DNA from: Solirubrobacteraceae bacterium
GTDB lineage: Bacteria; Actinomycetota; Thermoleophilia; Solirubrobacterales; Solirubrobacteraceae
Assembly: GCA_016463515.1 (NCBI GenBank)
Contig: JAEMRF010000001.1
Location: 1-64,000 of the forward strand
Direction of reading: 5' to 3'
Length of the DNA: 64,000 nucleotides
In this document: piece by piece, positions 1 to 64,000 of the stretch
How the letters are laid out: each line of letters starts with the position of its first letter
Numbering within the stretch: the first letter of the stretch is position 1
Program-made: the position numbers and the translations under genes
The notes under the pieces: model-generated
What the model saw: the letters and a program-made list of their open reading frames with translations, nothing else
Told to the model about the DNA's origin: nothing
The model's database searches: none

Positions 1-423
1 TCGGTCAGATGTCCAGGGTCTGGGGGCGGGGCTCAGGCGGCTGGGTGCGCAGGTCGACGTGTTTGGTGAAGGTCGTTTGTCGTGAGCGATCTTCACCACA
101 TATACCTCCGCGTGTAGGCCAGCGGGGGGCTCAGGAACATTGCGCAGGGCAAGGGCCGGGCGAAGCGACCAGGACAGGGTTTCTTCTCTCGGCCTTTCCC
201 ATGCCCGCAGGCGGACGGTGCAGGGCGGGGTGGGTTGCCTGGCGGCGGGGGTGAAGCTCAGCGGGCGCTCCCAATCAGGGTGCTCGGCCGTATGGGAACC
301 TCCCGTCGGCGGGCTGCAACCCCGAGGGGGAGACTGGCCTCGCCGTGACCGGACGGGGGAGAACCCCGGGGTGTGGCGGGCGGATGGCTGCTTGCCCCCC
401 GGGGTGCTGGAGCCTTGCTGGCG
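1..423. other. GC-rich non-coding leader ahead of the diguanylate cyclase gene
   Basis: I see no convincing gene here. Positions 65-97 hold an inverted repeat (GGTGAAGGTCG paired with CGATCTTCACC, one G-T pair) that could be an operator or a hairpin. From about 280 to 405 the + strand is full of short self-complementary GC runs (CCCG-TCGG-CGGG near 303, CCCCGAGGGG near 330, TTGCCCCCCGGGG at 392-404). The last of these resembles the start-associated hairpin found near other flank genes. No riboswitch class that I know fits. Confidence 0.4.
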
Positions 424-1482
424 ATGAACGTCACGGACGGCAGGGACGGGTACGGCATCGGGCTCCTGGGTGGGCTGGCCGGCTGGCTCGCTCCGAGCAC
501 CATTGATCGCGAGCGGGCCCGGGAGATGACCGGGACGGTCGGGCGGATCCGGCTCGCCGCGGTGCCGCTGATGGCCGCCTACTGCCTGGTGGCCTGGCGC
601 AGCGGACAGGGGGAGGCCTGGTGGCTGCTCGCGCTCGCGGTCGTCACCGTGCTGCAACTGCTGCTGCGGGTCACGGCGACCAATGAGGCGAGGGCCGTTG
701 TGCTCGGGCTCGCGAGCCTCCTGCTCGGTGCCGGCTGGCTCGGGGCCGCGGCCGCGCTCACGGGCGGGGTGGATTCCCCGTTCGTGGTGTGGATGCTGTT
801 CGTCGTCGCCGTCAGCCCCTTGGGGATGAGCCACCGCGGGCACCTCCTGGCCTGCGGCTGGATGCTCGCGTGCCTCGCCGGGGTGGCCGCGACCGACCCG
901 ACCGGCCTTCGCAATGACCCGCTGCTGGTCCTGGCGGTCATGAGCCTCGCCGTCGTGCTCGTCCCCGTCGGGACCCGGCTGATCGAGCTCGACGCCGCGC
1001 AACGACGCGCCCTGTGGCGTGACCCGCTGACCGGCGCGCTGAACCGTGCCGCGCTCGAGCGCCGCCACAGCACCCTCAGCGAAGACGGTGCGGGGCAGAC
1101 GCTCATCGTGTTCGACCTCGACCGGTTCAAAGCGATCAACGATATGCGCGGCCACCCGTTCGGCGACCGGGCGCTTCAGGAGGCCGCGAGGGTCGCCGCC
1201 GACACGGTCCGTGACCACGACAGCGTGTTCCGGCTCGGGGGCGAGGAGTTCGCGATCCTGCTCGCCGGCGCCGACCCCGAGCGCGCGTGGCTGGTCGCCG
1301 AGCGCGTCCGGTGCGCGATCCGTGACGCCCGCGTCGACGGCGTCCTGGTGACCGCGAGCTTCGGGGTCGCCTCAGCGGGTGCTGACCGGGTCCCCGTCAG
1401 CCTCCCCGACCTGTACGAGCAAGCTGATCGGGCGATGTACCGGGCCAAGGAAGCCGGCCGCGACCGCGTCGAGACCGCCTAA
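424..1482 (+). CDS. Membrane-bound diguanylate cyclase (GGDEF domain)
   Basis: The 352-residue product should make cyclic di-GMP from two GTP at the inner face of the membrane. Residues about 40-190 form six hydrophobic segments, and residues about 199-352 form the GGDEF domain. The catalytic signature is intact as GGEEF (272-276), and an RxxD inhibitory site (RDHD, 263-266) sits five residues before it, so product inhibition is expected. ATG 424 is preferred over upstream in-frame starts because GGAG lies about 12 bases before it and the sequence before it codes for low-complexity residues. The sensor part is not a domain I recognise. The gene is the first of the window and has no cyclic di-GMP partner nearby. 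Confidence 0.9.
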   Translation: MNVTDGRDGYGIGLLGGLAGWLAPSTIDRERAREMTGTVGRIRLAAVPLMAAYCLVAWRSGQGEAWWLLALAVVTVLQLLLRVTATNEARAVVLGLASLLLGAGWLGAAAALTGGVDSPFVVWMLFVVAVSPLGMSHRGHLLACGWMLACLAGVAATDPTGLRNDPLLVLAVMSLAVVLVPVGTRLIELDAAQRRALWRDPLTGALNRAALERRHSTLSEDGAGQTLIVFDLDRFKAINDMRGHPFGDRALQEAARVAADTVRDHDSVFRLGGEEFAILLAGADPERAWLVAERVRCAIRDARVDGVLVTASFGVASAGADRVPVSLPDLYEQADRAMYRAKEAGRDRVETA

Positions 1483-1517
1483 CTGCTTGATGAATGGAGT
1501 GGTGTAGGTTTGCGGCC

Positions 1518-3600
1518 GTGCGTGTTCGCAACGTCGCATCGATCGCCGTGCTCGCCTTCACGAGCCTGCTCTTGTTCGTCTCTCAAGCGACTGCGGCATG
1601 GCAGATGGATCCCACGTACGGCTCGGGTGGCCTTCTACGCCTCACTTCGACCCACACCGAGAAGAGCCGCTACGGGTTTCAGGTCGCGCTTGGCCCGACG
1701 GAAATCACGTTGCTCCCCGGCGGTGTTCGTCGCGGCGCACCGATCTTCTCTCTAGACCACTCTGGTAGTCCGATCGGCAATGGGGTTGTGGGCGCCTTGG
1801 ACCATGGCGCGATCCTTGGCTCGGACTCCGCCGGCCGGCTCCTGTTCCAGGGGGGGCGACTTTGACGCTTCGCCTGAGTCACCCCTGCGCGAGGCTCTGT
1901 TGGTGCGAACTGAGCGCAGTGGCGCTCTCGACCCAAGTTTCGGCACCAGCGGCGCTGTGAGGTCTTGGGCGGAAGGCCGGTCACTCGTCAGTTTCGCCTT
2001 TGACGACCAGCGCCGCATGTTGATTGGCTCCGCCCGGCAGGTATCGGAGGCGCGATACGTCGACGGTCGACTCGAGCGCTTGCTGCCGGATGGGGCGCCG
2101 GACCCATCGTTCGGCTCAGCCGGGACCGTTCAGACCGGTGAGCCACCGGTTTGCCTAGTTCCGCAGGCCGGAGGGCGCGTGGTCGTCGGTACCCGAAACG
2201 AACTGCGAGCGTACTCCGAGCAGGGTGTCGCAGACCCGACGTACGGCGTCGGCGGACGAGCACGAATCCCTTCCCCATGGCGGCTGTGGTTCTACCCGTC
2301 CGGCGACGCACCTGATCACATAGGCGGCAGAAACGATGGCGTCACATCGTGCGTAGGGCTCCCAAATGGTGGAATCAACGTGTCCGTCATGGGAGCCGCG
2401 AGCCGCGGTGTTCCGGTTGTGGCGAAGGTTTCCCCCTCGGGAGAAGTCCGCCTCGTTCAGCTGAGCGGCTCCCGTGGACTGGGCTCCGGTGCGTGGCTCT
2501 CGGCTAAACAGGATTCCGGAATGGCCGTGCTGACCGTTTCGCGCGGCAGCCGACTGGCCACGTTCGACGCCGAGCTCAACAGCGACGCCCGTCCGGTCTC
2601 GCTCCCCGACATTGGGCAGTTTGTCCTCCTCCCGGCCGGTGACGTACTGGGAGTCCTCGACTGGTCGCCCGGCAGCGTCTCGCTGGTTCGCCTGATCGTG
2701 AACAAGCGCGCCCCCAGTACCACACCGCCGCCGGCGCGCCCGCGGCTGACCCTGGAGCGAGTACCCCGCATCCAGAGACACAATTCAACGGCTCGACTCC
2801 GATACACCTGCAGCGCCCAGTGCCCAGTGGCGCATGTCACCTACCGGTACTGGCGACTCGATAGCCAGCGGCCGAGGACAGTGCGCAGCGCGGCTCTGCG
2901 ATCGCAGCGCACCGCTTTCACAGTCAGCGGGCCCCGTGTCGCGACGGCAAGTTACGGGCTCGAGGCCACAGCGACGGATGCGTTCGGCCGAAAGGCGACA
3001 CTTCGCCGTGTCATCACGCTGAGCTGTCGCCGGGTCGGCCAGGAGCCCGTGCGGCGCACCGAGTGCAGCCCGTCTAAGCGGCGCTCTCTCGCGACCACGC
3101 GCGACGCTCAGGCTTCAACCGTCACGTTCGCGAAGGGCGACGGCAAGAAGTACGGGAACGGGAGCTCCGAGAGCAGCAAGAAGGAGCAGAAGCGGCTGAC
3201 GAAACTCGTCGCGCGATGCGACGGCAACTTCATCGCCGGCACGAACCCGGGGCCGTGGAAGTCGAAGCGCAAGTGGGGGACCGTTCGCGTCCAAGTTCTC
3301 AGCCGCAGGGGGAAGGTCATCAAGCGACCACCCCGCAGACAACTCGAGAGCGCGGAGCCTGGCAAGTACCGATTCCGGTACTCATGGAAGCTCCAACGCG
3401 GCTGGGAGCTCTGCGCCCTGCGAGGCGGCTTCAGCATCAGCATCGACGAGGCCGGCGGCGACCTGTTCAACACCCATCGCGTGTACTACCCGAAGCCGGA
3501 CAAGGGTTCGACGCCGCGCCGCGGGATCTTCGTCGACCCGTGGGCGTCCGCGAAGCGTCGCACCACCTCGATGCTGGTCTTCGTGCGCCGAACCGGGTGA
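1518..3600 (+). pseudogene. Exported delta-60 repeat protein, split by a frameshift
   Basis: The start is GTG 1518, followed by a signal peptide (basic start, hydrophobic core, ATAA end). TAGGTT at 1505-1510 is a plausible -10 box seven bases before the GTG, so the mRNA may be leaderless. The opening frame stops at 1865, but the frame that continues it runs to 3600. The switch lies in a run of seven G at about 1851-1857, and removing one G joins the frames into one product of about 693 residues. Four delta-60/NHL-like units read across the break (DPTYGSGG, DPSFGTSG, DPSFGSAG, DPTYGVGG). A second half rich in basic residues follows. Such proteins are usually cell-surface beta-propellers. It could be a recent pseudogene, a phase-variable gene or a sequencing error. 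Confidence 0.75.
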
Positions 3601-3763
3601 ACCCTCTCCCGGTTGATTGCGCCCACCCCGACTACAGGACACAGACCCGGATCCATTCTCGGTGACGCCCCACGGGGCATCTGGGCCCGAGGACTTCCAC
3701 AGACTGGGTCGAACATGGCGTCATGCACGCGTCGCCCAACACGCGGGACCCCGACACCACACC

Positions 3764-4399
3764 ATGACGCCACGCGTACCGGATGAGGACACGTTCGATT
3801 TCGAAGTGGTCGAGATCGAGTACACGCTGCCCGACCGATTCGGACTCGATCAAGAGGGCGACCCGCACGACCGGCACGTGCAGAACATCTCCGCCACCAT
3901 CTCGCTCACCCGCGTAGGTGAGACCGATGAGGCGTCACGGCAGATCGGCGAGATGACCCTGGCGAAGATCGACCTCACCGAGCCTGAAATCAGGCTGTGG
4001 GACGTCTTCGACAGCCACTCCGAGGAGTGGAACAACTACACCCTCGAGATCACCGCGGCGCTCGAACAGACCGACGCGCGCCACATCCTGATCGCCCACC
4101 GAGTATCCCTCGACCAGGACACGCGTGGCCGCGGGATAGGTCTTCACGCCCTCGCTCGCGGCATCCGAACCTGGGGACAGGACGCGATCGTCGCCATGCT
4201 CGCGTGGCCGACTGAAACCCCCGAGGACACGAGCGCCGATCTCGCAGCCGAGCACCTGGCCTCGTACTGGGCGCAGCTCGGCGTCACACGACAGCCCATG
4301 ACCGATGAGGCCACCGTCCCACTCCTCCTCGGAGACACCAGGACCCCCACGATGGCCGAGACCCTGACACGCCTCTCGACATGGGAAAGCGACGGCTAA
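3764..4399 (+). CDS. Possible GNAT-type acetyltransferase
   Basis: The 211-residue product is taken from ATG 3764 because the sequence upstream in this frame looks non-coding. The middle reads LIAHRVSLDQDTRGRGIG, which matches the GNAT acetyl-CoA loop (Q/RxxGxG/A) after a beta strand. The acidic N-terminus and the tail are not distinctive. The substrate cannot be guessed. It stands alone between the delta-60 gene and a convergent regulator gene 18 bases away. Confidence 0.5.
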   Translation: MTPRVPDEDTFDFEVVEIEYTLPDRFGLDQEGDPHDRHVQNISATISLTRVGETDEASRQIGEMTLAKIDLTEPEIRLWDVFDSHSEEWNNYTLEITAALEQTDARHILIAHRVSLDQDTRGRGIGLHALARGIRTWGQDAIVAMLAWPTETPEDTSADLAAEHLASYWAQLGVTRQPMTDEATVPLLLGDTRTPTMAETLTRLSTWESDG

Positions 4400-4417
4400 C
4401 CCGCGCGAGCTCCGGCA

Positions 4418-4687
4418 CTACGAGAGGAGCGCGGCTGACGCCCGGTAAAAGTGCTCGATCGCGCCGCGGCGAGGCTCAGTGCGCACCAGCTCAATCAACC
4501 CGGCATCCAAGAGCGCCCGGACGTGGTAGCTGACGTTACCCAGAGGGTCACCAAGCTCGGTGTGCAGCATCATCGGGCTGAACTCCTCACCGGTCCCGAA
4601 CATGTCGACGATCCGGAGCTTGAGCGGATGCGCCTGCGAACGCGCGAACGCTTCCCAGTTGATCGCAGCTTTCCGAGAGGCAGCCAT
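4418..4687 (-). CDS. ArsR-type winged-helix transcriptional regulator
   Basis: This 89-residue protein is essentially one winged-helix domain: a helix AFARSQAHPLKLRIVDMF, then the recognition unit DPLGNVSYHVRALLDAGLIEL and a beta wing ending RGAIEHFYRAS. This is the ArsR/HTH_20 pattern in which the DNA-binding helix follows LG(N)VSYHV. No metal-binding cysteines are present, so a metal sensor is unlikely. ATG 4687 gives a compact domain, and the longer in-frame extension upstream has no sense-like composition. It is the downstream gene of a minus-strand pair with the membrane protein at 4755-5990. Confidence 0.75.
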   Translation of the reverse strand: MAASRKAAINWEAFARSQAHPLKLRIVDMFGTGEEFSPMMLHTELGDPLGNVSYHVRALLDAGLIELVRTEPRRGAIEHFYRASAALLS

Positions 4688-4754
4688 CGGGGCGACATGA
4701 TGCCCGATCGACACCGAGCATGGCGCTATTGCTGGCTGGTCGGCAAGCGTTCCG

Positions 4755-5990
4755 TCACTTCTCCGTCGAGGTGCCCTGCTGGTCGGCAGGGCCCAGGACG
4801 TGGATCGAGCTCGGCCCGTCGTATTCCGGGTCAAGGCCCAGACCGATCCAGTCCATCGTCTCCCGACGGCGGATGAGCCGGTCGCGCAGCTTGACGTGGG
4901 GACCACGTTCGGGGATCTCAGGCGGGTCGAGCGGCGGGTCAGCTGTGCGCGGCTGCAGATCGACCGGCTCTGCGTCCTCACGCCACGGACTCGCCGGCAC
5001 CTCGTGGATCACCAGGTCGGGGTACTCGAGGATCCCCGCCATCCGCCCGAACGCCGGGCGAGACGCGTCGACGACGGGCACATGGAACACGAACGACCCG
5101 GTCACGGTCTTCGACGCGGACTTCGTCAGCAGGCTCCATCCGACGGTGTGATCACCCGGGCAGGATGCCCGAAGCACGACACCGGTAGCTGCGTACACGA
5201 CCTGGTCACGGTGGACATCGCCGATGTCGGTGAGCGTCTGGCCTGCAGGGTTCGTGGTCCACGCTGATCTCTCCAGCGGCCTGATCTTCGGCGCGGCCCG
5301 GCCAAGATCGAGTAAAGGGCGCGTCGCGACTTCGCCGGCCGCGGATCGACCGGTGTACACGGGCCGTGATGGGGGCGCGTCAATAGACGGGACGTCGTCA
5401 GCGATCGTCACGGTGTCGGGCAGCTCGAGCACCAGCCGCACGGCCTCCGCGTGCGCACCCGCGTTGTGAACCCGGAACCGGATCTCGCGCGATGCGTGAC
5501 GCTCCGCGGTCGACCGCTCGTACTCGACCAGCCACTCGCGCAGCTCACCCTCGAACGCGACGACCCTCTTCTCGAACAGGTCCCTACCGCGCTTGCGTGC
5601 CGCGTCCGATGGTCTCTGCGAGAGCGCCTGCAAGAACTGCCACTGAACGAGCCCTTCGAGCTTGAGCGATTCCCGCGCATCCGCAACCTCGTTGGCGACG
5701 ATCCGATCCGCCGCGATCGGCCACGGCGGCAACTCGTTGGACACCACGCGCCTGACAGGCTCATCCCCCTCGACGAGCAACGCGAGCTTCGGCTGCGGGC
5801 GCGTCCTCTCCTGCACACGCGGGGCGGCGGCGGCGAGCAGGAGCCCAATGGCGAACGTGAGCGGCACACCGACGATCACCGCCCACACCTGCTCCACACC
5901 GAACGCCACCAACGCTAGGACGACAGCGACGAGGAGGAAGGCTGCCCCCGCAACCCACTGCACCCGTCCGCCAGTCACAGCGCTCTTCAC
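4755..5990 (-). CDS. Membrane-anchored protein of unknown function
   Basis: The 411-residue product starts at GTG 5990. Two hydrophobic helices near the N-terminus (about 11-33 and 36-56) form a hairpin anchor. The rest is soluble and probably cytoplasmic, with an acidic, proline-rich C-terminal third. I recognise no catalytic motif. The middle part (about 165-330) has alternating beta-like segments. The gene is divergent from the neighbour at 6032 and may share a promoter region of about 40 bases with it. Confidence 0.7.
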   Translation of the reverse strand: MKSAVTGGRVQWVAGAAFLLVAVVLALVAFGVEQVWAVIVGVPLTFAIGLLLAAAAPRVQERTRPQPKLALLVEGDEPVRRVVSNELPPWPIAADRIVANEVADARESLKLEGLVQWQFLQALSQRPSDAARKRGRDLFEKRVVAFEGELREWLVEYERSTAERHASREIRFRVHNAGAHAEAVRLVLELPDTVTIADDVPSIDAPPSRPVYTGRSAAGEVATRPLLDLGRAAPKIRPLERSAWTTNPAGQTLTDIGDVHRDQVVYAATGVVLRASCPGDHTVGWSLLTKSASKTVTGSFVFHVPVVDASRPAFGRMAGILEYPDLVIHEVPASPWREDAEPVDLQPRTADPPLDPPEIPERGPHVKLRDRLIRRRETMDWIGLGLDPEYDGPSSIHVLGPADQQGTSTEK

Positions 5991-6031
5991 GCCGCGATGG
6001 TCGCATGCGGCGATGTCGGCTCTGCGCGATC

Positions 6032-6952
6032 ATGTCGCTGATGCGCGCGTTCACCCCCGCCGAAGCCAGGGCGTACCGCCACGTCGCGGCCCGCTTCCGA
6101 GAAGGCGCAGGACGGATCCCCGCGGGAGCGATGAGCGAAGCGATGCGAACCCGCGCCGACTACATCGACGCCGCCGTCTCACTGCTGCCGACCGAGGAGA
6201 AGAACCGTCGGATGATTGACCCGGACGAACCAGCCGGAACACTGAACGGCCACATCAGCACCACTCCCATCGAGCTCACCGGCGGAGACTCCAACGACCC
6301 ATCCGCGCTCCGAACGATCGCCCACGCGATCAGCGAACTCGCCGAGACCGGAGAGTCACTGCGCGACGCCGGCTGGGACGTTCACGTCGACACCATCATC
6401 TCCACGCCAAGCATCCACTTCACCATCGCGCTCGAGCGGTTCGCCGACGCACAGGCCGCCGCCAACGCGAGCGGCGTCGAGATCCCGCTGCTGTGGGCCG
6501 GGGAGGACGCCAGCGCCGGCGTCGTCGTCGCACACCGCGACGACCTCACCGCCTGGTGGCCGGGAGACCCACTCGTCGTCAGCGATCTCCTGGCCGGATC
6601 GCAAACCACGGCGAAGGACCTCGCCGACGCGGCAACACAGGTCATGGCGAGCCTCGCCTCCCACGAACAGGCCATCCGCGGGATCGGCGAACTCGACCAC
6701 GATGCAGCCGAATCGATCGAGCGGTGGCGCGCAGAGCTCGCCGACGACCACGTCCGCGACTGGTACGGGCTGCATGTGACCGTCGATGACGCCCCCGCGA
6801 TCATCAAGGTCACCAGCACCGCGACAGCACGAGCACGCGGCTACCGCGCCGCACGCGAGGGACGACCCGACCGCACCGAGGAAGACGGGCTCCTGGGGAT
6901 CGCTTTCCGCGAGGGCATCGACGAGGCCGGCCTAGAACCCCTCGGTGGGTAG
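6032..6952 (+). CDS. Hypothetical protein
   Basis: The product is about 306 residues from ATG 6032 (ATG 6041 is as likely), soluble, acidic and helix-rich. Residues near 225-260 read as a long helix (DLADAATQVMASLASHEQAIRGI region). No family is recognised. Codon use is strongly GC-biased in the third position, so it is very likely translated. It is followed by a 130-base gap holding an inverted repeat CACTGC...GCAGTG (6953-6983). Confidence 0.7.
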   Translation: MSLMRAFTPAEARAYRHVAARFREGAGRIPAGAMSEAMRTRADYIDAAVSLLPTEEKNRRMIDPDEPAGTLNGHISTTPIELTGGDSNDPSALRTIAHAISELAETGESLRDAGWDVHVDTIISTPSIHFTIALERFADAQAAANASGVEIPLLWAGEDASAGVVVAHRDDLTAWWPGDPLVVSDLLAGSQTTAKDLADAATQVMASLASHEQAIRGIGELDHDAAESIERWRAELADDHVRDWYGLHVTVDDAPAIIKVTSTATARARGYRAAREGRPDRTEEDGLLGIAFREGIDEAGLEPLGG

Positions 6953-7050
6953 CACTGCAGCGCCCAGGCAACGCCCGGCAGTGATGCTTCTGGCGTCACC
7001 GGGACGGGGCAGCGCGCAATCTCGAACGCAGCCAGGCGAGCCCGTTCCGA

Positions 7051-7086
7051 CACCACGTTTGCCCCCTGTCGAGCGCGAACGTGGTG
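7051..7086 (+). repeat. Inverted repeat spanning the start of the next gene
   Basis: CACCACGTT at 7051-7059 pairs perfectly with AACGTGGTG at 7078-7086, with an 18-base loop containing TTGCCCCCTGTC. The right arm covers GTG 7081 and ends three bases before ATG 7090. In mRNA it would sequester the start region; in DNA it could be an operator. Confidence 0.5.
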
Positions 7087-7089
7087 ATC

Positions 7090-7602
7090 ATGAGGCACAC
7101 CATCTCCCTGCCCGCCCATCTACTGGACGCCACATGTGCCCTCGACGCGACGGTCGACTGGGAATCCCTGTTCGACGAGGCTGAGCGCGCCAACGCCCAG
7201 GAGGTGGCCAACGCGGTCCGGCAACTCGCAGAGCCGGCGCGCAACCGGTGGTGGCGGACCCGCTACGCACCGATCATCGTTCATGCGACGGTCGTGCATC
7301 CCGTGCAGTACCGGGCGGCAGCACAACCCGGCGGTAAACGAGTTGCGCTCGTGCGCTGCCCGCCGACCACGGGGCGTGCAGGCGTGCCCGGACCCGAAGG
7401 TACGACCATCGGAGAGCTCGCCATGGGCGAGCCCGACGACCCCGCCGCATGGTGGGCGTGGCTTCTCAACGCGCTGGGCGAACTCGAACGTGACGCGAAC
7501 GCCGGGTATCACGCCCAACTCGCCGCCGGCAGGACACCCGCGACACGCCGCCAACTCCTCCAACGCGCCGCCGCCCAGCACGCCCAGGCAAAACGGCGCT
7601 GA
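7090..7602 (+). CDS. Hypothetical protein
   Basis: The product is about 170 residues, with ATG 7090 or GTG 7081 as the start. There is no signal peptide or membrane helix. Tryptophan-rich segments (RNRWWRTRYAP, DDPAAWWAWLLNALGELE) suggest a compact alpha/beta fold, and the end is Arg/Gln/Ala-rich. No family is recognised. It is convergent with the minus-strand gene at 7617. Confidence 0.65.
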   Translation: MRHTISLPAHLLDATCALDATVDWESLFDEAERANAQEVANAVRQLAEPARNRWWRTRYAPIIVHATVVHPVQYRAAAQPGGKRVALVRCPPTTGRAGVPGPEGTTIGELAMGEPDDPAAWWAWLLNALGELERDANAGYHAQLAAGRTPATRRQLLQRAAAQHAQAKRR

Positions 7603-7616
7603 GCCACGGGGGCCCG

Positions 7617-7976
7617 TCACGCAGCGGGAGCGTGACGTCTAACCGCCGCGGCGACGTCGGCCAGCCCCAACTCCATCGCGGCGTCCTCAAGTGATCGGCA
7701 CCCCGCCACATAGTCCTGGCCGAGATCCAGAAGCGCACCAACGAGCGCATCGAGGTCGCCGAGCGCGAGGGGCTGCTCGCGCGCGACTTTGCCCACCCAT
7801 CGTGCCGCCAGCCTCGGGTAGCGCACCCGATCGGCGCTCGCGTGAACCAGCACGATCCGCAAGGCGTCGGCCGTCGACAGGCGCGGGCACTCAATAGCGG
7901 CCATCCTGACGATCAGCGGGTCACCGGTGGCCAGGGCACGATCGAGGCGGGTGTAGGCGCTGCCCTGAGCCGTCAT
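7617..7976 (-). CDS. Small helical protein, possibly LexA-controlled
   Basis: The 119-residue all-helical product reads LDRALATGDPLIVRMAAIE... DALRIVLVHASADRVRYPRLAARWVGK. This matches a pattern I know from uncharacterised actinobacterial proteins (LDRALRxGNxxLVRAAAxEL, then ALxIxLLxxDxxPxRYxRAAxRWLGR). Its function is unknown. ATG 7976 directly abuts a perfect LexA-type palindrome at 7978-7991, so expression may be induced by DNA damage. A membrane-protein gene on the same strand lies just upstream. Confidence 0.7.
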   Translation of the reverse strand: MTAQGSAYTRLDRALATGDPLIVRMAAIECPRLSTADALRIVLVHASADRVRYPRLAARWVGKVAREQPLALGDLDALVGALLDLGQDYVAGCRSLEDAAMELGLADVAAAVRRHAPAA

Positions 7977-7977
7977 A

Positions 7978-7991
7978 CGAACACATGTTCG
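7978..7991. promoter_or_regulatory. LexA/SOS-box-like operator
   Basis: The 14-mer CGAACACATGTTCG fits the Gram-positive/actinobacterial LexA consensus CGAACRNRYGTTYG at every position and is symmetric except for the central bases. It lies one base upstream of the minus-strand start at 7976, where a bound repressor would block transcription. I saw no second copy in the window. Confidence 0.6.
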
Positions 7992-8008
7992 CACAACGGG
8001 ATGGGCCG

Positions 8009-8488
8009 CTACGCCCCGACGAGATCCAACGCGCGCTGGAACGTAGCCCACGCAAAGTCGAACGCCGCCGCCCAGCCGAAAACCAGGACCGCAGTGACCC
8101 AGATCGCTGCGAACCGCGCGCCAGTCTTCAGCAACCACGGGCGCGCACGCGCTCGGAAGTACGCCCGCACCGAGGCGCGACGACGAACCACCGCCCACAG
8201 GCGCGGCTCGACCTGCCAGCCCCATTGCATCGAGACGGCGTAGATCACCCCAAAGAAGACGACGGGCAGCACCTTCCAGCCGAACCGATCGAACAGCCCA
8301 ACCGTTTGAACGACCAAGTGCGCCCAAGTACCGAAGAGCACTCCGACGATGACCGGGTAAAGCGACGCCACCGTCGCCGCGCCCGGCCCTGGCGTCAGCC
8401 GGCCCGCCGCAACAACCGCTAGTGCGCCCGCCGCGCCAAGCGCGCCGCCGACCAGGACGACCATGGCCAATACCTGAGGACTGATCAC
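8009..8488 (-). CDS. Integral membrane protein, four predicted helices
   Basis: The product is 159 residues if read from GTG 8488, which has CATAGT seven bases upstream as a possible -10 box (leaderless reading). ATG 8464 is the alternative. Four hydrophobic stretches are visible: near the N-terminus, at VASLYPVIVGVLFG, at VLPVVFFGVIYAVSM and near the C-terminus (AAIWVTAVLVFGWAAA). A basic loop with an RRRASVRAYFRARARP run precedes the last helix. No transporter or enzyme motif is seen. Confidence 0.65.
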   Translation of the reverse strand: MISPQVLAMVVLVGGALGAAGALAVVAAGRLTPGPGAATVASLYPVIVGVLFGTWAHLVVQTVGLFDRFGWKVLPVVFFGVIYAVSMQWGWQVEPRLWAVVRRRASVRAYFRARARPWLLKTGARFAAIWVTAVLVFGWAAAFDFAWATFQRALDLVGA

Positions 8489-8571
8489 GGGGCGACTATG
8501 CCTGAGCGGTCGGCGAGCAGGCTGGAATCTCGCATCGCACACCCCGGCGGCCGCGGGATGCCCCCTGCCTC

Positions 8572-8592
8572 ATGGTCAGGTCTACCGAGTGA
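8572..8592 (+). CDS. Possible 6-codon leader ORF
   Basis: ATG 8572 begins MVRSTE and stops at TGA 8590-8592, overlapping GTG 8589 of the next gene in a GTGA junction. A TGCCCCCTGCCT sequence lies directly before it. It is one of three tiny upstream ORFs in the window with this stop/start overlap. Confidence 0.35.
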   Translation: MVRSTE

Positions 8593-8618
8593 CCGACCGC
8601 GAGGCAGGGGAGGACGAG

Positions 8619-9332
8619 ATGGACGTAGGCGAACTCGAGCACATGATGAGCAGCGTCTTCGACGACCTCTCGCAGGCCACGACGAGCGGGCACATCATCG
8701 GAGGACTCACCACTCTGCCCGCCGGCGCCACCATCCTCATCACCGCCCGCCCGGAGATCCCGGCACTACGCTGCGCGATCGTCGCCGGCGCGCTGGGAAC
8801 GCGCGCCTCGGTCAACCCCGCGCAGGTCGTGGGCCTCCCGTTCGAGGTCAAGCTCGCCGACTGCGAGAACGTTCGCCAAGCGCGCGTCGCCTACAGCCGG
8901 CAGGTCGCGCAGATCACCCGCTGGGTTGAGGAAGCCGACCGCACCCTGGCCGCGTGGGGAACGGCTCTCATCGAGACCGGATGGCCCGGCTGCGACGACA
9001 TGCAGTTCATCGACGCGCCCGCGTCGCACGCGCATGACGACAACGTGGCCTTGCTGCCGATCTGCGGACACGTGCCGGACATCGGACTCGAGTTGCACGC
9101 CCAAGCGGAGGTCGCCACCGGCTCTGGGCCGCAGGTACGGATGCTGCTCGCCCAAGGCGACTTCCAGTACGCAGTCAGTGGCATCGAACCCCCGGAAGGC
9201 CTTCAGCTGTTCGCCGACGCCGCCTCCGAACGCGCACTCGCCGCGGCTGAGCAGCTGGACCGTCGCGAGGACACCGTCGAATGGTTCCTTCGGCTGTGCG
9301 CCGAGGACGACCAGGACCGCGAGTCGTCATGA
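8619..9332 (+). CDS. Hypothetical protein
   Basis: The 237-residue acidic protein starts at ATG 8619, which has AGGGGAGGA at good spacing. GTG 8589, coupled to a tiny leader ORF, would add 10 residues. The sequence alternates strands and helices, with two nearby cysteines (GWPGCDDMQF, LLPICGHVPD). A long helix lies near residues 90-125 (VRQARVAYSRQVAQITRWVEE). No family is recognised. It is the first gene of a tight run that continues with 9358 and 9630. Confidence 0.7.
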   Translation: MDVGELEHMMSSVFDDLSQATTSGHIIGGLTTLPAGATILITARPEIPALRCAIVAGALGTRASVNPAQVVGLPFEVKLADCENVRQARVAYSRQVAQITRWVEEADRTLAAWGTALIETGWPGCDDMQFIDAPASHAHDDNVALLPICGHVPDIGLELHAQAEVATGSGPQVRMLLAQGDFQYAVSGIEPPEGLQLFADAASERALAAAEQLDRREDTVEWFLRLCAEDDQDRESS

Positions 9333-9357
9333 TCCTCGCGTTCGTGGGAGGGACCCG

Positions 9358-9633
9358 ATGAACTGGCGCCGGGCACGGCCGGGCTGGCGGAAGGTCATGC
9401 GCGAAGTCGAAGGCGCGACCCGCGAGCTACGAGAAGCCGCCGAGCTCATCGGAGGCCCCTTGCAGGTCGCGACGGAACCCAGCCGACGCCAGAGCGCGCT
9501 CGAGGCACTCGCCGAGGGCATGGCGCATATGGTCGCCGCACAATCCGCGCTGACCGCTGGCGACCGGGAAGCCGCCCTGCGAGCCAGCAACCAGGTGCGT
9601 GCCTGTGCTCGACGCGCGAAAGGGCAGCAGTGA
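9358..9633 (+). CDS. Small helical hypothetical protein
   Basis: The 91-residue basic all-helix protein follows GGGAGGGACC. Its repeated heptad-like Leu/Ala spacing suggests a helical hairpin or dimer. Its stop overlaps the next start (GTGA at 9630), so the two are translationally coupled. Function unknown. Confidence 0.65.
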   Translation: MNWRRARPGWRKVMREVEGATRELREAAELIGGPLQVATEPSRRQSALEALAEGMAHMVAAQSALTAGDREAALRASNQVRACARRAKGQQ

Positions 9634-10184
9634 CGGCGCACGACGACCGGATCGTTGGGCGCGCGATCGCGCTGGCCATCGACGCACACGCTGGCCAAGT
9701 CATCGCCGATGGCACCCGGCGGATAGATCGCTGTCTACGAGTCCTAACCCAGGTGCAGGTAGCAGGACTGACAAACCAGGTGGCTACCGCGCTGCGATGC
9801 GCCGCCGTCCTGCAAGACACACCCACCCATGCCTCGGACCCGACGCTGATCCGCGAACACATCACCCGCGGCTTCGACCCGCTCGTCCTCACCCTGCTCG
9901 ACACGCTCAAGCGCCGCGACCGCGAGGCGCCAGAGCAATACGCCGCCCGCGTCGCCGCCGACCCGCTTGCCCTGCGAATCGCACACGCAACCGCCGAGGA
10001 CCTGCCGCGGTCCCGAGAGGACGGTCCCGGCATGGGGTACCGCGAGCGACGCGCCCTTGAGCTGCATGAAGACGCCGGAACGGAGGCCGAGGCGATCCGA
10101 ATGATCAGCAACCGTTTCTCCCTCACCGAGCTCGAAGCGGCCGCGCTGCTTCGCACGGCGCTCGCGGCGAGCCCCGGCGCGTAG
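9630..10184 (+). CDS. Degenerate RelA/SpoT-type HD-domain protein
   Basis: The 184-residue protein has the helical order of the small HD_4/MESH-like ppGpp hydrolase family: AIDAHAGQVIADG, then ALRCAAVLQDTP, then a long segment with LTLLDTLKRRDREAPEQYAARVAADPLALRIAHATAEDL. In active members the second motif is LLHD(T/V)VED; here it is LQDT, so a metal ligand is changed and activity is doubtful. It may have become a binding or sensor protein. It starts at GTG 9630, overlapping the previous stop. Confidence 0.55.
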   Translation: MTAHDDRIVGRAIALAIDAHAGQVIADGTRRIDRCLRVLTQVQVAGLTNQVATALRCAAVLQDTPTHASDPTLIREHITRGFDPLVLTLLDTLKRRDREAPEQYAARVAADPLALRIAHATAEDLPRSREDGPGMGYRERRALELHEDAGTEAEAIRMISNRFSLTELEAAALLRTALAASPGA

Positions 10185-10199
10185 TCGGACCTCGCTGGT

Positions 10200-10213
10200 G
10201 TGCCCCCCGGCAC
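10200..10213 (+). promoter_or_regulatory. NTGCC-CCCC-GGCAN' hairpin element, copy A
   Basis: GTGCC-CCCC-GGCAC forms a 5-bp stem with a CCCC loop, 16 bases before ATG 10230. CAGGCT at 10218-10223, six bases before that ATG, is a possible -10 box. Confidence 0.5.
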
Positions 10214-10229
10214 GAGGCAGGCTCACCGC

Positions 10230-10253
10230 ATGACCAGTTCGAGAAGCCAATGA
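10230..10253 (+). CDS. Possible 7-codon leader ORF
   Basis: ATG 10230 reads MTSSRSQ and stops at 10251-10253, overlapping ATG 10250 of the next gene (ATGA). It follows hairpin element copy A and may be a leaderless leader peptide that feeds ribosomes to the downstream start by termination-reinitiation. Confidence 0.4.
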   Translation: MTSSRSQ

Positions 10254-10447
10254 GCGATCAGGAGAACGGCATCGCCGACATCACTGCACCGTTCGTGCTG
10301 ACCCTCCTTCTGGCCGCCGGCGCGACCATCGTGCTCGACGGGCGCCTCGCACCGGAGGCCGAACGGCACGCCACCTACGCCGTGTGCTTCTGCGCGCTCG
10401 TCCTGCTCGGCTGGTGGGCAGGCAACCGAACCCGACGCGGGGCGTGA
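10250..10447 (+). CDS. Small membrane protein, two helices
   Basis: The 65-residue product has two hydrophobic segments (about 14-30 and 42-58) with a short loop and a basic tail NRTRRGA, consistent with a membrane hairpin with both ends inside. No family is recognised. Its stop overlaps the start of the winged-helix gene (GTGA at 10444). Confidence 0.6.
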   Translation: MSDQENGIADITAPFVLTLLLAAGATIVLDGRLAPEAERHATYAVCFCALVLLGWWAGNRTRRGA

Positions 10448-10695
10448 CCACCACGGTCACCCCAACCCGACGAGCAGTGCTCGCCGCATGCATCGCGCAC
10501 GAGCAGGCCATCTTTGCCGTAGTCACGCAACGTAGCTGGTGGCGAGCCCAGCCACCGTTCATGGGTAGCGAGCAAACATTCGCCGCGCATCTACGCGCAC
10601 TCGCACGCGCAGGGCTCCTGCACCGGCTGCCCGGCCGTCACGCCAGGTACCGGGTGACGTCGCGCGGGCACGCCGTCGCGCTCAACGACACGTAA
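10444..10695 (+). CDS. Small winged-helix DNA-binding protein
   Basis: The 83-residue product starts at GTG 10444. Residues 45-76 (FAAHLRALARAGLLHRLPGR, then RYRVTSRGHA) are the recognition helix and wing typical of MarR/PadR-like winged helices. The N-terminal RRAVLAACIAHEQAIFAVV forms the first helices. Coupled to a membrane protein and placed just upstream of parS-parAB, it may regulate either locus. Confidence 0.55.
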   Translation: MTTTVTPTRRAVLAACIAHEQAIFAVVTQRSWWRAQPPFMGSEQTFAAHLRALARAGLLHRLPGRHARYRVTSRGHAVALNDT

Positions 10696-10738
10696 GCCCG
10701 TTCGCGGCGCGCGGGCAAGCCCGCACATCCCACCGGAA

Positions 10739-10756
10739 GCGTTCCACGTGGAACGC
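10739..10756. promoter_or_regulatory. parS: parS centromere site
   Basis: GCGTTCCACGTGGAACGC is an 18-bp perfect palindrome. Its core GTTCCACGTGGAAC differs from the widespread bacterial parS (GTTTCACGTGAAAC) by one symmetric base pair. It lies 27 bases before parA and is the only such site I found. ParB binding here would nucleate the partition complex and could autoregulate parAB. Confidence 0.85.
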
Positions 10757-10783
10757 CCCCCGGCCGAACATACGGTTCCGCGC

Positions 10784-11581
10784 ATGCATCGAATCCTCGT
10801 TTGGACAGGCAAGGGCGGCACCGGCAAGACGACCACCACGGCGAACCTCGGGCCCGAGCTCGCCCGCCTCGGGTACCGCGTGCTCCTTGTCGGCTTCGAC
10901 CCGCAAGGCGACCTGGAGACCACCTACGGCGTCGATGACGAAAACCGGTCGATCGTTCGCGTCGAGCAGCTCCTGGCCGGCGGTGTCGACCCAGTCGGGT
11001 CGATCCAAAGCATCGAGTTGCCCGGGTACCCCGGATCCCTGTCGCTACTGCCATGCTCGCCGGACCTCAACGGCGCGATCGCCGGCCTCGCTCGCCGACG
11101 GTTCACCGACCTCGACGTCCTGCTCGAGCACTTCGACGGCATCATGGACGTCGCGCTCATCGATACCCAGGGCGCGCTCAGCGCGATCTCGCACACCGCG
11201 GCGCGCGCAGCCGACAGCGTCATCTTCAGCATGGAGCCAGGCACGTACGAGTACCACGCGCTCTCACGCCGCCTCGCGGAGATCGAAGACATCAAGCGCG
11301 ACGAAGGATGGGCCATCGACCCGCTCGGCATCCTGTTCGTCCGCTGCGACAGCCGCAGCCGCCACATGCGCGAGTACCGCGAGCACTTCGCCGACGTCGA
11401 CGCGTTCGGCGAGGACATCGCGGTCTTCGATGGTCACATCCGCCAGCAGACCAGCGTGCGCGAGCACCCGCGCATGGGCAAGCCCACAGTGCTGGCCGCC
11501 CCCAGCAGCAACGTCGCGGCCGACTATCGCGCCCTCGCTGAGGAACTGGTCGCGCGCATGACGGCCAGCGACGCCTCGTGA
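10784..11581 (+). CDS. parA: ParA-family partition ATPase
   Basis: The 265-residue deviant Walker ATPase drives segregation of the replicon with ParB and parS. Walker A is GKGGTGKTT (9-17) with the signature first lysine. Walker A' is the GFDPQGD segment, where the usual first Asp is Gly. Walker B is the VALIDTQGAL segment. There is no N-terminal HTH domain, so it is closer to chromosomal/type Ib ParA than to P1 ParA. ATG 10784 begins exactly at the first beta strand, and TACGGT at 10771-10776 suggests a leaderless promoter. Its stop overlaps parB (GTGA at 11578). Confidence 0.93.
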   Translation: MHRILVWTGKGGTGKTTTTANLGPELARLGYRVLLVGFDPQGDLETTYGVDDENRSIVRVEQLLAGGVDPVGSIQSIELPGYPGSLSLLPCSPDLNGAIAGLARRRFTDLDVLLEHFDGIMDVALIDTQGALSAISHTAARAADSVIFSMEPGTYEYHALSRRLAEIEDIKRDEGWAIDPLGILFVRCDSRSRHMREYREHFADVDAFGEDIAVFDGHIRQQTSVREHPRMGKPTVLAAPSSNVAADYRALAEELVARMTASDAS

Positions 11582-12477
11582 CCGGCCCGCCACCGCTCCC
11601 CGGACGCAAACGCCCGAGGACCGGACGATCCCCAGGGGAGACGTTCGCCGCCCTCGCCGGCGACGAACGGCTTCGCACCGTCAGCGTCGACGCGATCGAA
11701 CCGAACCCCGACCAGCCACGCCAGCGGTTCGATCCGGAAGCACTCGACCTACTGGCCGGGTCGATTGCCGAGCGCGGCATCCTGCAACCGCCGACCGTCA
11801 TCGAGCACGAACCTGGCCGCTACCAGTTGGTCGCCGGAGAGCGTCGATGGCGCGCCAGCAAGCTCGCCGGGCTGCGCGAGATCGACGTGCTACTCCGCGA
11901 CCGCGACGCCCAGTCGACCACGCTCGAAGACGCCCTGCTGGAGAACACCGCCCGCCAAGACCTCACCCCGGTCGAAGAAGCACGCGCCTACCGGCTACTC
12001 ATCGACGACCTCGGTCTCACCATCTCTGAGCTCGCCCGCCGCATCGGACGCAGCCGACCCAGCGTCAGCAACCACCTACGACTCCTCGAACTCCCAGCGC
12101 CCGTCCTCACGCACGTCGAGACCGGGGCCCTGACCTTCGGTCACGCACGCGCGCTCATCACCGTCAGCGACACCGATCGCATCGAGCAGCTCGCAGCGAC
12201 AGCAGCTGTCGAAGGGTGGTCAGTACGACGCCTGGAATCCGAAGCCAAGACCCCGGCACCCAACACGCCGCCAGCGGGGCCGAAGCCCCGCGACACCCGC
12301 CCGCAATCGTCGGCCCACCCGGACCTCACCACGGCGATCAGCGATCACCTCGGCCAGCCCGTCGATGTGACGATCCAGTCGCACGCGGTGACCATGACCG
12401 CGGCACGCCCCGACGCCGCAAAGGCGCTCCTGGCAGCGCTCGGCGTCGACCCCGCCGCCCTCGAACGCGACGCCTAA
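11578..12477 (+). CDS. parB: ParB/Spo0J-type centromere-binding protein
   Basis: The 299-residue protein has the full ParB order: the N-terminal CTPase/ParB-N domain with GERRWRAS (87-94), the ENTARQDLTPVEEA segment (122-135), an HTH (about 149-172, SELARRIGRSRPSVSNHLRL) that should read parS, a proline-rich linker and a short C-terminal dimerisation region. It starts at GTG 11578, overlapping the parA stop. With the parS site upstream this is a complete partition cassette. Confidence 0.95.
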   Translation: MTGPPPLPGRKRPRTGRSPGETFAALAGDERLRTVSVDAIEPNPDQPRQRFDPEALDLLAGSIAERGILQPPTVIEHEPGRYQLVAGERRWRASKLAGLREIDVLLRDRDAQSTTLEDALLENTARQDLTPVEEARAYRLLIDDLGLTISELARRIGRSRPSVSNHLRLLELPAPVLTHVETGALTFGHARALITVSDTDRIEQLAATAAVEGWSVRRLESEAKTPAPNTPPAGPKPRDTRPQSSAHPDLTTAISDHLGQPVDVTIQSHAVTMTAARPDAAKALLAALGVDPAALERDA

Positions 12478-12560
12478 CCGCAGTCGTCGGGGTACCCCAG
12501 CAGCACCTCGAAGACGGCCAACACCGTGTGCCGTCCGGCACGGTGCGCTAGCCTTCGCTC

Positions 12561-12830
12561 TCTTCACATAGCTCCCTATCGCCTCGTCGATAGGAGCCGC
12601 TTCGCCCGAAAGGGCCAAGCACACGGTGCATCCGAGAGGACACCACGCCGAAGCCGAAAGGCAGGCACCCGGAGCGCACAGGGCCCCACTCCAGCCCCCC
12701 GAACAGGCGAAAGACCACCCCCAAACGGGATGGCACGCCGCGCTCATATAGCCGACAGGCGCATCTCGAAGCCCCGAAAACACAGGGCATCACACGACAC
12801 CAAACCCCCGCGCCCCCGGCAAAGCAAGAC
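12561..12830 (+). ncRNA. Candidate structured RNA with GNRA hairpins
   Basis: Positions 12571-12597 form a 10-bp stem with one bulged C (GCTCCCTATCG / CGATAGGAGC). Four compact hairpins follow in tandem: GCCC-GAAA-GGGC (12604-12615), GCAC-ACG-GTGC (12619-12629), TCC-GAGA-GGA (12631-12640) and GCC-GAAA-GGC (12653-12662). Three have GNRA tetraloops. A further GCCC...GGGC pair lies near 12771-12788. TAGCCT at 12549-12554 could be the -10 box, and GTGCC-GTCC-GGCAC at 12528-12541 may end parB transcription. The ends are estimates. Reading frames across it have poor codon character. I cannot match it to RNase P, tmRNA, SRP or 6S RNA. Confidence 0.45.
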
Positions 12831-12890
12831 CCACAGGACGCACGCCACACCCACGACTGCCTCTGACGGAACCCCGTCGAGAGCCTGTCT

Positions 12891-12903
12891 CCATTCACCA
12901 CCG
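12891..12903 (+). promoter_or_regulatory. CCATTCACCA start-associated element, copy 1
   Basis: CCATTCACCACCG, 28 bases before ATG 12932. It closes the non-coding region after the candidate RNA and is the leftmost copy. Confidence 0.8.
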
Positions 12904-12931
12904 ACGACCACTCACACCCAGGAAGGGACCA

Positions 12932-13249
12932 ATGAGACAACGCAACAGCGCGCCACCGCAGCCGGGGTGCGAAACTCACCACATGGCCAAGGACCAGCCG
13001 CTCGACACACCCGCGGTCTGGCAGCACAGCGAACCGGGAGTCATCGGCCTGCCCGACGACATCCGCACAGCCGCCGACATCGGCGACGGGGACGTCCTCG
13101 AAGTCACCGCCGACAAGGACGGCATCGCGATCCGCCGTCAGACCAGCCAGGACGTCCACGAGCGTCTCGGCACCCGGCCGGCGACCCCCGAGGAGTTCGA
13201 GCAGCTCGTCGCCGAGCACGGCGCGCTCCCGCCTGACGGCGAGGGCTGA
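12932..13249 (+). CDS. AbrB/MazE-like DNA-binding protein, possible antitoxin
   Basis: The 105-residue protein holds one swapped-hairpin AbrB-type domain at about 36-70 (VIGLPDDIRTAADIGDGDVLEVTADKDG then IAIRR). Its acidic C-terminal tail could wrap a partner. AGGAAGGGACC precedes ATG 12932; ATG 12983 is an inner alternative. The gene at 13253 begins three bases after its stop, an arrangement like antitoxin-then-toxin pairs. Autoregulation would be expected if so. Confidence 0.65.
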   Translation: MRQRNSAPPQPGCETHHMAKDQPLDTPAVWQHSEPGVIGLPDDIRTAADIGDGDVLEVTADKDGIAIRRQTSQDVHERLGTRPATPEEFEQLVAEHGALPPDGEG

Positions 13250-13252
13250 ACC

Positions 13253-13639
13253 GTGGGGACATATTCCGGCGCCCCGGGCGCCAAGGTCATGTTCCCCGAG
13301 GAAGCCTGGCGGACGGACACCCAGCACCTCGCGACCGACGCCAAGGCACTCGCCGAGGCAACCCGGCACCGGCTGGAGGCGTTCGGCCTGCACGCCGCAG
13401 ACCGCAAACCCTGCGACGCCGAAAGCGCCGACGGGACCGCGCTGCCGGGCTGCTTCAAGACGTACCTCGGCCCGAAGCAGAAGGGACACGACAGCGGCGC
13501 CTGGGGGATGGTCTTCCAGGTCGCCATCCAAGACGGACAGCCCGTCCTCGTCTACCTCGCATTCGGGCTACGTCACCCGGCACCGCTGACACGACCCAGC
13601 GTCTACCAGCTCGCGCACCGGCGCCTCCACGGCCGGTAG
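13253..13639 (+). CDS. Possible toxin partner of the AbrB-like protein
   Basis: The 128-residue product starts at GTG 13253 behind GAGGG. Its C-terminal half (WGMVFQVAIQDGQPVLVYLA, then FGLRHP and SVYQLAHRRLHG) has the strand-rich form of RelE-like folds and ends with a basic helix. I infer a toxin role only from its position after the AbrB-like gene. No catalytic residue can be assigned. Cys residues at about 62 and 75 could be structural. Confidence 0.45.
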   Translation: MGTYSGAPGAKVMFPEEAWRTDTQHLATDAKALAEATRHRLEAFGLHAADRKPCDAESADGTALPGCFKTYLGPKQKGHDSGAWGMVFQVAIQDGQPVLVYLAFGLRHPAPLTRPSVYQLAHRRLHGR

Positions 13640-13704
13640 TCCAACGCACCACCCGCAGCGCTCGACCGCCCCGGCCACCGGCCAAGGGGTAGGGCGACTG
13701 CGAT

Positions 13705-13717
13705 CCATTCACCAACC
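13705..13717 (+). promoter_or_regulatory. CCATTCACCA start-associated element, copy 2
   Basis: CCATTCACCAACC, 17 bases before ATG 13735, followed by GAAGGGGGAGA. Confidence 0.85.
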
Positions 13718-13734
13718 CCACGAAGGGGGAGACC

Positions 13735-14094
13735 ATGAACCGCCACACCCACCTGAACCAGGTGACCCACGCCTGCCCGAACACCGACGGGCAGGTCAGC
13801 GCAACGCTCGACCACCGCGGGCGCATCAGCATCACGATCGACGGCCACCGCGAGCAGCTGTGCGCCAACGGCGGGCGCGCGTGCCGACACCTCCTCGTAC
13901 GGCTCGTAACGCACGTCGCCGAGCAGCCCGAGCGACTCGACGAGTGCCTTGCCTGGCTCGCCGCCGTCGAACGCCGCGCCATCGACGACGGCGCCCGCGG
14001 ACAGGACCTGCACTGCATCAGCGGACTGCGGTACGACCTCGTCAGCGAGGTCGTCGATGTCCGGCACCTCGTGCCCGACACCGTCGCGGCATAG
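13735..14094 (+). CDS. Hypothetical protein, SWIM-like cysteine/histidine pattern
   Basis: The 119-residue protein reads SATLDHRGRISITIDGHREQ then LCANGGRACRHLLVRLV. This gives C-x6-C-x-H after two beta strands, similar to SWIM-type zinc fingers (CxC...CxH), though the first Cys pair is not canonical. The rest is helical. No function can be given. It begins a run of three small genes. Confidence 0.6.
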   Translation: MNRHTHLNQVTHACPNTDGQVSATLDHRGRISITIDGHREQLCANGGRACRHLLVRLVTHVAEQPERLDECLAWLAAVERRAIDDGARGQDLHCISGLRYDLVSEVVDVRHLVPDTVAA

Positions 14095-14101
14095 ACGCGG
14101 C

Positions 14102-14296
14102 ATGCCTACACCGAACGAGGCACGGCCCTGCGTCCTGCAGCAGCGCATCGACGCGCTCCTGCTCGAAGCAGCTGAAGACACGCTCCGCCACGGCGGAACG
14201 CTGAACCAGTCACTGACCGACGCCGGCGCCACCACCAGCGAAGCCGCGCGACTGACGCAACGGCTGAGGGCCAGCCACCCGCTCGCCCTCAGCTAA
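14102..14296 (+). CDS. Small helical hypothetical protein
   Basis: The 64-residue protein starts at ATG 14102, eight bases after the previous stop. Residues 30-60 (GGTLNQSLTDAGATTSEAARLTQRL) resemble a helix-turn-helix. It has no clear Shine-Dalgarno sequence, so translation probably depends on coupling. Confidence 0.5.
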   Translation: MPTPNEARPCVLQQRIDALLLEAAEDTLRHGGTLNQSLTDAGATTSEAARLTQRLRASHPLALS

Positions 14297-14326
14297 TCCG
14301 ACCGCATCGATCATCACGGAGGACCG

Positions 14327-14527
14327 ATGAAGCCCAAGAAGACCGTTCGCGCGCTCACCCGACCTGACGGGCGGACGCCCGCCAGCGAGGCCGGTATCGC
14401 GAGCAGGACGATCGCGGCACGCGCAACCCGGACCGCGGCGCACAACTACGAGGAGGCCCGGCGCGCGGCAGCTCGACGCGAGTTCGCCCGCGTCGAGCTG
14501 CTCGGCATCCACTCAACGCCCGCCTGA
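14327..14527 (+). CDS. Small basic hypothetical protein
   Basis: The 66-residue, Arg/Ala-rich and mostly helical product follows GGAGGACCG. Its high positive charge suggests nucleic-acid or ribosome contact, but no motif supports a function. Confidence 0.5.
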   Translation: MKPKKTVRALTRPDGRTPASEAGIASRTIAARATRTAAHNYEEARRAAARREFARVELLGIHSTPA

Positions 14528-14560
14528 GGCGCAGTCGCGCAGCACCGCAGTAACCAACGA

Positions 14561-14592
14561 GACCCCCGTAGGCCACGAAGGCACGCGGGGTC
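14561..14592 (+). terminator. Hairpin terminator
   Basis: GACCCCCG pairs with CGGGGTC with one bulged C, with no T-run. It lies between the 14527 stop and element copy 3. Confidence 0.4.
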
Positions 14593-14607
14593 CATCAATC
14601 GACGCAC

Positions 14608-14620
14608 CCATTCACCAACC
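14608..14620 (+). promoter_or_regulatory. CCATTCACCA start-associated element, copy 3
   Basis: CCATTCACCAACC, 27 bases before ATG 14648 and 15 bases after a hairpin. Confidence 0.85.
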
Positions 14621-14647
14621 AGCACGACCCCATGGAGGGGCTTTCGC

Positions 14648-15079
14648 ATGCACACCATCACGAACGAGATCACCGTCCTCACCGACCGCGAGGTCATCGC
14701 GTTCGAGGACAACTTCGACGCCGCGCTGTACCACGAGGTCGCCGAGATGCTCGGGCACAGCGTCGCCGCTGACATCGCCGACAGCACCATCGCCGAGATC
14801 GACCTCACGCCCGTCGACGAGCGCACCCAGGCACAGCGCGTCCAGGCACACATGGTCGGCCTCGGCGAGGCCAGCGGCCTCACCGTGCTGCACCTGCACA
14901 GCCGCCGCCACGCGGACATCGACGCCCAGCAGCGCCACGACGCCTACCTGCGCGACGAGCTCGCCGAGCTCGGCTGGGACGGAGACCGCCCCGTCGAGGA
15001 CTACTTCGCGTACGGCAAGCGCGTCCCGTTCACCGAGGAGACCGTCGACACGGCCGAGTGGATCGAAGTCGCCGCCTAG
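14648..15079 (+). CDS. Hypothetical protein
   Basis: The 143-residue acidic protein follows ATGGAGGGGCTT. It has a long N-terminal helix after two strands and a central segment TVLHLHSRRHADIDAQQRHD with several histidines. No family is recognised. It is a single-gene unit between hairpin 14561-14592 and hairpin 15103-15137. Confidence 0.6.
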   Translation: MHTITNEITVLTDREVIAFEDNFDAALYHEVAEMLGHSVAADIADSTIAEIDLTPVDERTQAQRVQAHMVGLGEASGLTVLHLHSRRHADIDAQQRHDAYLRDELAELGWDGDRPVEDYFAYGKRVPFTEETVDTAEWIEVAA

Positions 15080-15102
15080 CGACCCGAGCCGCATGACGAC
15101 AA

Positions 15103-15137
15103 CGCGGGCGGTGGCCTCGACAAGGATGCCGCCCGCG
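15103..15137 (+). terminator. Hairpin terminator
   Basis: CGCGGGCGG pairs with CCGCCCGCG (9 bp, 17-base loop) just after the 15079 stop. There is no T-run, as is common for actinobacterial terminators. Confidence 0.5.
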
Positions 15138-15175
15138 CCGCGCCATCAACTGACCAGCACAAGGAAAGGAATCAC

Positions 15176-15556
15176 ATGCTGTTCTCACTCCGGCTCGAGC
15201 TGCGGGCCGCCGCGCTCGACAAGCTCGCCCACGACGCAAGCGTCAACCACAACCCGGCAAGCGACCGCAAGCTGACCGACTGGTCGAACCGCATCCGCCA
15301 GCAGCAGCTCACCTACGAGCTCGCCGACCGCCTCGACGCGCACATGAACGCCGAGCCCGTCGGCCCGCCGGTGCCCGCCGGCCTGCGCCGGTGCGAGGCG
15401 TGCGGGATCAAGGCCGACGATCTCGTCGAGCACGACGGAACACTCCTGTGCCCGGACGCGCGTCGCTGCGACCGGCACGCCAACGAGACATGGCTGAACG
15501 CCGACATCCAGGCCGGCATCAACGCCGAGATGTGGACCGCCGGGTTCGCCGCATGA
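15176..15556 (+). CDS. Hypothetical protein with a zinc ribbon
   Basis: In the 126-residue protein, residues 1-60 are helical, and a CEACG...C...C cluster (about 79-100) forms a small zinc ribbon (RRCEACGIKADDLVEHDG then LLCPDARRC). The start has AAGGAAAGGAATCAC before ATG 15176. Its stop overlaps the next ATG (ATGA), so the two are coupled. Confidence 0.6.
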   Translation: MLFSLRLELRAAALDKLAHDASVNHNPASDRKLTDWSNRIRQQQLTYELADRLDAHMNAEPVGPPVPAGLRRCEACGIKADDLVEHDGTLLCPDARRCDRHANETWLNADIQAGINAEMWTAGFAA

Positions 15557-16197
15557 CCAGCTGCACCTACGACGTCCTCAGGGCAGCCGGGCTCATTCCT
15601 GCGCTCGTCTGCCGCGGGTGCGGCAACACGATCAGCGCGCACGTCACGCCATGGCCCGGCGAGCGCTACGTCACACACCCGAACAACCGGTGCGCCACAG
15701 CGGCGCTCCGGGAAGCCACCGGCGAAACGAACTCGCCGGGTCCGCTTGACCAACAACGGAAGGGACTCCCCGTGAACACGACCATTGACCTGAAGTGCCT
15801 AACGAGGCGAGCGGACCTGCTGGCCGATGAGGCGCAGACCCACTCGCGCAGGCCGAGCATCGGATGGACGGGCCGATTGGAAGAGCTCGGCGAGTACGGA
15901 CGGTCTGGAGGCTCAGCCGCAGACCGTCGGCAGATCATCGAGACCCTCGCCGCCATTGAGCAAGGCGCCGTCAAGGTCACCGGGACCGACCTGTTCTCAC
16001 TGCAGGTCCTCACACGTGACGCCGACCTCCTCGCGAAGGCTGCCAAGCGCGTGACCACCGCCCGCCTGACCTGGGAAGGCCTCGCAACCATCGAGCCGAC
16101 ACCAGGCTCGTTCGCGGCGCTCGCGTCGATGATGACCTTCATCGAACGCGGGACCGTCACCGCACAGACGATCCCGCCCCTCGACCCCGCCGCCTAA
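15553..16197 (+). CDS. Hypothetical protein with an apparently read-through internal leader
   Basis: The 214-residue product starts at ATG 15553, overlapping the previous stop. Residues 1-50 carry a zinc-ribbon-like set (C20, C23, H30, C47). Residues 59-73 are encoded by what looks like an intergenic leader: a degenerate start-associated element (CGCTTGACCAACA, 15743-15755), then GGAAGGGA, then GTG 15772. The part from 15772 is an independent helical unit and could be made alone. This looks like two genes fused by loss of a stop, or one gene with an internal start. Confidence 0.6.
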   Translation: MTSCTYDVLRAAGLIPALVCRGCGNTISAHVTPWPGERYVTHPNNRCATAALREATGETNSPGPLDQQRKGLPVNTTIDLKCLTRRADLLADEAQTHSRRPSIGWTGRLEELGEYGRSGGSAADRRQIIETLAAIEQGAVKVTGTDLFSLQVLTRDADLLAKAAKRVTTARLTWEGLATIEPTPGSFAALASMMTFIERGTVTAQTIPPLDPAA

Positions 16198-16222
16198 CCC
16201 GCTCAGAACCCAGCAGCACCCC

Positions 16223-16258
16223 AAGCCCCGCTCCGGCACACCAGCCAGAGCGGGGCTT
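16223..16258 (+). terminator. Hairpin terminator
   Basis: AAGCCCCGCTC pairs with GAGCGGGGCTT (11 bp, 14-base loop), 25 bases after the 16197 stop and just before element copy 4. Confidence 0.65.
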
Positions 16259-16274
16259 CGTCGTTGAGCAGCAC

Positions 16275-16287
16275 CCATTCACCAACC
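16275..16287 (+). promoter_or_regulatory. CCATTCACCA start-associated element, copy 4
   Basis: CCATTCACCAACC, immediately followed by GGAAGGAA and 15 bases before ATG 16303. Confidence 0.87.
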
Positions 16288-16302
16288 GGAAGGAACTCCG
16301 AC

Positions 16303-17031
16303 ATGCGCACCATCACCACCACGACGCTCAAGGCCGACGCCGCCCACCAGGCCGTCCCCGAGGACATCACCATCCCCAGCCGACTGCGCGCCGGCACCAT
16401 CGGCGACCTCACCATCCGCCAGGAACGCCACAGCATCGACGACATCCAGGCCGCCCTGCGCAGCACCCGCACGGTCCACATGCTCGACGAAGTCGAAGAC
16501 GGCCTCCGGACCGCCGCCGGCCTGCTGACCGACTACATGGCCGACCAGCGCACGCAGGACGACACCCTCACCACCGTGTCGTCCATCCTCGAGCGCCTGT
16601 ACCGCGCCGAGATGCTGCCCGTCGCCGCACGCCTGGCGATCCTCCGCGACGCCGAAGTGATCGGCACCGAGCCTGCCGACGCCCGCATGGTCGCCCGACT
16701 GGCATGGCGTCTGCTGGACATCGTCGACACGTTCCGCGACGAGGTGATCCTCACCATCGGCGAGTCGGCGTTCGAGATCGATGCGCGCGGCCCCAAGCTC
16801 GACTCTGGGATGGGCTACACCGCGGGCGAGTACGCCGACCGCCTGAACGTCGCGCTCGCCGAGTCACCGCAGCAGAAGCTCGACGAGCTGCGCACGATCG
16901 AGTGGCTCGACGGCCACATCGCCCTCGCCCGAAACGGCGGCAACCTCGGCCTCGTCGACCACCTCGACGAGATCCGCAACCAGGTCCTCGCCGCGTCGCA
17001 CACGCAGCTCGACCTCGCCTCCGCCGCCTAG
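16303..17031 (+). CDS. Hypothetical protein
   Basis: The 242-residue, soluble, mostly helical protein begins at ATG 16303, set by GGAAGGA. A short N-terminal strand region is followed by long amphipathic helices (about 45-75, 85-150 and 185-240). No motif is recognised. It is bounded by hairpins at 16223-16258 and 17080-17121, so it is probably monocistronic. Confidence 0.65.
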   Translation: MRTITTTTLKADAAHQAVPEDITIPSRLRAGTIGDLTIRQERHSIDDIQAALRSTRTVHMLDEVEDGLRTAAGLLTDYMADQRTQDDTLTTVSSILERLYRAEMLPVAARLAILRDAEVIGTEPADARMVARLAWRLLDIVDTFRDEVILTIGESAFEIDARGPKLDSGMGYTAGEYADRLNVALAESPQQKLDELRTIEWLDGHIALARNGGNLGLVDHLDEIRNQVLAASHTQLDLASAA

Positions 17032-17079
17032 CCCAAGCGAGGCGCGCCCCCCACGGGCAAGACACACGACCACCAACAA

Positions 17080-17121
17080 GCGGGGCGTCGACGGACGAGG
17101 CATCTCGCGCCGACGCCCCGC
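17080..17121 (+). terminator. Hairpin terminator
   Basis: GCGGGGCGTCG pairs with CGACGCCCCGC (11 bp, 20-base loop). It lies in the gap after the 17031 stop and ends 22 bases before GTG 17144, so it could also act as an attenuator. Confidence 0.55.
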
Positions 17122-17143
17122 CCCCCAACGAACAGAGGACCAC

Positions 17144-17494
17144 GTGACGGCAACCACCGACACCGACTACCGCGACGCATACGCGCAGGTGTGCAAGCGC
17201 TTCGCGATCGACCCAAAGGACACGGGCACCACGGCAGGAGAGGACGCCGGACACATCCTCTCCGGCGAGGACCCGTGCGAGCGCTACTGCGTCGTGACTC
17301 GCAACGGCGACATCACCTACGCGTACGCGCAGGACACAACCCTCGAGGAGGCCTTCGCACGCGCGGTCTGCAACATCGACAACTCGATCCACGCAGAGAC
17401 GCCCATCGCAGTCATCGACCTACACACCGGTGAGGAATGGGCCCCGAACTGGCGGGCCATGCCCTGGGAGCCACGATCGAAGGCGGCAGCATGA
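17144..17494 (+). CDS. Hypothetical protein
   Basis: The 116-residue protein starts at GTG 17144 behind AGAGGACC. It has a beta-rich middle (RYCVVTRNGDITYAYA) and a helix with DTTLEEAFARAVCNID. It may be a small alpha/beta adaptor; no family is recognised. It is coupled to 17491 by ATGA. Confidence 0.6.
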   Translation: MTATTDTDYRDAYAQVCKRFAIDPKDTGTTAGEDAGHILSGEDPCERYCVVTRNGDITYAYAQDTTLEEAFARAVCNIDNSIHAETPIAVIDLHTGEEWAPNWRAMPWEPRSKAAA

Positions 17495-18072
17495 CCCTGT
17501 ACGGCATCCACTGGGCTGGCCCCGGCACCGAGGTACAGCGCGCCGACGACGACAGCACCTATCCGGGGGACATGGAGGCCGCCCTCGCGGTCGCCGAGCA
17601 CACAGACGCCCGCTGGCTGCTCTACAGCGAACAGCCCGGAGAACCGTGGGCAGTCGTCGCCCACAGCAACCTCCCCGCGGCAATCGACGAGTACCGAGAG
17701 CGCCTCGCCGACGGCCTGACCGTCTTCCTGTTCGACGGCCGGCGCGGCACCCAAGCGCTCGAGGACGGTCCCGAAGGCATCGGATACCGGTGCCCAACAC
17801 CCGACGGGGACGCGCGTCGCATCGCGGCCGCGTGGATGGAAGGCAAGCGCGACCCCCTGGCCGCGTTCGCCACCACCGGGGCGATCAGCGCTGACCTCTC
17901 GCACGTGATCTCCACGACGCGCGCGTGGGCGACGCTCAACGGTTACGGCAGCGACGCGCGCGAAGAGCTGGTCCGCCTGCGCCAGTACGTCGAGGCGGCC
18001 GGGGAGCGCGGCCCGATCGAAGGGTGGGCCGCGCTCTGGGAGGACGCGTCCGCCGCCAGCAGGGCTAGCTGA
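17491..18072 (+). CDS. Hypothetical protein
   Basis: The 193-residue acidic protein starts at ATG 17491. The first half is alpha/beta with several Trp residues (GIHWAGPG, ARWLLYSEQ, EPWAVVAHS); the second half is helical and ends near EGWAALWEDAS. It lies just upstream of a DNA methyltransferase gene and ends two bases before it, so it is probably co-translated and may be its partner. Confidence 0.6.
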   Translation: MTLYGIHWAGPGTEVQRADDDSTYPGDMEAALAVAEHTDARWLLYSEQPGEPWAVVAHSNLPAAIDEYRERLADGLTVFLFDGRRGTQALEDGPEGIGYRCPTPDGDARRIAAAWMEGKRDPLAAFATTGAISADLSHVISTTRAWATLNGYGSDAREELVRLRQYVEAAGERGPIEGWAALWEDASAASRAS

Positions 18073-18074
18073 TC

Positions 18075-19211
18075 GTGCTGCGGACCGAAGCCGACGTGCT
18101 ACGAACACTGCGGACTGGTACCTACACGCTCCGCGACATCTACGAGGAGGTCGCGCAGACCGCAGACATCGCCCGGGACGACGGCCTGGCGCCACCAACG
18201 CCCGCCCATCCCACCGACGCGGTGTGGCGTCGCCGCGTCCGCAACTGGCTGCAGCACCGCAAACAGCAGGGCGCTGCTCGTCGAATCGACCGGGCAAGAT
18301 GGGTCATCGACGCGCCACCCGAAAGAGCCACGGTGTACCTCCTGGTCGCAGACGGGACGATCGCCGGGGTCGAGATGCGCGTCAGCGACGCTGTCGCACT
18401 GCTCGAGAACATCGATGAACCGATCGACCTCGTCGTCTGCGACCCCCCATACGGCCTGGGCCGCGGAACGTCCGACTGCTCGTCGCAGCGGGTCTACGCG
18501 ACCCGCGACCTCGCCACCGTCGTCCCGGGCTACATCGACGTGCCCGCCGGCGACTACGAGGCCTTCAGCAACGCGTGGCTGAAGGCTGCAGCAACGGCCG
18601 TACGGGACGGGGGACAGGTGGCGATCGTCACCGGCCCCCAGCAGGCAGCCGTGGTACAGGTCGCCGCGCAGCGCGCCGGCCTGACGTTCGTCTCGTCGAT
18701 CGCCGCGTACAAGCCATTCGCCAAGCGGACAACCCGTCGGTTTGCCTTCGCGCACTGGACCGTCACCGTCATGACCCGCGGGCCCGTCAACAGTCGCCGC
18801 CGCACGTTCAACATCCCTGCCGACCTCCCCATGGCCCGGTCGGGCGCGGCATACCCGCTGGACGTGTGGTTGGACAACGGACGCGCCGACCGGGCGGCGG
18901 GCCTGCTGCGCTACGACAACACGCTGCCGCAGAAGCTGTGCCGACGGGTGATCGTTGCGCACAGCAACCCCGGCGACCTGCTGTGCGACCCGATGGCCGG
19001 CGGCGGCGGGTTCGCCGAAGCGGGGCTAGACACCGGACGGCGAATGATCTGCGCCGACCGCAACCCCTCCGCCATCCGATACGTCGCGGCACGACTCCTC
19101 GGCGAGCGGCTCTGGCCGCACACCCAGCCACCAGGCACCGGCGGCCGCAGACGCAACCTCACACGACCCGCAGACGGACAGCTCGACCTCCTCTCCGAGA
19201 TGCCCCGCTGA
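18075..19211 (+). CDS. N4-cytosine/N6-adenine DNA methyltransferase, beta class
   Basis: The 378-residue enzyme should methylate an exocyclic amino group in DNA using S-adenosylmethionine. The catalytic motif DPPY (123-126) precedes the SAM-binding region DPMAGGGGFAEAG (305-317), the beta-class order also seen in CcrM. Residues 1-80 look like a helical DNA-contact domain, and residues 200-250 are rich in Arg and aromatics. There is no cognate endonuclease next to it, so it is an orphan enzyme that may protect the element from host restriction. It starts at GTG 18075. Confidence 0.85.
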   Translation: MLRTEADVLRTLRTGTYTLRDIYEEVAQTADIARDDGLAPPTPAHPTDAVWRRRVRNWLQHRKQQGAARRIDRARWVIDAPPERATVYLLVADGTIAGVEMRVSDAVALLENIDEPIDLVVCDPPYGLGRGTSDCSSQRVYATRDLATVVPGYIDVPAGDYEAFSNAWLKAAATAVRDGGQVAIVTGPQQAAVVQVAAQRAGLTFVSSIAAYKPFAKRTTRRFAFAHWTVTVMTRGPVNSRRRTFNIPADLPMARSGAAYPLDVWLDNGRADRAAGLLRYDNTLPQKLCRRVIVAHSNPGDLLCDPMAGGGGFAEAGLDTGRRMICADRNPSAIRYVAARLLGERLWPHTQPPGTGGRRRNLTRPADGQLDLLSEMPR

Positions 19212-19234
19212 CACACGACCAAAGGACCCACACC

Positions 19235-19879
19235 ATGGCGACCGTAGAAGTCGCGCTGGCAGACCCCGCCGCGCGCGCATTCATCACCGACAACCTGGCC
19301 GCCGACGGCTACGACGTCCAGCCGGCCGACGACGCGGCGGCGGACATCGTGATCGTCGACGCCCGCGACCCCACCACGGTCCAGCGCCTGGACTCTCTCG
19401 ATCAGGGAGCCGCCATCGTGCTCCGACCCCTGGGCTGGCAGAAGCCGATCCCGCTGACGCTGGCCACCGAGATCATCGACGTCCCGTTCGCCTACCCGGA
19501 TCTCCGCAAACGCGTAGGCGCACTGCTCCTGCGAGGCGGCACGAAGTCCGACGATGGCCGCCTGCGGGTCGGTGAGCTGGAAGTCGACCCGACCAGCCGC
19601 GAAGTCCGCATCCGAGGAGACCTCGTTTCGCTGTCCCAGAAGGAGTTCGCGCTCCTGCGCGCGCTGGCGGCCGAGCCCACGCGCGTGCACACGAAGGACC
19701 AACTCCTGATGGCCGTGTGGGCGCAACGAGGGACAACGCGCACCCTGGACGTGCACGCATGCCGTCTGCGCCAGAAGCTCAGCGTCCACGGCGACCGATT
19801 CGTCGTGAACGTCTGGGGCGTGGGCTACCGCCTCGTGGACGGCTCCGCCGGGTTCGCCCCCGCATCGAGTTCGGACTGA
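19235..19879 (+). CDS. OmpR-type winged-helix regulator with a degenerate receiver
   Basis: The 214-residue protein has a C-terminal winged helix (about 105-205: LSQKEFALLRALAAEP, the TRTLDVHACRLRQKL recognition helix, VWGVGYRLV wing) diagnostic of OmpR/PhoB proteins. The N-terminal 95 residues retain the receiver outline (DIVIVDARDP, then FAYPDLRKRVGALL), but they are short and the conserved Lys before P-F-Y is missing. Phosphorylation by a histidine kinase is therefore unlikely. No kinase gene is near. It could be the DNA-binding factor for the TTCACC-containing start-associated elements; that link is inference. Confidence 0.75.
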   Translation: MATVEVALADPAARAFITDNLAADGYDVQPADDAAADIVIVDARDPTTVQRLDSLDQGAAIVLRPLGWQKPIPLTLATEIIDVPFAYPDLRKRVGALLLRGGTKSDDGRLRVGELEVDPTSREVRIRGDLVSLSQKEFALLRALAAEPTRVHTKDQLLMAVWAQRGTTRTLDVHACRLRQKLSVHGDRFVVNVWGVGYRLVDGSAGFAPASSSD

Positions 19880-19987
19880 CCGGCGCGCACGGAGACGCTC
19901 GCGTCCAGCACGGCGGCGCAGTACGTCGCCGCCACGAGGCTGCCCAAGGACCTGACCTGGCATCTCAACAGCAGCACCGAGCAGCAC

Positions 19988-20000
19988 CCATTCACCAACC
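19988..20000 (+). promoter_or_regulatory. CCATTCACCA start-associated element, copy 5
   Basis: CCATTCACCAACC, 26 bases before ATG 20027. The following bases (ATCACGACCCCAGGAAGGGG) closely match those after copy 3. Confidence 0.85.
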
Positions 20001-20026
20001 ATCACGACCCCAGGAAGGGGCCACAC

Positions 20027-20284
20027 ATGCAGATCACGACGATCGCGCTCGACCTCGTCTCACGCGAGCACATCGGCGACGCCGAAGACGCGCTGACCGA
20101 CGCCGCCATCAAGGCCGGCGTCACCGACACGCTGACCATCAACGCGTTCATCGACCTCGTCGCCGACGAGCTCGAGGCCGGGCACGGCGACAGCCTCATC
20201 GCCCGCGACCTCCTCGACACCCTCGAAGCGTGGGAGGACGACCCCGAGGCAGCACTCACCGACCTGTCCCTGGTCGCATCATGA
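20027..20284 (+). CDS. Small acidic hypothetical protein
   Basis: The 85-residue helical, strongly acidic product starts at an ATG set by AGGAAGGGG. It is coupled by ATGA to the next, basic, ORF. The acidic/basic pairing may mean that the two interact, which is only a guess. Confidence 0.6.
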   Translation: MQITTIALDLVSREHIGDAEDALTDAAIKAGVTDTLTINAFIDLVADELEAGHGDSLIARDLLDTLEAWEDDPEAALTDLSLVAS

Positions 20285-20595
20285 GCCGCCGCAACCAGCG
20301 CCGACGCCCGAGCATCGCCCGCGCGGCCGCCTCCCTGGCGCCGGACCAGCTCGCCGGACTCCAGCGCCACGCCGCCAACCACGACAGCCGCTCGCTACGC
20401 ACCCGACTGGACCGCATCGAACGGCGCACCCGCGCCGTCGGGCTGCACCGACAGGCAGATGCCGCCCGGGCGCTGCGCAAGACACCGTCAGATCGCGCCA
20501 TCGCCGCACTACTCGCCCTCGCGGACCAGAACGGGGGAGGGCGGCAGTTCCCGATCACCACGACCAGTAGCGAGACCGGGAATGACCGCGCATGA
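20281..20595 (+). CDS. Small basic hypothetical protein
   Basis: The 104-residue protein begins MSRRNQRRRP and is Arg-rich throughout the first 60 residues, consistent with nucleic-acid binding. It is in the middle of three coupled ORFs (ATGA at both ends). Confidence 0.55.
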   Translation: MSRRNQRRRPSIARAAASLAPDQLAGLQRHAANHDSRSLRTRLDRIERRTRAVGLHRQADAARALRKTPSDRAIAALLALADQNGGGRQFPITTTSSETGNDRA

Positions 20596-20843
20596 GCCAT
20601 CCGAACCTCGCGGCCGGCGGGCCCGTCCCTGGGGCCCTGCCCGGCTACGCGTCGACATGCGTGTCCTGGTTCGACGACGTCCCTGACGCCGACGCGGGCA
20701 TCGCTTGGCACCAGGAGCAGTTCTGCGAGCACGCCGAGATCGCAGCAGAACTCAACGCGGCGGGCCGAGATCTCCTGGCCGGCCAGCACTGGCGCCTGGC
20801 CGACTGGCATCGCGGCCAAGCGACAGAGCTCGCCGCGGCCTAA
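20592..20843 (+). CDS. Small hypothetical protein
   Basis: The 83-residue protein has two cysteines and three tryptophans; the second half is an Ala-rich helix (HAEIAAELNAAGRDLLAGQH) followed by WRLADWHRGQATELAAA. No family is recognised. It is the last of three coupled ORFs. Confidence 0.55.
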   Translation: MSHPNLAAGGPVPGALPGYASTCVSWFDDVPDADAGIAWHQEQFCEHAEIAAELNAAGRDLLAGQHWRLADWHRGQATELAAA

Positions 20844-20899
20844 CCGGCGCCATCGCACCCCGGAACGTCACGAGCGACGCCCCCGACTACCCGCCAGAC

Positions 20900-20912
20900 C
20901 CATTCACCACCA
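20900..20912 (+). promoter_or_regulatory. CCATTCACCA start-associated element, copy 6
   Basis: CCATTCACCACCA, followed by CGGAAGGAGG and 16 bases before ATG 20929. Confidence 0.83.
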
Positions 20913-20928
20913 CGGAAGGAGGCGCAGC

Positions 20929-21114
20929 ATGCGCCTGACCATCAGCACCCTCCACGACCTCGCCTACGAGCAGGGGCACAACGAAGGGCTCGCCCTCGAC
21001 GACCTCACCGAACAGGACATGCTCGACGCCGCCCGGATCGACACCGGCGCCTGCCTCGTCGGACCCGCCACCGACCCGATCGCCGACGAAGTCGCGATCG
21101 AGGTGATCGCGTGA
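20929..21114 (+). CDS. Small acidic hypothetical protein
   Basis: The 61-residue product follows GGAAGGAGGCGCAGC. It is acidic, with a short helix DLTEQDMLDAARID. It opens a chain of five overlapping genes (20929 to 22648) in which most stops overlap the next start. Confidence 0.55.
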   Translation: MRLTISTLHDLAYEQGHNEGLALDDLTEQDMLDAARIDTGACLVGPATDPIADEVAIEVIA

Positions 21115-21428
21115 CCGTCCGGATTCTCCCCATCGCCGGCCCGACGATGGCGGCACTGCTGATGGCGCGCCGCCGCACGCAGGTCGTCGCGCAGGCCACC
21201 GCGATCAGCCGCGACGCCGAACGGCGCGCCAACCGGCTCGAGGCGCGACTGCACGACGCGCTCGCGCGAGGCCACGAGCAGGACGCCGAAAGGCTCGACG
21301 CGGCGTGGCGCGAGCAGATCGAGCTGTGTGCCGCCGCAGCAGACGACGCGCGCGACGTCGAGGCCGGGCGTCCCGCGGGCCGCGTGGCGTGCTGCTACGT
21401 CACCGCGATCGGCATGCCGTCTCCATGA
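21111..21428 (+). CDS. Hypothetical protein with a long charged helix
   Basis: The 105-residue protein starts at GTG 21111, overlapping the previous stop. A hydrophobic start is followed by a long Arg/Glu/Ala helix (about 20-85) likely to form a coiled coil, then a Cys-Cys pair near the end. Confidence 0.55.
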   Translation: MTVRILPIAGPTMAALLMARRRTQVVAQATAISRDAERRANRLEARLHDALARGHEQDAERLDAAWREQIELCAAAADDARDVEAGRPAGRVACCYVTAIGMPSP

Positions 21429-21613
21429 CGGCGCTCGAGCAGGCGGTCGCCGCGCTGGAGTTCTACGCAAGCCGCTCAGTGTGGGACGACGACGGCGGCC
21501 AGCACGCCTCTACCCCCGCCGAGATCGACGGCGGGCGACGCGCACGCAAGGCACTCGAGGCACTGGACTCGACGAGGCTCGTGAACCCGACGCCAGTCAG
21601 GTCGGTGGCCTGA
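21425..21613 (+). CDS. Small hypothetical protein
   Basis: The 62-residue protein is coupled to its neighbours by ATGA (21425) and TGATG (21613). It reads as an N-terminal helix, an acidic turn WDDDGGQH and a basic helix GGRRARKALEAL. This shape recurs in small phage proteins of unknown role. Confidence 0.5.
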   Translation: MTALEQAVAALEFYASRSVWDDDGGQHASTPAEIDGGRRARKALEALDSTRLVNPTPVRSVA

Positions 21614-22362
21614 TGCCCCGCGGGACGCCGCTGCGTACCCCCGAACGGGTCGCGGCGGCCAAGGCGATGCGCGACAAGCGGGCGAGTCTGGGTGACATCG
21701 CGAAGGTGTTCGGCTGCTCGCCGAAGACCATTCACGACTGGCTGAACCGCGAGTACGACAGTGAGGGGCGCGCTGTCCGGCTGCGCAAGCCGAGGCACTG
21801 CCAGGACTGCGACCGTCCAATCAGCCCCGGCACACGCCCCGGGCGGTGCGTGGCGTGCAGGGCCGTTGCGGCGACGGTGTGGACGCCCGTCAGGATCCTC
21901 GAGGCGATCCAGTCCTGGGAGGCCGCGTACGGCAGCCCGCCCCGAGCCACGGAATGGTGCCCGACGCTCGTGCGCCGGTACGGATCCGAGGCAGAGGAAC
22001 GCCTGGCTGAAGCTCGACGCCGCGGAGAGGTGCCCAGCGTCGAGACCGTCAGGCGGCATTTCGGCCGCTGGAGTGACGCGATCGTCGCCGCCGGGTTCCC
22101 CAGGCCGCGGCCGGGAAGCGGGGCAGCGGCCTGGAGCCGCGACGAGATCGTCACGGCCGTCCGCGCCTGGACGGCGCACACGGGGCGCGAACCCGTCGGA
22201 GCGGCATGGAAGACCGCGAGCAAACGCCAGGAAGCAGAGCGGCTGATTGGCCGACGGGTGCCGAGCCCCGGCGTCGCGATCTGGCATTTCGGCAGCTGGG
22301 GAGGGGCGCTCCTGGCCGCCGCAACGACTGACACACACCACGAGGAGGACACCGATGCCTGA
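21613..22362 (+). CDS. HTH, zinc-ribbon, HNH-associated-repeat protein
   Basis: The 249-residue protein has four parts: an HTH (about 24-45, SLGDIAKVFGCSPKTIHDWL), a zinc ribbon (C63, C66, C79, C82), and two homing-endonuclease-associated repeats (about 93-161 and 176-236). Each repeat ends in the typical HFG(R/S)W(S/G)xA(I/L)xAAG form. No HNH nuclease residues are present, so it is probably a sequence-specific DNA-binding protein. The protein at 57207 has the same architecture with one repeat. ATG 21613 shares a base with the previous stop (TGATG). Confidence 0.75.
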   Translation: MPRGTPLRTPERVAAAKAMRDKRASLGDIAKVFGCSPKTIHDWLNREYDSEGRAVRLRKPRHCQDCDRPISPGTRPGRCVACRAVAATVWTPVRILEAIQSWEAAYGSPPRATEWCPTLVRRYGSEAEERLAEARRRGEVPSVETVRRHFGRWSDAIVAAGFPRPRPGSGAAAWSRDEIVTAVRAWTAHTGREPVGAAWKTASKRQEAERLIGRRVPSPGVAIWHFGSWGGALLAAATTDTHHEEDTDA

Positions 22363-22648
22363 CCACAGCACGACAGCAACCACGATGAGCGCCGGGCCGC
22401 AGCGCGCCAGGCGGCAGGCCGGCCAGGCGCCGCTCAAACTCAACGACCGCGCCGGCCTCATCCTGCTGCTCGCGATGGCCGCACAGATCGCCGCCGCGAC
22501 CACCTGGGCCGCGGACACGATCAGCACGCCCACATGGCTCGCGGCCCACGTCGCGATCAGCATCGTCGCCGGCACCGCGATCACCGTGATCATGGGCCGC
22601 GAGCTGCTCGCGGGCGCCAAGGCGTGGCCCTGCACGCCGCGCCCGTAG
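22355..22648 (+). CDS. Small membrane protein, two helices
   Basis: The 97-residue protein has a polar, basic first 30 residues, then two hydrophobic helices (about 35-52 and 60-80) and a short tail. It starts at ATG 22355 behind GAGGAGGAC, overlapping the previous gene by 8 bases. Function unknown. Confidence 0.6.
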   Translation: MPDHSTTATTMSAGPQRARRQAGQAPLKLNDRAGLILLLAMAAQIAAATTWAADTISTPTWLAAHVAISIVAGTAITVIMGRELLAGAKAWPCTPRP

Positions 22649-22661
22649 GGGCGGTGATCGC

Positions 22662-22865
22662 GTGACGATCCGCCAAGCCCTCAGCCACGTCGGCCCATGG
22701 CAGGCCGCACTGGCGATCGGCGGCACCGACCCCTGGGGCCGCACCTGCCGCACCCAGGCCACGAAGACCAACGGCGCCCGCCGCGCTGCCTGGGCCGCTC
22801 TCGGACGCTGCAAACCGCAGGACGTCCGAGACGCCCTCGCCGCACAGCACATCACACACATCTAG
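22662..22865 (+). CDS. Small basic hypothetical protein
   Basis: The 67-residue product starts at GTG 22662 behind AGGGGCGGTG. It is basic, with WGRTCRTQATKTNGARRAAW and a C-terminal helix. No family is recognised. Confidence 0.5.
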   Translation: MTIRQALSHVGPWQAALAIGGTDPWGRTCRTQATKTNGARRAAWAALGRCKPQDVRDALAAQHITHI

Positions 22866-22900
22866 CCCCTCGCACAACAGACAGGGAGGGGGGCGAACAC

Positions 22901-23305
22901 GTGACCGGGTGCGACTGCCCGGTGATGAGCCCCCAACCTGCCAGCACCGGCCCCGGCGCGATGTACCCAGCGATCGTCACCGACCAGATCCGCGAGGCAC
23001 GCCGCGAACTCGTCGGCGCTCCGCTCGCACAGGTCGCCACCGAAGCGGCCTGCGCACTCGTCGACGCGTGCGCGGCCCTCGCCGAGATCGCCGGACGGCA
23101 GCGACTGACGGGCGAAGCACGAGACCGCCGCGCACAAGGGATCGACGCCCTGTCCTCGTGCGCTGCGGAGTACCTCGCCCTCGCAGACCTCTCGACCGCA
23201 CGCCGTGAAGCCGCACAGCGCGCAGCCGACGAGATCGTCCGCGCATTCGAAGACGAACGCGACGGCCGCCCCACCCATTCACCACCCACGGAAGGCAGCA
23301 CATGA
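22901..23305 (+). CDS. Hypothetical helical protein whose 3' end contains a start-associated element
   Basis: The 134-residue protein starts at GTG 22901 behind GGGAGGGGGG. It is helical and Ala-rich, with six cysteines. The last codons (PTHSPPTEGST) are encoded by element copy 7 and the following Shine-Dalgarno sequence. The stop overlaps ATG 23302. The tail is therefore probably an extension into what was intergenic leader. Confidence 0.6.
   Translation: MTGCDCPVMSPQPASTGPGAMYPAIVTDQIREARRELVGAPLAQVATEAACALVDACAALAEIAGRQRLTGEARDRRAQGIDALSSCAAEYLALADLSTARREAAQRAADEIVRAFEDERDGRPTHSPPTEGST
23275..23287 (+). promoter_or_regulatory. CCATTCACCA start-associated element, copy 7
   Basis: CCATTCACCACCC, 14 bases before ATG 23302 of the CsrA-like gene. 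It is the only perfect-core copy inside a coding frame. Confidence 0.82.
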
Positions 23306-23646
23306 ACCTCGACACCATGCCGACGGGCTGGCTCGTCATCGGGCGAAAGCCCGGCGAGCGCCTGCAGATCGGCAACCGCACCCTGACCTACGAAGGGCGT
23401 CTCGCCGACAGCGCCGGCGACGCGATCTTCACCCTCACCGACCCGAGCGGAGGGTGGCGGATCCTACGCCTGACCGCTGGTGAGGAACTGCACCTCCGCA
23501 GCGCCCAGTGCTTCATCCGATGGATGCCGCGCCGCGACGACTCGCGGAGCACCACCATCCGCCTGAACGTCCGCGCCCCCCGCGACCTGCGGATCGTCCG
23601 CTACGAGGTCCGCGACCGCGAGCCACGCCCGGCGGTGGCCGCATGA
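23302..23646 (+). CDS. CsrA-like RNA-binding protein with an insertion
   Basis: The 114-residue protein holds two separated pieces of the CsrA fold. Residues 10-30 (WLVIGRKPGERLQIGNRTLTY) match the opening strands LxLxRKxGExIxIG. Residues 84-103 (TTIRLNVRAPRDLRIVRYEV) match VRLGIxAPKEVxVHREEI. Between them lie about 50 residues with their own strand pattern, absent from normal 60-75 residue CsrA. CsrA dimers bind GGA motifs in mRNA leaders. Many leaders here contain GGAAGGA, including its own, so it may control this gene set. The function is inferred from fold resemblance only. Confidence 0.6.
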   Translation: MNLDTMPTGWLVIGRKPGERLQIGNRTLTYEGRLADSAGDAIFTLTDPSGGWRILRLTAGEELHLRSAQCFIRWMPRRDDSRSTTIRLNVRAPRDLRIVRYEVRDREPRPAVAA

Positions 23647-24350
23647 CAGTCACCGACCTCACCGGCCCCCTCCGGGAGCTCGCCGACCAACGGCCCCGGC
23701 TCGAACGGTGCGGCTGCCTGGCGGGCGAGACCTGCACACGCTGCGGCCGCGTCCGCGCGCTCGCCCGACGCATGCGCGAACAGGGAGCGACCGACGTCAC
23801 GATCGCGGCCCGGATCGGCGCCCCGGTCGAAGCCGTCGTCCTCCAGGAGACGCTCGACCACCGCGCCGAGACCCTGCAGACCGCCGGCCTCGACGAGCTC
23901 CGGCAACGCGAACGCATGATCACGGCGTTCGGGATCACGGGCGGACACGGCCCCGGCCGCATCCGCTCCGGGAAGGCCGTCCCCAACCGTCCGCTGCGCG
24001 AGGAATGGGAACGACGCCGCGTCGAAACCGAGCGCGCATCGCTCCTCGACGGCGAGGCCTACAAGGCGCACAGGTCCGCCAAACCGTTCCTGAACATGAT
24101 GGCCACGCGGATGGCCAGCAGCGGCCAGATGGACACCAGCCGCCTGCAGCGCGCCCTCGGCCTGATGCCCGAATCGTCCAGCACGAAGTCCCGCGTGCTC
24201 CGGGACGGGACCACCCGCCGCTACCGGCCCCGGAAGACCTACCGGCAGGTCATGCCCCTCGACATGGCCGAACGGATGGCCGCCGTGTGGGGGATGGACC
24301 TCCACGACCTCATCAACGACCACCCCGCCATGCAGAGCATGGCCACATAG
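23643..24350 (+). CDS. Hypothetical DNA-binding-like protein
   Basis: The 235-residue basic protein is coupled by ATGA to the CsrA-like gene. A zinc-knuckle-like C-x-C-x4-C-x2-C set (CGCLAGETCTRC, about 23-34) is followed by an HTH-like stretch (ALARRMREQGATDVTIAARI, then GAPVEAV). The C-terminal third (KTYRQVMPLDMAERMAAVWG then LHDLI) looks like a second helical domain. It could regulate transcription; the family is unknown. Confidence 0.6.
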   Translation: MTVTDLTGPLRELADQRPRLERCGCLAGETCTRCGRVRALARRMREQGATDVTIAARIGAPVEAVVLQETLDHRAETLQTAGLDELRQRERMITAFGITGGHGPGRIRSGKAVPNRPLREEWERRRVETERASLLDGEAYKAHRSAKPFLNMMATRMASSGQMDTSRLQRALGLMPESSSTKSRVLRDGTTRRYRPRKTYRQVMPLDMAERMAAVWGMDLHDLINDHPAMQSMAT

Positions 24351-24362
24351 AAAGGCAACGCC

Positions 24363-24698
24363 ATGAGCAAGGAAGTGACTCTGGCCGAGTACTACGACGA
24401 GAACGGCGACCATCACCGCGTCTGCGGACAGTGGGACGCCAACCGCGGCGGGTACCGCGTACTCGACATCGGCAAGGACAGCCGGATCGTCGTCGACACG
24501 CTGCTCGGCGTCGGCGACGACTCCCCGCAAGCAGGAGCCCTCGCCGCAGACTACGCCCGCGAGATGGCTCGCTGGGTCGCCGGCGACCGGCACACCCACC
24601 CGCTCCCGCCCCGGGAGGTGGCCACGCCGGTCCCTGAGGTCGCCCGCGCAGAACATCCCCGGCTCGCGCGGGCCGATCACCAGCCCATCGCCGCATGA
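24363..24698 (+). CDS. Hypothetical protein
   Basis: The 111-residue product follows GAAAGGCAACGCC. The first 60 residues are beta-rich (YYDENGDHHRVCGQWD, GGYRVLDIG); the end is proline- and His-rich and probably flexible. It is coupled to 24695 by ATGA. Confidence 0.55.
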   Translation: MSKEVTLAEYYDENGDHHRVCGQWDANRGGYRVLDIGKDSRIVVDTLLGVGDDSPQAGALAADYAREMARWVAGDRHTHPLPPREVATPVPEVARAEHPRLARADHQPIAA

Positions 24699-24931
24699 GC
24701 GCCCCAAGGAGGAGGGGCCCCGCCGCGCACACCACGACGAATGGACTCGACATGAACACGCCCAACCTGGTCGCCGCCGTCCGCGCACGACACGCCACGA
24801 TCGGCGGCGACGGCGCGACGCTCCTGCCCGACGCCGCGGCGTCGCAGCGACCCATCGACAGGTCCCTGGCTGAGCACTACCGCAACTCCAGCCCGGCCCG
24901 GTACACCAGCCGCCGCGGGAGGCTCGCATGA
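24695..24931 (+). CDS. Small hypothetical protein
   Basis: The 78-residue basic product is coupled on both sides (ATGA at 24695 and 24928). An internal ATG 24752 would give a shorter protein starting MNTPNLV. Function unknown. Confidence 0.5.
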   Translation: MSAPRRRGPAAHTTTNGLDMNTPNLVAAVRARHATIGGDGATLLPDAAASQRPIDRSLAEHYRNSSPARYTSRRGRLA

Positions 24932-25716
24932 TCACCCTCGCCCAGCACCCCGAAAGGACGGTGTGTACCCACCAGTCCAGCGGATTCTCCGACGAGTGGG
25001 AACTGACGCTCGAGGCGCGCGGGGAGGACGGCCTCTACGGCTACGTGCTGCGGTCCGGGCATCAGATCTGTGCGCACGGCCGCGCCGACCTACGGGTCGG
25101 CCCGATGGCCGGCGCGATCGCGTTCCTCGAACTCCTCGACCTGTTGCGGGCCCGGCCACTGCCCATGCCATCGCACGAGCTGAGCGCGTGGCGTGACGAA
25201 GCAAAGGCGATGGTGCGCGAGGACCTCGCCTCCCGGCCCAGCGTGATGCTCGCCGAGTTCCACGGACACCCCAACGCGATCCTCGACGACCGCACGAACG
25301 GCATCCCACTGCGGCGCACCCTCCTCATCGAGGAGTTCGCCGAACTGCTGTGCGCCATCGACGGCATCGCCGACGAGCACGCAACACAGCTCGCCGAACA
25401 GATCCGCGCTGCCCTGGACACGCTTGGCGACACCGCCGGCCGCAGCGAACCGGCCCCAGCATCCATCGCCAGGGAAAGCGCGGACGTCAAGTACGTCGTC
25501 TATGGCACTGACCATGTCTACGGCATCGACGCAGACGCCGCGCTCCGCGAAGTCCACCGGGCCGCCATGCAGAAGATGGACGCGGGGCTGCGGCGCCCCG
25601 AGGACGGAAAGATCGCAAAGCCCCCCGGGTTCAAGCCTCCAAACATGGACGCCGCCGTCCAGGGCTCCGAGTCACCCGGTCCGCCGCGTCGTCGCCTCTG
25701 GCCGTCGCCGTTCTGA
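24928..25716 (+). CDS. MazG/PRA-PH-like nucleotide pyrophosphohydrolase
   Basis: In the 262-residue protein, residues about 105-240 match the all-alpha NTP pyrophosphohydrolases found in phages. They contain LAEFHG (109), LIEEFAELLCAI (133-144, metal-binding EExxE-like), then ESADVKYVVYGTDHVYGID (183-201), HRAAMQKM and DGKIAKPPGFKPPNM. Such enzymes remove pyrophosphate from (d)NTPs or house-cleaning substrates. The N-terminal 100 residues are an extra beta-rich domain. The final EE of the usual EExxE is EEFAEL, so metal binding is plausible. It is the last gene before the terminator at 25752. Confidence 0.75.
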   Translation: MITLAQHPERTVCTHQSSGFSDEWELTLEARGEDGLYGYVLRSGHQICAHGRADLRVGPMAGAIAFLELLDLLRARPLPMPSHELSAWRDEAKAMVREDLASRPSVMLAEFHGHPNAILDDRTNGIPLRRTLLIEEFAELLCAIDGIADEHATQLAEQIRAALDTLGDTAGRSEPAPASIARESADVKYVVYGTDHVYGIDADAALREVHRAAMQKMDAGLRRPEDGKIAKPPGFKPPNMDAAVQGSESPGPPRRRLWPSPF

Positions 25717-25751
25717 CCCCGATCCCGCCGAGGGCAGTGGCCTTGAACCGA

Positions 25752-25783
25752 CAGCGGCCCGCTCGAGGACGAGCGGGCCGCTG
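25752..25783 (+). terminator. Strong hairpin terminator
   Basis: CAGCGGCCCGCTCG, loop AGGA, CGAGCGGGCCGCTG: a perfect 14-bp stem 35 bases after the 25716 stop, without a T-run. Confidence 0.75.
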
Positions 25784-25818
25784 CGTGCCGGGTCAACAGG
25801 TACCACCCCTCGCCGGCT

Positions 25819-25831
25819 CCATTCACCAACC
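25819..25831 (+). promoter_or_regulatory. CCATTCACCA start-associated element, copy 8
   Basis: CCATTCACCAACC, unusually far (77 bases) from ATG 25909. GGAAGGAG follows at normal distance, but no long ORF uses it. A second AGGAAGGGAGG stands nearer the gene. Confidence 0.8.
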
Positions 25832-25908
25832 GCGTTCACACACGGAAGGAGCCGAGGACTCTACACCGCGCCACAGGGCGCCCACCCAGGAAGGGAGGTG
25901 ACACACAC

Positions 25909-27108
25909 ATGAACAACGAACCCGACCTGCCGATCTGGATACGCGACCGCAACGGCCACGTCTTCGACACCGCCCTGCCCGCCGGCAGGCACCGACGCAT
26001 CCACATCGGGCTCATCCACGACCGATCCCCCGGCTTCATCGAAGTCACCCCCGGCACACGGCCACCCGGGGGCAAGCTCACCGTCAACCGCCGCACCAGC
26101 GCCACCCACTACCTCCTCGGAGGAGCCGCCGGAGAAGACCGCTGGATCGAAGACGCCGCCATGCACGCCGAGGAGATCATGGCCGGCAAGCACCAAGACC
26201 CGGATCTGCGCTTCGACCCGCCGCGTGAAGAGGTGTTCCTCGCACCCGCCACATTCAGCGCCCAGGCCGGCGACAAGGAGGCAGTGATCGGCGCGAACTG
26301 CCTGTGGGTCGACGTCGACGGCGACGTCGCAACGGACGAGACGTACCGCGCGCCGTTCGCGACCCTGATCGCCCGCAAGCCGCCGCACCTGATCATCGAA
26401 TCGGCCGGGTCCGGCGGCCGCCACGCCTACTGGCTACTCGACGAGATGATCCTCGGCCAGGCCGAAGTCAACGGGCTACGCGACGCGCCGATCGAAAGGC
26501 ACAACCGCAAGCTCGTCGGCCTACTCGGAGCTCGTCCCGACGACCCCAAGCAGAGCATCGGCGACCGGGCCTGCGTGAACCGCACCCGGGTCATGCGGCT
26601 CGCCGGCACCCAGAACTGGAAGACCGGCGGCTGGGCGCGCATCGTCGCAATCGACTTCGCGCTCCCGAGATACGCCCTCGAGCAGCTGACCGGGGACCTC
26701 GAAGACCCAACACCACCACCGGCACGGCCTCGCAAGCCGCTACCGCCCGGGCCGCGCCGCGACTTCGACGACTGGCTTCGCGGGCTGGACCCCGCCTCGT
26801 ACTTCTGGGACCTCGCCGGCATCAGCGTCCCGGACCGCGGATGGGTCACCTGCCCATTCCCCGACCACGAAGACCGCACCCCGTCGTGCCTGGTCTACGG
26901 GCCCGGCGAAGGCTTCTACTGCTTCGGGTGCGGCCGCGGCGGCCAGTCAGCCATCGACCTGGCCTCCGCCATCCAGGGAGGACCGACCAACCGCCTTCTG
27001 CGCGGCGACGCGTTTCTCGCCGCCAAGCAAGTCGTCCGCGAACGCTACGGCTGGCTTGACCCGGAGGCGCCCCGCCCGTTCACGGGCGCGAACCACGAAA
27101 GGACATAA
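25909..27108 (+). CDS. Primase: archaeo-eukaryotic-type core fused to a DnaG-like zinc finger
   Basis: The 399-residue protein should prime DNA synthesis on the element. Residues 130-240 carry the AEP/prim-pol signature: paired acids in LWVDVDGD (D135, D137), the GSGGRHAYW loop (H172), and NRTRVMRLAGTQNWK (224-238). Residues 312-350 form a CHC2-type zinc finger (C315, H320, C338, C341) as found at the start of DnaG, here at the C-terminus. A proline-rich linker (266-284) joins them. AGGAAGGGAGGTG precedes the ATG. The catalytic core and zinc module come from two unrelated primase superfamilies. Confidence 0.8.
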   Translation: MNNEPDLPIWIRDRNGHVFDTALPAGRHRRIHIGLIHDRSPGFIEVTPGTRPPGGKLTVNRRTSATHYLLGGAAGEDRWIEDAAMHAEEIMAGKHQDPDLRFDPPREEVFLAPATFSAQAGDKEAVIGANCLWVDVDGDVATDETYRAPFATLIARKPPHLIIESAGSGGRHAYWLLDEMILGQAEVNGLRDAPIERHNRKLVGLLGARPDDPKQSIGDRACVNRTRVMRLAGTQNWKTGGWARIVAIDFALPRYALEQLTGDLEDPTPPPARPRKPLPPGPRRDFDDWLRGLDPASYFWDLAGISVPDRGWVTCPFPDHEDRTPSCLVYGPGEGFYCFGCGRGGQSAIDLASAIQGGPTNRLLRGDAFLAAKQVVRERYGWLDPEAPRPFTGANHERT

Positions 27109-27112
27109 CCCC

Positions 27113-27553
27113 ATGCACGAACGATCCAACGAATCCAAGACACCTGCGCGAGACAGAGCACTCACCTCGCTGGATGACCTCGTCCGTGGCGTCGGCGACG
27201 ACTCGCCCCCCAAGGACAAGACGCTGTTCACCCTCTGGGCCGGCCTTCAGGACATCGCCAATGACTTCCCCAATCACCGAGCCGCCAGCGTTGCCCGCCA
27301 AGCGCTCGAACGCGCCGGGAAGCACCTGGTGGACAAGACCGCCGCTGGAACCGACGCCCATCCGGTCGAGACGTGGCCGACCTCCTCGTGCTGCGGCGAA
27401 CCGCGTGTCACCCCCGCGGTTGACCGCTGTTACGACCACGCAACTGCCTGCCGCGACTGCGGCCAGCCGACCGAATCCGGCCAGCCGATGGAGTCCTGCT
27501 GCGCCCGTGCAGACGAGCCGGGCCACAACACGGAGGGAGGCGGCCATGCGTAG
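27113..27553 (+). CDS. Hypothetical protein with a zinc-ribbon end
   Basis: The 146-residue protein follows GAAAGGACATAACCCC. The first 80 residues are helical. The C-terminal part has CC...C...CxxC...CC cysteines (ACRDCGQPTESGQPMESCC) suited to zinc binding. It opens a chain of six overlapping genes to 29205. Confidence 0.6.
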   Translation: MHERSNESKTPARDRALTSLDDLVRGVGDDSPPKDKTLFTLWAGLQDIANDFPNHRAASVARQALERAGKHLVDKTAAGTDAHPVETWPTSSCCGEPRVTPAVDRCYDHATACRDCGQPTESGQPMESCCARADEPGHNTEGGGHA

Positions 27554-27962
27554 CGTCGGCGTGAACCTCAACGCGGATGAGATTCAGACGCTGGTCGCCG
27601 CGATGGCCGGCAACCACCCGGAGTCGCTGAGCGAGCATCGCGTGTCGGTGCTGCGCAAGCTCGCGCATGCGGACTCGCTCGCCTCGAACCCTGCAGTCTG
27701 CCCGTCCTGCGGCGACCCGGGCTACCACAACGTCACGGGCGAGCATCTCTGCGGCAACGCCGAGTGCGACTACTTCGGCGACCTGTCGAAGCGCCACGAG
27801 GCGTCGCCAGATGAGCGCGAGGTCGAGCGGCTCCGCAATGTCGAGTGGGCTGCTCGCGGCTACGTCCGCGAGTTTGACCACCTGGTCGGGGGCGAGTACC
27901 CGGAGCGCACGGATCTGCGTCAGGCCCTCGGACCGATCAAGACGGAAGGCGGCGCATCGTGA
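27546..27962 (+). CDS. Hypothetical protein with a zinc ribbon
   Basis: The 138-residue protein overlaps its predecessor by 8 bases. A treble-clef-like CPSCG...CGNAEC cluster (about 56-77) is flanked by helices. Codon use here and in the next three genes is slightly less C-ending than in the rest of the window, hinting at a separate origin. Confidence 0.6.
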   Translation: MRSVGVNLNADEIQTLVAAMAGNHPESLSEHRVSVLRKLAHADSLASNPAVCPSCGDPGYHNVTGEHLCGNAECDYFGDLSKRHEASPDEREVERLRNVEWAARGYVREFDHLVGGEYPERTDLRQALGPIKTEGGAS

Positions 27963-28282
27963 AGCTCTACTGCGCGGGCTGCAACGCCGTCCACAAGTTC
28001 ACGGCCGGTGAGGTCGAGCAGATTGTCTACGCGCTCCAGGCCGCCGAGGCCGATCAGCGCACAGAGACGAACGGCCCGCAGCGGCACGACGCCGGCAAGG
28101 ACTCGATGGGCCAGGAAACCTGCCTGAAGATCGCGCTCGACTGGGCGGGCACGGGAAGCGAGGTCTACCCGGAGTACGTCCAGAACCTCGTTGAGAACCG
28201 CCGCCTCGTCGTGCGTTCCGCGCGGCGTGACTCCCTCGCTGCGGCCCAGGCTCGAACGTCAGGGGGCACGGATGTTCGGTGA
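27959..28282 (+). CDS. Small hypothetical protein
   Basis: The 107-residue product starts at GTG 27959 (GTGA overlap). It begins KLYCAGCNAVHKF, a CxxC half-ribbon, and continues as helices. Function unknown. Confidence 0.55.
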   Translation: MKLYCAGCNAVHKFTAGEVEQIVYALQAAEADQRTETNGPQRHDAGKDSMGQETCLKIALDWAGTGSEVYPEYVQNLVENRRLVVRSARRDSLAAAQARTSGGTDVR

Positions 28283-28586
28283 CGAGGTGCTCGGGATGAC
28301 GCCCGAGATGATCGCGAACCGGGATCGCCGCATCGCGGCCCACGAGGCCGTCTGCGACTGCCCGGACCCGCTGGCTCACGAGGCGGATGAGCGGATCACC
28401 GCGCTGCGCGACGACGTGCGGGCAGCGCGCACGTTCATCGACAACACGGTGGCCCCGTTCCTCGACGCAGTGATCGCCGCCGAGCGCGAGGACGACGCGG
28501 AAACCGCCCTCGACCAGTTCGCTATCCGTGCCAGGGAGATCCACCAGGCCCTGGATGGCGGAACGACCCAGGAGCCCACGTCATGA
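28272..28586 (+). CDS. Small acidic helical protein
   Basis: The 104-residue protein overlaps the previous gene by 11 bases. It is acidic with long helices (ALRDDVRAARTFIDNTVAPF then LDAVIAAEREDD), probably a coiled coil. A CDCPDP motif lies near residue 28. Confidence 0.55.
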   Translation: MFGDEVLGMTPEMIANRDRRIAAHEAVCDCPDPLAHEADERITALRDDVRAARTFIDNTVAPFLDAVIAAEREDDAETALDQFAIRAREIHQALDGGTTQEPTS

Positions 28587-28927
28587 GCGGGTTCCCTCGA
28601 AGGCTGGAGCGTTCCCTGGAGGTGCTCTCTGAGGCTTCCGGCGAATGGATGTGGCGTGGTCGCGTGGCAGGCCACGAAGACACTCACCACGGCTTCGCCA
28701 GCGAACAGGAGGCCTGGGACGCGGGCATCAAGTGGATGGCCCGTTCGACCACAAGGGCGCGCAGTGAGTGTGCGCGATGCGGCGGAGGATCACACGACGT
28801 GTGCGGCGGCTGTGACCTTGGCCCCCTTGAGACTCAGGAGCCGGCACGTCAGCCAGTGCCCACACCGGACGACTGCGGCGACTGTCCCTACAACCCGGAC
28901 GGAGCCGTGCGGTGTCAGTGCATCTGA
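28583..28927 (+). CDS. Cysteine-rich hypothetical protein
   Basis: The 114-residue protein is coupled by ATGA. Residues 1-55 look like a small alpha/beta domain (SGEWMWRGRVAGHEDTHHGF). The second half has CARCGG...CGGCD and DDCGDCPYNPDGAVRCQC, enough for two zinc sites. It overlaps the next gene by 16 bases. Confidence 0.55.
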   Translation: MSGFPRRLERSLEVLSEASGEWMWRGRVAGHEDTHHGFASEQEAWDAGIKWMARSTTRARSECARCGGGSHDVCGGCDLGPLETQEPARQPVPTPDDCGDCPYNPDGAVRCQCI

Positions 28928-29205
28928 AGGCAGGCGCGGCGCCTTTGGAATCCGAAGTCGTCATGGCCGTCGCAGAGGTCGTCGCTGAGAACCGTCGACT
29001 GCGGCGACAGATCGATGTCCTCAACGCGAAGCTCATCGAAGTCAGCGCAAACGGCGGAGAGCGCCAGCAGCTCATCCGCAACGCCTACCGCCGCGGGTAC
29101 CACACCGGCCACAGCGCCGGACGTCGCGGCGCCGTTGCGGTGACCAACCCAGAAGCCAGTGCACGCGGCTGGGTACGCGCCGAACTAGCCGACCAGGCGC
29201 AGTAG
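28912..29205 (+). CDS. Coiled-coil hypothetical protein
   Basis: The 97-residue product starts at GTG 28912 inside the previous gene. Residues 15-50 form a leucine/valine heptad helix (VVAENRRLRRQIDVLNAKLI). The basic C-terminal half has GYHTGHSAGRRG. It may dimerise; function unknown. Confidence 0.55.
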   Translation: MSVHLKAGAAPLESEVVMAVAEVVAENRRLRRQIDVLNAKLIEVSANGGERQQLIRNAYRRGYHTGHSAGRRGAVAVTNPEASARGWVRAELADQAQ

Positions 29206-29241
29206 CCCCAACCACCACGGCACCGACAAGCCGCAGCCAGC

Positions 29242-29271
29242 ACGACGACCCCGCCTCTGCGGGGTCGTCGT
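29242..29271 (+). terminator. Strong hairpin terminator
   Basis: ACGACGACCCCGC, loop CTCT, GCGGGGTCGTCGT: a perfect 13-bp stem ending the gene chain 27113-29205. Confidence 0.75.
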
Positions 29272-29323
29272 CGTTCCGGGTCCCGCAGCGACCCACGAGA
29301 AACCAACTGAAACGAGGGCACGC

Positions 29324-29599
29324 ATGCCTCTACGACGCCACTCAACCGCGACGCAGCGAAGGCTCGCTCGCGCCGCCGAACAGATCGTTCTCGCCGGCAC
29401 CGACATGCACGGCCACGACCACCAGACGCTCAGCCTCCTGGAGGCACGGCTGGTCGCCGCCGCCCGAGATCTCCTTGGCCTGCCGCACGACCGCCGCGGC
29501 CACCACCACGACTCACCTGCACCGCCACCGTGCCGACGGCCCGAGCCGTTGGCCGCAGTACCCGACAACGTCATCGCGTTCCCGGCGGCCCGCCAGTGA
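29324..29599 (+). CDS. Small hypothetical protein
   Basis: The 91-residue basic product has a helical first half and a His/Pro-rich linker (HHHDSPAPPPCRRPEP). It precedes the helicase gene by 34 bases and may be co-transcribed with it. Confidence 0.5.
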   Translation: MPLRRHSTATQRRLARAAEQIVLAGTDMHGHDHQTLSLLEARLVAAARDLLGLPHDRRGHHHDSPAPPPCRRPEPLAAVPDNVIAFPAARQ

Positions 29600-29633
29600 A
29601 CGATCCCAGAACCATCCGGGAAAGGAGGCCCGA

Positions 29634-31691
29634 GTGCCCCACTGGGACAGCAGCACGCTGCTCGACGGCCTAACCAGCTCCCAGCAAGCCGCCGTCACCC
29701 ACCAGCACGGACCACTACTGCTCGTCGCCGGCCCCGGCTCCGGCAAGACACACACCATGACACGGCGCATCGCCTGGCTCATCGCCTCCGGGCTGGCGAA
29801 ACCCAGCGAAATTCTCGCCCTGACATTCACCCGCGCAGCCGCCGGCGAGATGCGATCCCGACTGATAGGCCTGCTCGACAACCACACCGTCAAGCAGCTG
29901 CGCGCCGGCACCTTCCACTCCGTCGCCGTACAGATCCTGCGCGACCGGCCCGCCGACATCGGCCGGGCCCCCGAGTTCACGATCTACGACCAGGAGGACA
30001 CCCGCCGAATCATCCGCCGCCTGCAACAGAACCCCACACCCCACGTCGAGGCATTGACCGCCCAAGCGGGGACGATCGAGCCGCCCGAAGTCGTCGCGCA
30101 GATCGGACTGGCGAAGAGCCGCATGTGGACCGCCGACGACCTCGAAAGCGACGGCGAGCACCCACAACGCTGCCTGATCGCCGGACTGTGGCGCGAGCTC
30201 GAATACGTCCTGCAAGGCAACAACGCCCTGGACTTCGACGACCTCATCAATAACACCGCGCTGCTGCTGCGCGACCACGACGACGTCCGCCAGCAGTACC
30301 GGCGCCGCTGGTCATGGATCCTCGTCGACGAGTTCCAAGACACCAACCCCGCCCAGGCAGAGATGCTTCTCGGACTGTGCGGCCGCGACGGCAACCTGTC
30401 GGTCGTTGGCGACGTCGATCAGGCGATTTTCGGGTTCCGCCTCGCCGACCCCAAGTACATGCTCGAGTTCTCCCGGCGTTTCGGCGACACGTCGAGGGCG
30501 ATCGTCCTGGAGGAGAACTTCCGCTCCTGCGAAGAGGTCGTCGCCACCGCACAGCGCAGCATCGAGCACAACACCGCCCGGCTGCCCAAGCCGGTCGTCG
30601 TCACTCGAGGCGCCGCCGGAGACGGGGCCGTGACGTTTCACCGGTTCGCCGGCGACACCGACGAGGCTGGGTGGATCGCCGCGATGATCCGCAACTGCCT
30701 GGCCGCCGGCATCGAACCCAACGAGATCATGGTGATCGCAAGGGTCCGAAACGCGCTCCGTCAGATCGAGCAGGCACTGACCCTCGGAGGCGCACCGGTC
30801 CCGTACCGGATGCTCGGCGGCATCGGCCTGTTCGAACGCAAGGAGATGCGCGAAGCGATCGCGCACCTCAAGGTGCTCGCCAACGCCACCGATGGCGAAG
30901 CGTTCATCACCGCCGCCTCCGCCATGGACGACCTCGGCCCGGTCGCGATCGGTGCGGTCCTCGCGCACGCCGCCGCGGCCAGTGAGCAGCTCGACATGCT
31001 CGACGACCAGGACGCCACGCAAGCAGTCAGCGGAGACCTACTGCGGTGCTGCGCACGAGCGGACCTCATCCCGTCACTGACCGGGCCGCAGCGCGCCGCG
31101 CTCATGCGCTTCGGACGAGCGCTGCTCGAGGCCCGCGACGACCTGTTCGCCGAACGGTCCATCGTCACCGTCGTCAACAAGGCGCTCGGGTTCCCCGGCG
31201 GGCCGGTCCACCGCCTCGAAGAGACGGTCGCCACCAGCCCGGACCCCAAGAAGCGCGACACCGCCAACAAGGCGCTGTCGGACCTGCGCAGCATCACCGA
31301 CGCCGCCGGCGCGTACGCCAAGGAGATCAGCGAGGACGAGCCGCCCAGCATCGGCGGCTTCCTCGACCACATCCTCGTCGACGACGCCCTCAACGACGAC
31401 AACGAAGACGACCAGCGGGTGCTCCTCGCCAGCGGCCACAAGAGCAAAGGCCTGGAGGCGCGCGTGGTGTTCGTCATCGGCTGCGAGGAAGGCACGCTGC
31501 CGCACTACCGCGCCCTGGAGTCCTCACCCAAGGAGGTCGAGGAGGAACGCCGCCTCTTCTACGTCGCCGCCACCCGAGCCAAGGACCGGCTCGCGCTGTG
31601 CTGCGCCGACGAACGCACCACACCGCGCGGCCGGCGCCGCACCGACGGCCCGTCGCGGTTCCTGCAGGAAGCCGCCGGCCTCGCGGCCTGA
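29634..31691 (+). CDS. UvrD/Rep-family superfamily 1 DNA helicase
   Basis: The 685-residue 3'-5' helicase is presumed to act in replication, repair or recombination. All SF1A motifs are visible in order: Walker A GPGSGKT, Ia LALTFTRAAAGEMR, Walker B VDEFQDTNPAQ, III VVGDVDQAIFGFR, IV LEENFRS, V GHKSKGLEARVVFVIGCE, VI RRLFYVAATRAKDRL. GTG 29634 has AAAGGAGG at ideal spacing and places TSSQQAAV (Q motif) near the N-terminus. It is shorter than typical UvrD (about 720), with a reduced C-terminal tail. Confidence 0.95.
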   Translation: MPHWDSSTLLDGLTSSQQAAVTHQHGPLLLVAGPGSGKTHTMTRRIAWLIASGLAKPSEILALTFTRAAAGEMRSRLIGLLDNHTVKQLRAGTFHSVAVQILRDRPADIGRAPEFTIYDQEDTRRIIRRLQQNPTPHVEALTAQAGTIEPPEVVAQIGLAKSRMWTADDLESDGEHPQRCLIAGLWRELEYVLQGNNALDFDDLINNTALLLRDHDDVRQQYRRRWSWILVDEFQDTNPAQAEMLLGLCGRDGNLSVVGDVDQAIFGFRLADPKYMLEFSRRFGDTSRAIVLEENFRSCEEVVATAQRSIEHNTARLPKPVVVTRGAAGDGAVTFHRFAGDTDEAGWIAAMIRNCLAAGIEPNEIMVIARVRNALRQIEQALTLGGAPVPYRMLGGIGLFERKEMREAIAHLKVLANATDGEAFITAASAMDDLGPVAIGAVLAHAAAASEQLDMLDDQDATQAVSGDLLRCCARADLIPSLTGPQRAALMRFGRALLEARDDLFAERSIVTVVNKALGFPGGPVHRLEETVATSPDPKKRDTANKALSDLRSITDAAGAYAKEISEDEPPSIGGFLDHILVDDALNDDNEDDQRVLLASGHKSKGLEARVVFVIGCEEGTLPHYRALESSPKEVEEERRLFYVAATRAKDRLALCCADERTTPRGRRRTDGPSRFLQEAAGLAA

Positions 31692-31733
31692 CACACCACA
31701 GCACCGATCCACACCTACGGAAGGGGACCACCG

Positions 31734-32195
31734 ATGCCGCAACCGCCCGAACAATCCGGCGATCCGCCGGAGGAATTCGCCACAGAACGCTGGCGATACG
31801 CAGGCCGACGCCAATCCAGCGACGGCAAGAAGCTCCTGGGCTCCTACGTTGACGACGCAGGAAGCGTCTGGCTGTTCTCAAGCAAACACCGCGCCGTCGG
31901 CGCGACCTACGAGCTCGAAGTCTGCCGCCGCTCCGACGGCGGCTGCACCGTCAAGTTCGGGACGCTCACATACGTCCAAGCGCCCGACCAGGACGACCCC
32001 AAGGTCCGCGAGTGGATCGCCGAAGACCGCGCCGCGTACGCCGCCGACGAGCTCCGCAAGGCCGAGAACTACGCCAAGCGCGACGACGGGTTCGGATCGC
32101 TCACGCTCAACGAGCTCCGCGACCGCATCCGTCACGCCCCCGCCGGCCGCCGGTACGGGCTGCTCGCCCAGATCACCCGGTACGTCCTGACCTAA
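31734..32195 (+). CDS. Hypothetical protein
   Basis: The 153-residue product follows ACGGAAGGGGACC. The first half is beta-rich (GSVWLFSSKHRAVGATYELE, CTVKFGTLTYV); the second is helical (ADELRKAENYAKRDD). The leader contains CCGATCCACACCT, a very degenerate version of the start-associated element. Function unknown. Confidence 0.55.
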   Translation: MPQPPEQSGDPPEEFATERWRYAGRRQSSDGKKLLGSYVDDAGSVWLFSSKHRAVGATYELEVCRRSDGGCTVKFGTLTYVQAPDQDDPKVREWIAEDRAAYAADELRKAENYAKRDDGFGSLTLNELRDRIRHAPAGRRYGLLAQITRYVLT

Positions 32196-32246
32196 CCGGA
32201 CCGTCACACCGCCGAAGCAATGGGCCGCGACGAAAGGAGCAACTGC

Positions 32247-32771
32247 ATGACAGAGCGCCCCGAATCACCGGACGCGCGCGGGATACCCCCATCACCAAAC
32301 GGCATCCCCACCAGCGCATGGATCGAGCTGCTGCACACCGTCGAGGACCACCTGCGACGCAGCCCGACCGGCCAGATCACCGCCCCCGACGAACCAGTCG
32401 CATGGCCCATCGGCCTCAACGGACGGCTGGACTACGTCAGCGGTACGCACTACGCAGCGCCCGACGGTTCGTGGCGTGCTCGACGCGACACGGCGCGCGC
32501 CGCCGTGTACGCGTGGCGCGAAGCGCACCCCGAAGGCGCCGCCATCCGCGACGAACACGCCGCCATCCACCGCTACGCCCGTCAATGGGAGTACTCAGCA
32601 GCAAACGAGCGGCGACGGATCGGCGATACCACGCACCCCGCGCATGACCCGAACCTGCCCCGCGACGACCTCCACCGGTACGAGCGCTACCGCGACCTCG
32701 CCCTCGAGGAGGCCGAAGCGGCACGACAGCGAGCGGCCAACTGCGTCACCCAACTCACCCTCGGCCTCTGA
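32247..32771 (+). CDS. Hypothetical protein
   Basis: The 174-residue product starts at ATG 32247, set by GAAAGGAGC. Residues 45-75 contain W and Y rich strands; the second half is a pair of long charged helices (RHEDLALEEAEAARQRA-like). No family is recognised. Confidence 0.55.
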   Translation: MTERPESPDARGIPPSPNGIPTSAWIELLHTVEDHLRRSPTGQITAPDEPVAWPIGLNGRLDYVSGTHYAAPDGSWRARRDTARAAVYAWREAHPEGAAIRDEHAAIHRYARQWEYSAANERRRIGDTTHPAHDPNLPRDDLHRYERYRDLALEEAEAARQRAANCVTQLTLGL

Positions 32772-32782
32772 GAGCCGGCCCA

Positions 32783-32795
32783 CCATTCACCACCC
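32783..32795 (+). promoter_or_regulatory. CCATTCACCA start-associated element, copy 9
   Basis: CCATTCACCACCC, 19 bases before ATG 32815. The next bases (ACGGAAGGCA) equal those after copy 7. Confidence 0.85.
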
Positions 32796-32814
32796 ACGGA
32801 AGGCACCCACCGCC

Positions 32815-33156
32815 ATGCCCAGCACCACCAGCACCGTCCTGCAGGACGCCACATTTCTCGACGCCGACGGCCAGGAGCACCCTGTGCTCGAGCACCTGCT
32901 CAACACCGGCAGCGACAGCCCCGACAGCCGATACGGCCAGCATCCCGAGCAGTGGGCGCCCGTCGCTGCCGCCTACTTCCTCATCCTCGTCCGTCACCAC
33001 GGCGAACGAACCCACACGCTGCTCGACGAAGCGGTCAACCGCACCGTCAACGACGACCCGGCAGTCGGCGGTGTGATCGTCTGGGAGGGCCCGATGGCCG
33101 ACATTGACCCCGCGGACATCCTCCCGGCCGACGTCCGCCACGACTACCCGTTCTGA
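32815..33156 (+). CDS. Hypothetical protein
   Basis: The 113-residue acidic protein has N-terminal strands (VLQDATFLDADGQEHPVLEH), then helices. It ends four bases before the next start. No family is recognised. Confidence 0.55.
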   Translation: MPSTTSTVLQDATFLDADGQEHPVLEHLLNTGSDSPDSRYGQHPEQWAPVAAAYFLILVRHHGERTHTLLDEAVNRTVNDDPAVGGVIVWEGPMADIDPADILPADVRHDYPF

Positions 33157-33160
33157 TCCG

Positions 33161-33880
33161 ATGGCCCGGAGATCCCGCACGGCCAGGGAGCCGTTTCAGT
33201 GGATGCTCGGATGCGGCACCTTCGGAATCCTGCATCACGCCGACGGCCGCGACCTGCTGATCGAAACGATCCGGTTCACCGAAACCGAGGCCGTCGCGGT
33301 CAACCTCACCGACCACGGCACCCGAGTCATCCTGCCCGACTGGCCGGGAGCCCACCAGTTCACCCCGCTACCCGCCGCGGACGCCTGCCAGGCCGCCGAC
33401 ATCCCCGCCCCGGTGACCCGCAAGGTCGGCGACATGCACCGTCGCGTTGACCCGTTCCACACCGAGCGCTACCTCAATGCGCAATTCCGAGGACTCGTCG
33501 CCCTCATCTTCGACAAGCACCTCCCGTGCAACCACGGGCTCCTGCTCGCCGCTCGCGCCAACGGCTGGGACGAGCGGTGGGAGGGACCGCACATCGAAGA
33601 CCCAGAACAGACCGCAGGCAACGTCGCCGACCGACAAGCCCGCAACCCGACATGGACCCTCGAGCGCGCGATTCGCGACCAGCTTCTCCACGACGCACGC
33701 ACGACCCCAGCCCGGCTGGACGCACTGCTCGAGAGGGCCGGCTGGACACCGGTCCTCGCCAACATCGACGCGCTCGTCACCGGGTGCCAGAACGCAGCGC
33801 CCTACCCGCTCTACACCGGCACCGACACGCCGGACGCCGAGCAGGGCGAACCGGACGACACGCAGCTCACGCTGCTCTAA
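33161..33880 (+). CDS. Hypothetical protein
   Basis: The 239-residue product starts at ATG 33161. A basic N-terminus is followed by a strand-rich first 80 residues and a helical second half with CNHGLLLAARANGWDERWEG. The acidic C-terminus ends DDTQLTLL. It immediately precedes the C5-methyltransferase, so a partner role is possible. Confidence 0.55.
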   Translation: MARRSRTAREPFQWMLGCGTFGILHHADGRDLLIETIRFTETEAVAVNLTDHGTRVILPDWPGAHQFTPLPAADACQAADIPAPVTRKVGDMHRRVDPFHTERYLNAQFRGLVALIFDKHLPCNHGLLLAARANGWDERWEGPHIEDPEQTAGNVADRQARNPTWTLERAIRDQLLHDARTTPARLDALLERAGWTPVLANIDALVTGCQNAAPYPLYTGTDTPDAEQGEPDDTQLTLL

Positions 33881-33897
33881 CCAAGGACGGTCAACCC

Positions 33898-36138
33898 GTG
33901 ATCGACATGAGATCCGCAGGGGCCGAGCTCGCGCCCCTGTCCTACGACACCCTCCGGCGACACTTCTACGGCCAACGACGCGGAGCCGGCCACGACTTCT
34001 TCGCCGGGATGGGCGGCATGGCCGCCGCAATCATCCTCGCCGGCGGCGAAGTGCTCCTCTCGGCCAACCACAGCACGAGCGCGGTCCTCACCCACAACGT
34101 TAACTTCGACCACGTCGACCACGTCATCGGCGACATCAGCGTCCTGGACCCGTCGAACCTGCCGAAGGGCGCGAACGTCGGCTGCTTCAGCCCAGAGTGC
34201 CGCCTGCACAGCAACGCGAACAACTGGCGCGAAGCGATCGCCGAGCTCAGCCCATACGACCCCGCGCGGGAAAGCGAACGGTCCCGCTGCACGATGTGGT
34301 GCCCGCAACGCATGGCGGCCTACCACCAGTACGACTACGTCGTCATCGAGAACGTCGTCGAAGTCTGCAAGTGGAACCAGTTCCGCAACGGCAACTGGCT
34401 GAAGGGCTGGGCAGACCTCGGGTACGAGGTCGACCAGGTGTGCTTCAACGCCGCGATGTTCGGCGCCCCACAGTCCCGCGACCGGATCGCGTTCGTCTGC
34501 CGACGCGTCGGCGCGCCACGACCGAACCTCGACTTCCGGCCACGGTGCTCATGCCCGTCCTGCGAGACGGACGTGTTCTCCATCCAGACCTGGAACGCCG
34601 CGTCGGTCGAGTGGATGCGAACCCCGGTCGGACCGGTCGGCAAATACGGCGATCAGTACCGATACACCTGCCCGGCGTGCCGGACGGTGACCGCCCCGTT
34701 CATCCTGCCCGCCCGCCTGGCGATCAACCCGCACCTGAAGGGCACCCGCATCGGCGACCGTGAGAAGCTCGGGATGCGACCGCTCGAAGACAACACCATG
34801 GCCCGCCTTCGGCAAGGATGGGAACACCGCGGCCGCGTCTCGCGGACCCTCGACACGGTCGGCCCCGACGGCGAGAAGCGCACCATCCCCGCGTGGGTAC
34901 CGGCGATCCCCGGCGCACCGGCCGGCGACATGATCGTCCCCGAGCGCAACAACGCCAAAGGACGCCATACCAACAGCGAACCAGCGCAGTCGGTCTGCTC
35001 AGGCGGCAACCATCACGCGCTAATCGGCGCCAACCGCAAAGGGGACATCCCCCGACCCGCCCAGCAGGACCCGGCGACCACCGTCACCGGGCAGGGCAGC
35101 CACTACGTCGTCGGCGTCCTCCAGGAAGGCGCAGTCGCACGAGATGCACTGCTGGACCCGATCGCCACACTGACCGCGGGAGGCAACCACTTCCTCCTGG
35201 GAGCCAACCGCAGCAACAACCTCCCGCGTGACGGGAACCGCGAACCCGCAGCACCGGTCGTCACCGCGCACGGCGGCGGCCTGTTCGCCGTGCAGCCCAC
35301 CAACGGCGACATGCTCGTCCAGGTCGCCGGGCACACCTACGAACGCCCAGGCAGCGACTACATCCGCGCCTGGTCACTCGACGCCGTCTCACCAACCCAG
35401 AGCACGTCGCGAGACCGCGGCGTCCTTCAGCAGCCCGACGAAGGGATCATCACCGGAGCAGGAGCCAACGACAGCAGCCGCAGCACCGACCACGACCCTT
35501 CCCCGACACAGGTAGCCGGACGTGGCCAGTCGCTCGTCGTGCCCGCCGGCACCAACGGGAGACTCCGAGACGCCGACCAAGAACCCGGCGCCACGCAGGT
35601 CAGCACCGTGCGCGGCATGCTGCTCGAGAGCGACGAGGCGTTCCTAGCCAGCTACTACGGGACCGCCGGCGCGATCCGGGCCGCCAACAGCGAACCCGGA
35701 GGCACCCAAACCACAAAGGACCGCCACGCCGTACTCGTACCGGCAGGCGGCACCTGGCAGTCGCAAACCCCGGACGCTGACCTCAACCCGTCCCCGACCC
35801 GGGTACCGAACGACAGCTACGCGCTCAGCACCGGCACCGAGGACATCCCGCTCGAGGACTGCCACTTCCGGATGCTTCACGCCAAGGAAGCCCAGGCACT
35901 GCAGGACCTCACCGTCCGGCCCGACGGCGAGCCGTACCTGACCATCGAGATCGAGGTCAAGCCCGGCAAGCAGATGACGGGGGAGACCGCTGTCCGCCTC
36001 ATCGGCAACGCAGTCCCCCAGACGATGTTCGCCAACGTCTACCACCGCGTGTTCGCCGCAAGCGAAGGCACTCTCGTCCACGCCCCCGGTGACACCCGGT
36101 GGCGGTACCTGCACCCCAAGACCCGGCGCCGGCAGTAG
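33898..36138 (+). CDS. DNA cytosine-C5 methyltransferase with a long repeat region
   Basis: The 746-residue enzyme transfers a methyl group to cytosine C5. Motif I is DFFAGMGG (33-40), motif IV SPEC (98-101, catalytic C101; a phage-type SPEC in place of PPC), motif VI ENV (151-153), motif VIII QSRDR (192-196), and motif X IGNAVPQTMFANV (about 703). Typical enzymes have 320-450 residues. Here the target-recognition region (about 351-647) consists of roughly nine degenerate 30-residue units of the form PRD..(E/D)PxxTVTxxGxHxLV. A zinc-like CSCPSC/CPAC set lies at about 218-260. It is an orphan methyltransferase. Start GTG 33898, or ATG 33907. Confidence 0.9.
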   Translation: MIDMRSAGAELAPLSYDTLRRHFYGQRRGAGHDFFAGMGGMAAAIILAGGEVLLSANHSTSAVLTHNVNFDHVDHVIGDISVLDPSNLPKGANVGCFSPECRLHSNANNWREAIAELSPYDPARESERSRCTMWCPQRMAAYHQYDYVVIENVVEVCKWNQFRNGNWLKGWADLGYEVDQVCFNAAMFGAPQSRDRIAFVCRRVGAPRPNLDFRPRCSCPSCETDVFSIQTWNAASVEWMRTPVGPVGKYGDQYRYTCPACRTVTAPFILPARLAINPHLKGTRIGDREKLGMRPLEDNTMARLRQGWEHRGRVSRTLDTVGPDGEKRTIPAWVPAIPGAPAGDMIVPERNNAKGRHTNSEPAQSVCSGGNHHALIGANRKGDIPRPAQQDPATTVTGQGSHYVVGVLQEGAVARDALLDPIATLTAGGNHFLLGANRSNNLPRDGNREPAAPVVTAHGGGLFAVQPTNGDMLVQVAGHTYERPGSDYIRAWSLDAVSPTQSTSRDRGVLQQPDEGIITGAGANDSSRSTDHDPSPTQVAGRGQSLVVPAGTNGRLRDADQEPGATQVSTVRGMLLESDEAFLASYYGTAGAIRAANSEPGGTQTTKDRHAVLVPAGGTWQSQTPDADLNPSPTRVPNDSYALSTGTEDIPLEDCHFRMLHAKEAQALQDLTVRPDGEPYLTIEIEVKPGKQMTGETAVRLIGNAVPQTMFANVYHRVFAASEGTLVHAPGDTRWRYLHPKTRRRQ

Positions 36139-36169
36139 CACTCCAACGGAACCATGAACGGGAGGATGA

Positions 36170-36685
36170 ATGCACCACGCACCCCCGGCGCAGGAAGTGC
36201 TTCTGCGCCTCGAAGGACCTCGGCTCCTGTACCCGGACGGCACCGTCTGCGCAGAACTCGGGGACGACCACACCTGGCGAACCGCGGACGGGCTGCCGAC
36301 CCGCTCGGTGACCGTCGAGAGCCCGAAGGTCCACGCACATGTCGACCCGGGTGCGCGGTCGCGGGCACAACGCGAGTCCGACCGAGCATGGCTCGAACAG
36401 GCCGTTGAAGTCATAGCCGCCCTCGCATCCAGTCAGGCCGAACTGAGCAGCGACGACGTGTGGTCAGTGATCGGCATGCCGCCGCGAGAGCCCAGGATGG
36501 TCGGCAACGCCATGGCCCGCGCCCAGCGCGCCGGACACATCGAGCCAACCGATCGCGACCAACAGTCGCGGCGAACGATCAACCACGGCCGTCCTGTCCG
36601 CATCTGGCGGTCACTGCGTTACGGCCAGCAACAACTCGGCGGCCTGCAGGCGACATCCACGTCCACGGAGGAAGACACACAATGA
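36170..36685 (+). CDS. Hypothetical protein with a C-terminal winged helix
   Basis: The 171-residue product starts at an ATG with GGAGGATGA. Residues 1-60 are beta-rich. Residues about 100-155 (SSDDVWSVIGMPPREPRMVG, then NAMARAQRAGHIEPTDR, then a RPVRIWRSL wing) match a winged helix common in actinophage proteins. It is likely DNA-binding. Confidence 0.6.
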   Translation: MHHAPPAQEVLLRLEGPRLLYPDGTVCAELGDDHTWRTADGLPTRSVTVESPKVHAHVDPGARSRAQRESDRAWLEQAVEVIAALASSQAELSSDDVWSVIGMPPREPRMVGNAMARAQRAGHIEPTDRDQQSRRTINHGRPVRIWRSLRYGQQQLGGLQATSTSTEEDTQ

Positions 36686-36909
36686 CCGCCGACGACATCA
36701 CCGACGCGCAGCAGACCTCAATCACTGAGGTGCAAGGCAAGCTCGGCGGACCGGAAGAGGTTCGCTTCGCCGTCGCTCGAGACGAGCCACACGACACGCA
36801 CATCTTCGTCGAGTTCTACCGCCGCACAGACGACGGGTGGCAGTACATCACCGACGTGATCATCGACCCCGACGGCACCTACGAGCCGCCCGCCGCCCTC
36901 GACAACTAG
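36682..36909 (+). CDS. Small acidic hypothetical protein
   Basis: The 75-residue protein is coupled by ATGA to the previous gene. It is predominantly beta (EVRFAVARDEPHDTHIFVEF, WQYITDVIIDPDGTY), suggesting a single sheet. Function unknown. Confidence 0.55.
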   Translation: MTADDITDAQQTSITEVQGKLGGPEEVRFAVARDEPHDTHIFVEFYRRTDDGWQYITDVIIDPDGTYEPPAALDN

Positions 36910-36930
36910 CCAGACGCAAGACAGCTCAAC

Positions 36931-36943
36931 CCATTCACCAACA
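36931..36943 (+). promoter_or_regulatory. CCATTCACCA start-associated element, copy 10
   Basis: CCATTCACCAACA, 19 bases before ATG 36963, with GGAAGGAA between. Confidence 0.85.
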
Positions 36944-36962
36944 CCAGCAGGAAGGAACCACC

Positions 36963-37421
36963 ATGCCCACCGACCAGACACACGACGCCACATCCATCGT
37001 CGCGCAAATCGCAGGACTGTCGACCAGCCGCGCAACGCCCATCACGGCCGCACAGCTCGTCGACCGGTTCTGTTCGGGGGCCGACACCGAGTACCTCGGG
37101 CGTCCTGCCTGCTGCCACCGGCGCGACGACACGATCGCCGCCGACATCGACGACGGGTTCTGCGGCTACAGCGGCGGCCGTGGGGACGAGCTCGTCACCG
37201 GCTTTGACGACGGCTACGCGTTCATGGGCTACCTCGCCGACCGCGGCTGGCGCTCACTGCCCAGCCTCGGCGACTGGCCCTACGTCGTCTACCTCGTGCG
37301 CCGCGGCAGCGACCGCGAACAGCCCGCCCTCGTCCGCTACGTCGAGGCCGACCTCACCGTCTGGCGCTTCGACACCGTCGATGACCTCCGACGGTTCCTC
37401 ACCGAACACGCCGCCGCCTGA
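36963..37421 (+). CDS. Hypothetical protein
   Basis: The 152-residue protein has a central Gly/Asp-rich acidic region (ADIDDGFCGYSGGRGDELVT) and a C-terminal alpha/beta part with WPYVVYLVRR. No motif is recognised. Confidence 0.55.
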   Translation: MPTDQTHDATSIVAQIAGLSTSRATPITAAQLVDRFCSGADTEYLGRPACCHRRDDTIAADIDDGFCGYSGGRGDELVTGFDDGYAFMGYLADRGWRSLPSLGDWPYVVYLVRRGSDREQPALVRYVEADLTVWRFDTVDDLRRFLTEHAAA

Positions 37422-37595
37422 CACACCCCGCCGCGTCCCCCAGTGATAGTCGCGGACCGCCCGCGGCACAACCTCACCAGATGCTGCCTCGCTGGCGCGT
37501 GGACGAACGACAGGCGTCGCCAGCCCAGCACGCCGCGCCGCTCACACGAGCCGTTGATCACGGCGACCTAGCTGGTCGCGCGCACTGACGCGCAC
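37422..37595 (+). other. Non-coding gap with a small hairpin
   Basis: This stretch between the 37421 stop and element copy 11 has no ORF of good quality. GCGACC-TAGCT-GGTCGC (37563-37579) is a 6-bp hairpin that could end upstream transcription. Confidence 0.35.
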
Positions 37596-37608
37596 CCATT
37601 CACCAACA
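37596..37608 (+). promoter_or_regulatory. CCATTCACCA start-associated element, copy 11
   Basis: CCATTCACCAACA, directly followed by GGAAGGAGG and 14 bases before ATG 37623. Confidence 0.87.
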
Positions 37609-37622
37609 GGAAGGAGGCGTGC

Positions 37623-40600
37623 ATGCCCACAGGCATGGACGCAAAGGGCGCTGCTCTCCTCGGCGGCGCCCTCAGCGACGAAGCGCTCGCTTCAAGTACC
37701 CGAGTCCTCGCCGGAGGCCGCCACGGCAGCGGAGTCGGCCTCCAGCAGTACTTCACCCCGCCAGAGGCCGCAGAACTCATCGCCGACGTCTTCGGCCGCA
37801 ACCTCACCGTGCTCGACCCAACCGCCGGCGCGGGAGACCTACTCGCTCCGTACCCGCACCACCTGCGATTCGGTATCGAGATCGACGCAGATCACGCCAC
37901 CCGCGGCACGTACCGCGCGCTCAACGGCGACGTGCAGAAGGCCCTCAGCCTGCTCCGCGTCGCCGGCGCGCAGTTCTCCCGAATCGTCAGCAACCCTCCC
38001 TTCGGTCTGACCTGGCAACACGCCACGATCGCCCGAGGAAAGACCGTCAACAGCAGCCACTGGATCACGCTCGCGTGCGTGGACCTTCTGCAGCGCAACG
38101 GCGTCGCCGCCGTGATCTGCGGCACCGATCGGCTGGATCGCGAACTCCTCGCCGATCAGGAGGTCAAAGCCGCCGCCTGGGCACGAGTCGACGTATCAGG
38201 CCCCCTGTTCGACGGGGTGGACCTGCCGACGAGCATCCTGCTTCTCACCTCGCCGCTCAACCGCACCGACGCGCCCATCGCATCCTTTACCGCGACGCGC
38301 GACGAGCTCACATCCCTCGCCGAAGATCTCACCGCGGCGATGTCGGCCGGATGTGGGCACGTGACCTCCGCCAGCTACCTCGACCCGCCGGCGGCAACGC
38401 TCGACACGATCATCGATGTCTACAAGCGGCGTCATCGCACCACCGGCCCGGCGAAGTACGACCTCCGCGTGGTCGCAGGGAAGCTGCGAGTCTCGCTCGG
38501 CGCCCTCGGCAAGCTGATCGACGGCTACCGGCCGGAGATGCAACTGCTGCGGCGCCTCGACCGACAGCCGGTCAGCTACTTCGCCGTCAACCAGCGCGAC
38601 TGGCACGAGGTCCGCCGACTCCTCGACGAGGACCTCATCCTCGCCGAACCGGGCACGGTCGAATCGGTCCAGGCCGCGATCGACGCGGCCAGCCTGCTCC
38701 TGCGGCCCATGTACCCGATCCCGTCACAGATGCGGCTCGGGTTCCTCGACGACCTCGACCGGATCCGGTGCGTCTCGCCAGACCCCGAGCGCGGTTTCGA
38801 AGCAGGAGAGCACTACCCGATCACCGTCAACTCCGCGGTCAGCGAATCGGAGACCGACCGGCCCGTCGAACGACGGGACAAGACCATCGAGATCCGCAAG
38901 GTCCGAACGCGCCGAAAGGCGCTGAAGATCAGCATCGACGGCAAGACGTTCGACGAATCCGCCGAGGACATCGAATACCTCGACCGGCACTTCGACATCC
39001 CCGACCCCGGTGACCTCGCGCGAGACCACCCGACCGAGCTCGCACGGGTCGAACAGGTGCTCGCAGACATCGAGGAGGAGTACGGCCCGGCAGATCCCGC
39101 CCGCTACAACCCCGACGGGTGGCAACTCCGTGACTGGCAGAAGGATGACCTGGCCAGGGCGATCCTCAAGCAGCGCGCCGTCCTGGCGTGGGACCCGGGC
39201 GGCGGCAAGTCCGCAGGACAGCTCATCTTCGCCGAGGCCTGCATCCGGCTCGGATACGCACGGCGGAACGTGGCGCTGATCATCGCGCCACAGGACCTCC
39301 ACGAGCAGTGGCAACGTGAAGCGCAGAAGTTCCTCGGCCGAACGTTGCAGACGATCTATACCCACGATGACGCCGTCCGAGCCCGTCGGCAGATCAAGGC
39401 TGGCGGCACGGGCATGTGGATCACGCACTACGAAGCGCTCTCCCTGGTCGGCACCAAGGACGACGTCCTCGATCCCGCTGCGATCACCCGGGATGGCGAA
39501 CACCGGATGCTCAACGAAGCGCGGATGCGGCGCTACCAGCAGGAGAACACCCCGGAGTGGCGGGCCCAAGCCCAGGCCCGGCACGAGGAGGCGATGCGCG
39601 CCTGGGCGGCAACGGTCGCAGACGTCCCGCCCGAAGATCGGTGGCGTCACATGCGACCGGTCGCCGAACAACCTGCGCCGCCCCCGACTGCCACCCTGAC
39701 CACCGAGGACGCCTGCCCGTCCTGCCTGTCGGAGATTGGCGGAGGCTCGTGGAACGGCACCGTATGTGCGGACTGCGGGCACATCCACTACCGGCGGCGC
39801 ATCAAGAGCATCGCGTCGCTGCTGTCGACCTCCTTCAAGCAGGGTGTGATCTGCGTTGACGAACTGTCGATGATCCGCGGGGACACCAGCCGCCGCTCGC
39901 TGGCCGTCCGTGGGTTGCGCGCAGCCTGCCGGTGCGGTGCGACCGGAACCCCGATCAGCAACTACATCAACGACGCGTTCTGGGGGCTCGGGTGGACGCT
40001 CGGCTGGGACACCGCCCGCTTCCCGTACTCCTACCAGGGAGGCAAAGCAAAGTTCGAAGAGGACTTCTGTGTCCTGGAATACCTGATGGGCCGCGCCGAC
40101 GATGGCGAACAAAACCAGGTCAAGCGCAGGAAGGTGATGCCCGAAGTCACCAACGTTTCGATGCTCTGGCGGCTGCTCGCGCTCGGCATGGTCCGGCGGC
40201 GAAAGGAGGAGATGGGCGATCTCGTCCAGCGCACCACGCACATCGTCGAAGTTCCAGCCGGCACCGCTCAGGCAGTAGTGCACGACCGATGGCTGACGGG
40301 GTTCGCACAGTTCTTCGAGGAGCGCAACCCAGGCCATCCGCTCGTCGAGGCGGGCCTGGTCGAGAAGTTCGAAGCAGCGCTGGGCATGTTGTGGAAGCTC
40401 GAGTACGCCGCCACGCTTCCCGAGGGTGACCCCGACCGAGAGTGGACGGGTGTCGAGAGCATCAGCAACTGGACGCCGAAGATCATCAAGGCGCTGGAGC
40501 TCATCGAGCAGCACGTACGCCAAGGCGAGAAGGTCCTCGTCGGATCTTGTCTCGTCGACCTCGGACCGCTCGTCTGTGACCTGCTCAACCAGCGCGGTAT

Positions 40601-41231
40601 CCGAGCCGGGCACATCACCGAGAAAGCCGCGGGCGGCAAGAGCAAGACGAAGAACCCGCGGGCCCGTGCGCGCGAGGTCACGCAGTTCATCAACGGTGAG
40701 AGCAGTGTGCTCTGCGCCGGCGTTCAGGCCATGAAACTGGGGCACAACCTCGATGTCGCCAGCACCGTCGTCCTCCTCGGCCTGCCGTGGAGCTTCGAGG
40801 CCTACAAGCAGTTCCTCGACCGTGTATGGCGACTGACCAGCACCAAGCCCGTGACGGTGTACGTCATCGTCGTCGCGGGCACCATTGATGTGCGCAAGCT
40901 GCAGCTGCTCGACGACAAGGGAGCTGCCTCGGACATCGCGCTGGACGGCCGCCTGGTCGACCAGGACCGCGAAGAGCACGACTGGGCAAAGACGCTGGCG
41001 GAGATGAAACGCCAGCGTCGCATCGGCGCGGGAGAGTCTGGCGACACGCTCGACGAGACGCTCATCGAGCAGGAGTGGACACGCAGCATCCAGCCAGCGC
41101 CCGCGCCAACACGAGACGAGCAGGATGCCCCCCCGGCCAAGGAGTCGACGCTCCGCGTCGTGCTCGTCGACACCGCGCCAACCGACGAGCCCATCGCCAC
41201 AGGTCAACAGACCTCGCTGTTCGCGCTGTAA
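37623..41231 (+). CDS. N6-adenine methyltransferase fused to a SNF2-type helicase
   Basis: The 1202-residue protein has two engines. Residues 1-420 are a gamma-type adenine methyltransferase: FTPP (44-47), SAM motif DPTAGAGD (65-72), catalytic NPPF (124-127). Residues about 490-1130 are an SF2/SNF2 ATPase: QLRDWQKDDL, Walker A DPGGGKS (near 529), DELS in place of DEAH (near 745), GATGTPISN, and the second RecA lobe with SSVLCAGVQAMKLGHNLD and the arginine-finger segment FLDRVWRLTS. A CPSC...CADC zinc insert sits at about 698-720. Related fusions include phage P1 DarB-like antirestriction proteins. Here it may modify or remodel incoming DNA. Confidence 0.85.
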   Translation: MPTGMDAKGAALLGGALSDEALASSTRVLAGGRHGSGVGLQQYFTPPEAAELIADVFGRNLTVLDPTAGAGDLLAPYPHHLRFGIEIDADHATRGTYRALNGDVQKALSLLRVAGAQFSRIVSNPPFGLTWQHATIARGKTVNSSHWITLACVDLLQRNGVAAVICGTDRLDRELLADQEVKAAAWARVDVSGPLFDGVDLPTSILLLTSPLNRTDAPIASFTATRDELTSLAEDLTAAMSAGCGHVTSASYLDPPAATLDTIIDVYKRRHRTTGPAKYDLRVVAGKLRVSLGALGKLIDGYRPEMQLLRRLDRQPVSYFAVNQRDWHEVRRLLDEDLILAEPGTVESVQAAIDAASLLLRPMYPIPSQMRLGFLDDLDRIRCVSPDPERGFEAGEHYPITVNSAVSESETDRPVERRDKTIEIRKVRTRRKALKISIDGKTFDESAEDIEYLDRHFDIPDPGDLARDHPTELARVEQVLADIEEEYGPADPARYNPDGWQLRDWQKDDLARAILKQRAVLAWDPGGGKSAGQLIFAEACIRLGYARRNVALIIAPQDLHEQWQREAQKFLGRTLQTIYTHDDAVRARRQIKAGGTGMWITHYEALSLVGTKDDVLDPAAITRDGEHRMLNEARMRRYQQENTPEWRAQAQARHEEAMRAWAATVADVPPEDRWRHMRPVAEQPAPPPTATLTTEDACPSCLSEIGGGSWNGTVCADCGHIHYRRRIKSIASLLSTSFKQGVICVDELSMIRGDTSRRSLAVRGLRAACRCGATGTPISNYINDAFWGLGWTLGWDTARFPYSYQGGKAKFEEDFCVLEYLMGRADDGEQNQVKRRKVMPEVTNVSMLWRLLALGMVRRRKEEMGDLVQRTTHIVEVPAGTAQAVVHDRWLTGFAQFFEERNPGHPLVEAGLVEKFEAALGMLWKLEYAATLPEGDPDREWTGVESISNWTPKIIKALELIEQHVRQGEKVLVGSCLVDLGPLVCDLLNQRGIRAGHITEKAAGGKSKTKNPRARAREVTQFINGESSVLCAGVQAMKLGHNLDVASTVVLLGLPWSFEAYKQFLDRVWRLTSTKPVTVYVIVVAGTIDVRKLQLLDDKGAASDIALDGRLVDQDREEHDWAKTLAEMKRQRRIGAGESGDTLDETLIEQEWTRSIQPAPAPTRDEQDAPPAKESTLRVVLVDTAPTDEPIATGQQTSLFAL

Positions 41232-41257
41232 CACACCCCCGAGGAAGGGAGGACGAC

Positions 41258-41695
41258 ATGGGAGTCGACGCCGCCACGGCGGTCGCCCCAACGGTCCTGT
41301 ACACCCACGCAGCTCTGCTGACCACCCAGCCGCACTCCGGCACGCTCGCCGAACGGGTAGGCGCCCACCGGCGCGCGGTCATCACCCGGCACGCGCGCCC
41401 GGTCACACACGAGGAATGGCCGCTCATCCGCGACGCCATCCTCACCGCCACACGAGGGCACCTGACAGAACAGCACCTCGCTGCCGGACAGTTCATCCCC
41501 GCGGACTGGTGCGCGTACCTCTCCGCCAACCTCGCCACAGAAGGCGAAGCGATCAGCCGCGCGCTGGCCGCCAAACGCTCAGGCTCCGCCCCGACGGACC
41601 CAGGAAACGCCAGCCGCATCTACGGCGGATGGATCAAGCCCCTCGGCGCGCTGCTGCAACTCGCAGCCGCCGAGGGCGGCCTCTACCTGCACTGA
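41258..41695 (+). CDS. Hypothetical protein
   Basis: The 145-residue product starts at ATG 41258 behind GGAAGGGAGG. It is helical, with HEEWPLIRDAILTATRGHLT and a conserved-looking NASRIYGGWIKPLGAL ending. No family is recognised. It lies between the fused helicase and the ParB-like gene. Confidence 0.55.
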   Translation: MGVDAATAVAPTVLYTHAALLTTQPHSGTLAERVGAHRRAVITRHARPVTHEEWPLIRDAILTATRGHLTEQHLAAGQFIPADWCAYLSANLATEGEAISRALAAKRSGSAPTDPGNASRIYGGWIKPLGALLQLAAAEGGLYLH

Positions 41696-41719
41696 CCACG
41701 ACCACTTCAAGGAACAGCC

Positions 41720-43510
41720 ATGGCCAAGACCAAGCCCGGAGGGCCCTCAGAGGGCTCAAGACGGGCCGCCCACCGGCGGGCAGTCGGCCCGCCGCCCACC
41801 GCGATGTTCTCGCCCACCGACGCAGCGCACACCCCTGCGATCGGCTCGCTCGAGTACGTCGCCCTCGACGACATCGTCCTCGCCGACAACCCACGCCGCG
41901 ACATCGACCAAGACGACATCGACGACCTCGCACGCATGCTGCTGACCCACGGCCAGACCAAGCCGTGTGGCGGGCGACGAACAGACGACGGCAAGGTCCG
42001 CATCTACGCCGGCCAACAGCGCAAGCTCGCCGCCGACCGCACCCGTGAACTCGTCAAGCAGGACGCCGAGTGGCGCGGCAGCAAACCCATCTCGGGGATC
42101 TGGGTCCTGCTCCGCGACGACCTGCGATCCGAGGTCGAATGGCGCCGCTACCAGGCGCAAGAGAACGCCGGGATCCCACTCTCCTTCCGCGACGAGCAAG
42201 ACATGTTCGCGTACTTCTGGGAAGCCGCCGCGGGACTCCCAGAAGACCAGCGGCTCCAGCAGACCCGCCTGGACTGCGGCTTCTCCGCGGCCACCGCGCA
42301 GAACCACCGTCGGCAACTCGTCCTCCCACAGGCGATCCGACACCGGGTAGCGCGACGACCCAAAGGTGACCAGATCAGCATCGGGGTCGCCAACCAGCTC
42401 GCCGACATCTACAACGCATCCCCGCCGCTCGCCGGCACCGTCGCCGACTGGATCACCACACCCGCACGAAACAGCCAGGCGGCCACCGACATCCAGGCGG
42501 CCGTCCTGGCAGCACTGCGCACCAGCGAGGACGCGTACGCAGTAGCCCTACACCACGGCACCAGCATCGACGCCGCCCAAGCGCTCAGAGACACCGTCCC
42601 CGAGCTGCAGGACGACAAAACGATCGCCCGCGCCGCAGGCATCCTCGGCTGCGGCGGGGGAGAGGTCCCGGCTCGCTTGGTCGCCCTCACCCACAAGGCC
42701 CAGCAGTGCAGCGCTCAGATCGCCATCACCGAAGCGGTGCAGGATCGTGCGATCACCACACGTTGCGCGTGGGTGCATCGGAGCGACATCGACCGCGAGC
42801 CGATGGTGTTGCTCATCGACCCCGTGTTCATGATCGACCTCGTCATGGACGCCATCCGGGGCGCGAAGGCCCCCACAGACGCGCCGGCACCCACCGAGCC
42901 GCCCGCCAAGCCACAGGCCGATCCCAGTCCCAGCAACCCCCGCACGGACGCGGATTCAACAGGCGACCTCGATCCGAGTTCGGCTGATCGCAGGCCAAGC
43001 CGTTCTGCGGTGGCGCGCAACCTGGGACTAGGCCAAGACATCACCGCCGGACTGCTGACTCTGAGCGCGGACCAGGCCGACGGCCTGCGGATCGTCGTCT
43101 GCCGCCTGCTCGCCTCGCAGTACGGCGACGCCCTCGCGTTCGGAGCTGCATGGACGAGCAGGGACCGCCAGCAGCGCACCAAGCAGATGGCGCCGTACAC
43201 ACCCATGGACATCGACGTGATCGTCGCGCTCGAGGTGGAGCGCGCACTCGCCGATGCCGACCCGCTGCGCGGCATCGCTCAGCTTGCGACCAGGATCGCG
43301 GCCTCGGTGTTCCTCGATCCCGAGGGCGCCATCACCGACGGACCGCTCGACGCCGAGCGCGTGACCCCGAAGACCCACGAGGTCGCGGCTACGACAGACC
43401 GCGCGCTCTGGGACCTCATGCGCCCCATGCTCTCGCCCGCCGTCGTGGCGATGCACCGCGACACATACGCCGAGCCCACCGCAGAGACGCCCGTACCACC
43501 GCTCGCGTAG
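41720..43510 (+). CDS. ParB-domain protein (second ParB-like protein)
   Basis: The 596-residue protein has a ParB N-terminal domain at about 43-112 (VLADNPRRDIDQDDIDDLAR, then YAGQQRKLAADR in place of GERRxxA). A YQAQENAGIPLS segment at about 155 corresponds to the second ParB box. An HTH-like region follows at about 190-215. The C-terminal 200 residues are unrelated to ParB, with a proline-rich linker (about 385-425). No ParA is next to it, so a role in DNA compaction, regulation or as a ParB-type nuclease is more likely than classical partition. Confidence 0.75.
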   Translation: MAKTKPGGPSEGSRRAAHRRAVGPPPTAMFSPTDAAHTPAIGSLEYVALDDIVLADNPRRDIDQDDIDDLARMLLTHGQTKPCGGRRTDDGKVRIYAGQQRKLAADRTRELVKQDAEWRGSKPISGIWVLLRDDLRSEVEWRRYQAQENAGIPLSFRDEQDMFAYFWEAAAGLPEDQRLQQTRLDCGFSAATAQNHRRQLVLPQAIRHRVARRPKGDQISIGVANQLADIYNASPPLAGTVADWITTPARNSQAATDIQAAVLAALRTSEDAYAVALHHGTSIDAAQALRDTVPELQDDKTIARAAGILGCGGGEVPARLVALTHKAQQCSAQIAITEAVQDRAITTRCAWVHRSDIDREPMVLLIDPVFMIDLVMDAIRGAKAPTDAPAPTEPPAKPQADPSPSNPRTDADSTGDLDPSSADRRPSRSAVARNLGLGQDITAGLLTLSADQADGLRIVVCRLLASQYGDALAFGAAWTSRDRQQRTKQMAPYTPMDIDVIVALEVERALADADPLRGIAQLATRIAASVFLDPEGAITDGPLDAERVTPKTHEVAATTDRALWDLMRPMLSPAVVAMHRDTYAEPTAETPVPPLA

Positions 43511-43520
43511 TCACACCCGA

Positions 43521-43534
43521 CTGCCCCCCGGCAG
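43521..43534 (+). promoter_or_regulatory. NTGCC-CCCC-GGCAN' hairpin element, copy B
   Basis: CTGCC-CCCC-GGCAG, 10 bases after the 43510 stop and 114 bases before the next ATG. It is the only copy not close to a start, so it may act as part of the terminator cluster. Confidence 0.45.
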
Positions 43535-43550
43535 ACGACAGCATCACGGC

Positions 43551-43619
43551 AGGGCCGACAGACAGCGGCCCTCGCCTCCAAACCGTCGCCCCGCCCGCCT
43601 CCCGACCGGGCGGGGCGAC
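43551..43619 (+). terminator. Two tandem hairpin terminators
   Basis: AGGGCCG-ACAGACAG-CGGCCCT (43551-43572) is followed by GTCGCCCCGCCCG paired with CGGGCGGGGCGAC (43585-43619, 13 bp). Element copy 12 starts three bases after the second stem. Confidence 0.7.
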
Positions 43620-43621
43620 AC

Positions 43622-43634
43622 CCATTCACCACAC
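43622..43634 (+). promoter_or_regulatory. CCATTCACCA start-associated element, copy 12
   Basis: CCATTCACCACAC, 14 bases before ATG 43649 of the annealing-protein gene, with GGAGGAA between. Confidence 0.85.
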
Positions 43635-43648
43635 CACGGAGGAACACG

Positions 43649-44686
43649 ATGAGCACGAACGGTGCCACCGTCACCATCGACCCACCGCAGGAAGAAGACC
43701 GCGGAGCCTGGCTGACCGACCTGCGCAAGCAGGCCGCCGAGATCCGCGAGGCGCACAAGTACGAGGGGAAGATCACTCCCGCGCTGCACGCCGCACTGCT
43801 CGACCTCCTGTACGTCCCGGTCCCCGACACGTACATCAAGCACACCCCGCCGGTGACCGGCAAGCCGTACCACTCCACCGGCCTCGCGTCGGCCCAGCCG
43901 CAGATCGACCAGATGAACGCGGTGCTTGGCTGCCACTGGCGCGCCCTGACGCACTTCGAAGACGCCGGGCAGACCTGCAAGGCCGTCATCGTGATCGGCA
44001 ACAACCTCGCAGCCGTCAGCCTCTCCCCGGACGGCAGCCTGGTCATCGGCGACACCGCTGAGATCCTCGTCATCCAGGACGGCTGGGGCAGCCACGAGCG
44101 CGGCAGCCGCGGCAACATCATGAAGGGCGCGACCACCAACGCGCTCAAGCGCGTGCTCGCCGCGTGCGGACCCGGCGCGAACGTCTACCGCCTCGACATC
44201 GACCCCGAGCTGCTCGGCCCGCAGGAAGGACAGTCCAACTGGACAGGCCAGCACAACGGCGGCGGTGCCCCCGCGAGCCCCGGGTTGGCCAGCGACGCGC
44301 AGCGCAAGCTGATCCGCGGCCGTGCGAAGGATGCACGGCTGACCGACACCGACCTGGCGAACATCATGCTCGTCGCCGGCGGCGGGCCCGGCGGTGCGCC
44401 CACCCAGCCGCAGCAGGCCACCGAGTACTGCGACCAGGTCCTCGCCCGTCTGCCGCGACACCTCGTCGACCCGGTGCTCGAGGGGATCCAGGCCGCGCAG
44501 GCCGGCCCACAGACCCCGGCACCCATCCCCGCCAGCGATCTCGCGGGCTTGCCGCCCGCACCCGCGCCCGCCCCGGCCCAGATGCCCCCCGCACCCGTGT
44601 CCACGACGCTGCCGGCGGGCCGCGATGGGTACGCCCAGCCGGACCTCGGCGCACTGTCGAACATCGTCAACCCCGCACAGCAGTGA
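43649..44686 (+). CDS. Rad52-like single-strand annealing protein
   Basis: The 345-residue protein is likely to anneal complementary single strands in recombination. Residues about 55-185 fit the Rad52/22 superfamily: Y-H-S-T-G start, paired strands AVIVIGNNLAAVSLSPDGSL, the basic-to-helix segment NIMKGATTNALKRVLAACG and a YRLDID end. The C-terminal third is Pro/Ala-rich and flexible, with PAQMPPAPV also found in this element's SSB. Its stop overlaps the start of a Cas4/RecB-like exonuclease (GTGA), the usual phage recombinase-exonuclease pairing. Confidence 0.8.
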   Translation: MSTNGATVTIDPPQEEDRGAWLTDLRKQAAEIREAHKYEGKITPALHAALLDLLYVPVPDTYIKHTPPVTGKPYHSTGLASAQPQIDQMNAVLGCHWRALTHFEDAGQTCKAVIVIGNNLAAVSLSPDGSLVIGDTAEILVIQDGWGSHERGSRGNIMKGATTNALKRVLAACGPGANVYRLDIDPELLGPQEGQSNWTGQHNGGGAPASPGLASDAQRKLIRGRAKDARLTDTDLANIMLVAGGGPGGAPTQPQQATEYCDQVLARLPRHLVDPVLEGIQAAQAGPQTPAPIPASDLAGLPPAPAPAPAQMPPAPVSTTLPAGRDGYAQPDLGALSNIVNPAQQ

Positions 44687-45933
44687 ACGCGCTCGCCGAA
44701 CCGCCCGTCGCAGCGCACGCGGGTCAGGTCGGGCTGCCGCTCGACCTGCCCGTCCGCTACGACGGGCAGCGCATCACCCACCTGTCGGCCTCCAGCGTCA
44801 CCGCGTTCATCGCCTGCCCCGACGCGTGGCGTCGCCGCTACCTGCTCGGCGAACGGACCCAGCCCGACGGCGTCATGGTCCTCGGACGCGCCGTCGACGA
44901 AGCGCTGACCCTGCTGCACACCGACCAGATGGCCGGCGTCGCGATGAGCGCCGACCAGTGCCTGGACGCCTACCGGGACGCGTGGAACACGGAGATCGAG
45001 AGCGAAGCCGACCGCCTCGGGATCAACTGGAGCGACGAGCTCCCTGAGAACCGCGCGTTCGACATGGGGCTCCGGATGGTCCAGGTGGCGCTTCGCGAAC
45101 TCGTCCCCAGACTCGGAACCGCCACCTCGGTGCAGCGGCGCTTCGAGCGCCGGCTGCACCCCGACGCCACATGGACCCTGATCGGGTACCCCGACCTGGA
45201 GACCGTACGCGAGCAGACGTGCTGGACGCTCGAGGACGGCACGGTCCTCGAGCAGGACACCGGCGAGGAGATGCCTACGATCGGCGTGCCGTGGGATGAC
45301 GCCCCGGCCGGTTACCGGATCGCGACGTACAAGGGCCCGCTCGACGACGTACTCGTCAGTCGCATCGCCGGGCTGCACCTGCTCGACGAACTCGACGCCG
45401 ACCGGATCGCCGAACGACTCGCCTGCGAGCTCGCCGACGCCCTGCCGGGCAGCAAACCCGGGCCGCGACGCACTCAGGTCCGGCACGTCGTCGACCCGCC
45501 ACCGAGCAAGCGGCCCGACATGGTCCCCGTCCCCGTCTGGGAGTTCACCGGCCGTCGCGAAGTCGTGCAGGTCGCGGGGGTCGCCGACTACAAGATGAAG
45601 GGCAAGCGCGTCACGCAGGCGCGAGCCGACACCGACGTCCAAGCCGGCCTGTATCTCGCCGACTGGGCGCTCAGCGGTCGCGGGCCCGCGGACTTCCGGT
45701 TCGCACAGGTCATCCGCGACGAGGAACGGCCCACCCACGCGATCACCCGCACCAAGCGGAACAACGCGCAGCTGCGAGCCGCCCTACTGCGCGTCTGCTC
45801 GGTCGCCACCCAAATCGACGCGATGTACCGGGCACTGGGCCCAGACCGGCCCTGGGGGTTCGCCGCACCAGACCACTGGAAGTGCCGGATGTGCGACTAC
45901 GCGCCGACCTGCCCCATCGGATCGACGCGATGA
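44683..45933 (+). CDS. RecB/Cas4-like PD-(D/E)XK exonuclease with Fe-S cysteines
   Basis: In the 416-residue nuclease, SASSVTAFIACPDAWRRRYL (36-55) is the RecB-nuclease entry motif with the first cluster cysteine C45. GRAVDEAL holds the conserved GxxxH-like helix. GYPDL carries the metal Asp, and ADYKMKG (301-307; D302, K304) is the DxK core, followed by DVQAGLYLAD (QxxxY). C401, C404 and C410 with C45 make an AddB/Cas4-type 4Fe-4S set. It should resect ends to supply single strands to the Rad52-like protein, with which it is co-translated. Confidence 0.85.
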   Translation: MNALAEPPVAAHAGQVGLPLDLPVRYDGQRITHLSASSVTAFIACPDAWRRRYLLGERTQPDGVMVLGRAVDEALTLLHTDQMAGVAMSADQCLDAYRDAWNTEIESEADRLGINWSDELPENRAFDMGLRMVQVALRELVPRLGTATSVQRRFERRLHPDATWTLIGYPDLETVREQTCWTLEDGTVLEQDTGEEMPTIGVPWDDAPAGYRIATYKGPLDDVLVSRIAGLHLLDELDADRIAERLACELADALPGSKPGPRRTQVRHVVDPPPSKRPDMVPVPVWEFTGRREVVQVAGVADYKMKGKRVTQARADTDVQAGLYLADWALSGRGPADFRFAQVIRDEERPTHAITRTKRNNAQLRAALLRVCSVATQIDAMYRALGPDRPWGFAAPDHWKCRMCDYAPTCPIGSTR

Positions 45934-46372
45934 CCGACACCCTGCGCGCACAGGTCGCCGCGGCGGGTACGGAGCCGCCGACCTCGAGCAGATCGCAACC
46001 GCGGCGTGGCCGGACTTCACACCCGGCCACCGGCTCGACGACAACCGGCTACGCGCCATGGCCGAGGTGATCCTGCCGCTCTGCATCGACGGGCTCGTCC
46101 GACCAGGGGCGATCGGCCCACTGCTCGAGGCATACCGAACCGAGCACCCCGACTGGCGGGCCCGGTTCTGGCGCGTCCGCCAGCAGATAGCTGACCGCCG
46201 CCGCAACGACACCGCGCTCCCACCGCTGTGGGGCCACGGCGAACACGAACTGACCGCAGATGGACTCGCCGCGCTGCAAGCCCTCACCGGCCGATCCGAG
46301 CACGACCTGCTCGCCGACCCAGCGATCACCGCAACTGCCACGGAACGCGGGGGGGTGCCGCACGCGGCCTGA
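45930..46372 (+). pseudogene. Hypothetical protein, apparent one-base deletion near the 5' end
   Basis: ATG 45930 overlaps the exonuclease stop and codes MTDTLRAQVAAAG before losing sense. A different frame continues with GYGAADLEQIATAAWPDFTP and runs openly to 46372, containing PGHRLDDNRLRAMAEVILPL. One missing G near 45965-45968 (GCGGGT for GCGGGGT) would join them into a protein of about 147 residues. Otherwise translation would have to begin at ATG 46058 (104 residues). The downstream part has good codon bias. Function unknown. Confidence 0.55.
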
Positions 46373-46414
46373 GCACGACTCACGCACAACACGCCACACA
46401 CGCAAGGAGGCACA

Positions 46415-46747
46415 TTGCCCACCGTCAGCATCGACATCAAGAACACCGGGTTCAACGGATGGACCCGCCTGTACGCCCCCACCGTTGACGCGCCCTACTG
46501 GCGCGACGACGGCGGCGCGGCCGTCGGATACGCGGAGATCACCGCCGGCCTGGCCGAGAAGCAGCGCGCTGAGATCGACGAGATCCACCTCGCCGCGATC
46601 ACCGAGATCGCCCGTGCAGGAATCACGCTGGCCCGGGGAGGCCGCTCGCAACACGGGGCCGCCCGGGCGACGATCACGGCCACCAAGCGCCTGCTCGACG
46701 AGGTGATCGGTATGTCGCCGGCGAGTTCATGGGCGCCCGCGGCATGA
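46415..46747 (+). CDS. Hypothetical protein, TTG start
   Basis: The 110-residue product starts at TTG 46415, chosen because AAGGAGG stands at ideal spacing and the next ATG is far inside. It has N-terminal strands (PTVSIDIKNTGFNGWTRLYA) then helices. It is coupled to 46744 by ATGA. Confidence 0.6.
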   Translation: MPTVSIDIKNTGFNGWTRLYAPTVDAPYWRDDGGAAVGYAEITAGLAEKQRAEIDEIHLAAITEIARAGITLARGGRSQHGAARATITATKRLLDEVIGMSPASSWAPAA

Positions 46748-46980
46748 GCTCTGCGACCCGGCAGCACCGGCGCCTGGCGTGCAACACGCCCTGGGCAACC
46801 TACGTCGTCGAGGAGCACACCAACCGCCGCGCGGCCAGACGCGTCGGGCTGCTCGGGGCGACCACGCACATCGAGCACGAGCACGGCACCTGGCGCCGCA
46901 GCCGCGACGGGCGACCCATCCCCGATCGCCACGCCCAGATCCTCGACCAGTTGGCCGCTGACCTCGCGGAGCCGACATGA
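46744..46980 (+). CDS. Small basic hypothetical protein
   Basis: The 78-residue product is coupled on both sides by ATGA. It is beta-rich and His/Arg-rich (THIEHEHGTWRRSRDGRPIP). Function unknown. Confidence 0.5.
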   Translation: MSSATRQHRRLACNTPWATYVVEEHTNRRAARRVGLLGATTHIEHEHGTWRRSRDGRPIPDRHAQILDQLAADLAEPT

Positions 46981-47249
46981 GCGCCGAGGACACCCCTGTC
47001 GAGTACGAGGTACGTCCCGACACGCGCCCGGACGCCCTGCGGCTCGCCCCGTGGATCTTGCACGCGGCCTCGTTGCAGGTCCCGATCCGCGTCGCGCTCC
47101 GCGACGGACGCCAGATCGTCGGGCGGGTCGACACGGTCCTGACCGCCCGCGCCGCCGGAGCACCCAAAGACGACGATTGGGTGCGATTCGGCATCGCCGG
47201 AGAGACGGTCAGCGCCAACGACATCGTCGGCGTCTCACAGGAGCCGTGA
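46977..47249 (+). CDS. Small hypothetical protein
   Basis: In the 90-residue protein, residues 30-85 form a beta barrel-like set of strands (PIRVALRDGRQIVGRVDTVL, WVRFGIAGETVSANDIVGV) resembling Sm/SH3-like folds. Coupled by ATGA and GTGA. Confidence 0.5.
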   Translation: MSAEDTPVEYEVRPDTRPDALRLAPWILHAASLQVPIRVALRDGRQIVGRVDTVLTARAAGAPKDDDWVRFGIAGETVSANDIVGVSQEP

Positions 47250-47782
47250 GAACCATGCTCGATCGGCTCGACACCCCCGACGAGCGGCTCATGCGTGTCG
47301 CGATCACCCTCGCGTTCCGCTCCGCCCTCGACGAGGGCGATATGCCGTTCGCCGCACTGGCCGTCGCGGACGGCACGATCATCGCGTCAGCCTCCAGCAC
47401 GGAGCTGCGCGACGGCGACCGCACCGCCCACGCCGAACTACACGTCATCCGCCAGGCCGCGAAGCTCGCCGGCCCCGACCTCGGCGAGATCACGCTCTAC
47501 AGCACGCACGAACTGTGCGCCATGTGCTCCTGCGCCGCGCTGCACGCCGGGGTCGGCCGAATCGTCATCGGCTCCGAGCGCACCGACCTACCGCACCTAT
47601 TCCGGGCCAAACCCGCCGTGCTCGCCGCGCTCGTCGCCGACAGCACACACCAGCCGCAGATCACCACGGGCGTCCTGCGAGACGGCGCGATCGCGTTGCT
47701 CGACGCCTGCCTGCCCGCCCTGCTTGGCCGACCCCGTCGGCCGCTGGCGAGCCTCTACCACGACCACCAGGAGCACCAATGA
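47246..47782 (+). CDS. Cytidine/deoxycytidylate deaminase-superfamily protein
   Basis: The 178-residue zinc deaminase has HAE (62-64, catalytic Glu64) and C91-x2-C94 (HELCAMCSC), the zinc ligands of the CDA fold. The helix AMCSCAALHAG resembles guanine/tRNA-adenosine deaminases, in which PCxMC is usual; here Leu replaces Pro. The substrate could be a nucleotide or base. It starts at GTG 47246, overlapping the previous stop. With the MazG-like and HD-like genes it suggests control of nucleotide pools. Confidence 0.8.
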   Translation: MRTMLDRLDTPDERLMRVAITLAFRSALDEGDMPFAALAVADGTIIASASSTELRDGDRTAHAELHVIRQAAKLAGPDLGEITLYSTHELCAMCSCAALHAGVGRIVIGSERTDLPHLFRAKPAVLAALVADSTHQPQITTGVLRDGAIALLDACLPALLGRPRRPLASLYHDHQEHQ

Positions 47783-48285
47783 ACACCAACCCCGACGAGC
47801 GAGCCACCCTCGCCGAACTCACCGAGAACCAGCTCACCACGCTGAAGGCGATCCGATCGCTGCGCGGCGCCTGCACCGCCCGGCAGGTCAGCGACATCAT
47901 CGGCCGCGACGCGTCACCTGACCTGCAGCGCCTCGCCGCGCGAGGCCTCGTCATCGCCGAAGGACGGACCCGTGGACGGCGGTACACCGCCGTCGGGGTC
48001 CGCGCCTCCGCCGACTACAAGCCCGGCGAGCTCTCCAGCGAAACCGCCCGCCAGGAGAACGACGGGGTCCTACGGGTCAAGGTGCTCGACCTGTTGCGGC
48101 GCGACCCGACCACCAAGACGGTCGGTCGGCTCGCCCAGGTCACCCTCCGCGAACCGGACGCCATCGAAGCCGCGGTCCGCCAGCTCATGAACGACGGCCG
48201 CGTCGTCCGCACCGACGACGGTTCACTCGACGCGATCAGCCGCGCAGAGGAACGCGCCCGCCGTCGGGCGCGGGTGCTGCGATGA
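47779..48285 (+). CDS. Tandem winged-helix-like hypothetical protein
   Basis: The 168-residue protein has two similar helical units, each ending in a wing: TENQLTTLKAIRSLRGACTA...LQRLAARGLVIAEGR...RYTAVG, and VKVLDLLRRDPTTKTVGRLA...AVRQLMNDGRVVRTDDG. It is likely DNA-binding. Coupled by ATGA on both sides. Confidence 0.6.
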   Translation: MNTNPDERATLAELTENQLTTLKAIRSLRGACTARQVSDIIGRDASPDLQRLAARGLVIAEGRTRGRRYTAVGVRASADYKPGELSSETARQENDGVLRVKVLDLLRRDPTTKTVGRLAQVTLREPDAIEAAVRQLMNDGRVVRTDDGSLDAISRAEERARRRARVLR

Positions 48286-48731
48286 ACCCGCCAGAGCCGA
48301 CCAGTAACGGCCGACGCAACGGGTGGGCGACCCTCCTGCGCGCCCACGACCGCACACACCGCGCCGAGTGGGACGAGCACCGCCCGCTCGCACGGCTTGC
48401 CGGCTACGGGATCCTCCTCATCAGCGGCCTGGACGGGCACTGGAGCCGAGCCAGCGAGAACGCTCTCGCTCGTGACTGCCGCCTGCCACGCCTCGACGCG
48501 CTGACAGTCACCGAGGTCAGCGCGATCCTCGGAGACGACCCGGCCTCCCAGCGGCAACTGCGCCGCCACAGCATCACCCGAGCCCGCGCACTGCACGAAC
48601 GCAGCCGGGTACTGCGCCAGCAGGGGCGGCCCGGCGAGGCGATCAGTACCTCGCTGAGCGCGGTACTGCTCCACGGCGAAGCCGAGCGCGCCTGGCGGGA
48701 CTACCTACGGGCCACCGGACGCTCAGCATGA
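48282..48731 (+). CDS. Hypothetical helical protein
   Basis: The 149-residue, basic, Arg-rich and helical product has a central unit (TVTEVSAILGDDPASQRQLR) resembling an HTH. Coupled by ATGA to both neighbours. Confidence 0.55.
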   Translation: MNPPEPTSNGRRNGWATLLRAHDRTHRAEWDEHRPLARLAGYGILLISGLDGHWSRASENALARDCRLPRLDALTVTEVSAILGDDPASQRQLRRHSITRARALHERSRVLRQQGRPGEAISTSLSAVLLHGEAERAWRDYLRATGRSA

Positions 48732-49111
48732 AACTGACCTTCCAGTTCTCCGAGGACTGGCTGATCTTCGCTCGCGCCGACGACGGGTCCTGGTGGACGA
48801 CGTGCTGCGAGACGTGGCCCGAGTGGCTCGACGCCGCCGAGAGCACTGGCCATGACCCAGACGACTGGGACGCCGTCGACCGGCTCGCCGCCGCCGATGG
48901 CGCGATCGAGCAGCACATCCTCCCGCGCATCACCGCGTGGGACACACGCCTCAGCCCCACCGCCAGCGTCGTTTCCCAGTCAACCGGTGCCGGTCTGATG
49001 CGCGCCATCGCCGAACACCGCCGCGGCCACCTCGGAATCCCGGCGTGGGAGCAGGTCCCGCCCAGCCACTGGGACGAGCTCGACGCACGCCGCCGCCAGC
49101 AAGCCACCTGA
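48728..49111 (+). CDS. Hypothetical protein
   Basis: The 127-residue, tryptophan-rich first half (EDWLIFARADDGSWWTTCCE) suggests a compact beta domain; the rest is helical. No family is recognised. Last of the coupled chain that begins at 46415. Confidence 0.55.
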   Translation: MKLTFQFSEDWLIFARADDGSWWTTCCETWPEWLDAAESTGHDPDDWDAVDRLAAADGAIEQHILPRITAWDTRLSPTASVVSQSTGAGLMRAIAEHRRGHLGIPAWEQVPPSHWDELDARRRQQAT

Positions 49112-49128
49112 ACCGGAGGACGCCACAC

Positions 49129-49506
49129 ATGGCCGTCATCACCATCAACCCGCTCGAGATCCTCGACGGCGACGACATCACCGTCATTGACCTGCATTCC
49201 CTCTCCAACCACGACACCGATCCGCACACCGTGCTCGACGCGCTCGAGGCGATCCAGCCGCTCAGCGTCCGTGTCACCGACCGGCTCCTGTCCATCGCCG
49301 ACGACCACCCCGACCTGAGCTACACCGTGCTCAACCACGCTGGGCTCCCCGCGGTCGCCGCTCTGCCGCGCCGCCTCCCGTTCATCGGCGCCTATTGGAA
49401 CCGAGGTCTGCACGCCCTGGGCGCCCCTGCTGTTGGCCTCGCAGGCCGATACCTCGTGCTCGCCGACACCCAGGTCAGCCGCGACCTCTTCGCCCCGCCG
49501 TTCTGA
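49129..49506 (+). CDS. Hypothetical protein
   Basis: The 125-residue product starts at an ATG after CCGGAGGACG. The acidic N-terminus has a DGDDITVIDLHSLSNHDTD strand-turn; a hydrophobic stretch LGAPAVGLAGRYLVLA lies near the end. Not convincingly membrane-bound. Confidence 0.5.
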   Translation: MAVITINPLEILDGDDITVIDLHSLSNHDTDPHTVLDALEAIQPLSVRVTDRLLSIADDHPDLSYTVLNHAGLPAVAALPRRLPFIGAYWNRGLHALGAPAVGLAGRYLVLADTQVSRDLFAPPF

Positions 49507-49522
49507 GCCGGCACGCCGGCCC

Positions 49523-49535
49523 CCGTTCACCAACC
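49523..49535 (+). promoter_or_regulatory. CCATTCACCA start-associated element, copy 13 (variant)
   Basis: CCGTTCACCAACC, the only copy with a core change (A to G), 18 bases before ATG 49554. GTTCACC equals an actinobacterial PhoP-box half-site. Confidence 0.75.
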
Positions 49536-49553
49536 AGGCAAAAGGACACACCC

Positions 49554-49940
49554 ATGACCCTTGACCTCACCATGCTCAGCGACGAGTCGCTGACTCGCCG
49601 CGAGCAGCTGCTCGCCAACATCGCCACCCAGCTGCAGGTCGATACCGCCGCGACCAGCCGAGCGCAGGCCGACCTCACCCTCGAACGAGCGCGCCGCGCG
49701 CTGCTTGCCGACCATCCGAACGTCGGGTACCTCGAGTTCACGTACGGCGGCGTCGCGCTCGAAGAGCACGAGCCGCGCCTCATCTTCTCGCAGGCTTACA
49801 CGTACGCGGGCAGCCCGATCGGAGAGGTCACGGCCGACGACCTGCAGTTCGGAGACCTGGAACTCGCCGAAGTCGAGGAGGCGATCACCTCCCTCGGCCC
49901 GATCGACCCCTCCACCCAGCGAGCGCTGGCGGTCGCCTGA
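49554..49940 (+). CDS. Hypothetical coiled-coil protein
   Basis: The 128-residue acidic protein has a long N-terminal helix (SDESLTRREQLLANIATQLQ) then strands. ATG 49940 of the next gene shares a base with its stop (TGATG). Confidence 0.55.
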   Translation: MTLDLTMLSDESLTRREQLLANIATQLQVDTAATSRAQADLTLERARRALLADHPNVGYLEFTYGGVALEEHEPRLIFSQAYTYAGSPIGEVTADDLQFGDLELAEVEEAITSLGPIDPSTQRALAVA

Positions 49941-50173
49941 TGCAGCTCACCGGCATCAAGAAGGGCGACGTCGTACGCGTTGACCACGGAGGCCGCCGCT
50001 TCATGGCGTGGGTCGATGCGCATCACCCGGCGGCACCGGGCATCCAGGCTCGGTTGACCATCACCCCGATTACCGGCGGCATCACCTGGCGCGAAGCAAA
50101 AGCCAGCGAGATCGTCGGCCACTACCGCCGCAGCAAACAGAGCACCGACCACCTCGGGAAGGGGCTGACATGA
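49940..50173 (+). CDS. Small SH3-like hypothetical protein
   Basis: The 77-residue protein opens GIKKGDVVRVDHGGRRFMAW, typical of SH3-like or KOW-like barrels. It is coupled to dnaX by ATGA, so it may be co-translated with the clamp loader. Confidence 0.55.
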   Translation: MQLTGIKKGDVVRVDHGGRRFMAWVDAHHPAAPGIQARLTITPITGGITWREAKASEIVGHYRRSKQSTDHLGKGLT

Positions 50174-51339
50174 GCACACCCACACCAGCGGCCGTTCGCA
50201 AGGAGGTCGCCGCACACGGCGAGCAGGTCGACGCCGAGCGTGAAGCCGAACAGTCTCTCGCGCGCCGTTGCCGCCCCCGGACGTTCACGCAGTGTGCCGG
50301 CCAGGATCTCGCCGCCACCATGCTTCGTCGCGTCGCAGCCAACCGTGCCCCGCACCACGCCTACATGTTCGTGGGGCCGCGCGGCACCGGCAAGACCACC
50401 ATGGCCCGTGTGTTCGCGGCCGCCCTGAACTGTCCGGAAAGCGACGCCGGGGAGCCCTGCGGGGCCTGCTCAACGTGCGAGGCCATCGCGCACGGCAGCG
50501 ACATCGACGTTGTCGAGATCGACGCGGCCTCACATAACAAGGTCGAAGACGCCCGCGACCTGGCGAGCAAGGTCGGGCTCGCTGCGGTCGGCGGCCGCTT
50601 CCGCGTGTTCATCCTCGACGAGGCACACATGCTGACCACCCAGGCATGGAATGCGCTGCTGAAGACGCTCGAAGAGCCACCCGCCGGCAGCGTGTTCATC
50701 CTCGCGACGACCGAAGCGGGGAAGGTCATCGCGACCGTCGAGGACCGCTGCCACCGGGTGAACTTCACCCGGCCAGCAACCGGGACGCTGAGCATCAAGC
50801 TGCAAGAGATCGCGCTGACCGAGGGCATCCACCTCGCAGAAGACGCCCGGCTGTTGATCGCCCGATACGCCCAGGGGTCCTACCGCCGCGGACTCGGCGC
50901 GCTCGAGCAGGTCGCCGCGCTGGCCGAACCCGGGCAGGTCATCGACGCCACACTCGCTAGCCGGGCGCTCGGCGCTGCCGACGCACGACTCAGCGCCGCC
51001 CTGTTCGCCGCGATCGTCGGCGCCCATCACACCGACGCGCTCGCGCTCATCGCACAAGCCGTGGCAGATGGTCTCGAACCGTCGGCCATCTTGCGCGACC
51101 TCGAGCGCCACTGCCGTGAGGTGCTCATCTGCACCACCGTGGGAGCGGTGCCCGACTCACTGGTCTACAGCGCCGAGCAACGCGATCTCCTCGCAGCCCA
51201 CGCACAGGCCGTCACCGCCCAACACCCGATCGGCGTCATCGACCGGATCGCCGCGGCCCTGCGCGCGATCAGCGACGGGGCGGACGCCCGGACGCAGCTG
51301 GAGGTATGCGCCCTGAACCCGTTCGGCGCAACGCGATGA
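50170..51339 (+). CDS. dnaX: DNA polymerase III gamma/tau-like clamp-loader subunit
   Basis: The 389-residue AAA+ ATPase shows Walker A GPRGTGKT (69-76), the four-cysteine zinc module C88, C97, C100, C103, Walker B DEAH (150-153), sensor 1 ATTEAGK, and DRCHR (192-196) in place of the SRC arginine-finger motif. There is no tau-specific C-terminal region, so it corresponds to gamma (three-domain) length. It is co-translated with a delta-like gene (ATGA at 51336). Host chromosomes carry their own dnaX, so this is an element-specific loader part. Confidence 0.9.
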   Translation: MSTPTPAAVRKEVAAHGEQVDAEREAEQSLARRCRPRTFTQCAGQDLAATMLRRVAANRAPHHAYMFVGPRGTGKTTMARVFAAALNCPESDAGEPCGACSTCEAIAHGSDIDVVEIDAASHNKVEDARDLASKVGLAAVGGRFRVFILDEAHMLTTQAWNALLKTLEEPPAGSVFILATTEAGKVIATVEDRCHRVNFTRPATGTLSIKLQEIALTEGIHLAEDARLLIARYAQGSYRRGLGALEQVAALAEPGQVIDATLASRALGAADARLSAALFAAIVGAHHTDALALIAQAVADGLEPSAILRDLERHCREVLICTTVGAVPDSLVYSAEQRDLLAAHAQAVTAQHPIGVIDRIAAALRAISDGADARTQLEVCALNPFGATR

Positions 51340-52310
51340 GCGGGCACGCCTTGCTGTGCGGCAACGACCGCTCCTCACTCATCGACGAACGCAACGCCCG
51401 CATCTCGCGCGCCCGTAATGGCGGCATGGATGTGCGCAGGATCGATCTGGCGGAGGACGGCGCACTTGATGACCTCCTGGCAGCGACAGCCGAGCTGAGC
51501 CTGCTGGCCACCGCACGGCTGATCATTGGCGAAGGCGCCGAGACCCTCGGTGCGAAGGACATCACCACCAGCGTCCGAGAGACCCTCGCCGCCCCGGTCG
51601 ACGACGTCGCGATCCTCCTGGTCGCCCACGACAGCAAGAAGGCACGCTGCCCCAAGGCGCTCAAGGACGCAGTGAAAGACGGGGGAGGGGAGGTCGTCAC
51701 CCGACAGACACTCAAGCCACGAGAAGCCACAGCCGCGGCGAGGATGGTGGTCAGCCAGGTCGCGCAGCTCGCGATCAGCGAACGGGACGCCTCACGGCTG
51801 GCCGCCGGATGCGGCAACAGTCTCGCGCGGATTCGGCGACGCTGCGAACAACTCGCCGTGTTCACTGAGCTCGGCTCAGCCGCGGCCAATACAGAACTCA
51901 TCGACCTCGTCTGCGGCAACGCAGACCAGCACATGTGGGACGCACTCGACGCCCTCGCCGCCGGCGACATCGCCACGGTGCTCAACGAGCATGAGCAGCT
52001 TGCCGAACGCGGCCAAGACGGCGGGCTGCTCACCATGGCCATCCGGCGCGCTCGTGACCTCGCGACCGTCCGAACGCTCCTCGACCAAGGGCTCGGAACC
52101 CCGCAGATCGCAGAACACACCGGAGCGCACCCGTTCGTCACCGAGCAGCGCGTCCGCGTCGCCGGAAGGCTCACGGGCACCCAGATCGCCACGGCGCTCG
52201 TCCACCTCGGCGAAGGAGAACACGCCGCCCGGGGAGGCACCCACCTCGCGCCGCGGACGGCAACCACGATCGCCCTGCGCGACGCCGCCAACGCGCTCGC
52301 CTCGACATGA
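51336..52310 (+). CDS. holA: DNA polymerase III delta-like clamp-loader subunit
   Basis: The 324-residue protein has the delta subunit pattern: a divergent AAA+ lid without Walker A, a central ISERDASRLAAGCGNSLARI segment, then the collar signature MWDALDALAAGDIATVLNEH and HPFVTEQRVRVAGRLT. In delta, the N-terminal domain opens the sliding clamp. The overlapping dnaX gene supports the assignment. No delta-prime gene is visible nearby. Confidence 0.8.
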   Translation: MSGHALLCGNDRSSLIDERNARISRARNGGMDVRRIDLAEDGALDDLLAATAELSLLATARLIIGEGAETLGAKDITTSVRETLAAPVDDVAILLVAHDSKKARCPKALKDAVKDGGGEVVTRQTLKPREATAAARMVVSQVAQLAISERDASRLAAGCGNSLARIRRRCEQLAVFTELGSAAANTELIDLVCGNADQHMWDALDALAAGDIATVLNEHEQLAERGQDGGLLTMAIRRARDLATVRTLLDQGLGTPQIAEHTGAHPFVTEQRVRVAGRLTGTQIATALVHLGEGEHAARGGTHLAPRTATTIALRDAANALAST

Positions 52311-52495
52311 GCTGCACATTCCAGATCGACGACCGCGTCGAGCTGCCCACACACGTCGACCGATGGATGCGCGGCGACCGCTACGGGACGGTCATCGAGA
52401 TCTCCCTGTCCCGGGTCCACGTGCGCATGGACCGAAGCAGAGACGTCCTGCGGGTCCGAGCCGAGCAACTACGCGCCGACACCGGCGACCGGTGA
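52307..52495 (+). CDS. Small SH3-like hypothetical protein
   Basis: The 62-residue all-beta product (FQIDDRVELPTHVDRWMRGD, YGTVIEISLSRVHVRMD) has a KOW/SH3-like look. Coupled by ATGA to holA. Function unknown. Confidence 0.55.
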   Translation: MSCTFQIDDRVELPTHVDRWMRGDRYGTVIEISLSRVHVRMDRSRDVLRVRAEQLRADTGDR

Positions 52496-52534
52496 TGGCG
52501 CCGCCCTGAAACGACGAAACCCACGGAGGGAACA

Positions 52535-53272
52535 TTGACTACGGCCACCTACGACCCCAACGACCTCGCGTTCTGGTACCCCCGGATCGCCAGCGTGCCT
52601 GGCCTGCTCACCCCGACTACGGAGATCATCCAGACCAACGCTCGCCTGTTCGACCTCCTCGACGGCGACGCCCCGGACGCGTACGGAGAACTCGTCGGCC
52701 AGCTCGTCGAAGCCGCCGAACGGATCTGCCCACTCGGCGGTGCAAGCAGCAATCTCGGCCCCGTGTTCCTACGGACCGGGCACGGCAGCGGCAAACACCA
52801 GTGGTCTGACACCTGCTGGGTAGCCAACCGGGTGCTCATGGGCTGGCACGTGACCGCGCTGGTCGAGTGGAGCGCCAGCGTCGGCCTGCCCGTCGGCACA
52901 TGGGTCGTCCGCGGCCGGCTGCCGGTCCACTACCTGTTCTCCTGCGACGCCTACCGCGGCCTACCGGTCACGCGCGAGTTCCGCGTGTTCATCGAGCACG
53001 GCAACGTCACCCACGTTCAGCCCTATTGGCCGATGGAAGCCGTGAAGGAAGGCAGGCCCGACCACCCCGACTGGCAGAAGCTGCTCGCCGAGGCCAGCAC
53101 CCTGACCGCCGATGAACGGAACACGATCACCGCGATGGCGTTCCACGCCGTCGCGGCCATCGGCACCGGCGACTGGAGCGTCGACTTCCTGCAGACCATC
53201 GACGGCCACTGGTACCTGATCGACATGGCCGAAGCCGCGCGCAGCTACCGCTACCAGCCCACCACGCCCTGA
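52535..53272 (+). CDS. ATP-grasp-like protein
   Basis: The 245-residue product starts at TTG 52535 behind GGAGGG. It matches the ATP-grasp/D123-like pattern: VFLRTGHGSGKHQW (77-90, ATP lysine region), a hinge LVEWSASVGLPVG, REFRVFIEHGNVTHVQPYW (147-165), and the metal site VDFLQTIDGHWYLIDMAEAA (216-235, with D and E residues). Such enzymes join carboxylates to amines or act on RNA. The substrate is unknown. Confidence 0.65.
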   Translation: MTTATYDPNDLAFWYPRIASVPGLLTPTTEIIQTNARLFDLLDGDAPDAYGELVGQLVEAAERICPLGGASSNLGPVFLRTGHGSGKHQWSDTCWVANRVLMGWHVTALVEWSASVGLPVGTWVVRGRLPVHYLFSCDAYRGLPVTREFRVFIEHGNVTHVQPYWPMEAVKEGRPDHPDWQKLLAEASTLTADERNTITAMAFHAVAAIGTGDWSVDFLQTIDGHWYLIDMAEAARSYRYQPTTP

Positions 53273-53287
53273 CCGACGGCCACACAC

Positions 53288-53300
53288 CCATTCACCAACC
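53288..53300 (+). promoter_or_regulatory. CCATTCACCA start-associated element, copy 14
   Basis: CCATTCACCAACC, 11 bases before ATG 53312 of a 21-codon ORF. It supports translation of that ORF. Confidence 0.83.
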
Positions 53301-53311
53301 GAAAGCACCGC

Positions 53312-53377
53312 ATGACCCATCACCCGCACCCAGCGTCCGACACACGTCCCGTCTGCGAGAGGCGGCCAGCGCAATGA
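53312..53377 (+). CDS. 21-codon leader ORF coupled to the next gene
   Basis: ATG 53312 codes a 21-residue peptide rich in His, Pro and Arg (MTHHPHPASDTRPVCERRPA then Q). Its stop overlaps ATG 53374 (ATGA). The upstream start-associated element and GAAAG point to this ATG, not to the long gene, which has no Shine-Dalgarno sequence of its own. Confidence 0.55.
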   Translation: MTHHPHPASDTRPVCERRPAQ

Positions 53378-53967
53378 GGCAGAGCGACATCATCATCGGC
53401 GAGGACTACGTCATCGCCCTCTACCACCCAGGAGCGTGGGCGTACCGGTCGGCGATCCGCGCGACCATCGTCCGCCTCGCAGTTCCCACAGCTACGGAAC
53501 CAGACGTCTACAGCGCCCTCGGGATCTCCCCAGGCTCGCTACTGCAGCGCCCCGGGGTCCTCGTCGAAGCACGCACCGACGACCCCGCCGGCCGGTTCCG
53601 CGTCGGCACTCGGTTCGCCGTCCAACCACAGATGGTCACCCGACCGTGGGGAGACCAGGACGCGGCGCATTTCGCGCTGCATCACCGCCGCGAAGCCGAC
53701 GCGGCCAAGCTCGAGCGTCGCCTAATCGAAGCAGGGCTCCTCGACGGGTTCGAGGTGACAACAGACGGCGTGCGAATGACCCGGTGCGCGCTCGACGGGT
53801 GGCTGTCACACCTCGAGCAGGACGCTCGCACACTCGCGGCCGAGATCCGTCAAGCGCTGGAGGGCGACAGCAACGACGCAGAGCACGACGCGCTCGTCAA
53901 CGTCGCGCAGCATCTCGGCATCGAGTACGCCCGAGAGGAAGACACCTGCACCTACACGACAGAGTGA
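53374..53967 (+). CDS. Hypothetical protein
   Basis: The 197-residue protein has an N-terminal beta part with YHPGAWAYRSAIRATIVRLA and a C-terminal acidic helix pair. Translation probably depends on the overlapping leader ORF. Coupled to 53964 by GTGA. Confidence 0.6.
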   Translation: MRQSDIIIGEDYVIALYHPGAWAYRSAIRATIVRLAVPTATEPDVYSALGISPGSLLQRPGVLVEARTDDPAGRFRVGTRFAVQPQMVTRPWGDQDAAHFALHHRREADAAKLERRLIEAGLLDGFEVTTDGVRMTRCALDGWLSHLEQDARTLAAEIRQALEGDSNDAEHDALVNVAQHLGIEYAREEDTCTYTTE

Positions 53968-54494
53968 GCGAGGGCTACTACGCCGGAATCGGAGCCCGAC
54001 GGACCCCGCTAGACGTTCTCGAGCTCATGGAAGACCTGGCCCGCGCACTCGCCTACACGGGGTGGCGGCTGCGGTCCGGGCACGCCGACGGCGCCGACCA
54101 AGCATTCGAACGCGGAGCGGCCGGGCGCGCGGACATCTTCCTGCCATGGCCAGGCTTCAACCACCGCCCCAAGCCCGCCGGCCGCGTCCACCAAGCCCCA
54201 GCCGCCTGGACATACGCCCTGGCCGCCGGACATCACCCCGCGTGGGATCAACTGCGCGACCCCGTACGAGCGATGATGGCTCGCAACGTCCACCAGGTAC
54301 TCGGCTGGCAAGGCGAGCCGCCGAGCGCCTTCGTCGCCTGCTGGACCCCAGACGGTGCCACCACCGCCCGGGAGACGACTCAGCGGACCGGCGGTACCGG
54401 CCAAGCGATTCGGCTCGCCGACCACCACGGCATTCCCGTGCTGAACCTCGCACGCGACGACCATCGAGCACGCGCCGAACAGCACATCCGCTGA
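53964..54494 (+). CDS. DprA/SLOG-like Rossmann protein
   Basis: In the 176-residue product, YYAGIGARRTP (5-15) is the first strand and glycine loop. GWRLRSGHADGADQAFERGA (33-52) matches the DprA/LOG second motif (GxxxxSGxAxGxD), followed by an IFLPWPGF strand. This is the compact phage-type SLOG protein, which binds nucleotides or single-stranded DNA. It starts at GTG 53964, overlapping the previous stop. Confidence 0.75.
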   Translation: MSEGYYAGIGARRTPLDVLELMEDLARALAYTGWRLRSGHADGADQAFERGAAGRADIFLPWPGFNHRPKPAGRVHQAPAAWTYALAAGHHPAWDQLRDPVRAMMARNVHQVLGWQGEPPSAFVACWTPDGATTARETTQRTGGTGQAIRLADHHGIPVLNLARDDHRARAEQHIR

Positions 54495-54518
54495 TCGCGT
54501 CGACCCCCGCCCGATCAA

Positions 54519-54531
54519 CCATTCACCAACC
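54519..54531 (+). promoter_or_regulatory. CCATTCACCA start-associated element, copy 15
   Basis: CCATTCACCAACC, 18 bases before ATG 54550, with CGAAGGGAGA between. Confidence 0.86.
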
Positions 54532-54549
54532 ACGAAGGGAGACCCACCT

Positions 54550-55035
54550 ATGGGACTCAAGATCACGTACACAGGCGCCCTGGCCCGCGTAAACCAAGAG
54601 AACCTCGCCGCCCTGAGCCTGGACGAGGACAACACCCTGCACACGCCCTCCGGAGCGGACCTCTACGCCGAGACCTCACACGACGAACACGCCGAGAACG
54701 TCAGCATCCACGTCGCCTGCGACATCGAGGAACTCGTCACCGCCGGCGTCATCGAGTTCCCTGACGGTCTCGGGGTCGCCGCGATCGGGGAGCCCGACAG
54801 CGTCGAGGACTTCGGCGGGATCACACTCGTCGTCACCGCACCCACCGAACCCGGCAAGACCTCCTGGGGCATCGGCGTCACCAGTGGATGGGAGGACATC
54901 GACGGCTACCTGCCGCTCGAAGCAGAAATCCCCGACGACCCGGAGGACCGTGCCCGCATGGCCGTCAGCACTCTCGCCGACGCGGTCGTCGCCCGCGTCA
55001 ACGGCATGCTCGGCTCCCTCAGCGAGCGCGCCTGA
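54550..55035 (+). CDS. Hypothetical protein
   Basis: The 161-residue acidic protein is mostly beta (SIHVACDIEELVTAGVIEFP, GGITLVVTAPTEPGKTSWGI), with a C-terminal helix. No family is recognised. TGATG links it to 55035. Confidence 0.55.
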   Translation: MGLKITYTGALARVNQENLAALSLDEDNTLHTPSGADLYAETSHDEHAENVSIHVACDIEELVTAGVIEFPDGLGVAAIGEPDSVEDFGGITLVVTAPTEPGKTSWGIGVTSGWEDIDGYLPLEAEIPDDPEDRARMAVSTLADAVVARVNGMLGSLSERA

Positions 55036-55541
55036 TGGGCTGGACCGGCGGCCCCGCTCCCAAGCCACGCACCGCACGAAACCTGATCGCCTTCGACCTC
55101 GGCGAAACCTTCGCCGAACGAGTAGTCGCAACCCACAAGGACGGCACAACGATCTACGCGGCCTTTCGCAGCGAGGACGGCAACGAGGTCTTCGGGCTCG
55201 TGCTGCTCACCGACAGCGGGCCTGGCGGAATCGTCTACACCAAGCCCGTCACCGAAGACATGGGCCCGGCCGAAGACCGCTGCCCGATCCGCATCCTCGA
55301 CCTCCTCACCGATACGGACAGCGACTACGCCCTGAACTGGCGGCAACGCTGCCGCGACCGCGCCTCCCGGCCTCGCCCCAAGAAGGGCCAGAAAGTGCGG
55401 TTCGCCGAACCGCTCGCATTCACCAACGGCGACCGAGTCAGCGACTTCACCTACCAGGGCGGCTCCCGGTTTGCCGCCGACGGGCGGGAATACCACATCT
55501 CCCGCTGGCGCGACCAGCGCTTCACCATCCTGGAAGCCTGA
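55035..55541 (+). CDS. Hypothetical protein, MGW-type family
   Basis: The 168-residue product begins MGWTGGPAPKPRTARNLIAF, a start that I associate with an uncharacterised family (DUF6927-like) found on phages and plasmids. The remainder is strand-rich with aromatic residues. The chemical role is unknown. It shares one base with the previous stop. Confidence 0.55.
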   Translation: MGWTGGPAPKPRTARNLIAFDLGETFAERVVATHKDGTTIYAAFRSEDGNEVFGLVLLTDSGPGGIVYTKPVTEDMGPAEDRCPIRILDLLTDTDSDYALNWRQRCRDRASRPRPKKGQKVRFAEPLAFTNGDRVSDFTYQGGSRFAADGREYHISRWRDQRFTILEA

Positions 55542-55544
55542 CGC

Positions 55545-55709
55545 ATGGACCCCGCCTACTGGCGCGGGGATGAGACCGACGACCGCGACGAGGACCACGA
55601 ACGGCTCCACGCCCGCGTCGACCGGATCTACGACCACACCCCGCACAACGAACCCGTGCCGCTGATCGACCTGATCACCGCGGCACAACGCGACCTCCAG
55701 GTCGACTAA
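55545..55709 (+). CDS. Small acidic hypothetical protein
   Basis: The 54-residue protein starts at ATG 55545, four bases after the previous stop. It is highly acidic at the start (WRGDETDDRDEDHERLHARV), then a hydrophobic helix VPLIDLITAAQRDLQVD. Good codon bias supports translation. Confidence 0.5.
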   Translation: MDPAYWRGDETDDRDEDHERLHARVDRIYDHTPHNEPVPLIDLITAAQRDLQVD

Positions 55710-55826
55710 CCGCTCGTTGCCCCCCCGGGCGCGATCAACTACGCGATGACCGACAGAGGTCACGCGCAAAACCATCACCAACTGACAGCGCCAGCCCCCC
55801 CCCGTGGCCGGCCGAAGGAGAACACC

Positions 55827-56501
55827 ATGAGCGCGAGCAACATCAACAGCGTGACCATCACCGGCAACCTCACCCGGGACCCCGAGCTGCGCAACCTGCC
55901 CAGCGGCACGTCGGTCTGCGACCTCCGCGTGGCGGTCAACAGCAGCCGCAAGGACCAGTCCGGCCAGTGGATCGACAAGCCCAACTACTTCGACGTCACC
56001 GTCTTCGGCGGTCAGGCCGAGAGCTGCGCCCGCTACCTCGGCAAGGGCCGCCCGGTCGCCGTCCAGGGCCGCCTGGACTGGTCGGAATGGACGACGGAGC
56101 GCAACGAGAAGCGATCGAAGGTGTCGATCATCGCGGACACCGTCCAGTTCCTCGGGTCGCCGGACGGGCAGCAGCCTGCCGCGGGCCAGCAGCCCCAGCC
56201 GCAGTACCAGCAGCCGCCTGCCCAGCCGCAGCCGCAGCCGCAGCCGCAGCCCGCTCCGCAGCCGCAGTACCAGCAGCCGCCCGCGCAGCCCCAGGCCGCT
56301 CCGCAGCCGCAGTACCAGCAGCCGCCCGCGCAGCCCCAGGCCGCTCCGCAGCCGCAGTTCCAGGCACCCGCCCCGCAGCCGCAGCCGATGGCCCCCGCCG
56401 GGCAGATGCCGCCGGCCCCCAAGCCGCAGCCCGCCCAGATGCCCCCGGCACCCGTCGCCGCGCCGGGCGGGCCGGTCGCTTCGCCGGACATCCCGTTCTG
56501 A
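55827..56501 (+). CDS. ssb: Single-stranded DNA-binding protein
   Basis: The 224-residue protein has an N-terminal OB fold (1-112): NSVTITGNLTRDPELRNLPS, FDVTVFGGQAESCARYLGKG, VAVQGRLDWSEW. A long Gln/Pro linker (about 117-205) ends in the acidic-hydrophobic tip PDIPF that recruits partner proteins. ATG 55827 follows AAGGAGA; an in-frame ATG at 55746 would add 27 residues. The linker DNA contains tandem 45-base repeats. The PAQMPPAPV segment is shared with the Rad52-like protein. Confidence 0.95.
   Translation: MSASNINSVTITGNLTRDPELRNLPSGTSVCDLRVAVNSSRKDQSGQWIDKPNYFDVTVFGGQAESCARYLGKGRPVAVQGRLDWSEWTTERNEKRSKVSIIADTVQFLGSPDGQQPAAGQQPQPQYQQPPAQPQPQPQPQPAPQPQYQQPPAQPQAAPQPQYQQPPAQPQAAPQPQFQAPAPQPQPMAPAGQMPPAPKPQPAQMPPAPVAAPGGPVASPDIPF
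56253..56363 (+). repeat. Tandem 45-base repeats in the SSB linker
   Basis: Units begin at 56253, 56298 and 56343 (partial). Each full unit codes APQPQYQQPPAQPQA. The two full units look identical. Such repeats can change length by slippage without disturbing the frame. Confidence 0.8.
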
Positions 56502-56514
56502 TCTGAAGGGCACC

Positions 56515-56560
56515 GCGCCGTCCTCCCAATTCGGGGAGGGCGGCGCACGCCCCTTTTTTT
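56515..56560 (+). terminator. Intrinsic terminator with a T7 tract
   Basis: GCGCCG-T-CCTCCC, loop AATTCG, GGGAGG-G-CGGCGC (56515-56546, one T-G pair) is followed by seven T at 56554-56560, 14 bases after the ssb stop. It is the only classical U-tract terminator in the window. Confidence 0.85.
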
Positions 56561-56569
56561 GACCACGGT

Positions 56570-56621
56570 GTCCGTCCCACTAGGCGTGTAGGCAGTGCCG
56601 TCCGTCCGAATTGGTGTGTAG
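56570..56621 (+). repeat. Direct repeat, possible operator/promoter region
   Basis: GTCCGTCC-N5-GGYGTGTAG occurs twice with a 30-base period (56570-56591 and 56600-56621). TTGACC at 56559-56564 could be a -35 box with TAGGCG at 56581-56586 as -10. This would be a promoter with tandem operator sites for the gene at 56660. Confidence 0.5.
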
Positions 56622-56632
56622 CTTTGCCGGCA

Positions 56633-56645
56633 CCATTCACCACCG
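56633..56645 (+). promoter_or_regulatory. CCATTCACCA start-associated element, copy 16
   Basis: CCATTCACCACCG, 14 bases before ATG 56660, with CGGAGGA between. It is the rightmost copy. Confidence 0.83.
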
Positions 56646-56659
56646 TTGACGGAGGACCC

Positions 56660-57202
56660 ATGTACACCACCAACCACACCGTCGGTCCGGATCGCGAGAG
56701 CGGGGGGGTCCAAGCCCAGCCGGCCGCGACTGACGCCCGTATGGACGCCACCCACACACCCACCACCGCCAGCGTCGACCCCGACGCAGGCGTCAAGATG
56801 CTGCAAGCCATCGCCGACGCTGAGATCCAGCAGATGGCCGCCGCCCTGAACACCAACGTCCGGCATGTCCGCCGGATGCTCGCCGCCGGCCGACAGGCCG
56901 AGGAACGCGAACAGGTCGAGAACCTGTGCGGGCCCGGTTCCTACCAGGAACCCGAGAAGCTGCCACACCTCGTCCCGGTCGAAGAAGTCCTCCGCCATGT
57001 CCAGCACGCGCAGCGCATCGATCCCATGATGACCGTCGGCTGGATCGCGCGGCAGATCGGCATGGACAAGGGCGACCTGCGTCGTGCGCTCGGCGTCAAA
57101 GCCCGTCAGAACGGCTCACATAGCACCACGATGCGTCGCGAGACCGCCACGCAGATCCTCCGGGTCATCGGCGTCGCCCCATGCGAGGTCACCGCACTGT
57201 GA
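56660..57202 (+). CDS. Hypothetical DNA-binding protein (HTH)
   Basis: The 180-residue product starts at ATG 56660, fixed by GGAGGACC. It has a disordered Thr/Pro-rich first 40 residues, then helices with two HTH-like units: MAAALNTNVRHVRRMLAAGR (about 61-80), and TVGWIARQIGMDKGDLRRAL (about 121-140). It lies behind tandem operator-like repeats and may be autoregulated. Confidence 0.6.
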   Translation: MYTTNHTVGPDRESGGVQAQPAATDARMDATHTPTTASVDPDAGVKMLQAIADAEIQQMAAALNTNVRHVRRMLAAGRQAEEREQVENLCGPGSYQEPEKLPHLVPVEEVLRHVQHAQRIDPMMTVGWIARQIGMDKGDLRRALGVKARQNGSHSTTMRRETATQILRVIGVAPCEVTAL

Positions 57203-57206
57203 ACTC

Positions 57207-57749
57207 GTGAGCGCGCCCGATCCACCCGCACGAGGGCGCGCGCCGCGAACCCACACCGCCAGCCGACTGAAGTCCCTCCTCGCCGCCGACCCCGGCCTGT
57301 CGATCGCGCAGGCCGCAGAACGGCTGGGGATCAGCCGCTCATGGGCCCACGAGGTCCTCACCGACCACGACGGAAACGATTCGCGGCAACGCAAACTGCG
57401 AAACCGCCCCGCATGCTCATCCTGTGGGCGATCCACGGGCGCCCTCGACGGTCGCTGCTCTCTCTGCGCCGCCGAGCAACGTCACAAGGACCAGAAGGCG
57501 CACGCCGCGACGCGACTGATCGCGTGGAGGGAAGAGCACGGGTGGGTGCCGACCAGCACCGACCTCAACGCCACCCACGCTCGCAAGGCCGGCGGCGACG
57601 CGCTACGACGCCAACAAGCGGCGGGCGTGAACGCCGAAGCCGTACGCAGAGCGTTCGGAGGCACCTACCGCGACGCGATCGAAGCGATCTTCGGAGCCGG
57701 CGTGCAGCCCGGAGACGGCCGACATCCGCCACAGCGGACGTTTCGCTGA
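57207..57749 (+). CDS. HTH, zinc-ribbon, HNH-associated-repeat protein
   Basis: The 180-residue product starts at GTG 57207. It has an HTH (about 32-53, SIAQAAERLGISRSWAHEVL), a zinc ribbon C70, C73, C84, C87, and one homing-endonuclease-associated repeat (about 101-161, ending RRAFGGTYRDAIEAIFGAG). It is a shorter version of the protein at 21613. No nuclease motif is seen; probably a DNA-binding regulator. Confidence 0.7.
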   Translation: MSAPDPPARGRAPRTHTASRLKSLLAADPGLSIAQAAERLGISRSWAHEVLTDHDGNDSRQRKLRNRPACSSCGRSTGALDGRCSLCAAEQRHKDQKAHAATRLIAWREEHGWVPTSTDLNATHARKAGGDALRRQQAAGVNAEAVRRAFGGTYRDAIEAIFGAGVQPGDGRHPPQRTFR

Positions 57750-57756
57750 GCTGGCC

Positions 57757-57793
57757 GATTCTCCGATTCGCATGATCTTCAGGCGGATTCTCC
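57757..57793 (+). repeat. GATTCTCCG direct repeat
   Basis: GATTCTCCG occurs at 57757-57765 and 57785-57793, 28 bases apart, between the HTH gene and the exported NHL protein. Possible binding site for the adjacent regulator. Confidence 0.4.
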
Positions 57794-57809
57794 GTCGAAA
57801 GGTCAGCCC

Positions 57810-59306
57810 ATGGGCTCCGCCCACGCACGCGCACTCGCCTCACGCACCAGCCACCTCCTCATCGTCCTGCTGATCGCGGCGATGTTCGTTTTCGCCGTCT
57901 GGCAGGCACTCTCGGATACCACGCAGAGCACACCAAACAGCATCGAAGCCGGGACCCTCTCCATCACCGACGACAACCCCGGCAGCAGCGCCCTGTTCAC
58001 CGTCCCCAACGTCCAGGACGGATCCGCGGGAGAGAAGTGCATCACCGTCGAGAACGACGGGAGCATCGAGTACGACACGCTCCTGCTGAGCCGCTCTGGC
58101 CCAGGCAGCTACCAGTCTCTCGCGCACGCCATCACCTGGGAGGTGCACCGCCTCGACGGTCCGGCCGTCGACACCTCGGGCGGGTCGTGTGCGGCGTTCG
58201 ACGGCTCGCCGAGCGACGAGGTCGCGGTGCCGGTCGGCGGCGTCGCCCTGTCGAGCGCGACGACGGACACTGAGCTCGACGCCCTCAAGGCGCCCGGGTC
58301 GAAGGCGTCCTACCGCATCAGCTACAGCGTCGACATGGAGAACCACCAGCAGGGCCAGAGCATCGGCGGAATCACGTTCGCGTGGAACGCGTCGCAGAGC
58401 TCGACCGCCGGTGGCACGATCAGCCACTGGGCGTCCATCCCCGGCACCCCCGCACCCGTCCTGATCGATGTCGCCGACACAGGCGACATCTACTTCATCA
58501 ACGCGGCGCAGGATGCGCTCATGAAGGTCGACCACGCAACCAAGGCGACAAGCGAAGTCGCGACGCTGCCGCCCGGGTCGGGACCGCAGGGCCTCGTCGT
58601 CAATGGCGGGTACGCGTACATCGCCGCAACGTCGACCCGGCAGGTGCACCAAGTAGACCTGAACAACGGCGCGAGGAGCCTATTCGCCGGCAACGGCAAC
58701 AACGCCAACAGCGGCGACGGCGGCCATGCGACTGATGCCGGGATCCGTAGCCCAACCGGTCTCGCCGCTGACGCAGCAGGGAACGTCTACATCTCCTCGT
58801 GGGACCGCATCCGCAAGGTCGACACCAACGGCTCCATCAGCACCCATGCAGACATGGGAGGCGACACGCCGTACCAGCTGCACGCGCTGCCGGACGGCAG
58901 GCTGTTCGTCAGCTCACCCAACGGTTCGCGCGTTCTCGCGATCGACACCGCAGGCAACGTGACGCACTTCGCCGGCAGCGGGGTCGAGGGGTACGACGGC
59001 GACGGCGGGCCCGCCGTCGACGCTGCCTTGAGCGGCCCAACGGGGATCGCCACCGACGCGGCGGGCAACGTGTACATCTCAGACACCAACAACTGCTCGA
59101 TCCGGAAGGTCGACGCCAGCGGGACGATTACGACGCTGGCGGGTGTCGGTAACGGCGGCGATTACATGGCCTGCGCCGACACCGGCAACGGCGGCAGCGC
59201 CAGCGACGCCGTCCTTGCCCTCCCGTTTGGACTGCGCGTCGGTCCCGACGGCAAGCTCTATAGCGCGCAGCTGCTCGGCTCGAGCATCCGCGTCATCGAC
59301 CTGTAG
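57810..59306 (+). CDS. Exported TasA-like and NHL-repeat protein
   Basis: In the 498-residue protein, residues 14-34 are a hydrophobic export helix. Residues about 45-190 resemble the TasA/camelysin domain: AGTLSITDDNPGSS, KCITVENDGSIEYDTLLLS, and a late ISYSVDM strand. Residues about 205-498 form an NHL beta-propeller with repeated GLAADAAGNVYISS, GIATDAAGNVYISDTNNCSI and FAGxG...GDGG motifs. It is probably cell-surface or secreted. Chromosomal in character, it marks the change from the replication region to the right flank. Confidence 0.8.
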   Translation: MGSAHARALASRTSHLLIVLLIAAMFVFAVWQALSDTTQSTPNSIEAGTLSITDDNPGSSALFTVPNVQDGSAGEKCITVENDGSIEYDTLLLSRSGPGSYQSLAHAITWEVHRLDGPAVDTSGGSCAAFDGSPSDEVAVPVGGVALSSATTDTELDALKAPGSKASYRISYSVDMENHQQGQSIGGITFAWNASQSSTAGGTISHWASIPGTPAPVLIDVADTGDIYFINAAQDALMKVDHATKATSEVATLPPGSGPQGLVVNGGYAYIAATSTRQVHQVDLNNGARSLFAGNGNNANSGDGGHATDAGIRSPTGLAADAAGNVYISSWDRIRKVDTNGSISTHADMGGDTPYQLHALPDGRLFVSSPNGSRVLAIDTAGNVTHFAGSGVEGYDGDGGPAVDAALSGPTGIATDAAGNVYISDTNNCSIRKVDASGTITTLAGVGNGGDYMACADTGNGGSASDAVLALPFGLRVGPDGKLYSAQLLGSSIRVIDL

Positions 59307-59323
59307 CCCGCTCAGGGCACAGA

Positions 59324-59396
59324 ACCTCGACGTTCGCGGCGGCGCGAACGTCGAGGTCGCGCCGGGGTGGGGGGTGGCGCCCCTCCCCGGCGCGAC
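59324..59396. terminator. Two adjacent hairpins
   Basis: ACCTCGACGTTCGCG, loop GCGG, CGCGAACGTCGAGGT (59324-59357) is a perfect 15-bp stem. The next hairpin pairs GTCGCGCCGGGG (59356-59367) with CCCCGGCGCGAC (59385-59396). The first ends the NHL gene; the second abuts the start of the GHKL gene and may affect its expression. Confidence 0.7.
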
Positions 59397-59406
59397 TACC
59401 CCTCAC

Positions 59407-61212
59407 ATGAACGCACCGCACACCGAACTCGCGGTCGCCGACGCGTCACGACTCGTGGAGCGACTCGGCGCCGACACCCACCCACTGCAGCAGTACCGCG
59501 AGCTGACCACCAACGCGCTCGAGGCCGTCGCACAAGCTGATGGCGCCCGGCGCGTGACCTGGGACGTCGACTGGTATCACCTCAACGCCACCGGCGGCCA
59601 GGAACGCAAGCTGAGCATCACCGACACCGGGCTCGGCATGACCGCTGAGCAGATGCGCCAGCTCATCAACCACCTCGCCGCATCCGGCGACTACAAGGGC
59701 AAGGGAACCAGCCAGAACTTCGGCGTCGGCGCGAAGATCGCCGCCGGGATGCGCAACCCCGCGGGCCTGGAGTACGCGTCCTTCCCCGCTGGGCACGAGC
59801 ACGGCGCGCGCGTGCGATTCGGACGATCACCCGACGGCCGCTGGGGACTACTCCCAATCATGCTGGACGGCGTGCCCGGCTGGCACGAGCAGCTCGACAC
59901 CAAGCGACGCGACGCCGCGGGCGTCGGTCCTCACGGCACCGTCGTCACGCTCATGGGCGACACCCACGCGACGGACACCACCAAGGCTCCCTCCGGAGCC
60001 GAAGGCCGCGACTGGTGGCTGCTTCGCTACCTCAACGCCCGATACGTCGACCTCCCCCCCGACGTCGAACTGCTGGTCCGGCCCGTCTGCCGCACCACCG
60101 GTCCAGACGATCCACGAACCCCCGAGCTACACCCCGTCCGCGGCATGCGCTCCCTGCTCAACGACACATCCCGTACCAGCGGGGTCATTGAGCTGCCCGC
60201 GATCGCCGATGCGCCGGCCGCGCGCGTGCACTGGTGGATCCTGGACGACGACGTCGCTACCCGACGACGTCAGTCCTACGCCTGGCCATCATCGGGGCAC
60301 ATGGCGGCGATCATGTGCGGCGAGGCCTACGAGACGCTGCCCTCCACCCGCGGTGGATACCAGCGCCTGCAGGAGTTCGGCATTCGCTTCGCGTACGAAC
60401 GGGTCGTCCTGTACGTCGAACCCGACCTCGCCGACTACCGGGTGATCGCGAACACCGCCCGCACCAGGCTGCTGTGCGCCGGCGAAGACCTGCCTTGGGA
60501 CGCGTGGGCCCGCGCGTTCCGCGCCGCACTCCCGGATGACATCGCACGTTTGCAGGAGCATGCGGCCAGCCAGACCGTCACGCACGACCGGCGCGAAACG
60601 ATCGCCCGCCGCATGAGCGCACACCCCGGCGTCTACGCGCTGCCGGCGTACCGACCACCCGCCAGTGTCCGGGCACCGCGCGCGCAACGCGCCGGCGAGC
60701 AGGAACCCAGCGCTCGCCGCGTCGGCGCGCCGCCAACCGCATCGTCGGCGAGGGCGAGCTCGTCATCCGACCGGACACCGGTTACAAGCGAGGAGGCCGA
60801 GGTCGCCCCTTGGGAGCGCCTGCCCTCCTGCCGGTGGGTGACCATCGCCGACGGGACCCGCGCCCACGGGGACCTCGAGGACCGCGCGGGCCGATACGAC
60901 GCCGACACCGACACGCTGACCATCAACGGCGACTACCGGCCGATCTGCGCGCTGATCAGCCACTTCACCGAACTGCATGGCGACACCCCAGGGAGCCGGA
61001 CCGTCATCGAAACGACGGTCCGTGAGTGGTGCGAGACCGCGCTGTGCGAGGCGGTCATCGCCCATCGCGTCTTGCAGAGCTCCGTCGCATGGCCGGCCGA
61101 GGATGCTCGCAGGCTCGTCGACGAGATCGGCCTCAGCGCCGCACTCGCCCCGGTCGTCGCGATGACCCACCACATAGCCCGCACGCTCGCGCAACGCCTC
61201 GGAAAGCCATAA
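59407..61212 (+). CDS. GHKL-fold ATPase of unknown role
   Basis: In the 601-residue protein, residues 25-200 hold the Bergerat ATP site: N-box RELTTNALEA (31-40, Asn36), G1 DTGLGM (73-78), G2 GVGAKIAAG (106-114), as in Hsp90, MutL and MORC proteins. There is no kinase dimerisation box or MutL endonuclease motif. A Ser/Ala/Arg-rich linker (about 410-460) leads to a C-terminal domain of about 130 residues. ATG 59407 is four bases from TACCCC (possible -10), so it may be leaderless. MORC-like GHKL ATPases occur in some defence systems, but nothing here proves that. Confidence 0.75.
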   Translation: MNAPHTELAVADASRLVERLGADTHPLQQYRELTTNALEAVAQADGARRVTWDVDWYHLNATGGQERKLSITDTGLGMTAEQMRQLINHLAASGDYKGKGTSQNFGVGAKIAAGMRNPAGLEYASFPAGHEHGARVRFGRSPDGRWGLLPIMLDGVPGWHEQLDTKRRDAAGVGPHGTVVTLMGDTHATDTTKAPSGAEGRDWWLLRYLNARYVDLPPDVELLVRPVCRTTGPDDPRTPELHPVRGMRSLLNDTSRTSGVIELPAIADAPAARVHWWILDDDVATRRRQSYAWPSSGHMAAIMCGEAYETLPSTRGGYQRLQEFGIRFAYERVVLYVEPDLADYRVIANTARTRLLCAGEDLPWDAWARAFRAALPDDIARLQEHAASQTVTHDRRETIARRMSAHPGVYALPAYRPPASVRAPRAQRAGEQEPSARRVGAPPTASSARASSSSDRTPVTSEEAEVAPWERLPSCRWVTIADGTRAHGDLEDRAGRYDADTDTLTINGDYRPICALISHFTELHGDTPGSRTVIETTVREWCETALCEAVIAHRVLQSSVAWPAEDARRLVDEIGLSAALAPVVAMTHHIARTLAQRLGKP

Positions 61213-61241
61213 ACCGCCGCCACTCGGTCAGGAAGAACTGA

Positions 61242-61292
61242 GGGGGCTTCTGCCTTCACGCGTTTAAGGGGCCGGTCTCACCGGAAGCCCCT
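61242..61292. terminator. Branched inverted repeat
   Basis: GGGGCTTC (61243-61250) pairs with GAAGCCCC (61284-61291), enclosing smaller pairs (CCTT/AAGG). It lies 30 bases after the GHKL stop. Confidence 0.5.
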
Positions 61293-61313
61293 ATCGCGTG
61301 GCTACCTGGCTGA

Positions 61314-61327
61314 ATGCCCCCCGGCAT
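61314..61327 (+). promoter_or_regulatory. NTGCC-CCCC-GGCAN' hairpin element, copy C
   Basis: ATGCC-CCCC-GGCAT, 17 bases before ATG 61345. CATCCT at 61335-61340 is a possible -10. Confidence 0.5.
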
Positions 61328-61344
61328 GCCAGAGCATCCTGTGC

Positions 61345-61509
61345 ATGCGAGATGAGTCGCAACCGACGAGCCTGCCCGAGCCAACGAGGCTGCCGATCGA
61401 GCCCGATCTCTGCCCCGAGTGCGGGAAGCCCGCGACGTTCTTCGCGTGGGGCAAGTGCCCGCGATGTCAGAACGAGGCTCCGGCCCAGCGAGAGGGCATC
61501 GATGCCTGA
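61345..61509 (+). CDS. Small zinc-ribbon protein
   Basis: The 54-residue product has an N-terminal Pro/Glu-rich arm then CPECGKPATFFAWGKCPRCQ, two CPxC knuckles forming a rubredoxin-like zinc ribbon. It heads the right-hand run of small genes. No Shine-Dalgarno sequence is seen, which fits a leaderless start. Confidence 0.55.
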   Translation: MRDESQPTSLPEPTRLPIEPDLCPECGKPATFFAWGKCPRCQNEAPAQREGIDA

Positions 61510-61552
61510 TCGACCAGTGGCCCAAGGTTCCACAGCGAGAGGAAGATGCGCG

Positions 61553-61909
61553 ATGAACGCTGTCTACGCGCTTCAGGTGACCGAAGCCGATCACCAGGCG
61601 GACGAGTTTCGGACGCTCGGCGGCGCGGCGTGGCTCACCCGGGCCGAGCGCGACGCCGCGTTCGCCGTGATCCCCGAGGCGCCCGACGAGGGCGCGACGG
61701 CACCGCGGACGTGGATCGTCGACGTGCTCGACGGGGAGTTCTCCATCGTCGCCGATCGCTGCATCGATGAGGCCACGGCCATGGACCTCCTCGGCGTCGA
61801 CTCGCTCGACGAGCTGCGGGCGCGGGCCATCAAGCGCAACGAGGAGCTAGCGCAGGAATGGCTGGCTGGCAACCCGACCCAGGAAGGCGGCTCCGATGGA
61901 CCCGCGTGA
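61553..61909 (+). CDS. Hypothetical protein
   Basis: The 118-residue product starts at ATG 61553, set by GAGAGGAAG. It is an acidic alpha/beta protein with TWIVDVLDGEFSIVADRCID. It overlaps the next gene by 14 bases. Confidence 0.6.
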   Translation: MNAVYALQVTEADHQADEFRTLGGAAWLTRAERDAAFAVIPEAPDEGATAPRTWIVDVLDGEFSIVADRCIDEATAMDLLGVDSLDELRARAIKRNEELAQEWLAGNPTQEGGSDGPA

Positions 61910-62099
61910 GGCGTACGAGCAAGGCTTCGACGATGCCGTCCTGTTGGTCCATGTCGCCGGTGAGAGGGTCGGCGGCCGGAGCGGCGTCATCGTCCAGCAC
62001 GTGGCCACCGTGGCGGCGTCGTCGCGCGACGACATGACGCAGAAGTTCGAGGACCGCCTGACTGACGCTTCGATCCAGGAGGGCAACAGCGATGCCTGA
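61896..62099 (+). CDS. Small hypothetical protein
   Basis: The 67-residue product follows AGGAAGGCGG inside the previous gene. It is one small alpha/beta unit. Overlaps the next gene by 8 bases. Confidence 0.55.
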   Translation: MDPREAYEQGFDDAVLLVHVAGERVGGRSGVIVQHVATVAASSRDDMTQKFEDRLTDASIQEGNSDA

Positions 62100-62412
62100 G
62101 ATCACGGTCGGCATGTGTGTCGCGCTCGACCCGGACGGCCGCTACGGCCTATTCGAGGACGGCGGCCGCGCTCCCCACGGCGGCACCATCGAGCACATCT
62201 ACGAGAGCGGCGAGGTGCTCGTCCGCTTCTACGACGGCGAGGGCTGGGTCGAGTGGTCGATGCCCGCACGGGCGGTCCGCCGAATCCCCCCGCCGTGCGG
62301 TACCTGCGACGGGTCCGGGAGGTGGTGTGACGACTGCGGCGAGGGATCGTGCGATGCCGCGGTCCCGTGCCCGTCCTGCTCCGCCGCGACGACGCCGGAG
62401 GCGAAGCCATGA
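62092..62412 (+). CDS. Hypothetical protein with DnaJ-like cysteine repeats
   Basis: The 106-residue protein has an N-terminal beta barrel-like part (GGTIEHIYESGEVLVRFYDG). The C-terminus is CGTCDGSGRWCDDCGEGSCD then CPSC, similar to the CxxCxGxG zinc repeats of DnaJ. Coupled by ATGA to 62409. Confidence 0.6.
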   Translation: MPEITVGMCVALDPDGRYGLFEDGGRAPHGGTIEHIYESGEVLVRFYDGEGWVEWSMPARAVRRIPPPCGTCDGSGRWCDDCGEGSCDAAVPCPSCSAATTPEAKP

Positions 62413-62639
62413 GCATCCGGGTACGTCTGGGCATGCGACTGCTGCGTCCGTGGCTCATTGCGCAGCGCGACGCACAGCTACCGATCGCGAAGCAGACTGA
62501 CGATCCGGTCTCGCGCGAGCGCGCGTTCGGGATGTACTGGGCGCTGAAGCTCCTGGCCTGGGGCTGTCCGGTCAACGTTGGGTCGGCTCCGGCCGATCGC
62601 ACTCGGGCCAGCCGATCTGACGAGGATGACGCCCGATGA
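62409..62639 (+). CDS. Small hypothetical protein
   Basis: The 76-residue, basic N-terminal helix (SIRVRLGMRLLRPWLIAQRD) is amphipathic and could lie on the membrane. Coupled on both sides by ATGA. Confidence 0.5.
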   Translation: MSIRVRLGMRLLRPWLIAQRDAQLPIAKQTDDPVSRERAFGMYWALKLLAWGCPVNVGSAPADRTRASRSDEDDAR

Positions 62640-62989
62640 GCGGCGGGGTCGACATGGGACTCGGACGCAACCTCCCAGAGGGCGCCACGTGCGTCGGCGA
62701 GGACGAGCGCGGGCACCTCCTGTTTGCCATTGGGGAGGTCATGGAAGGCGACGACGATTGGTTTGCTGGAGTCGGCACGCCGAAGTACGCCTGCGTGCGA
62801 TGCGGTGGCCGCTGCGCGGGGCTACCCAATGACGAGTGCCGTGGCCACCATCCGCATGAGACGCCCGACGAGGCGGAGGAACGGCTGCTCATCAAGGTCG
62901 GCGGCCGCACCGCAGAGGAGGTCCGCGCCTACCGGCGCACCTGGGGCACCCTGCCTGAGCTCGAAGTGGATCCGGCGGTGACGGCGTGA
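62636..62989 (+). CDS. Hypothetical protein with a zinc site
   Basis: The 117-residue protein contains CVRCGGRCAGLPNDECRGHH, likely a zinc knuckle, and a C-terminal helix. Its stop overlaps GTG 62986 of the DUF4031 gene. Confidence 0.55.
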   Translation: MSGGVDMGLGRNLPEGATCVGEDERGHLLFAIGEVMEGDDDWFAGVGTPKYACVRCGGRCAGLPNDECRGHHPHETPDEAEERLLIKVGGRTAEEVRAYRRTWGTLPELEVDPAVTA

Positions 62990-63324
62990 CCGTCTATGTC
63001 GATGAGTTCGGGTCTGGGTAGGGCCGGTGGAGCGGGGGAGGGCACATGCTCGCCACGGACCTCGATGAGCTGCACGCGATGGCCCGCACGATCGGGCTCA
63101 AGCGAGCGTGGTTCCAAGACCGCACGTTCCCTCACTACGACGTGACCGCGCCGAAACGAGCGGCCGCGCTCGCCGCCGGCGCAATCCCCATCGCCATGGG
63201 TGAGATCCCCGACGACGTCCTCATGCGCGTCCCAGCCCGCGGCCCACTCGAGGGCTACGAGACCCGAGGTCAGCGCATGAGTCGCCGGGCGCACCTTCTG
63301 ACCGCAGGCAGAAGGACCGGTTGA
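62986..63324 (+). pseudogene. DUF4031 protein interrupted by an in-frame amber codon
   Basis: GTG 62986 begins VTVYVDEFGSG, the typical DUF4031 start, then meets TAG at 63019-63021. The same frame continues GRWSGGGHMLATDLDELHAM and carries the family core WFQDRTFPHYDVT and KRAAALAAGAIP to 63324. A single base change (for example TGG to TAG) explains it. Alternatives are amber read-through or a restart at ATG 63046 (92 residues). The intact gene would have 112 codons. DUF4031 has no known function. Confidence 0.65.
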
Positions 63325-63449
63325 CTGAACGCCGCTTCGTGTTGCTTGACCCCACGGAGTTCCACCGCCCTCGTGGTCGCCATGGGCGGCAGAGGCCCAA
63401 CTTTCGGTTGCGTCACGACGAGCGCGGTCTGACGAGGTGTATGCGGTAG
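63321..63449 (+). CDS. Possible 42-residue ORF, TTG start
   Basis: TTG 63321 overlaps the previous stop, with GAAGGA five bases before it. The product is basic (RGRHGRQRPNFRLRHDERGL). It runs 37 bases into the convergent gene at 63413, which lowers confidence. Confidence 0.35.
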   Translation: MTERRFVLLDPTEFHRPRGRHGRQRPNFRLRHDERGLTRCMR

Positions 63450-63679
63450 GTGATCGGATCTCTCTGATCTAGGTCGATCCAGTGCACGACAGACCAGCCA
63501 TCGCCCGCGTACCCGTCAAGGATCCGCGCGACCCAGGTGGCCGGAGGGACCATGAGCGGTTCGTAGTCCGGGCCCCACGTCTCAGTGTCTGGGTTGTCCA
63601 CTTCTCCATCGCTGGTCGACAGGATGGCGGTCCAGTTGCCGGCACTGGTCCTGATGTCGATGAAGGCGTGCTCCTGCAT
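63413..63679 (-). CDS. Hypothetical protein
   Basis: The 88-residue acidic protein has a beta-rich start (AFIDIRTSAGNWTAILSTSD) and a C-terminal WSVVHWIDLDQRDPITYRIH strand pair. The region upstream on this strand has TTGCCC, 17 bases, TAGATT and then six bases to the ATG: a good leaderless promoter. Confidence 0.6.
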   Translation of the reverse strand: MQEHAFIDIRTSAGNWTAILSTSDGEVDNPDTETWGPDYEPLMVPPATWVARILDGYAGDGWSVVHWIDLDQRDPITYRIHLVRPRSS

Positions 63680-63700
63680 CGGGGCAATCTATGCGCGGTC

Positions 63701-63714
63701 CTGCCGGGGGGCAA
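63701..63714 (-). promoter_or_regulatory. NTGCC-CCCC-GGCAN' hairpin element, copy D
   Basis: On the minus strand TTGCC-CCCC-GGCAG lies 21 bases before ATG 63679. Its TTGCCC may serve as the -35 box, with TAGATT as -10 at a 17-base spacing. Confidence 0.5.
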
Positions 63715-63942
63715 GAGTTGCGTCTTGTGCTTCTGCATCGTCGACCCACAGGTCGATCTTGCGGACCTGGCGCCAGACGTAGCCGAGGCCGATCGCCAAA
63801 CGCTTCGCGTGGGCGCCCAGCAGCGCTGACGGCGCGCAGCGGTGCCGGGTTGCCGGGACTCCATTGTGATGTAGCCAGTCTCCAGCAGACGATCAAGCGT
63901 CGCCTGATCCGCGAGCCCCCCGCCCGGTGACACGCTCGAACC

Positions 63943-64000
63943 ATGAGCCGCCACGTCACCAGCATCCCGACCCGGCCACAAATGGCGCTGACCGCGTGCG
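63943..64000 (+). CDS. Possible gene start cut by the window end
   Basis: ATG 63943 reads MSRHVTSIPTRPQMALTA and leaves the window open. Too little is visible to name it. Confidence 0.3.
   Translation, partial: MSRHVTSIPTRPQMALTAC

Follow-up and report, generated by a model that had tools for sequence, protein, structure and literature searches.

Gene organization of the locus

The window, meaning the whole 64,000-nt stretch of DNA that was analysed, contains a gene for a 114-aa protein, P0001, placed between two genes without a family assignment. Its start and stop codons overlap both neighbors by 4 nt each (Table 1). The open reading frame begins with ATG behind a good ribosome-binding site and has a good coding score of 40.4. 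In the downstream neighbor, a CxC...CxxC cluster and an HTH-like stretch were seen by eye near the N terminus.

The surroundings resemble a mobile element. They encode ParA/ParB (10784-12477), a UvrD-type helicase, a 1202-aa protein with N6-methylase and SNF2 helicase domains (37623-41231), SSB, DnaX-like and delta-like clamp-loader proteins, and a primase-like zinc-ribbon protein. The two clamp-loader genes are adjacent (50170-52310). The leader of the 1202-aa protein carries CCATTCACCA followed directly by GGAAGGAGG.

The tyrosine integrase of the larger region was located at 98720-99832 of contig C331. It is adjoined by a further integrated element of about 14 kb, which has its own tyrosine integrase and a Toprim/DUF3631 protein and is bracketed by a 43-bp perfect direct repeat (99884-99926 and 113870-113912; L053, L054), the latter copy lying inside a tRNA-Arg. 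A run of very long proteins, which look secreted from their signal-like N termini as judged by eye, occupies 64636-92490 of the same contig (L051, L053). Comparable long proteins flank the tandem CsrA gene on both sides in a relative described below (G155:C183).

Table 1. Coordinates in the window of the P0001 locus, its predicted CsrA units and the copies of CCATTCACCA.
Feature	Position	Strand	Basis or remark
Upstream gene, 134 aa, no family	22901..23305	+	4-nt overlap; 3' end holds CCATTCACCA
CCATTCACCA before P0001 gene	23275..23284	+	27 nt from start
Ribosome-binding site ACGGAAGG	23288..23295	+	before P0001 gene; ANGGA match
Putative tandem-CsrA gene (P0001, 114 aa)	23302..23646	+	ORF; Pfam CsrA E 1.2e-6, two stretches
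CsrA unit 1, residues ~10-48, beta1-beta4, without beta5	23329..23445	+	AF2 strands; hhalign
beta1 of unit 1, L11-K16	23332..23349	+	R15 (= R6) and K16 (= R7) kept
CsrA unit 2, residues ~50-106, beta1-beta5 and short helix	23449..23619	+	AF2 strands; hhalign
beta1 of unit 2, W52-E61	23455..23484	+	R6 -> L57, R7 -> T58 lost
beta4-beta5 of unit 2	23560..23610	+	R87 (= R31), R94 (= K38), R100 (= R44), E102 (= E46)
Downstream gene, 235 aa, no family match	23643..24350	+	4-nt overlap with P0001 gene
CCATTCACCA	12891..12900	+	
CCATTCACCA	13705..13714	+	
CCATTCACCA	14608..14617	+	
CCATTCACCA	16275..16284	+	GGAAGGA at 16288
CCATTCACCA	19988..19997	+	
CCATTCACCA	20900..20909	+	GGAAGGA at 20914
CCATTCACCA	25819..25828	+	GGAAGGA at 25844; nearest called start 90 nt on
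CCATTCACCA	32783..32792	+	
CCATTCACCA	36931..36940	+	GGAAGGA at 36950
CCATTCACCA	37596..37605	+	GGAAGGA at 37609
CCATTCACCA	43622..43631	+	
CCATTCACCA	53288..53297	+	uncalled ATG ~24 nt downstream
CCATTCACCA	54519..54528	+	
CCATTCACCA	56633..56642	+	

Two predicted CsrA units in P0001 and its relatives

By profile comparison, P0001 is a real, divergent relative of CsrA, and the match is not a chance one. The Pfam family PF02599 was matched in two stretches at 28.8 bits (E 1.2e-6), above the cut-off of 27. The scores against the NCBIfam csrA equivalogs NF002469 and TIGR00202 were 18.7 against a cut-off of 73 bits and 13.8 against 70.1, both below. When the family profile of P0001 was compared to solved structures, chains of CsrA, RsmA/RsmE and RsmN were matched, with a best E value of 4.6e-5. 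The original prediction of a CsrA-like reading frame that holds both CsrA signatures apart from each other was thus confirmed; the N-terminal signature LVIGRKPGERLQIG and the C-terminal signature IRLNVRAPRDLRIVRYEV lie about 60 residues apart, where about 15 is usual. The same prediction explained this distance by a 50-residue insertion, and this part was not supported. The segment between the signatures is better read, on profile and model comparison, as most of a second CsrA copy, so that P0001 has a tandem build and is not a canonical csrA product of a single unit of about 61 aa.

The family profile of unit 1 aligned to CsrA 1-38 with an hhalign probability of 92%, and that of unit 2 to CsrA 3-49 with 96%. 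The N-terminal half of unit 2 from P0001 alone gave no significant CsrA match (hhalign 0.6%), and unit 1 did not detect unit 2 directly in the profile comparison. As that half is not significant by itself, the tandem reading leans on the relatives and on the order of the predicted strands.

Three kinds of search, with P0001, for the CsrA family and with a profile, covered the same taxonomic family and gave two relatives in G016 (C15 and C18), two in G155 (C92 and C183) and one in G004 (C23); G155:C92 corresponds to JAKAED010000038 of the 'Actinomycetes bacterium' MAG WY1.bin120. In three of these reading frames the CsrA HMM matched twice at overlapping profile positions: 2-35 and 17-46 in G155:C92, 2-35 and 20-46 in G155:C183, and 1-34 and 3-52 in G004:C23. 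An insertion into one CsrA cannot give such a pattern, and it therefore indicates a tandem fusion. The G016:C18 protein showed a contiguous CsrA match (profile 6-44) wholly inside unit 2, with an extra weak beta1-like match upstream of it (profile 2-19, 4.1 bits).

The fused double CsrA of G004 (C23:61293-61598; L055:9293-9664) has as its neighbor the divergent gene that also stands beside canonical csrA in G001, and this places it at the ordinary csrA locus. The G004 genome is 93% complete and gave no other CsrA match above noise; the fusion is probably independent of the P0001 type. The host genome of P0001 also carries a canonical csrA on contig C79.

Other candidates were rejected. Weak CsrA profile matches in many genomes of the class (~18-20 bits, profile 7-33) fell within open frames of about 480-1000 codons and look like chance. 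Several matches to P0001 across the order at E ~0.01 were also set aside on inspection of the sequence; those in G133, G130 and G093 were regions in unrelated proteins or in other frames. Close sequence relatives of P0001 were found in neither phages, viral contigs nor genome contigs, nor meaningfully in plasmids, and the viral contigs searched gave no close sequence relatives of the P0001 relatives or of the downstream neighbor.

Predicted structure

The AF2 model of P0001, built on a five-member family alignment, reached a pLDDT of 80.1 and a pTM of 0.70. Strands were predicted at residues 11-15, 20-23, 26-33 and 40-46 in unit 1, and at 52-58, 62-65, 70-75, 86-91 and 98-101 in unit 2, followed by a short helical turn. 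CsrA itself runs beta1, beta2, beta3, beta4, beta5 and helix (PMC3791407), and the modelled order in P0001 would correspond to beta1-4 and then beta1-5. The model contains no helix of four or more residues, and none of the RsmN/RsmF type between beta2 and beta3. A single-sequence model of the G004 fusion was poor (pLDDT 58) and gave the same 4+5 strand order.

A Foldseek search of the PDB with the P0001 model returned unrelated beta proteins and no CsrA (best E 0.07); searching one chain at a time says little about a dimer-like fold. Among viral predicted structures (BFVD), nine matches were obtained at E < 1e-3, most of them nearly whole-length. They include a 114-aa 'Carbon storage regulator' from an uncultured phage (TM 0.67). 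The best was A0A6G5YEX0, of 88 aa (TMt 0.84, rmsd 1.5), which was also the top match of the G004 model (E 0.026). Judging from these models, phage proteins of the same build are probably already in the databases, unnamed.

RNA-contact residues

In RsmA, each sheet has beta2-3-4 of one chain at its center and beta1 and beta5 of the partner chain at the sides, and an intersubunit salt bridge joins Arg8 and Glu64 (PMC3791407), which were mapped here to CsrA R6 and E46. RNA is contacted by beta1, by the equivalents of R31, K38 and R44, and by beta5 (PMC3791407, PMC3856055). Among the canonical CsrAs compared, R6, R44 and E46 were invariant in 67/67.

The R6-E46 pair is kept across the fusion in P0001 as R15 and E102. 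Departures from CsrA were noted at T5 (Gly14) and H43 (Val99). In beta1 of unit 2, position 6 is Leu in five of the six fused proteins and Met in the other. The alignment of this strand was set by hand for the residue comparison, and the automatic alignment of the tandem relatives agrees at L57, which is an invariant column there. The original prediction counted a loss of the RNA-contact arginines in all homologues as evidence against itself; R87, R94 and R100 are invariant among the tandem relatives, and Arg occupies the R31, K38 and R44 equivalents of unit 2 in all six fused proteins.

As read from these positions, P0001 appears to retain the residues of exactly one composite site and to have lost those of the other. 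This pattern is as expected if the fusion replaces the homodimer. In the two G016 paralogues, R6 is lost in unit 1 too (R6 -> V), and the family may therefore not all bind GGA.

The CCATTCACCA element and the leaders of the gene set

CCATTCACCA occurs in 15 exact copies, all on the + strand and upstream of starts, between 12.9 and 56.7 kb of the window; about two would be expected even with one mismatch allowed. The rest of the 114,830-bp contig has none, and no CCATTCACCA with GGAAGG behind it turned up in other parts of the genome. In viral contigs, the same combination was matched 24 times, never more than once per contig, a result that looks like chance. Most copies stand 27-41 nt from the start and two at 86-90 nt, one of the two with an uncalled ATG 24 nt beyond it. 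Two leaders, at 14604-14666 and 19984-20045, share 81% of their sequence outside CCATTCACCA.

The leaders with CCATTCACCA differ from the rest. In the -25 to -4 region of the 14 called genes whose leaders start with CCATTCACCA, GGA was present in all 14, GGAAGG in nine and GGAAGGA in four, compared to 39, five and none of 67 other genes of the element. The enrichment of GGAAGG (9/14 vs 5/67) has p = 1.1e-5. ANGGA was found in 12/14 leaders with CCATTCACCA vs 21/67 others, a count in which AAGGA in a ribosome-binding site satisfies ANGGA alone. In the P0001 leader, the ANGGA site is ACGGA (23288-23292), over the ribosome-binding site.

These counts bear on three earlier claims. That the P0001 gene itself has CCATTCACCA was borne out. 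The claim that GGAAGGA directly follows CCATTCACCA in most leaders was overstated: the exact heptamer follows in only 5/15 sites, at a variable distance of 3-23 nt, and in most leaders the -25 to -4 region has the shorter GGAAGG or GGA. The idea of an autoregulated controller of the whole set agrees with the frequency of ANGGA and with its presence in P0001's own leader, but GGA triplets are mostly paired in the predicted folds and are not enriched in hairpin loops (6/25 vs 14/101, p = 0.23). No consistent pairing of CCATTCACCA was seen in these folds, and nothing here connects CCATTCACCA itself with CsrA binding.

The difference between the leaders may be only one of ribosome-binding-site strength. 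The chances are about even that the GGAAGG leaders are simply strong ribosome-binding sites of first genes and that CCATTCACCA serves, independently of P0001, as a promoter or as a signal for translation start. GGAAGG overlaps the Shine-Dalgarno sequence, and the other gapped genes frequently have GGA too (23/32). The lack of hairpin-loop enrichment points the same way, as does the position of CCATTCACCA, 24-41 nt ahead of most starts in leaders that share no further conserved block upstream. Start-associated repeats of unknown mechanism also exist in Cluster K mycobacteriophages (PMC3203893). However, GGAAGG is specifically enriched after CCATTCACCA even when compared to gapped genes (9/14 vs 2/32, p = 8e-5), and this explanation does not account for the presence of a conserved RNA-binding regulator on the element. 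It concerns the targets only and is compatible with the tandem architecture of P0001. On the sequence of the leaders, regulation by P0001 of its own leader is plausible, and regulation of the whole CCATTCACCA gene set is possible. Single-site repression at a ribosome-binding site has a precedent in E. coli hfq, as cited in PMC3856055 (its reference 80).

A probable single-chain CsrA with one predicted RNA site

The textbook form of CsrA is a homodimer with two RNA sites, able to bridge two GGA sites. In the ordinary dimer, beta1 and beta5 are swapped between the chains, and each RNA site is made of beta1 of one chain and beta5 of the other.

The homology, the duplication, the predicted strand count and the residue pattern of P0001, all obtained by computation, point to a single-chain CsrA pseudo-dimer with two units head to tail and one predicted RNA site. 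We give this reading a probability of roughly 70%. From it we infer how the fold would assemble, whether and where it would bind RNA, and in which direction it would regulate. Unit 1 would lack beta5 and the C-terminal helix, and unit 2 would be complete. The surviving RNA site would be formed by beta1 of unit 1 together with beta4, the loop and beta5 of unit 2. The second site would have decayed, with R6 and R7 missing from beta1 of unit 2 and its partner, beta5 of unit 1, gone. P0001 would then act as an element-borne, one-site GGA-binding protein on leaders whose ribosome-binding site overlaps an ANGGA, its own leader plausibly among them. It probably controls translation, which binding would lower or tune. 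Bridging of two GGA sites, which normal CsrA performs, would be impossible with a single site.

It is unlikely that P0001 is instead a tandem CsrA-like protein which has lost GGA RNA binding and serves as a scaffold or antagonist, for example of the host CsrA or FliW. The divergent beta1 of the G016 paralogues (R6 to V) and the family scores far under the NCBIfam equivalog cut-off (18.7 vs 73 bits) would fit such a role, but P0001 keeps all basic RNA-contact positions of one complete site (R15, K16, R87, R94 and R100), and the last three do not vary. It is very improbable that 50 unrelated residues interrupt one CsrA domain, perhaps in the manner of RsmN/RsmF: the Pfam and HMM matches of P0001 itself do cover only non-overlapping halves (profile 2-16 and 29-47) and RsmN shows that CsrA tolerates insertions (PMC3791407), but the double matches in the relatives already contradict it, unit 2 of G016:C18 is a contiguous CsrA, and the model shows the segment as beta-strands that follow one another as in CsrA, the sole helix being a three-residue turn at 66-68.

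A wider form of the single-chain reading is doubtful. It holds that one-site, single-chain CsrA arose at least two times in this actinobacterial group, once at the ordinary csrA locus of G004 and once in a divergent lineage represented in G000, G016 and G155, and that here it forms an element-wide translational switch together with a CCATTCACCA/ANGGA leader code. If true, bridging would be impossible for such a switch, and sponge RNAs with multiple sites may titrate it less easily.

Two-site RNA bridging has been studied with engineered heterodimers. A natural CsrA of one chain, with one site kept and one decayed, would separate dimer folding from such bridging. The poor CsrA scores of these proteins and their 'split' appearance would be explained as well. 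The same architecture at the ordinary csrA locus of G004, where no other CsrA was found, raises the question of whether one site is enough for CsrA function.

Comparison with known systems

The literature searched, of which coverage was partial, contained no description of a fused or tandem CsrA. A close case is the G004 protein, which likewise has unit 1 followed by unit 2, with R6 lost (to Met) in unit 2. Unlike P0001, it is much closer to canonical CsrA and is chromosomal.

With CsrA/RsmA (PF02599; E. coli CsrA, P. aeruginosa RsmA, P. protegens RsmE), P0001 shares the beta1 and beta5 signatures, the A-P-R/K turn, the R44 equivalent and the R6-E46 pair, and its best solved-structure matches are CsrA, RsmA and RsmE chains. 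Those proteins are domain-swapped homodimers of about 61 aa per chain with two RNA sites, whereas P0001 is a 114-aa chain of two units with one predicted site. RsmN/RsmF of P. aeruginosa is also a CsrA relative with an extra mid-sequence and an altered chain route. Its extra part is a 16-residue helix between beta2 and beta3 in a protein that is still a two-site homodimer (PMC3791407), whereas the extra part of P0001 is predicted to be the strands of a second copy.

The csrA genes of phages and plasmids (PMC7366521; phrog_9500, phrog_5527) resemble the P0001 gene as CsrA-family regulators on mobile elements. The viral-contig copies examined were single-domain proteins, of 59-81 aa except for one whose frame is extended at the N terminus, in contrast to the tandem P0001; phage proteins of tandem size are suggested only by the structural matches in BFVD.

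The start-associated sequence (SAS) of Cluster K mycobacteriophages resembles CCATTCACCA in being short, non-palindromic and repeated with one orientation ahead of many non-structural genes. It is the 13-bp GGGATAGGAGCCC, lies 3-7 bp from the start and contains the ribosome-binding site (PMC3203893). CCATTCACCA differs from it in sequence and mostly stands 24-41 nt upstream, apart from the ribosome-binding site.

Taken with the sequence and model comparisons, the better description of P0001 is that of two CsrA units in tandem on a single chain, with one RNA site predicted, and as such a variant of the known CsrA family.
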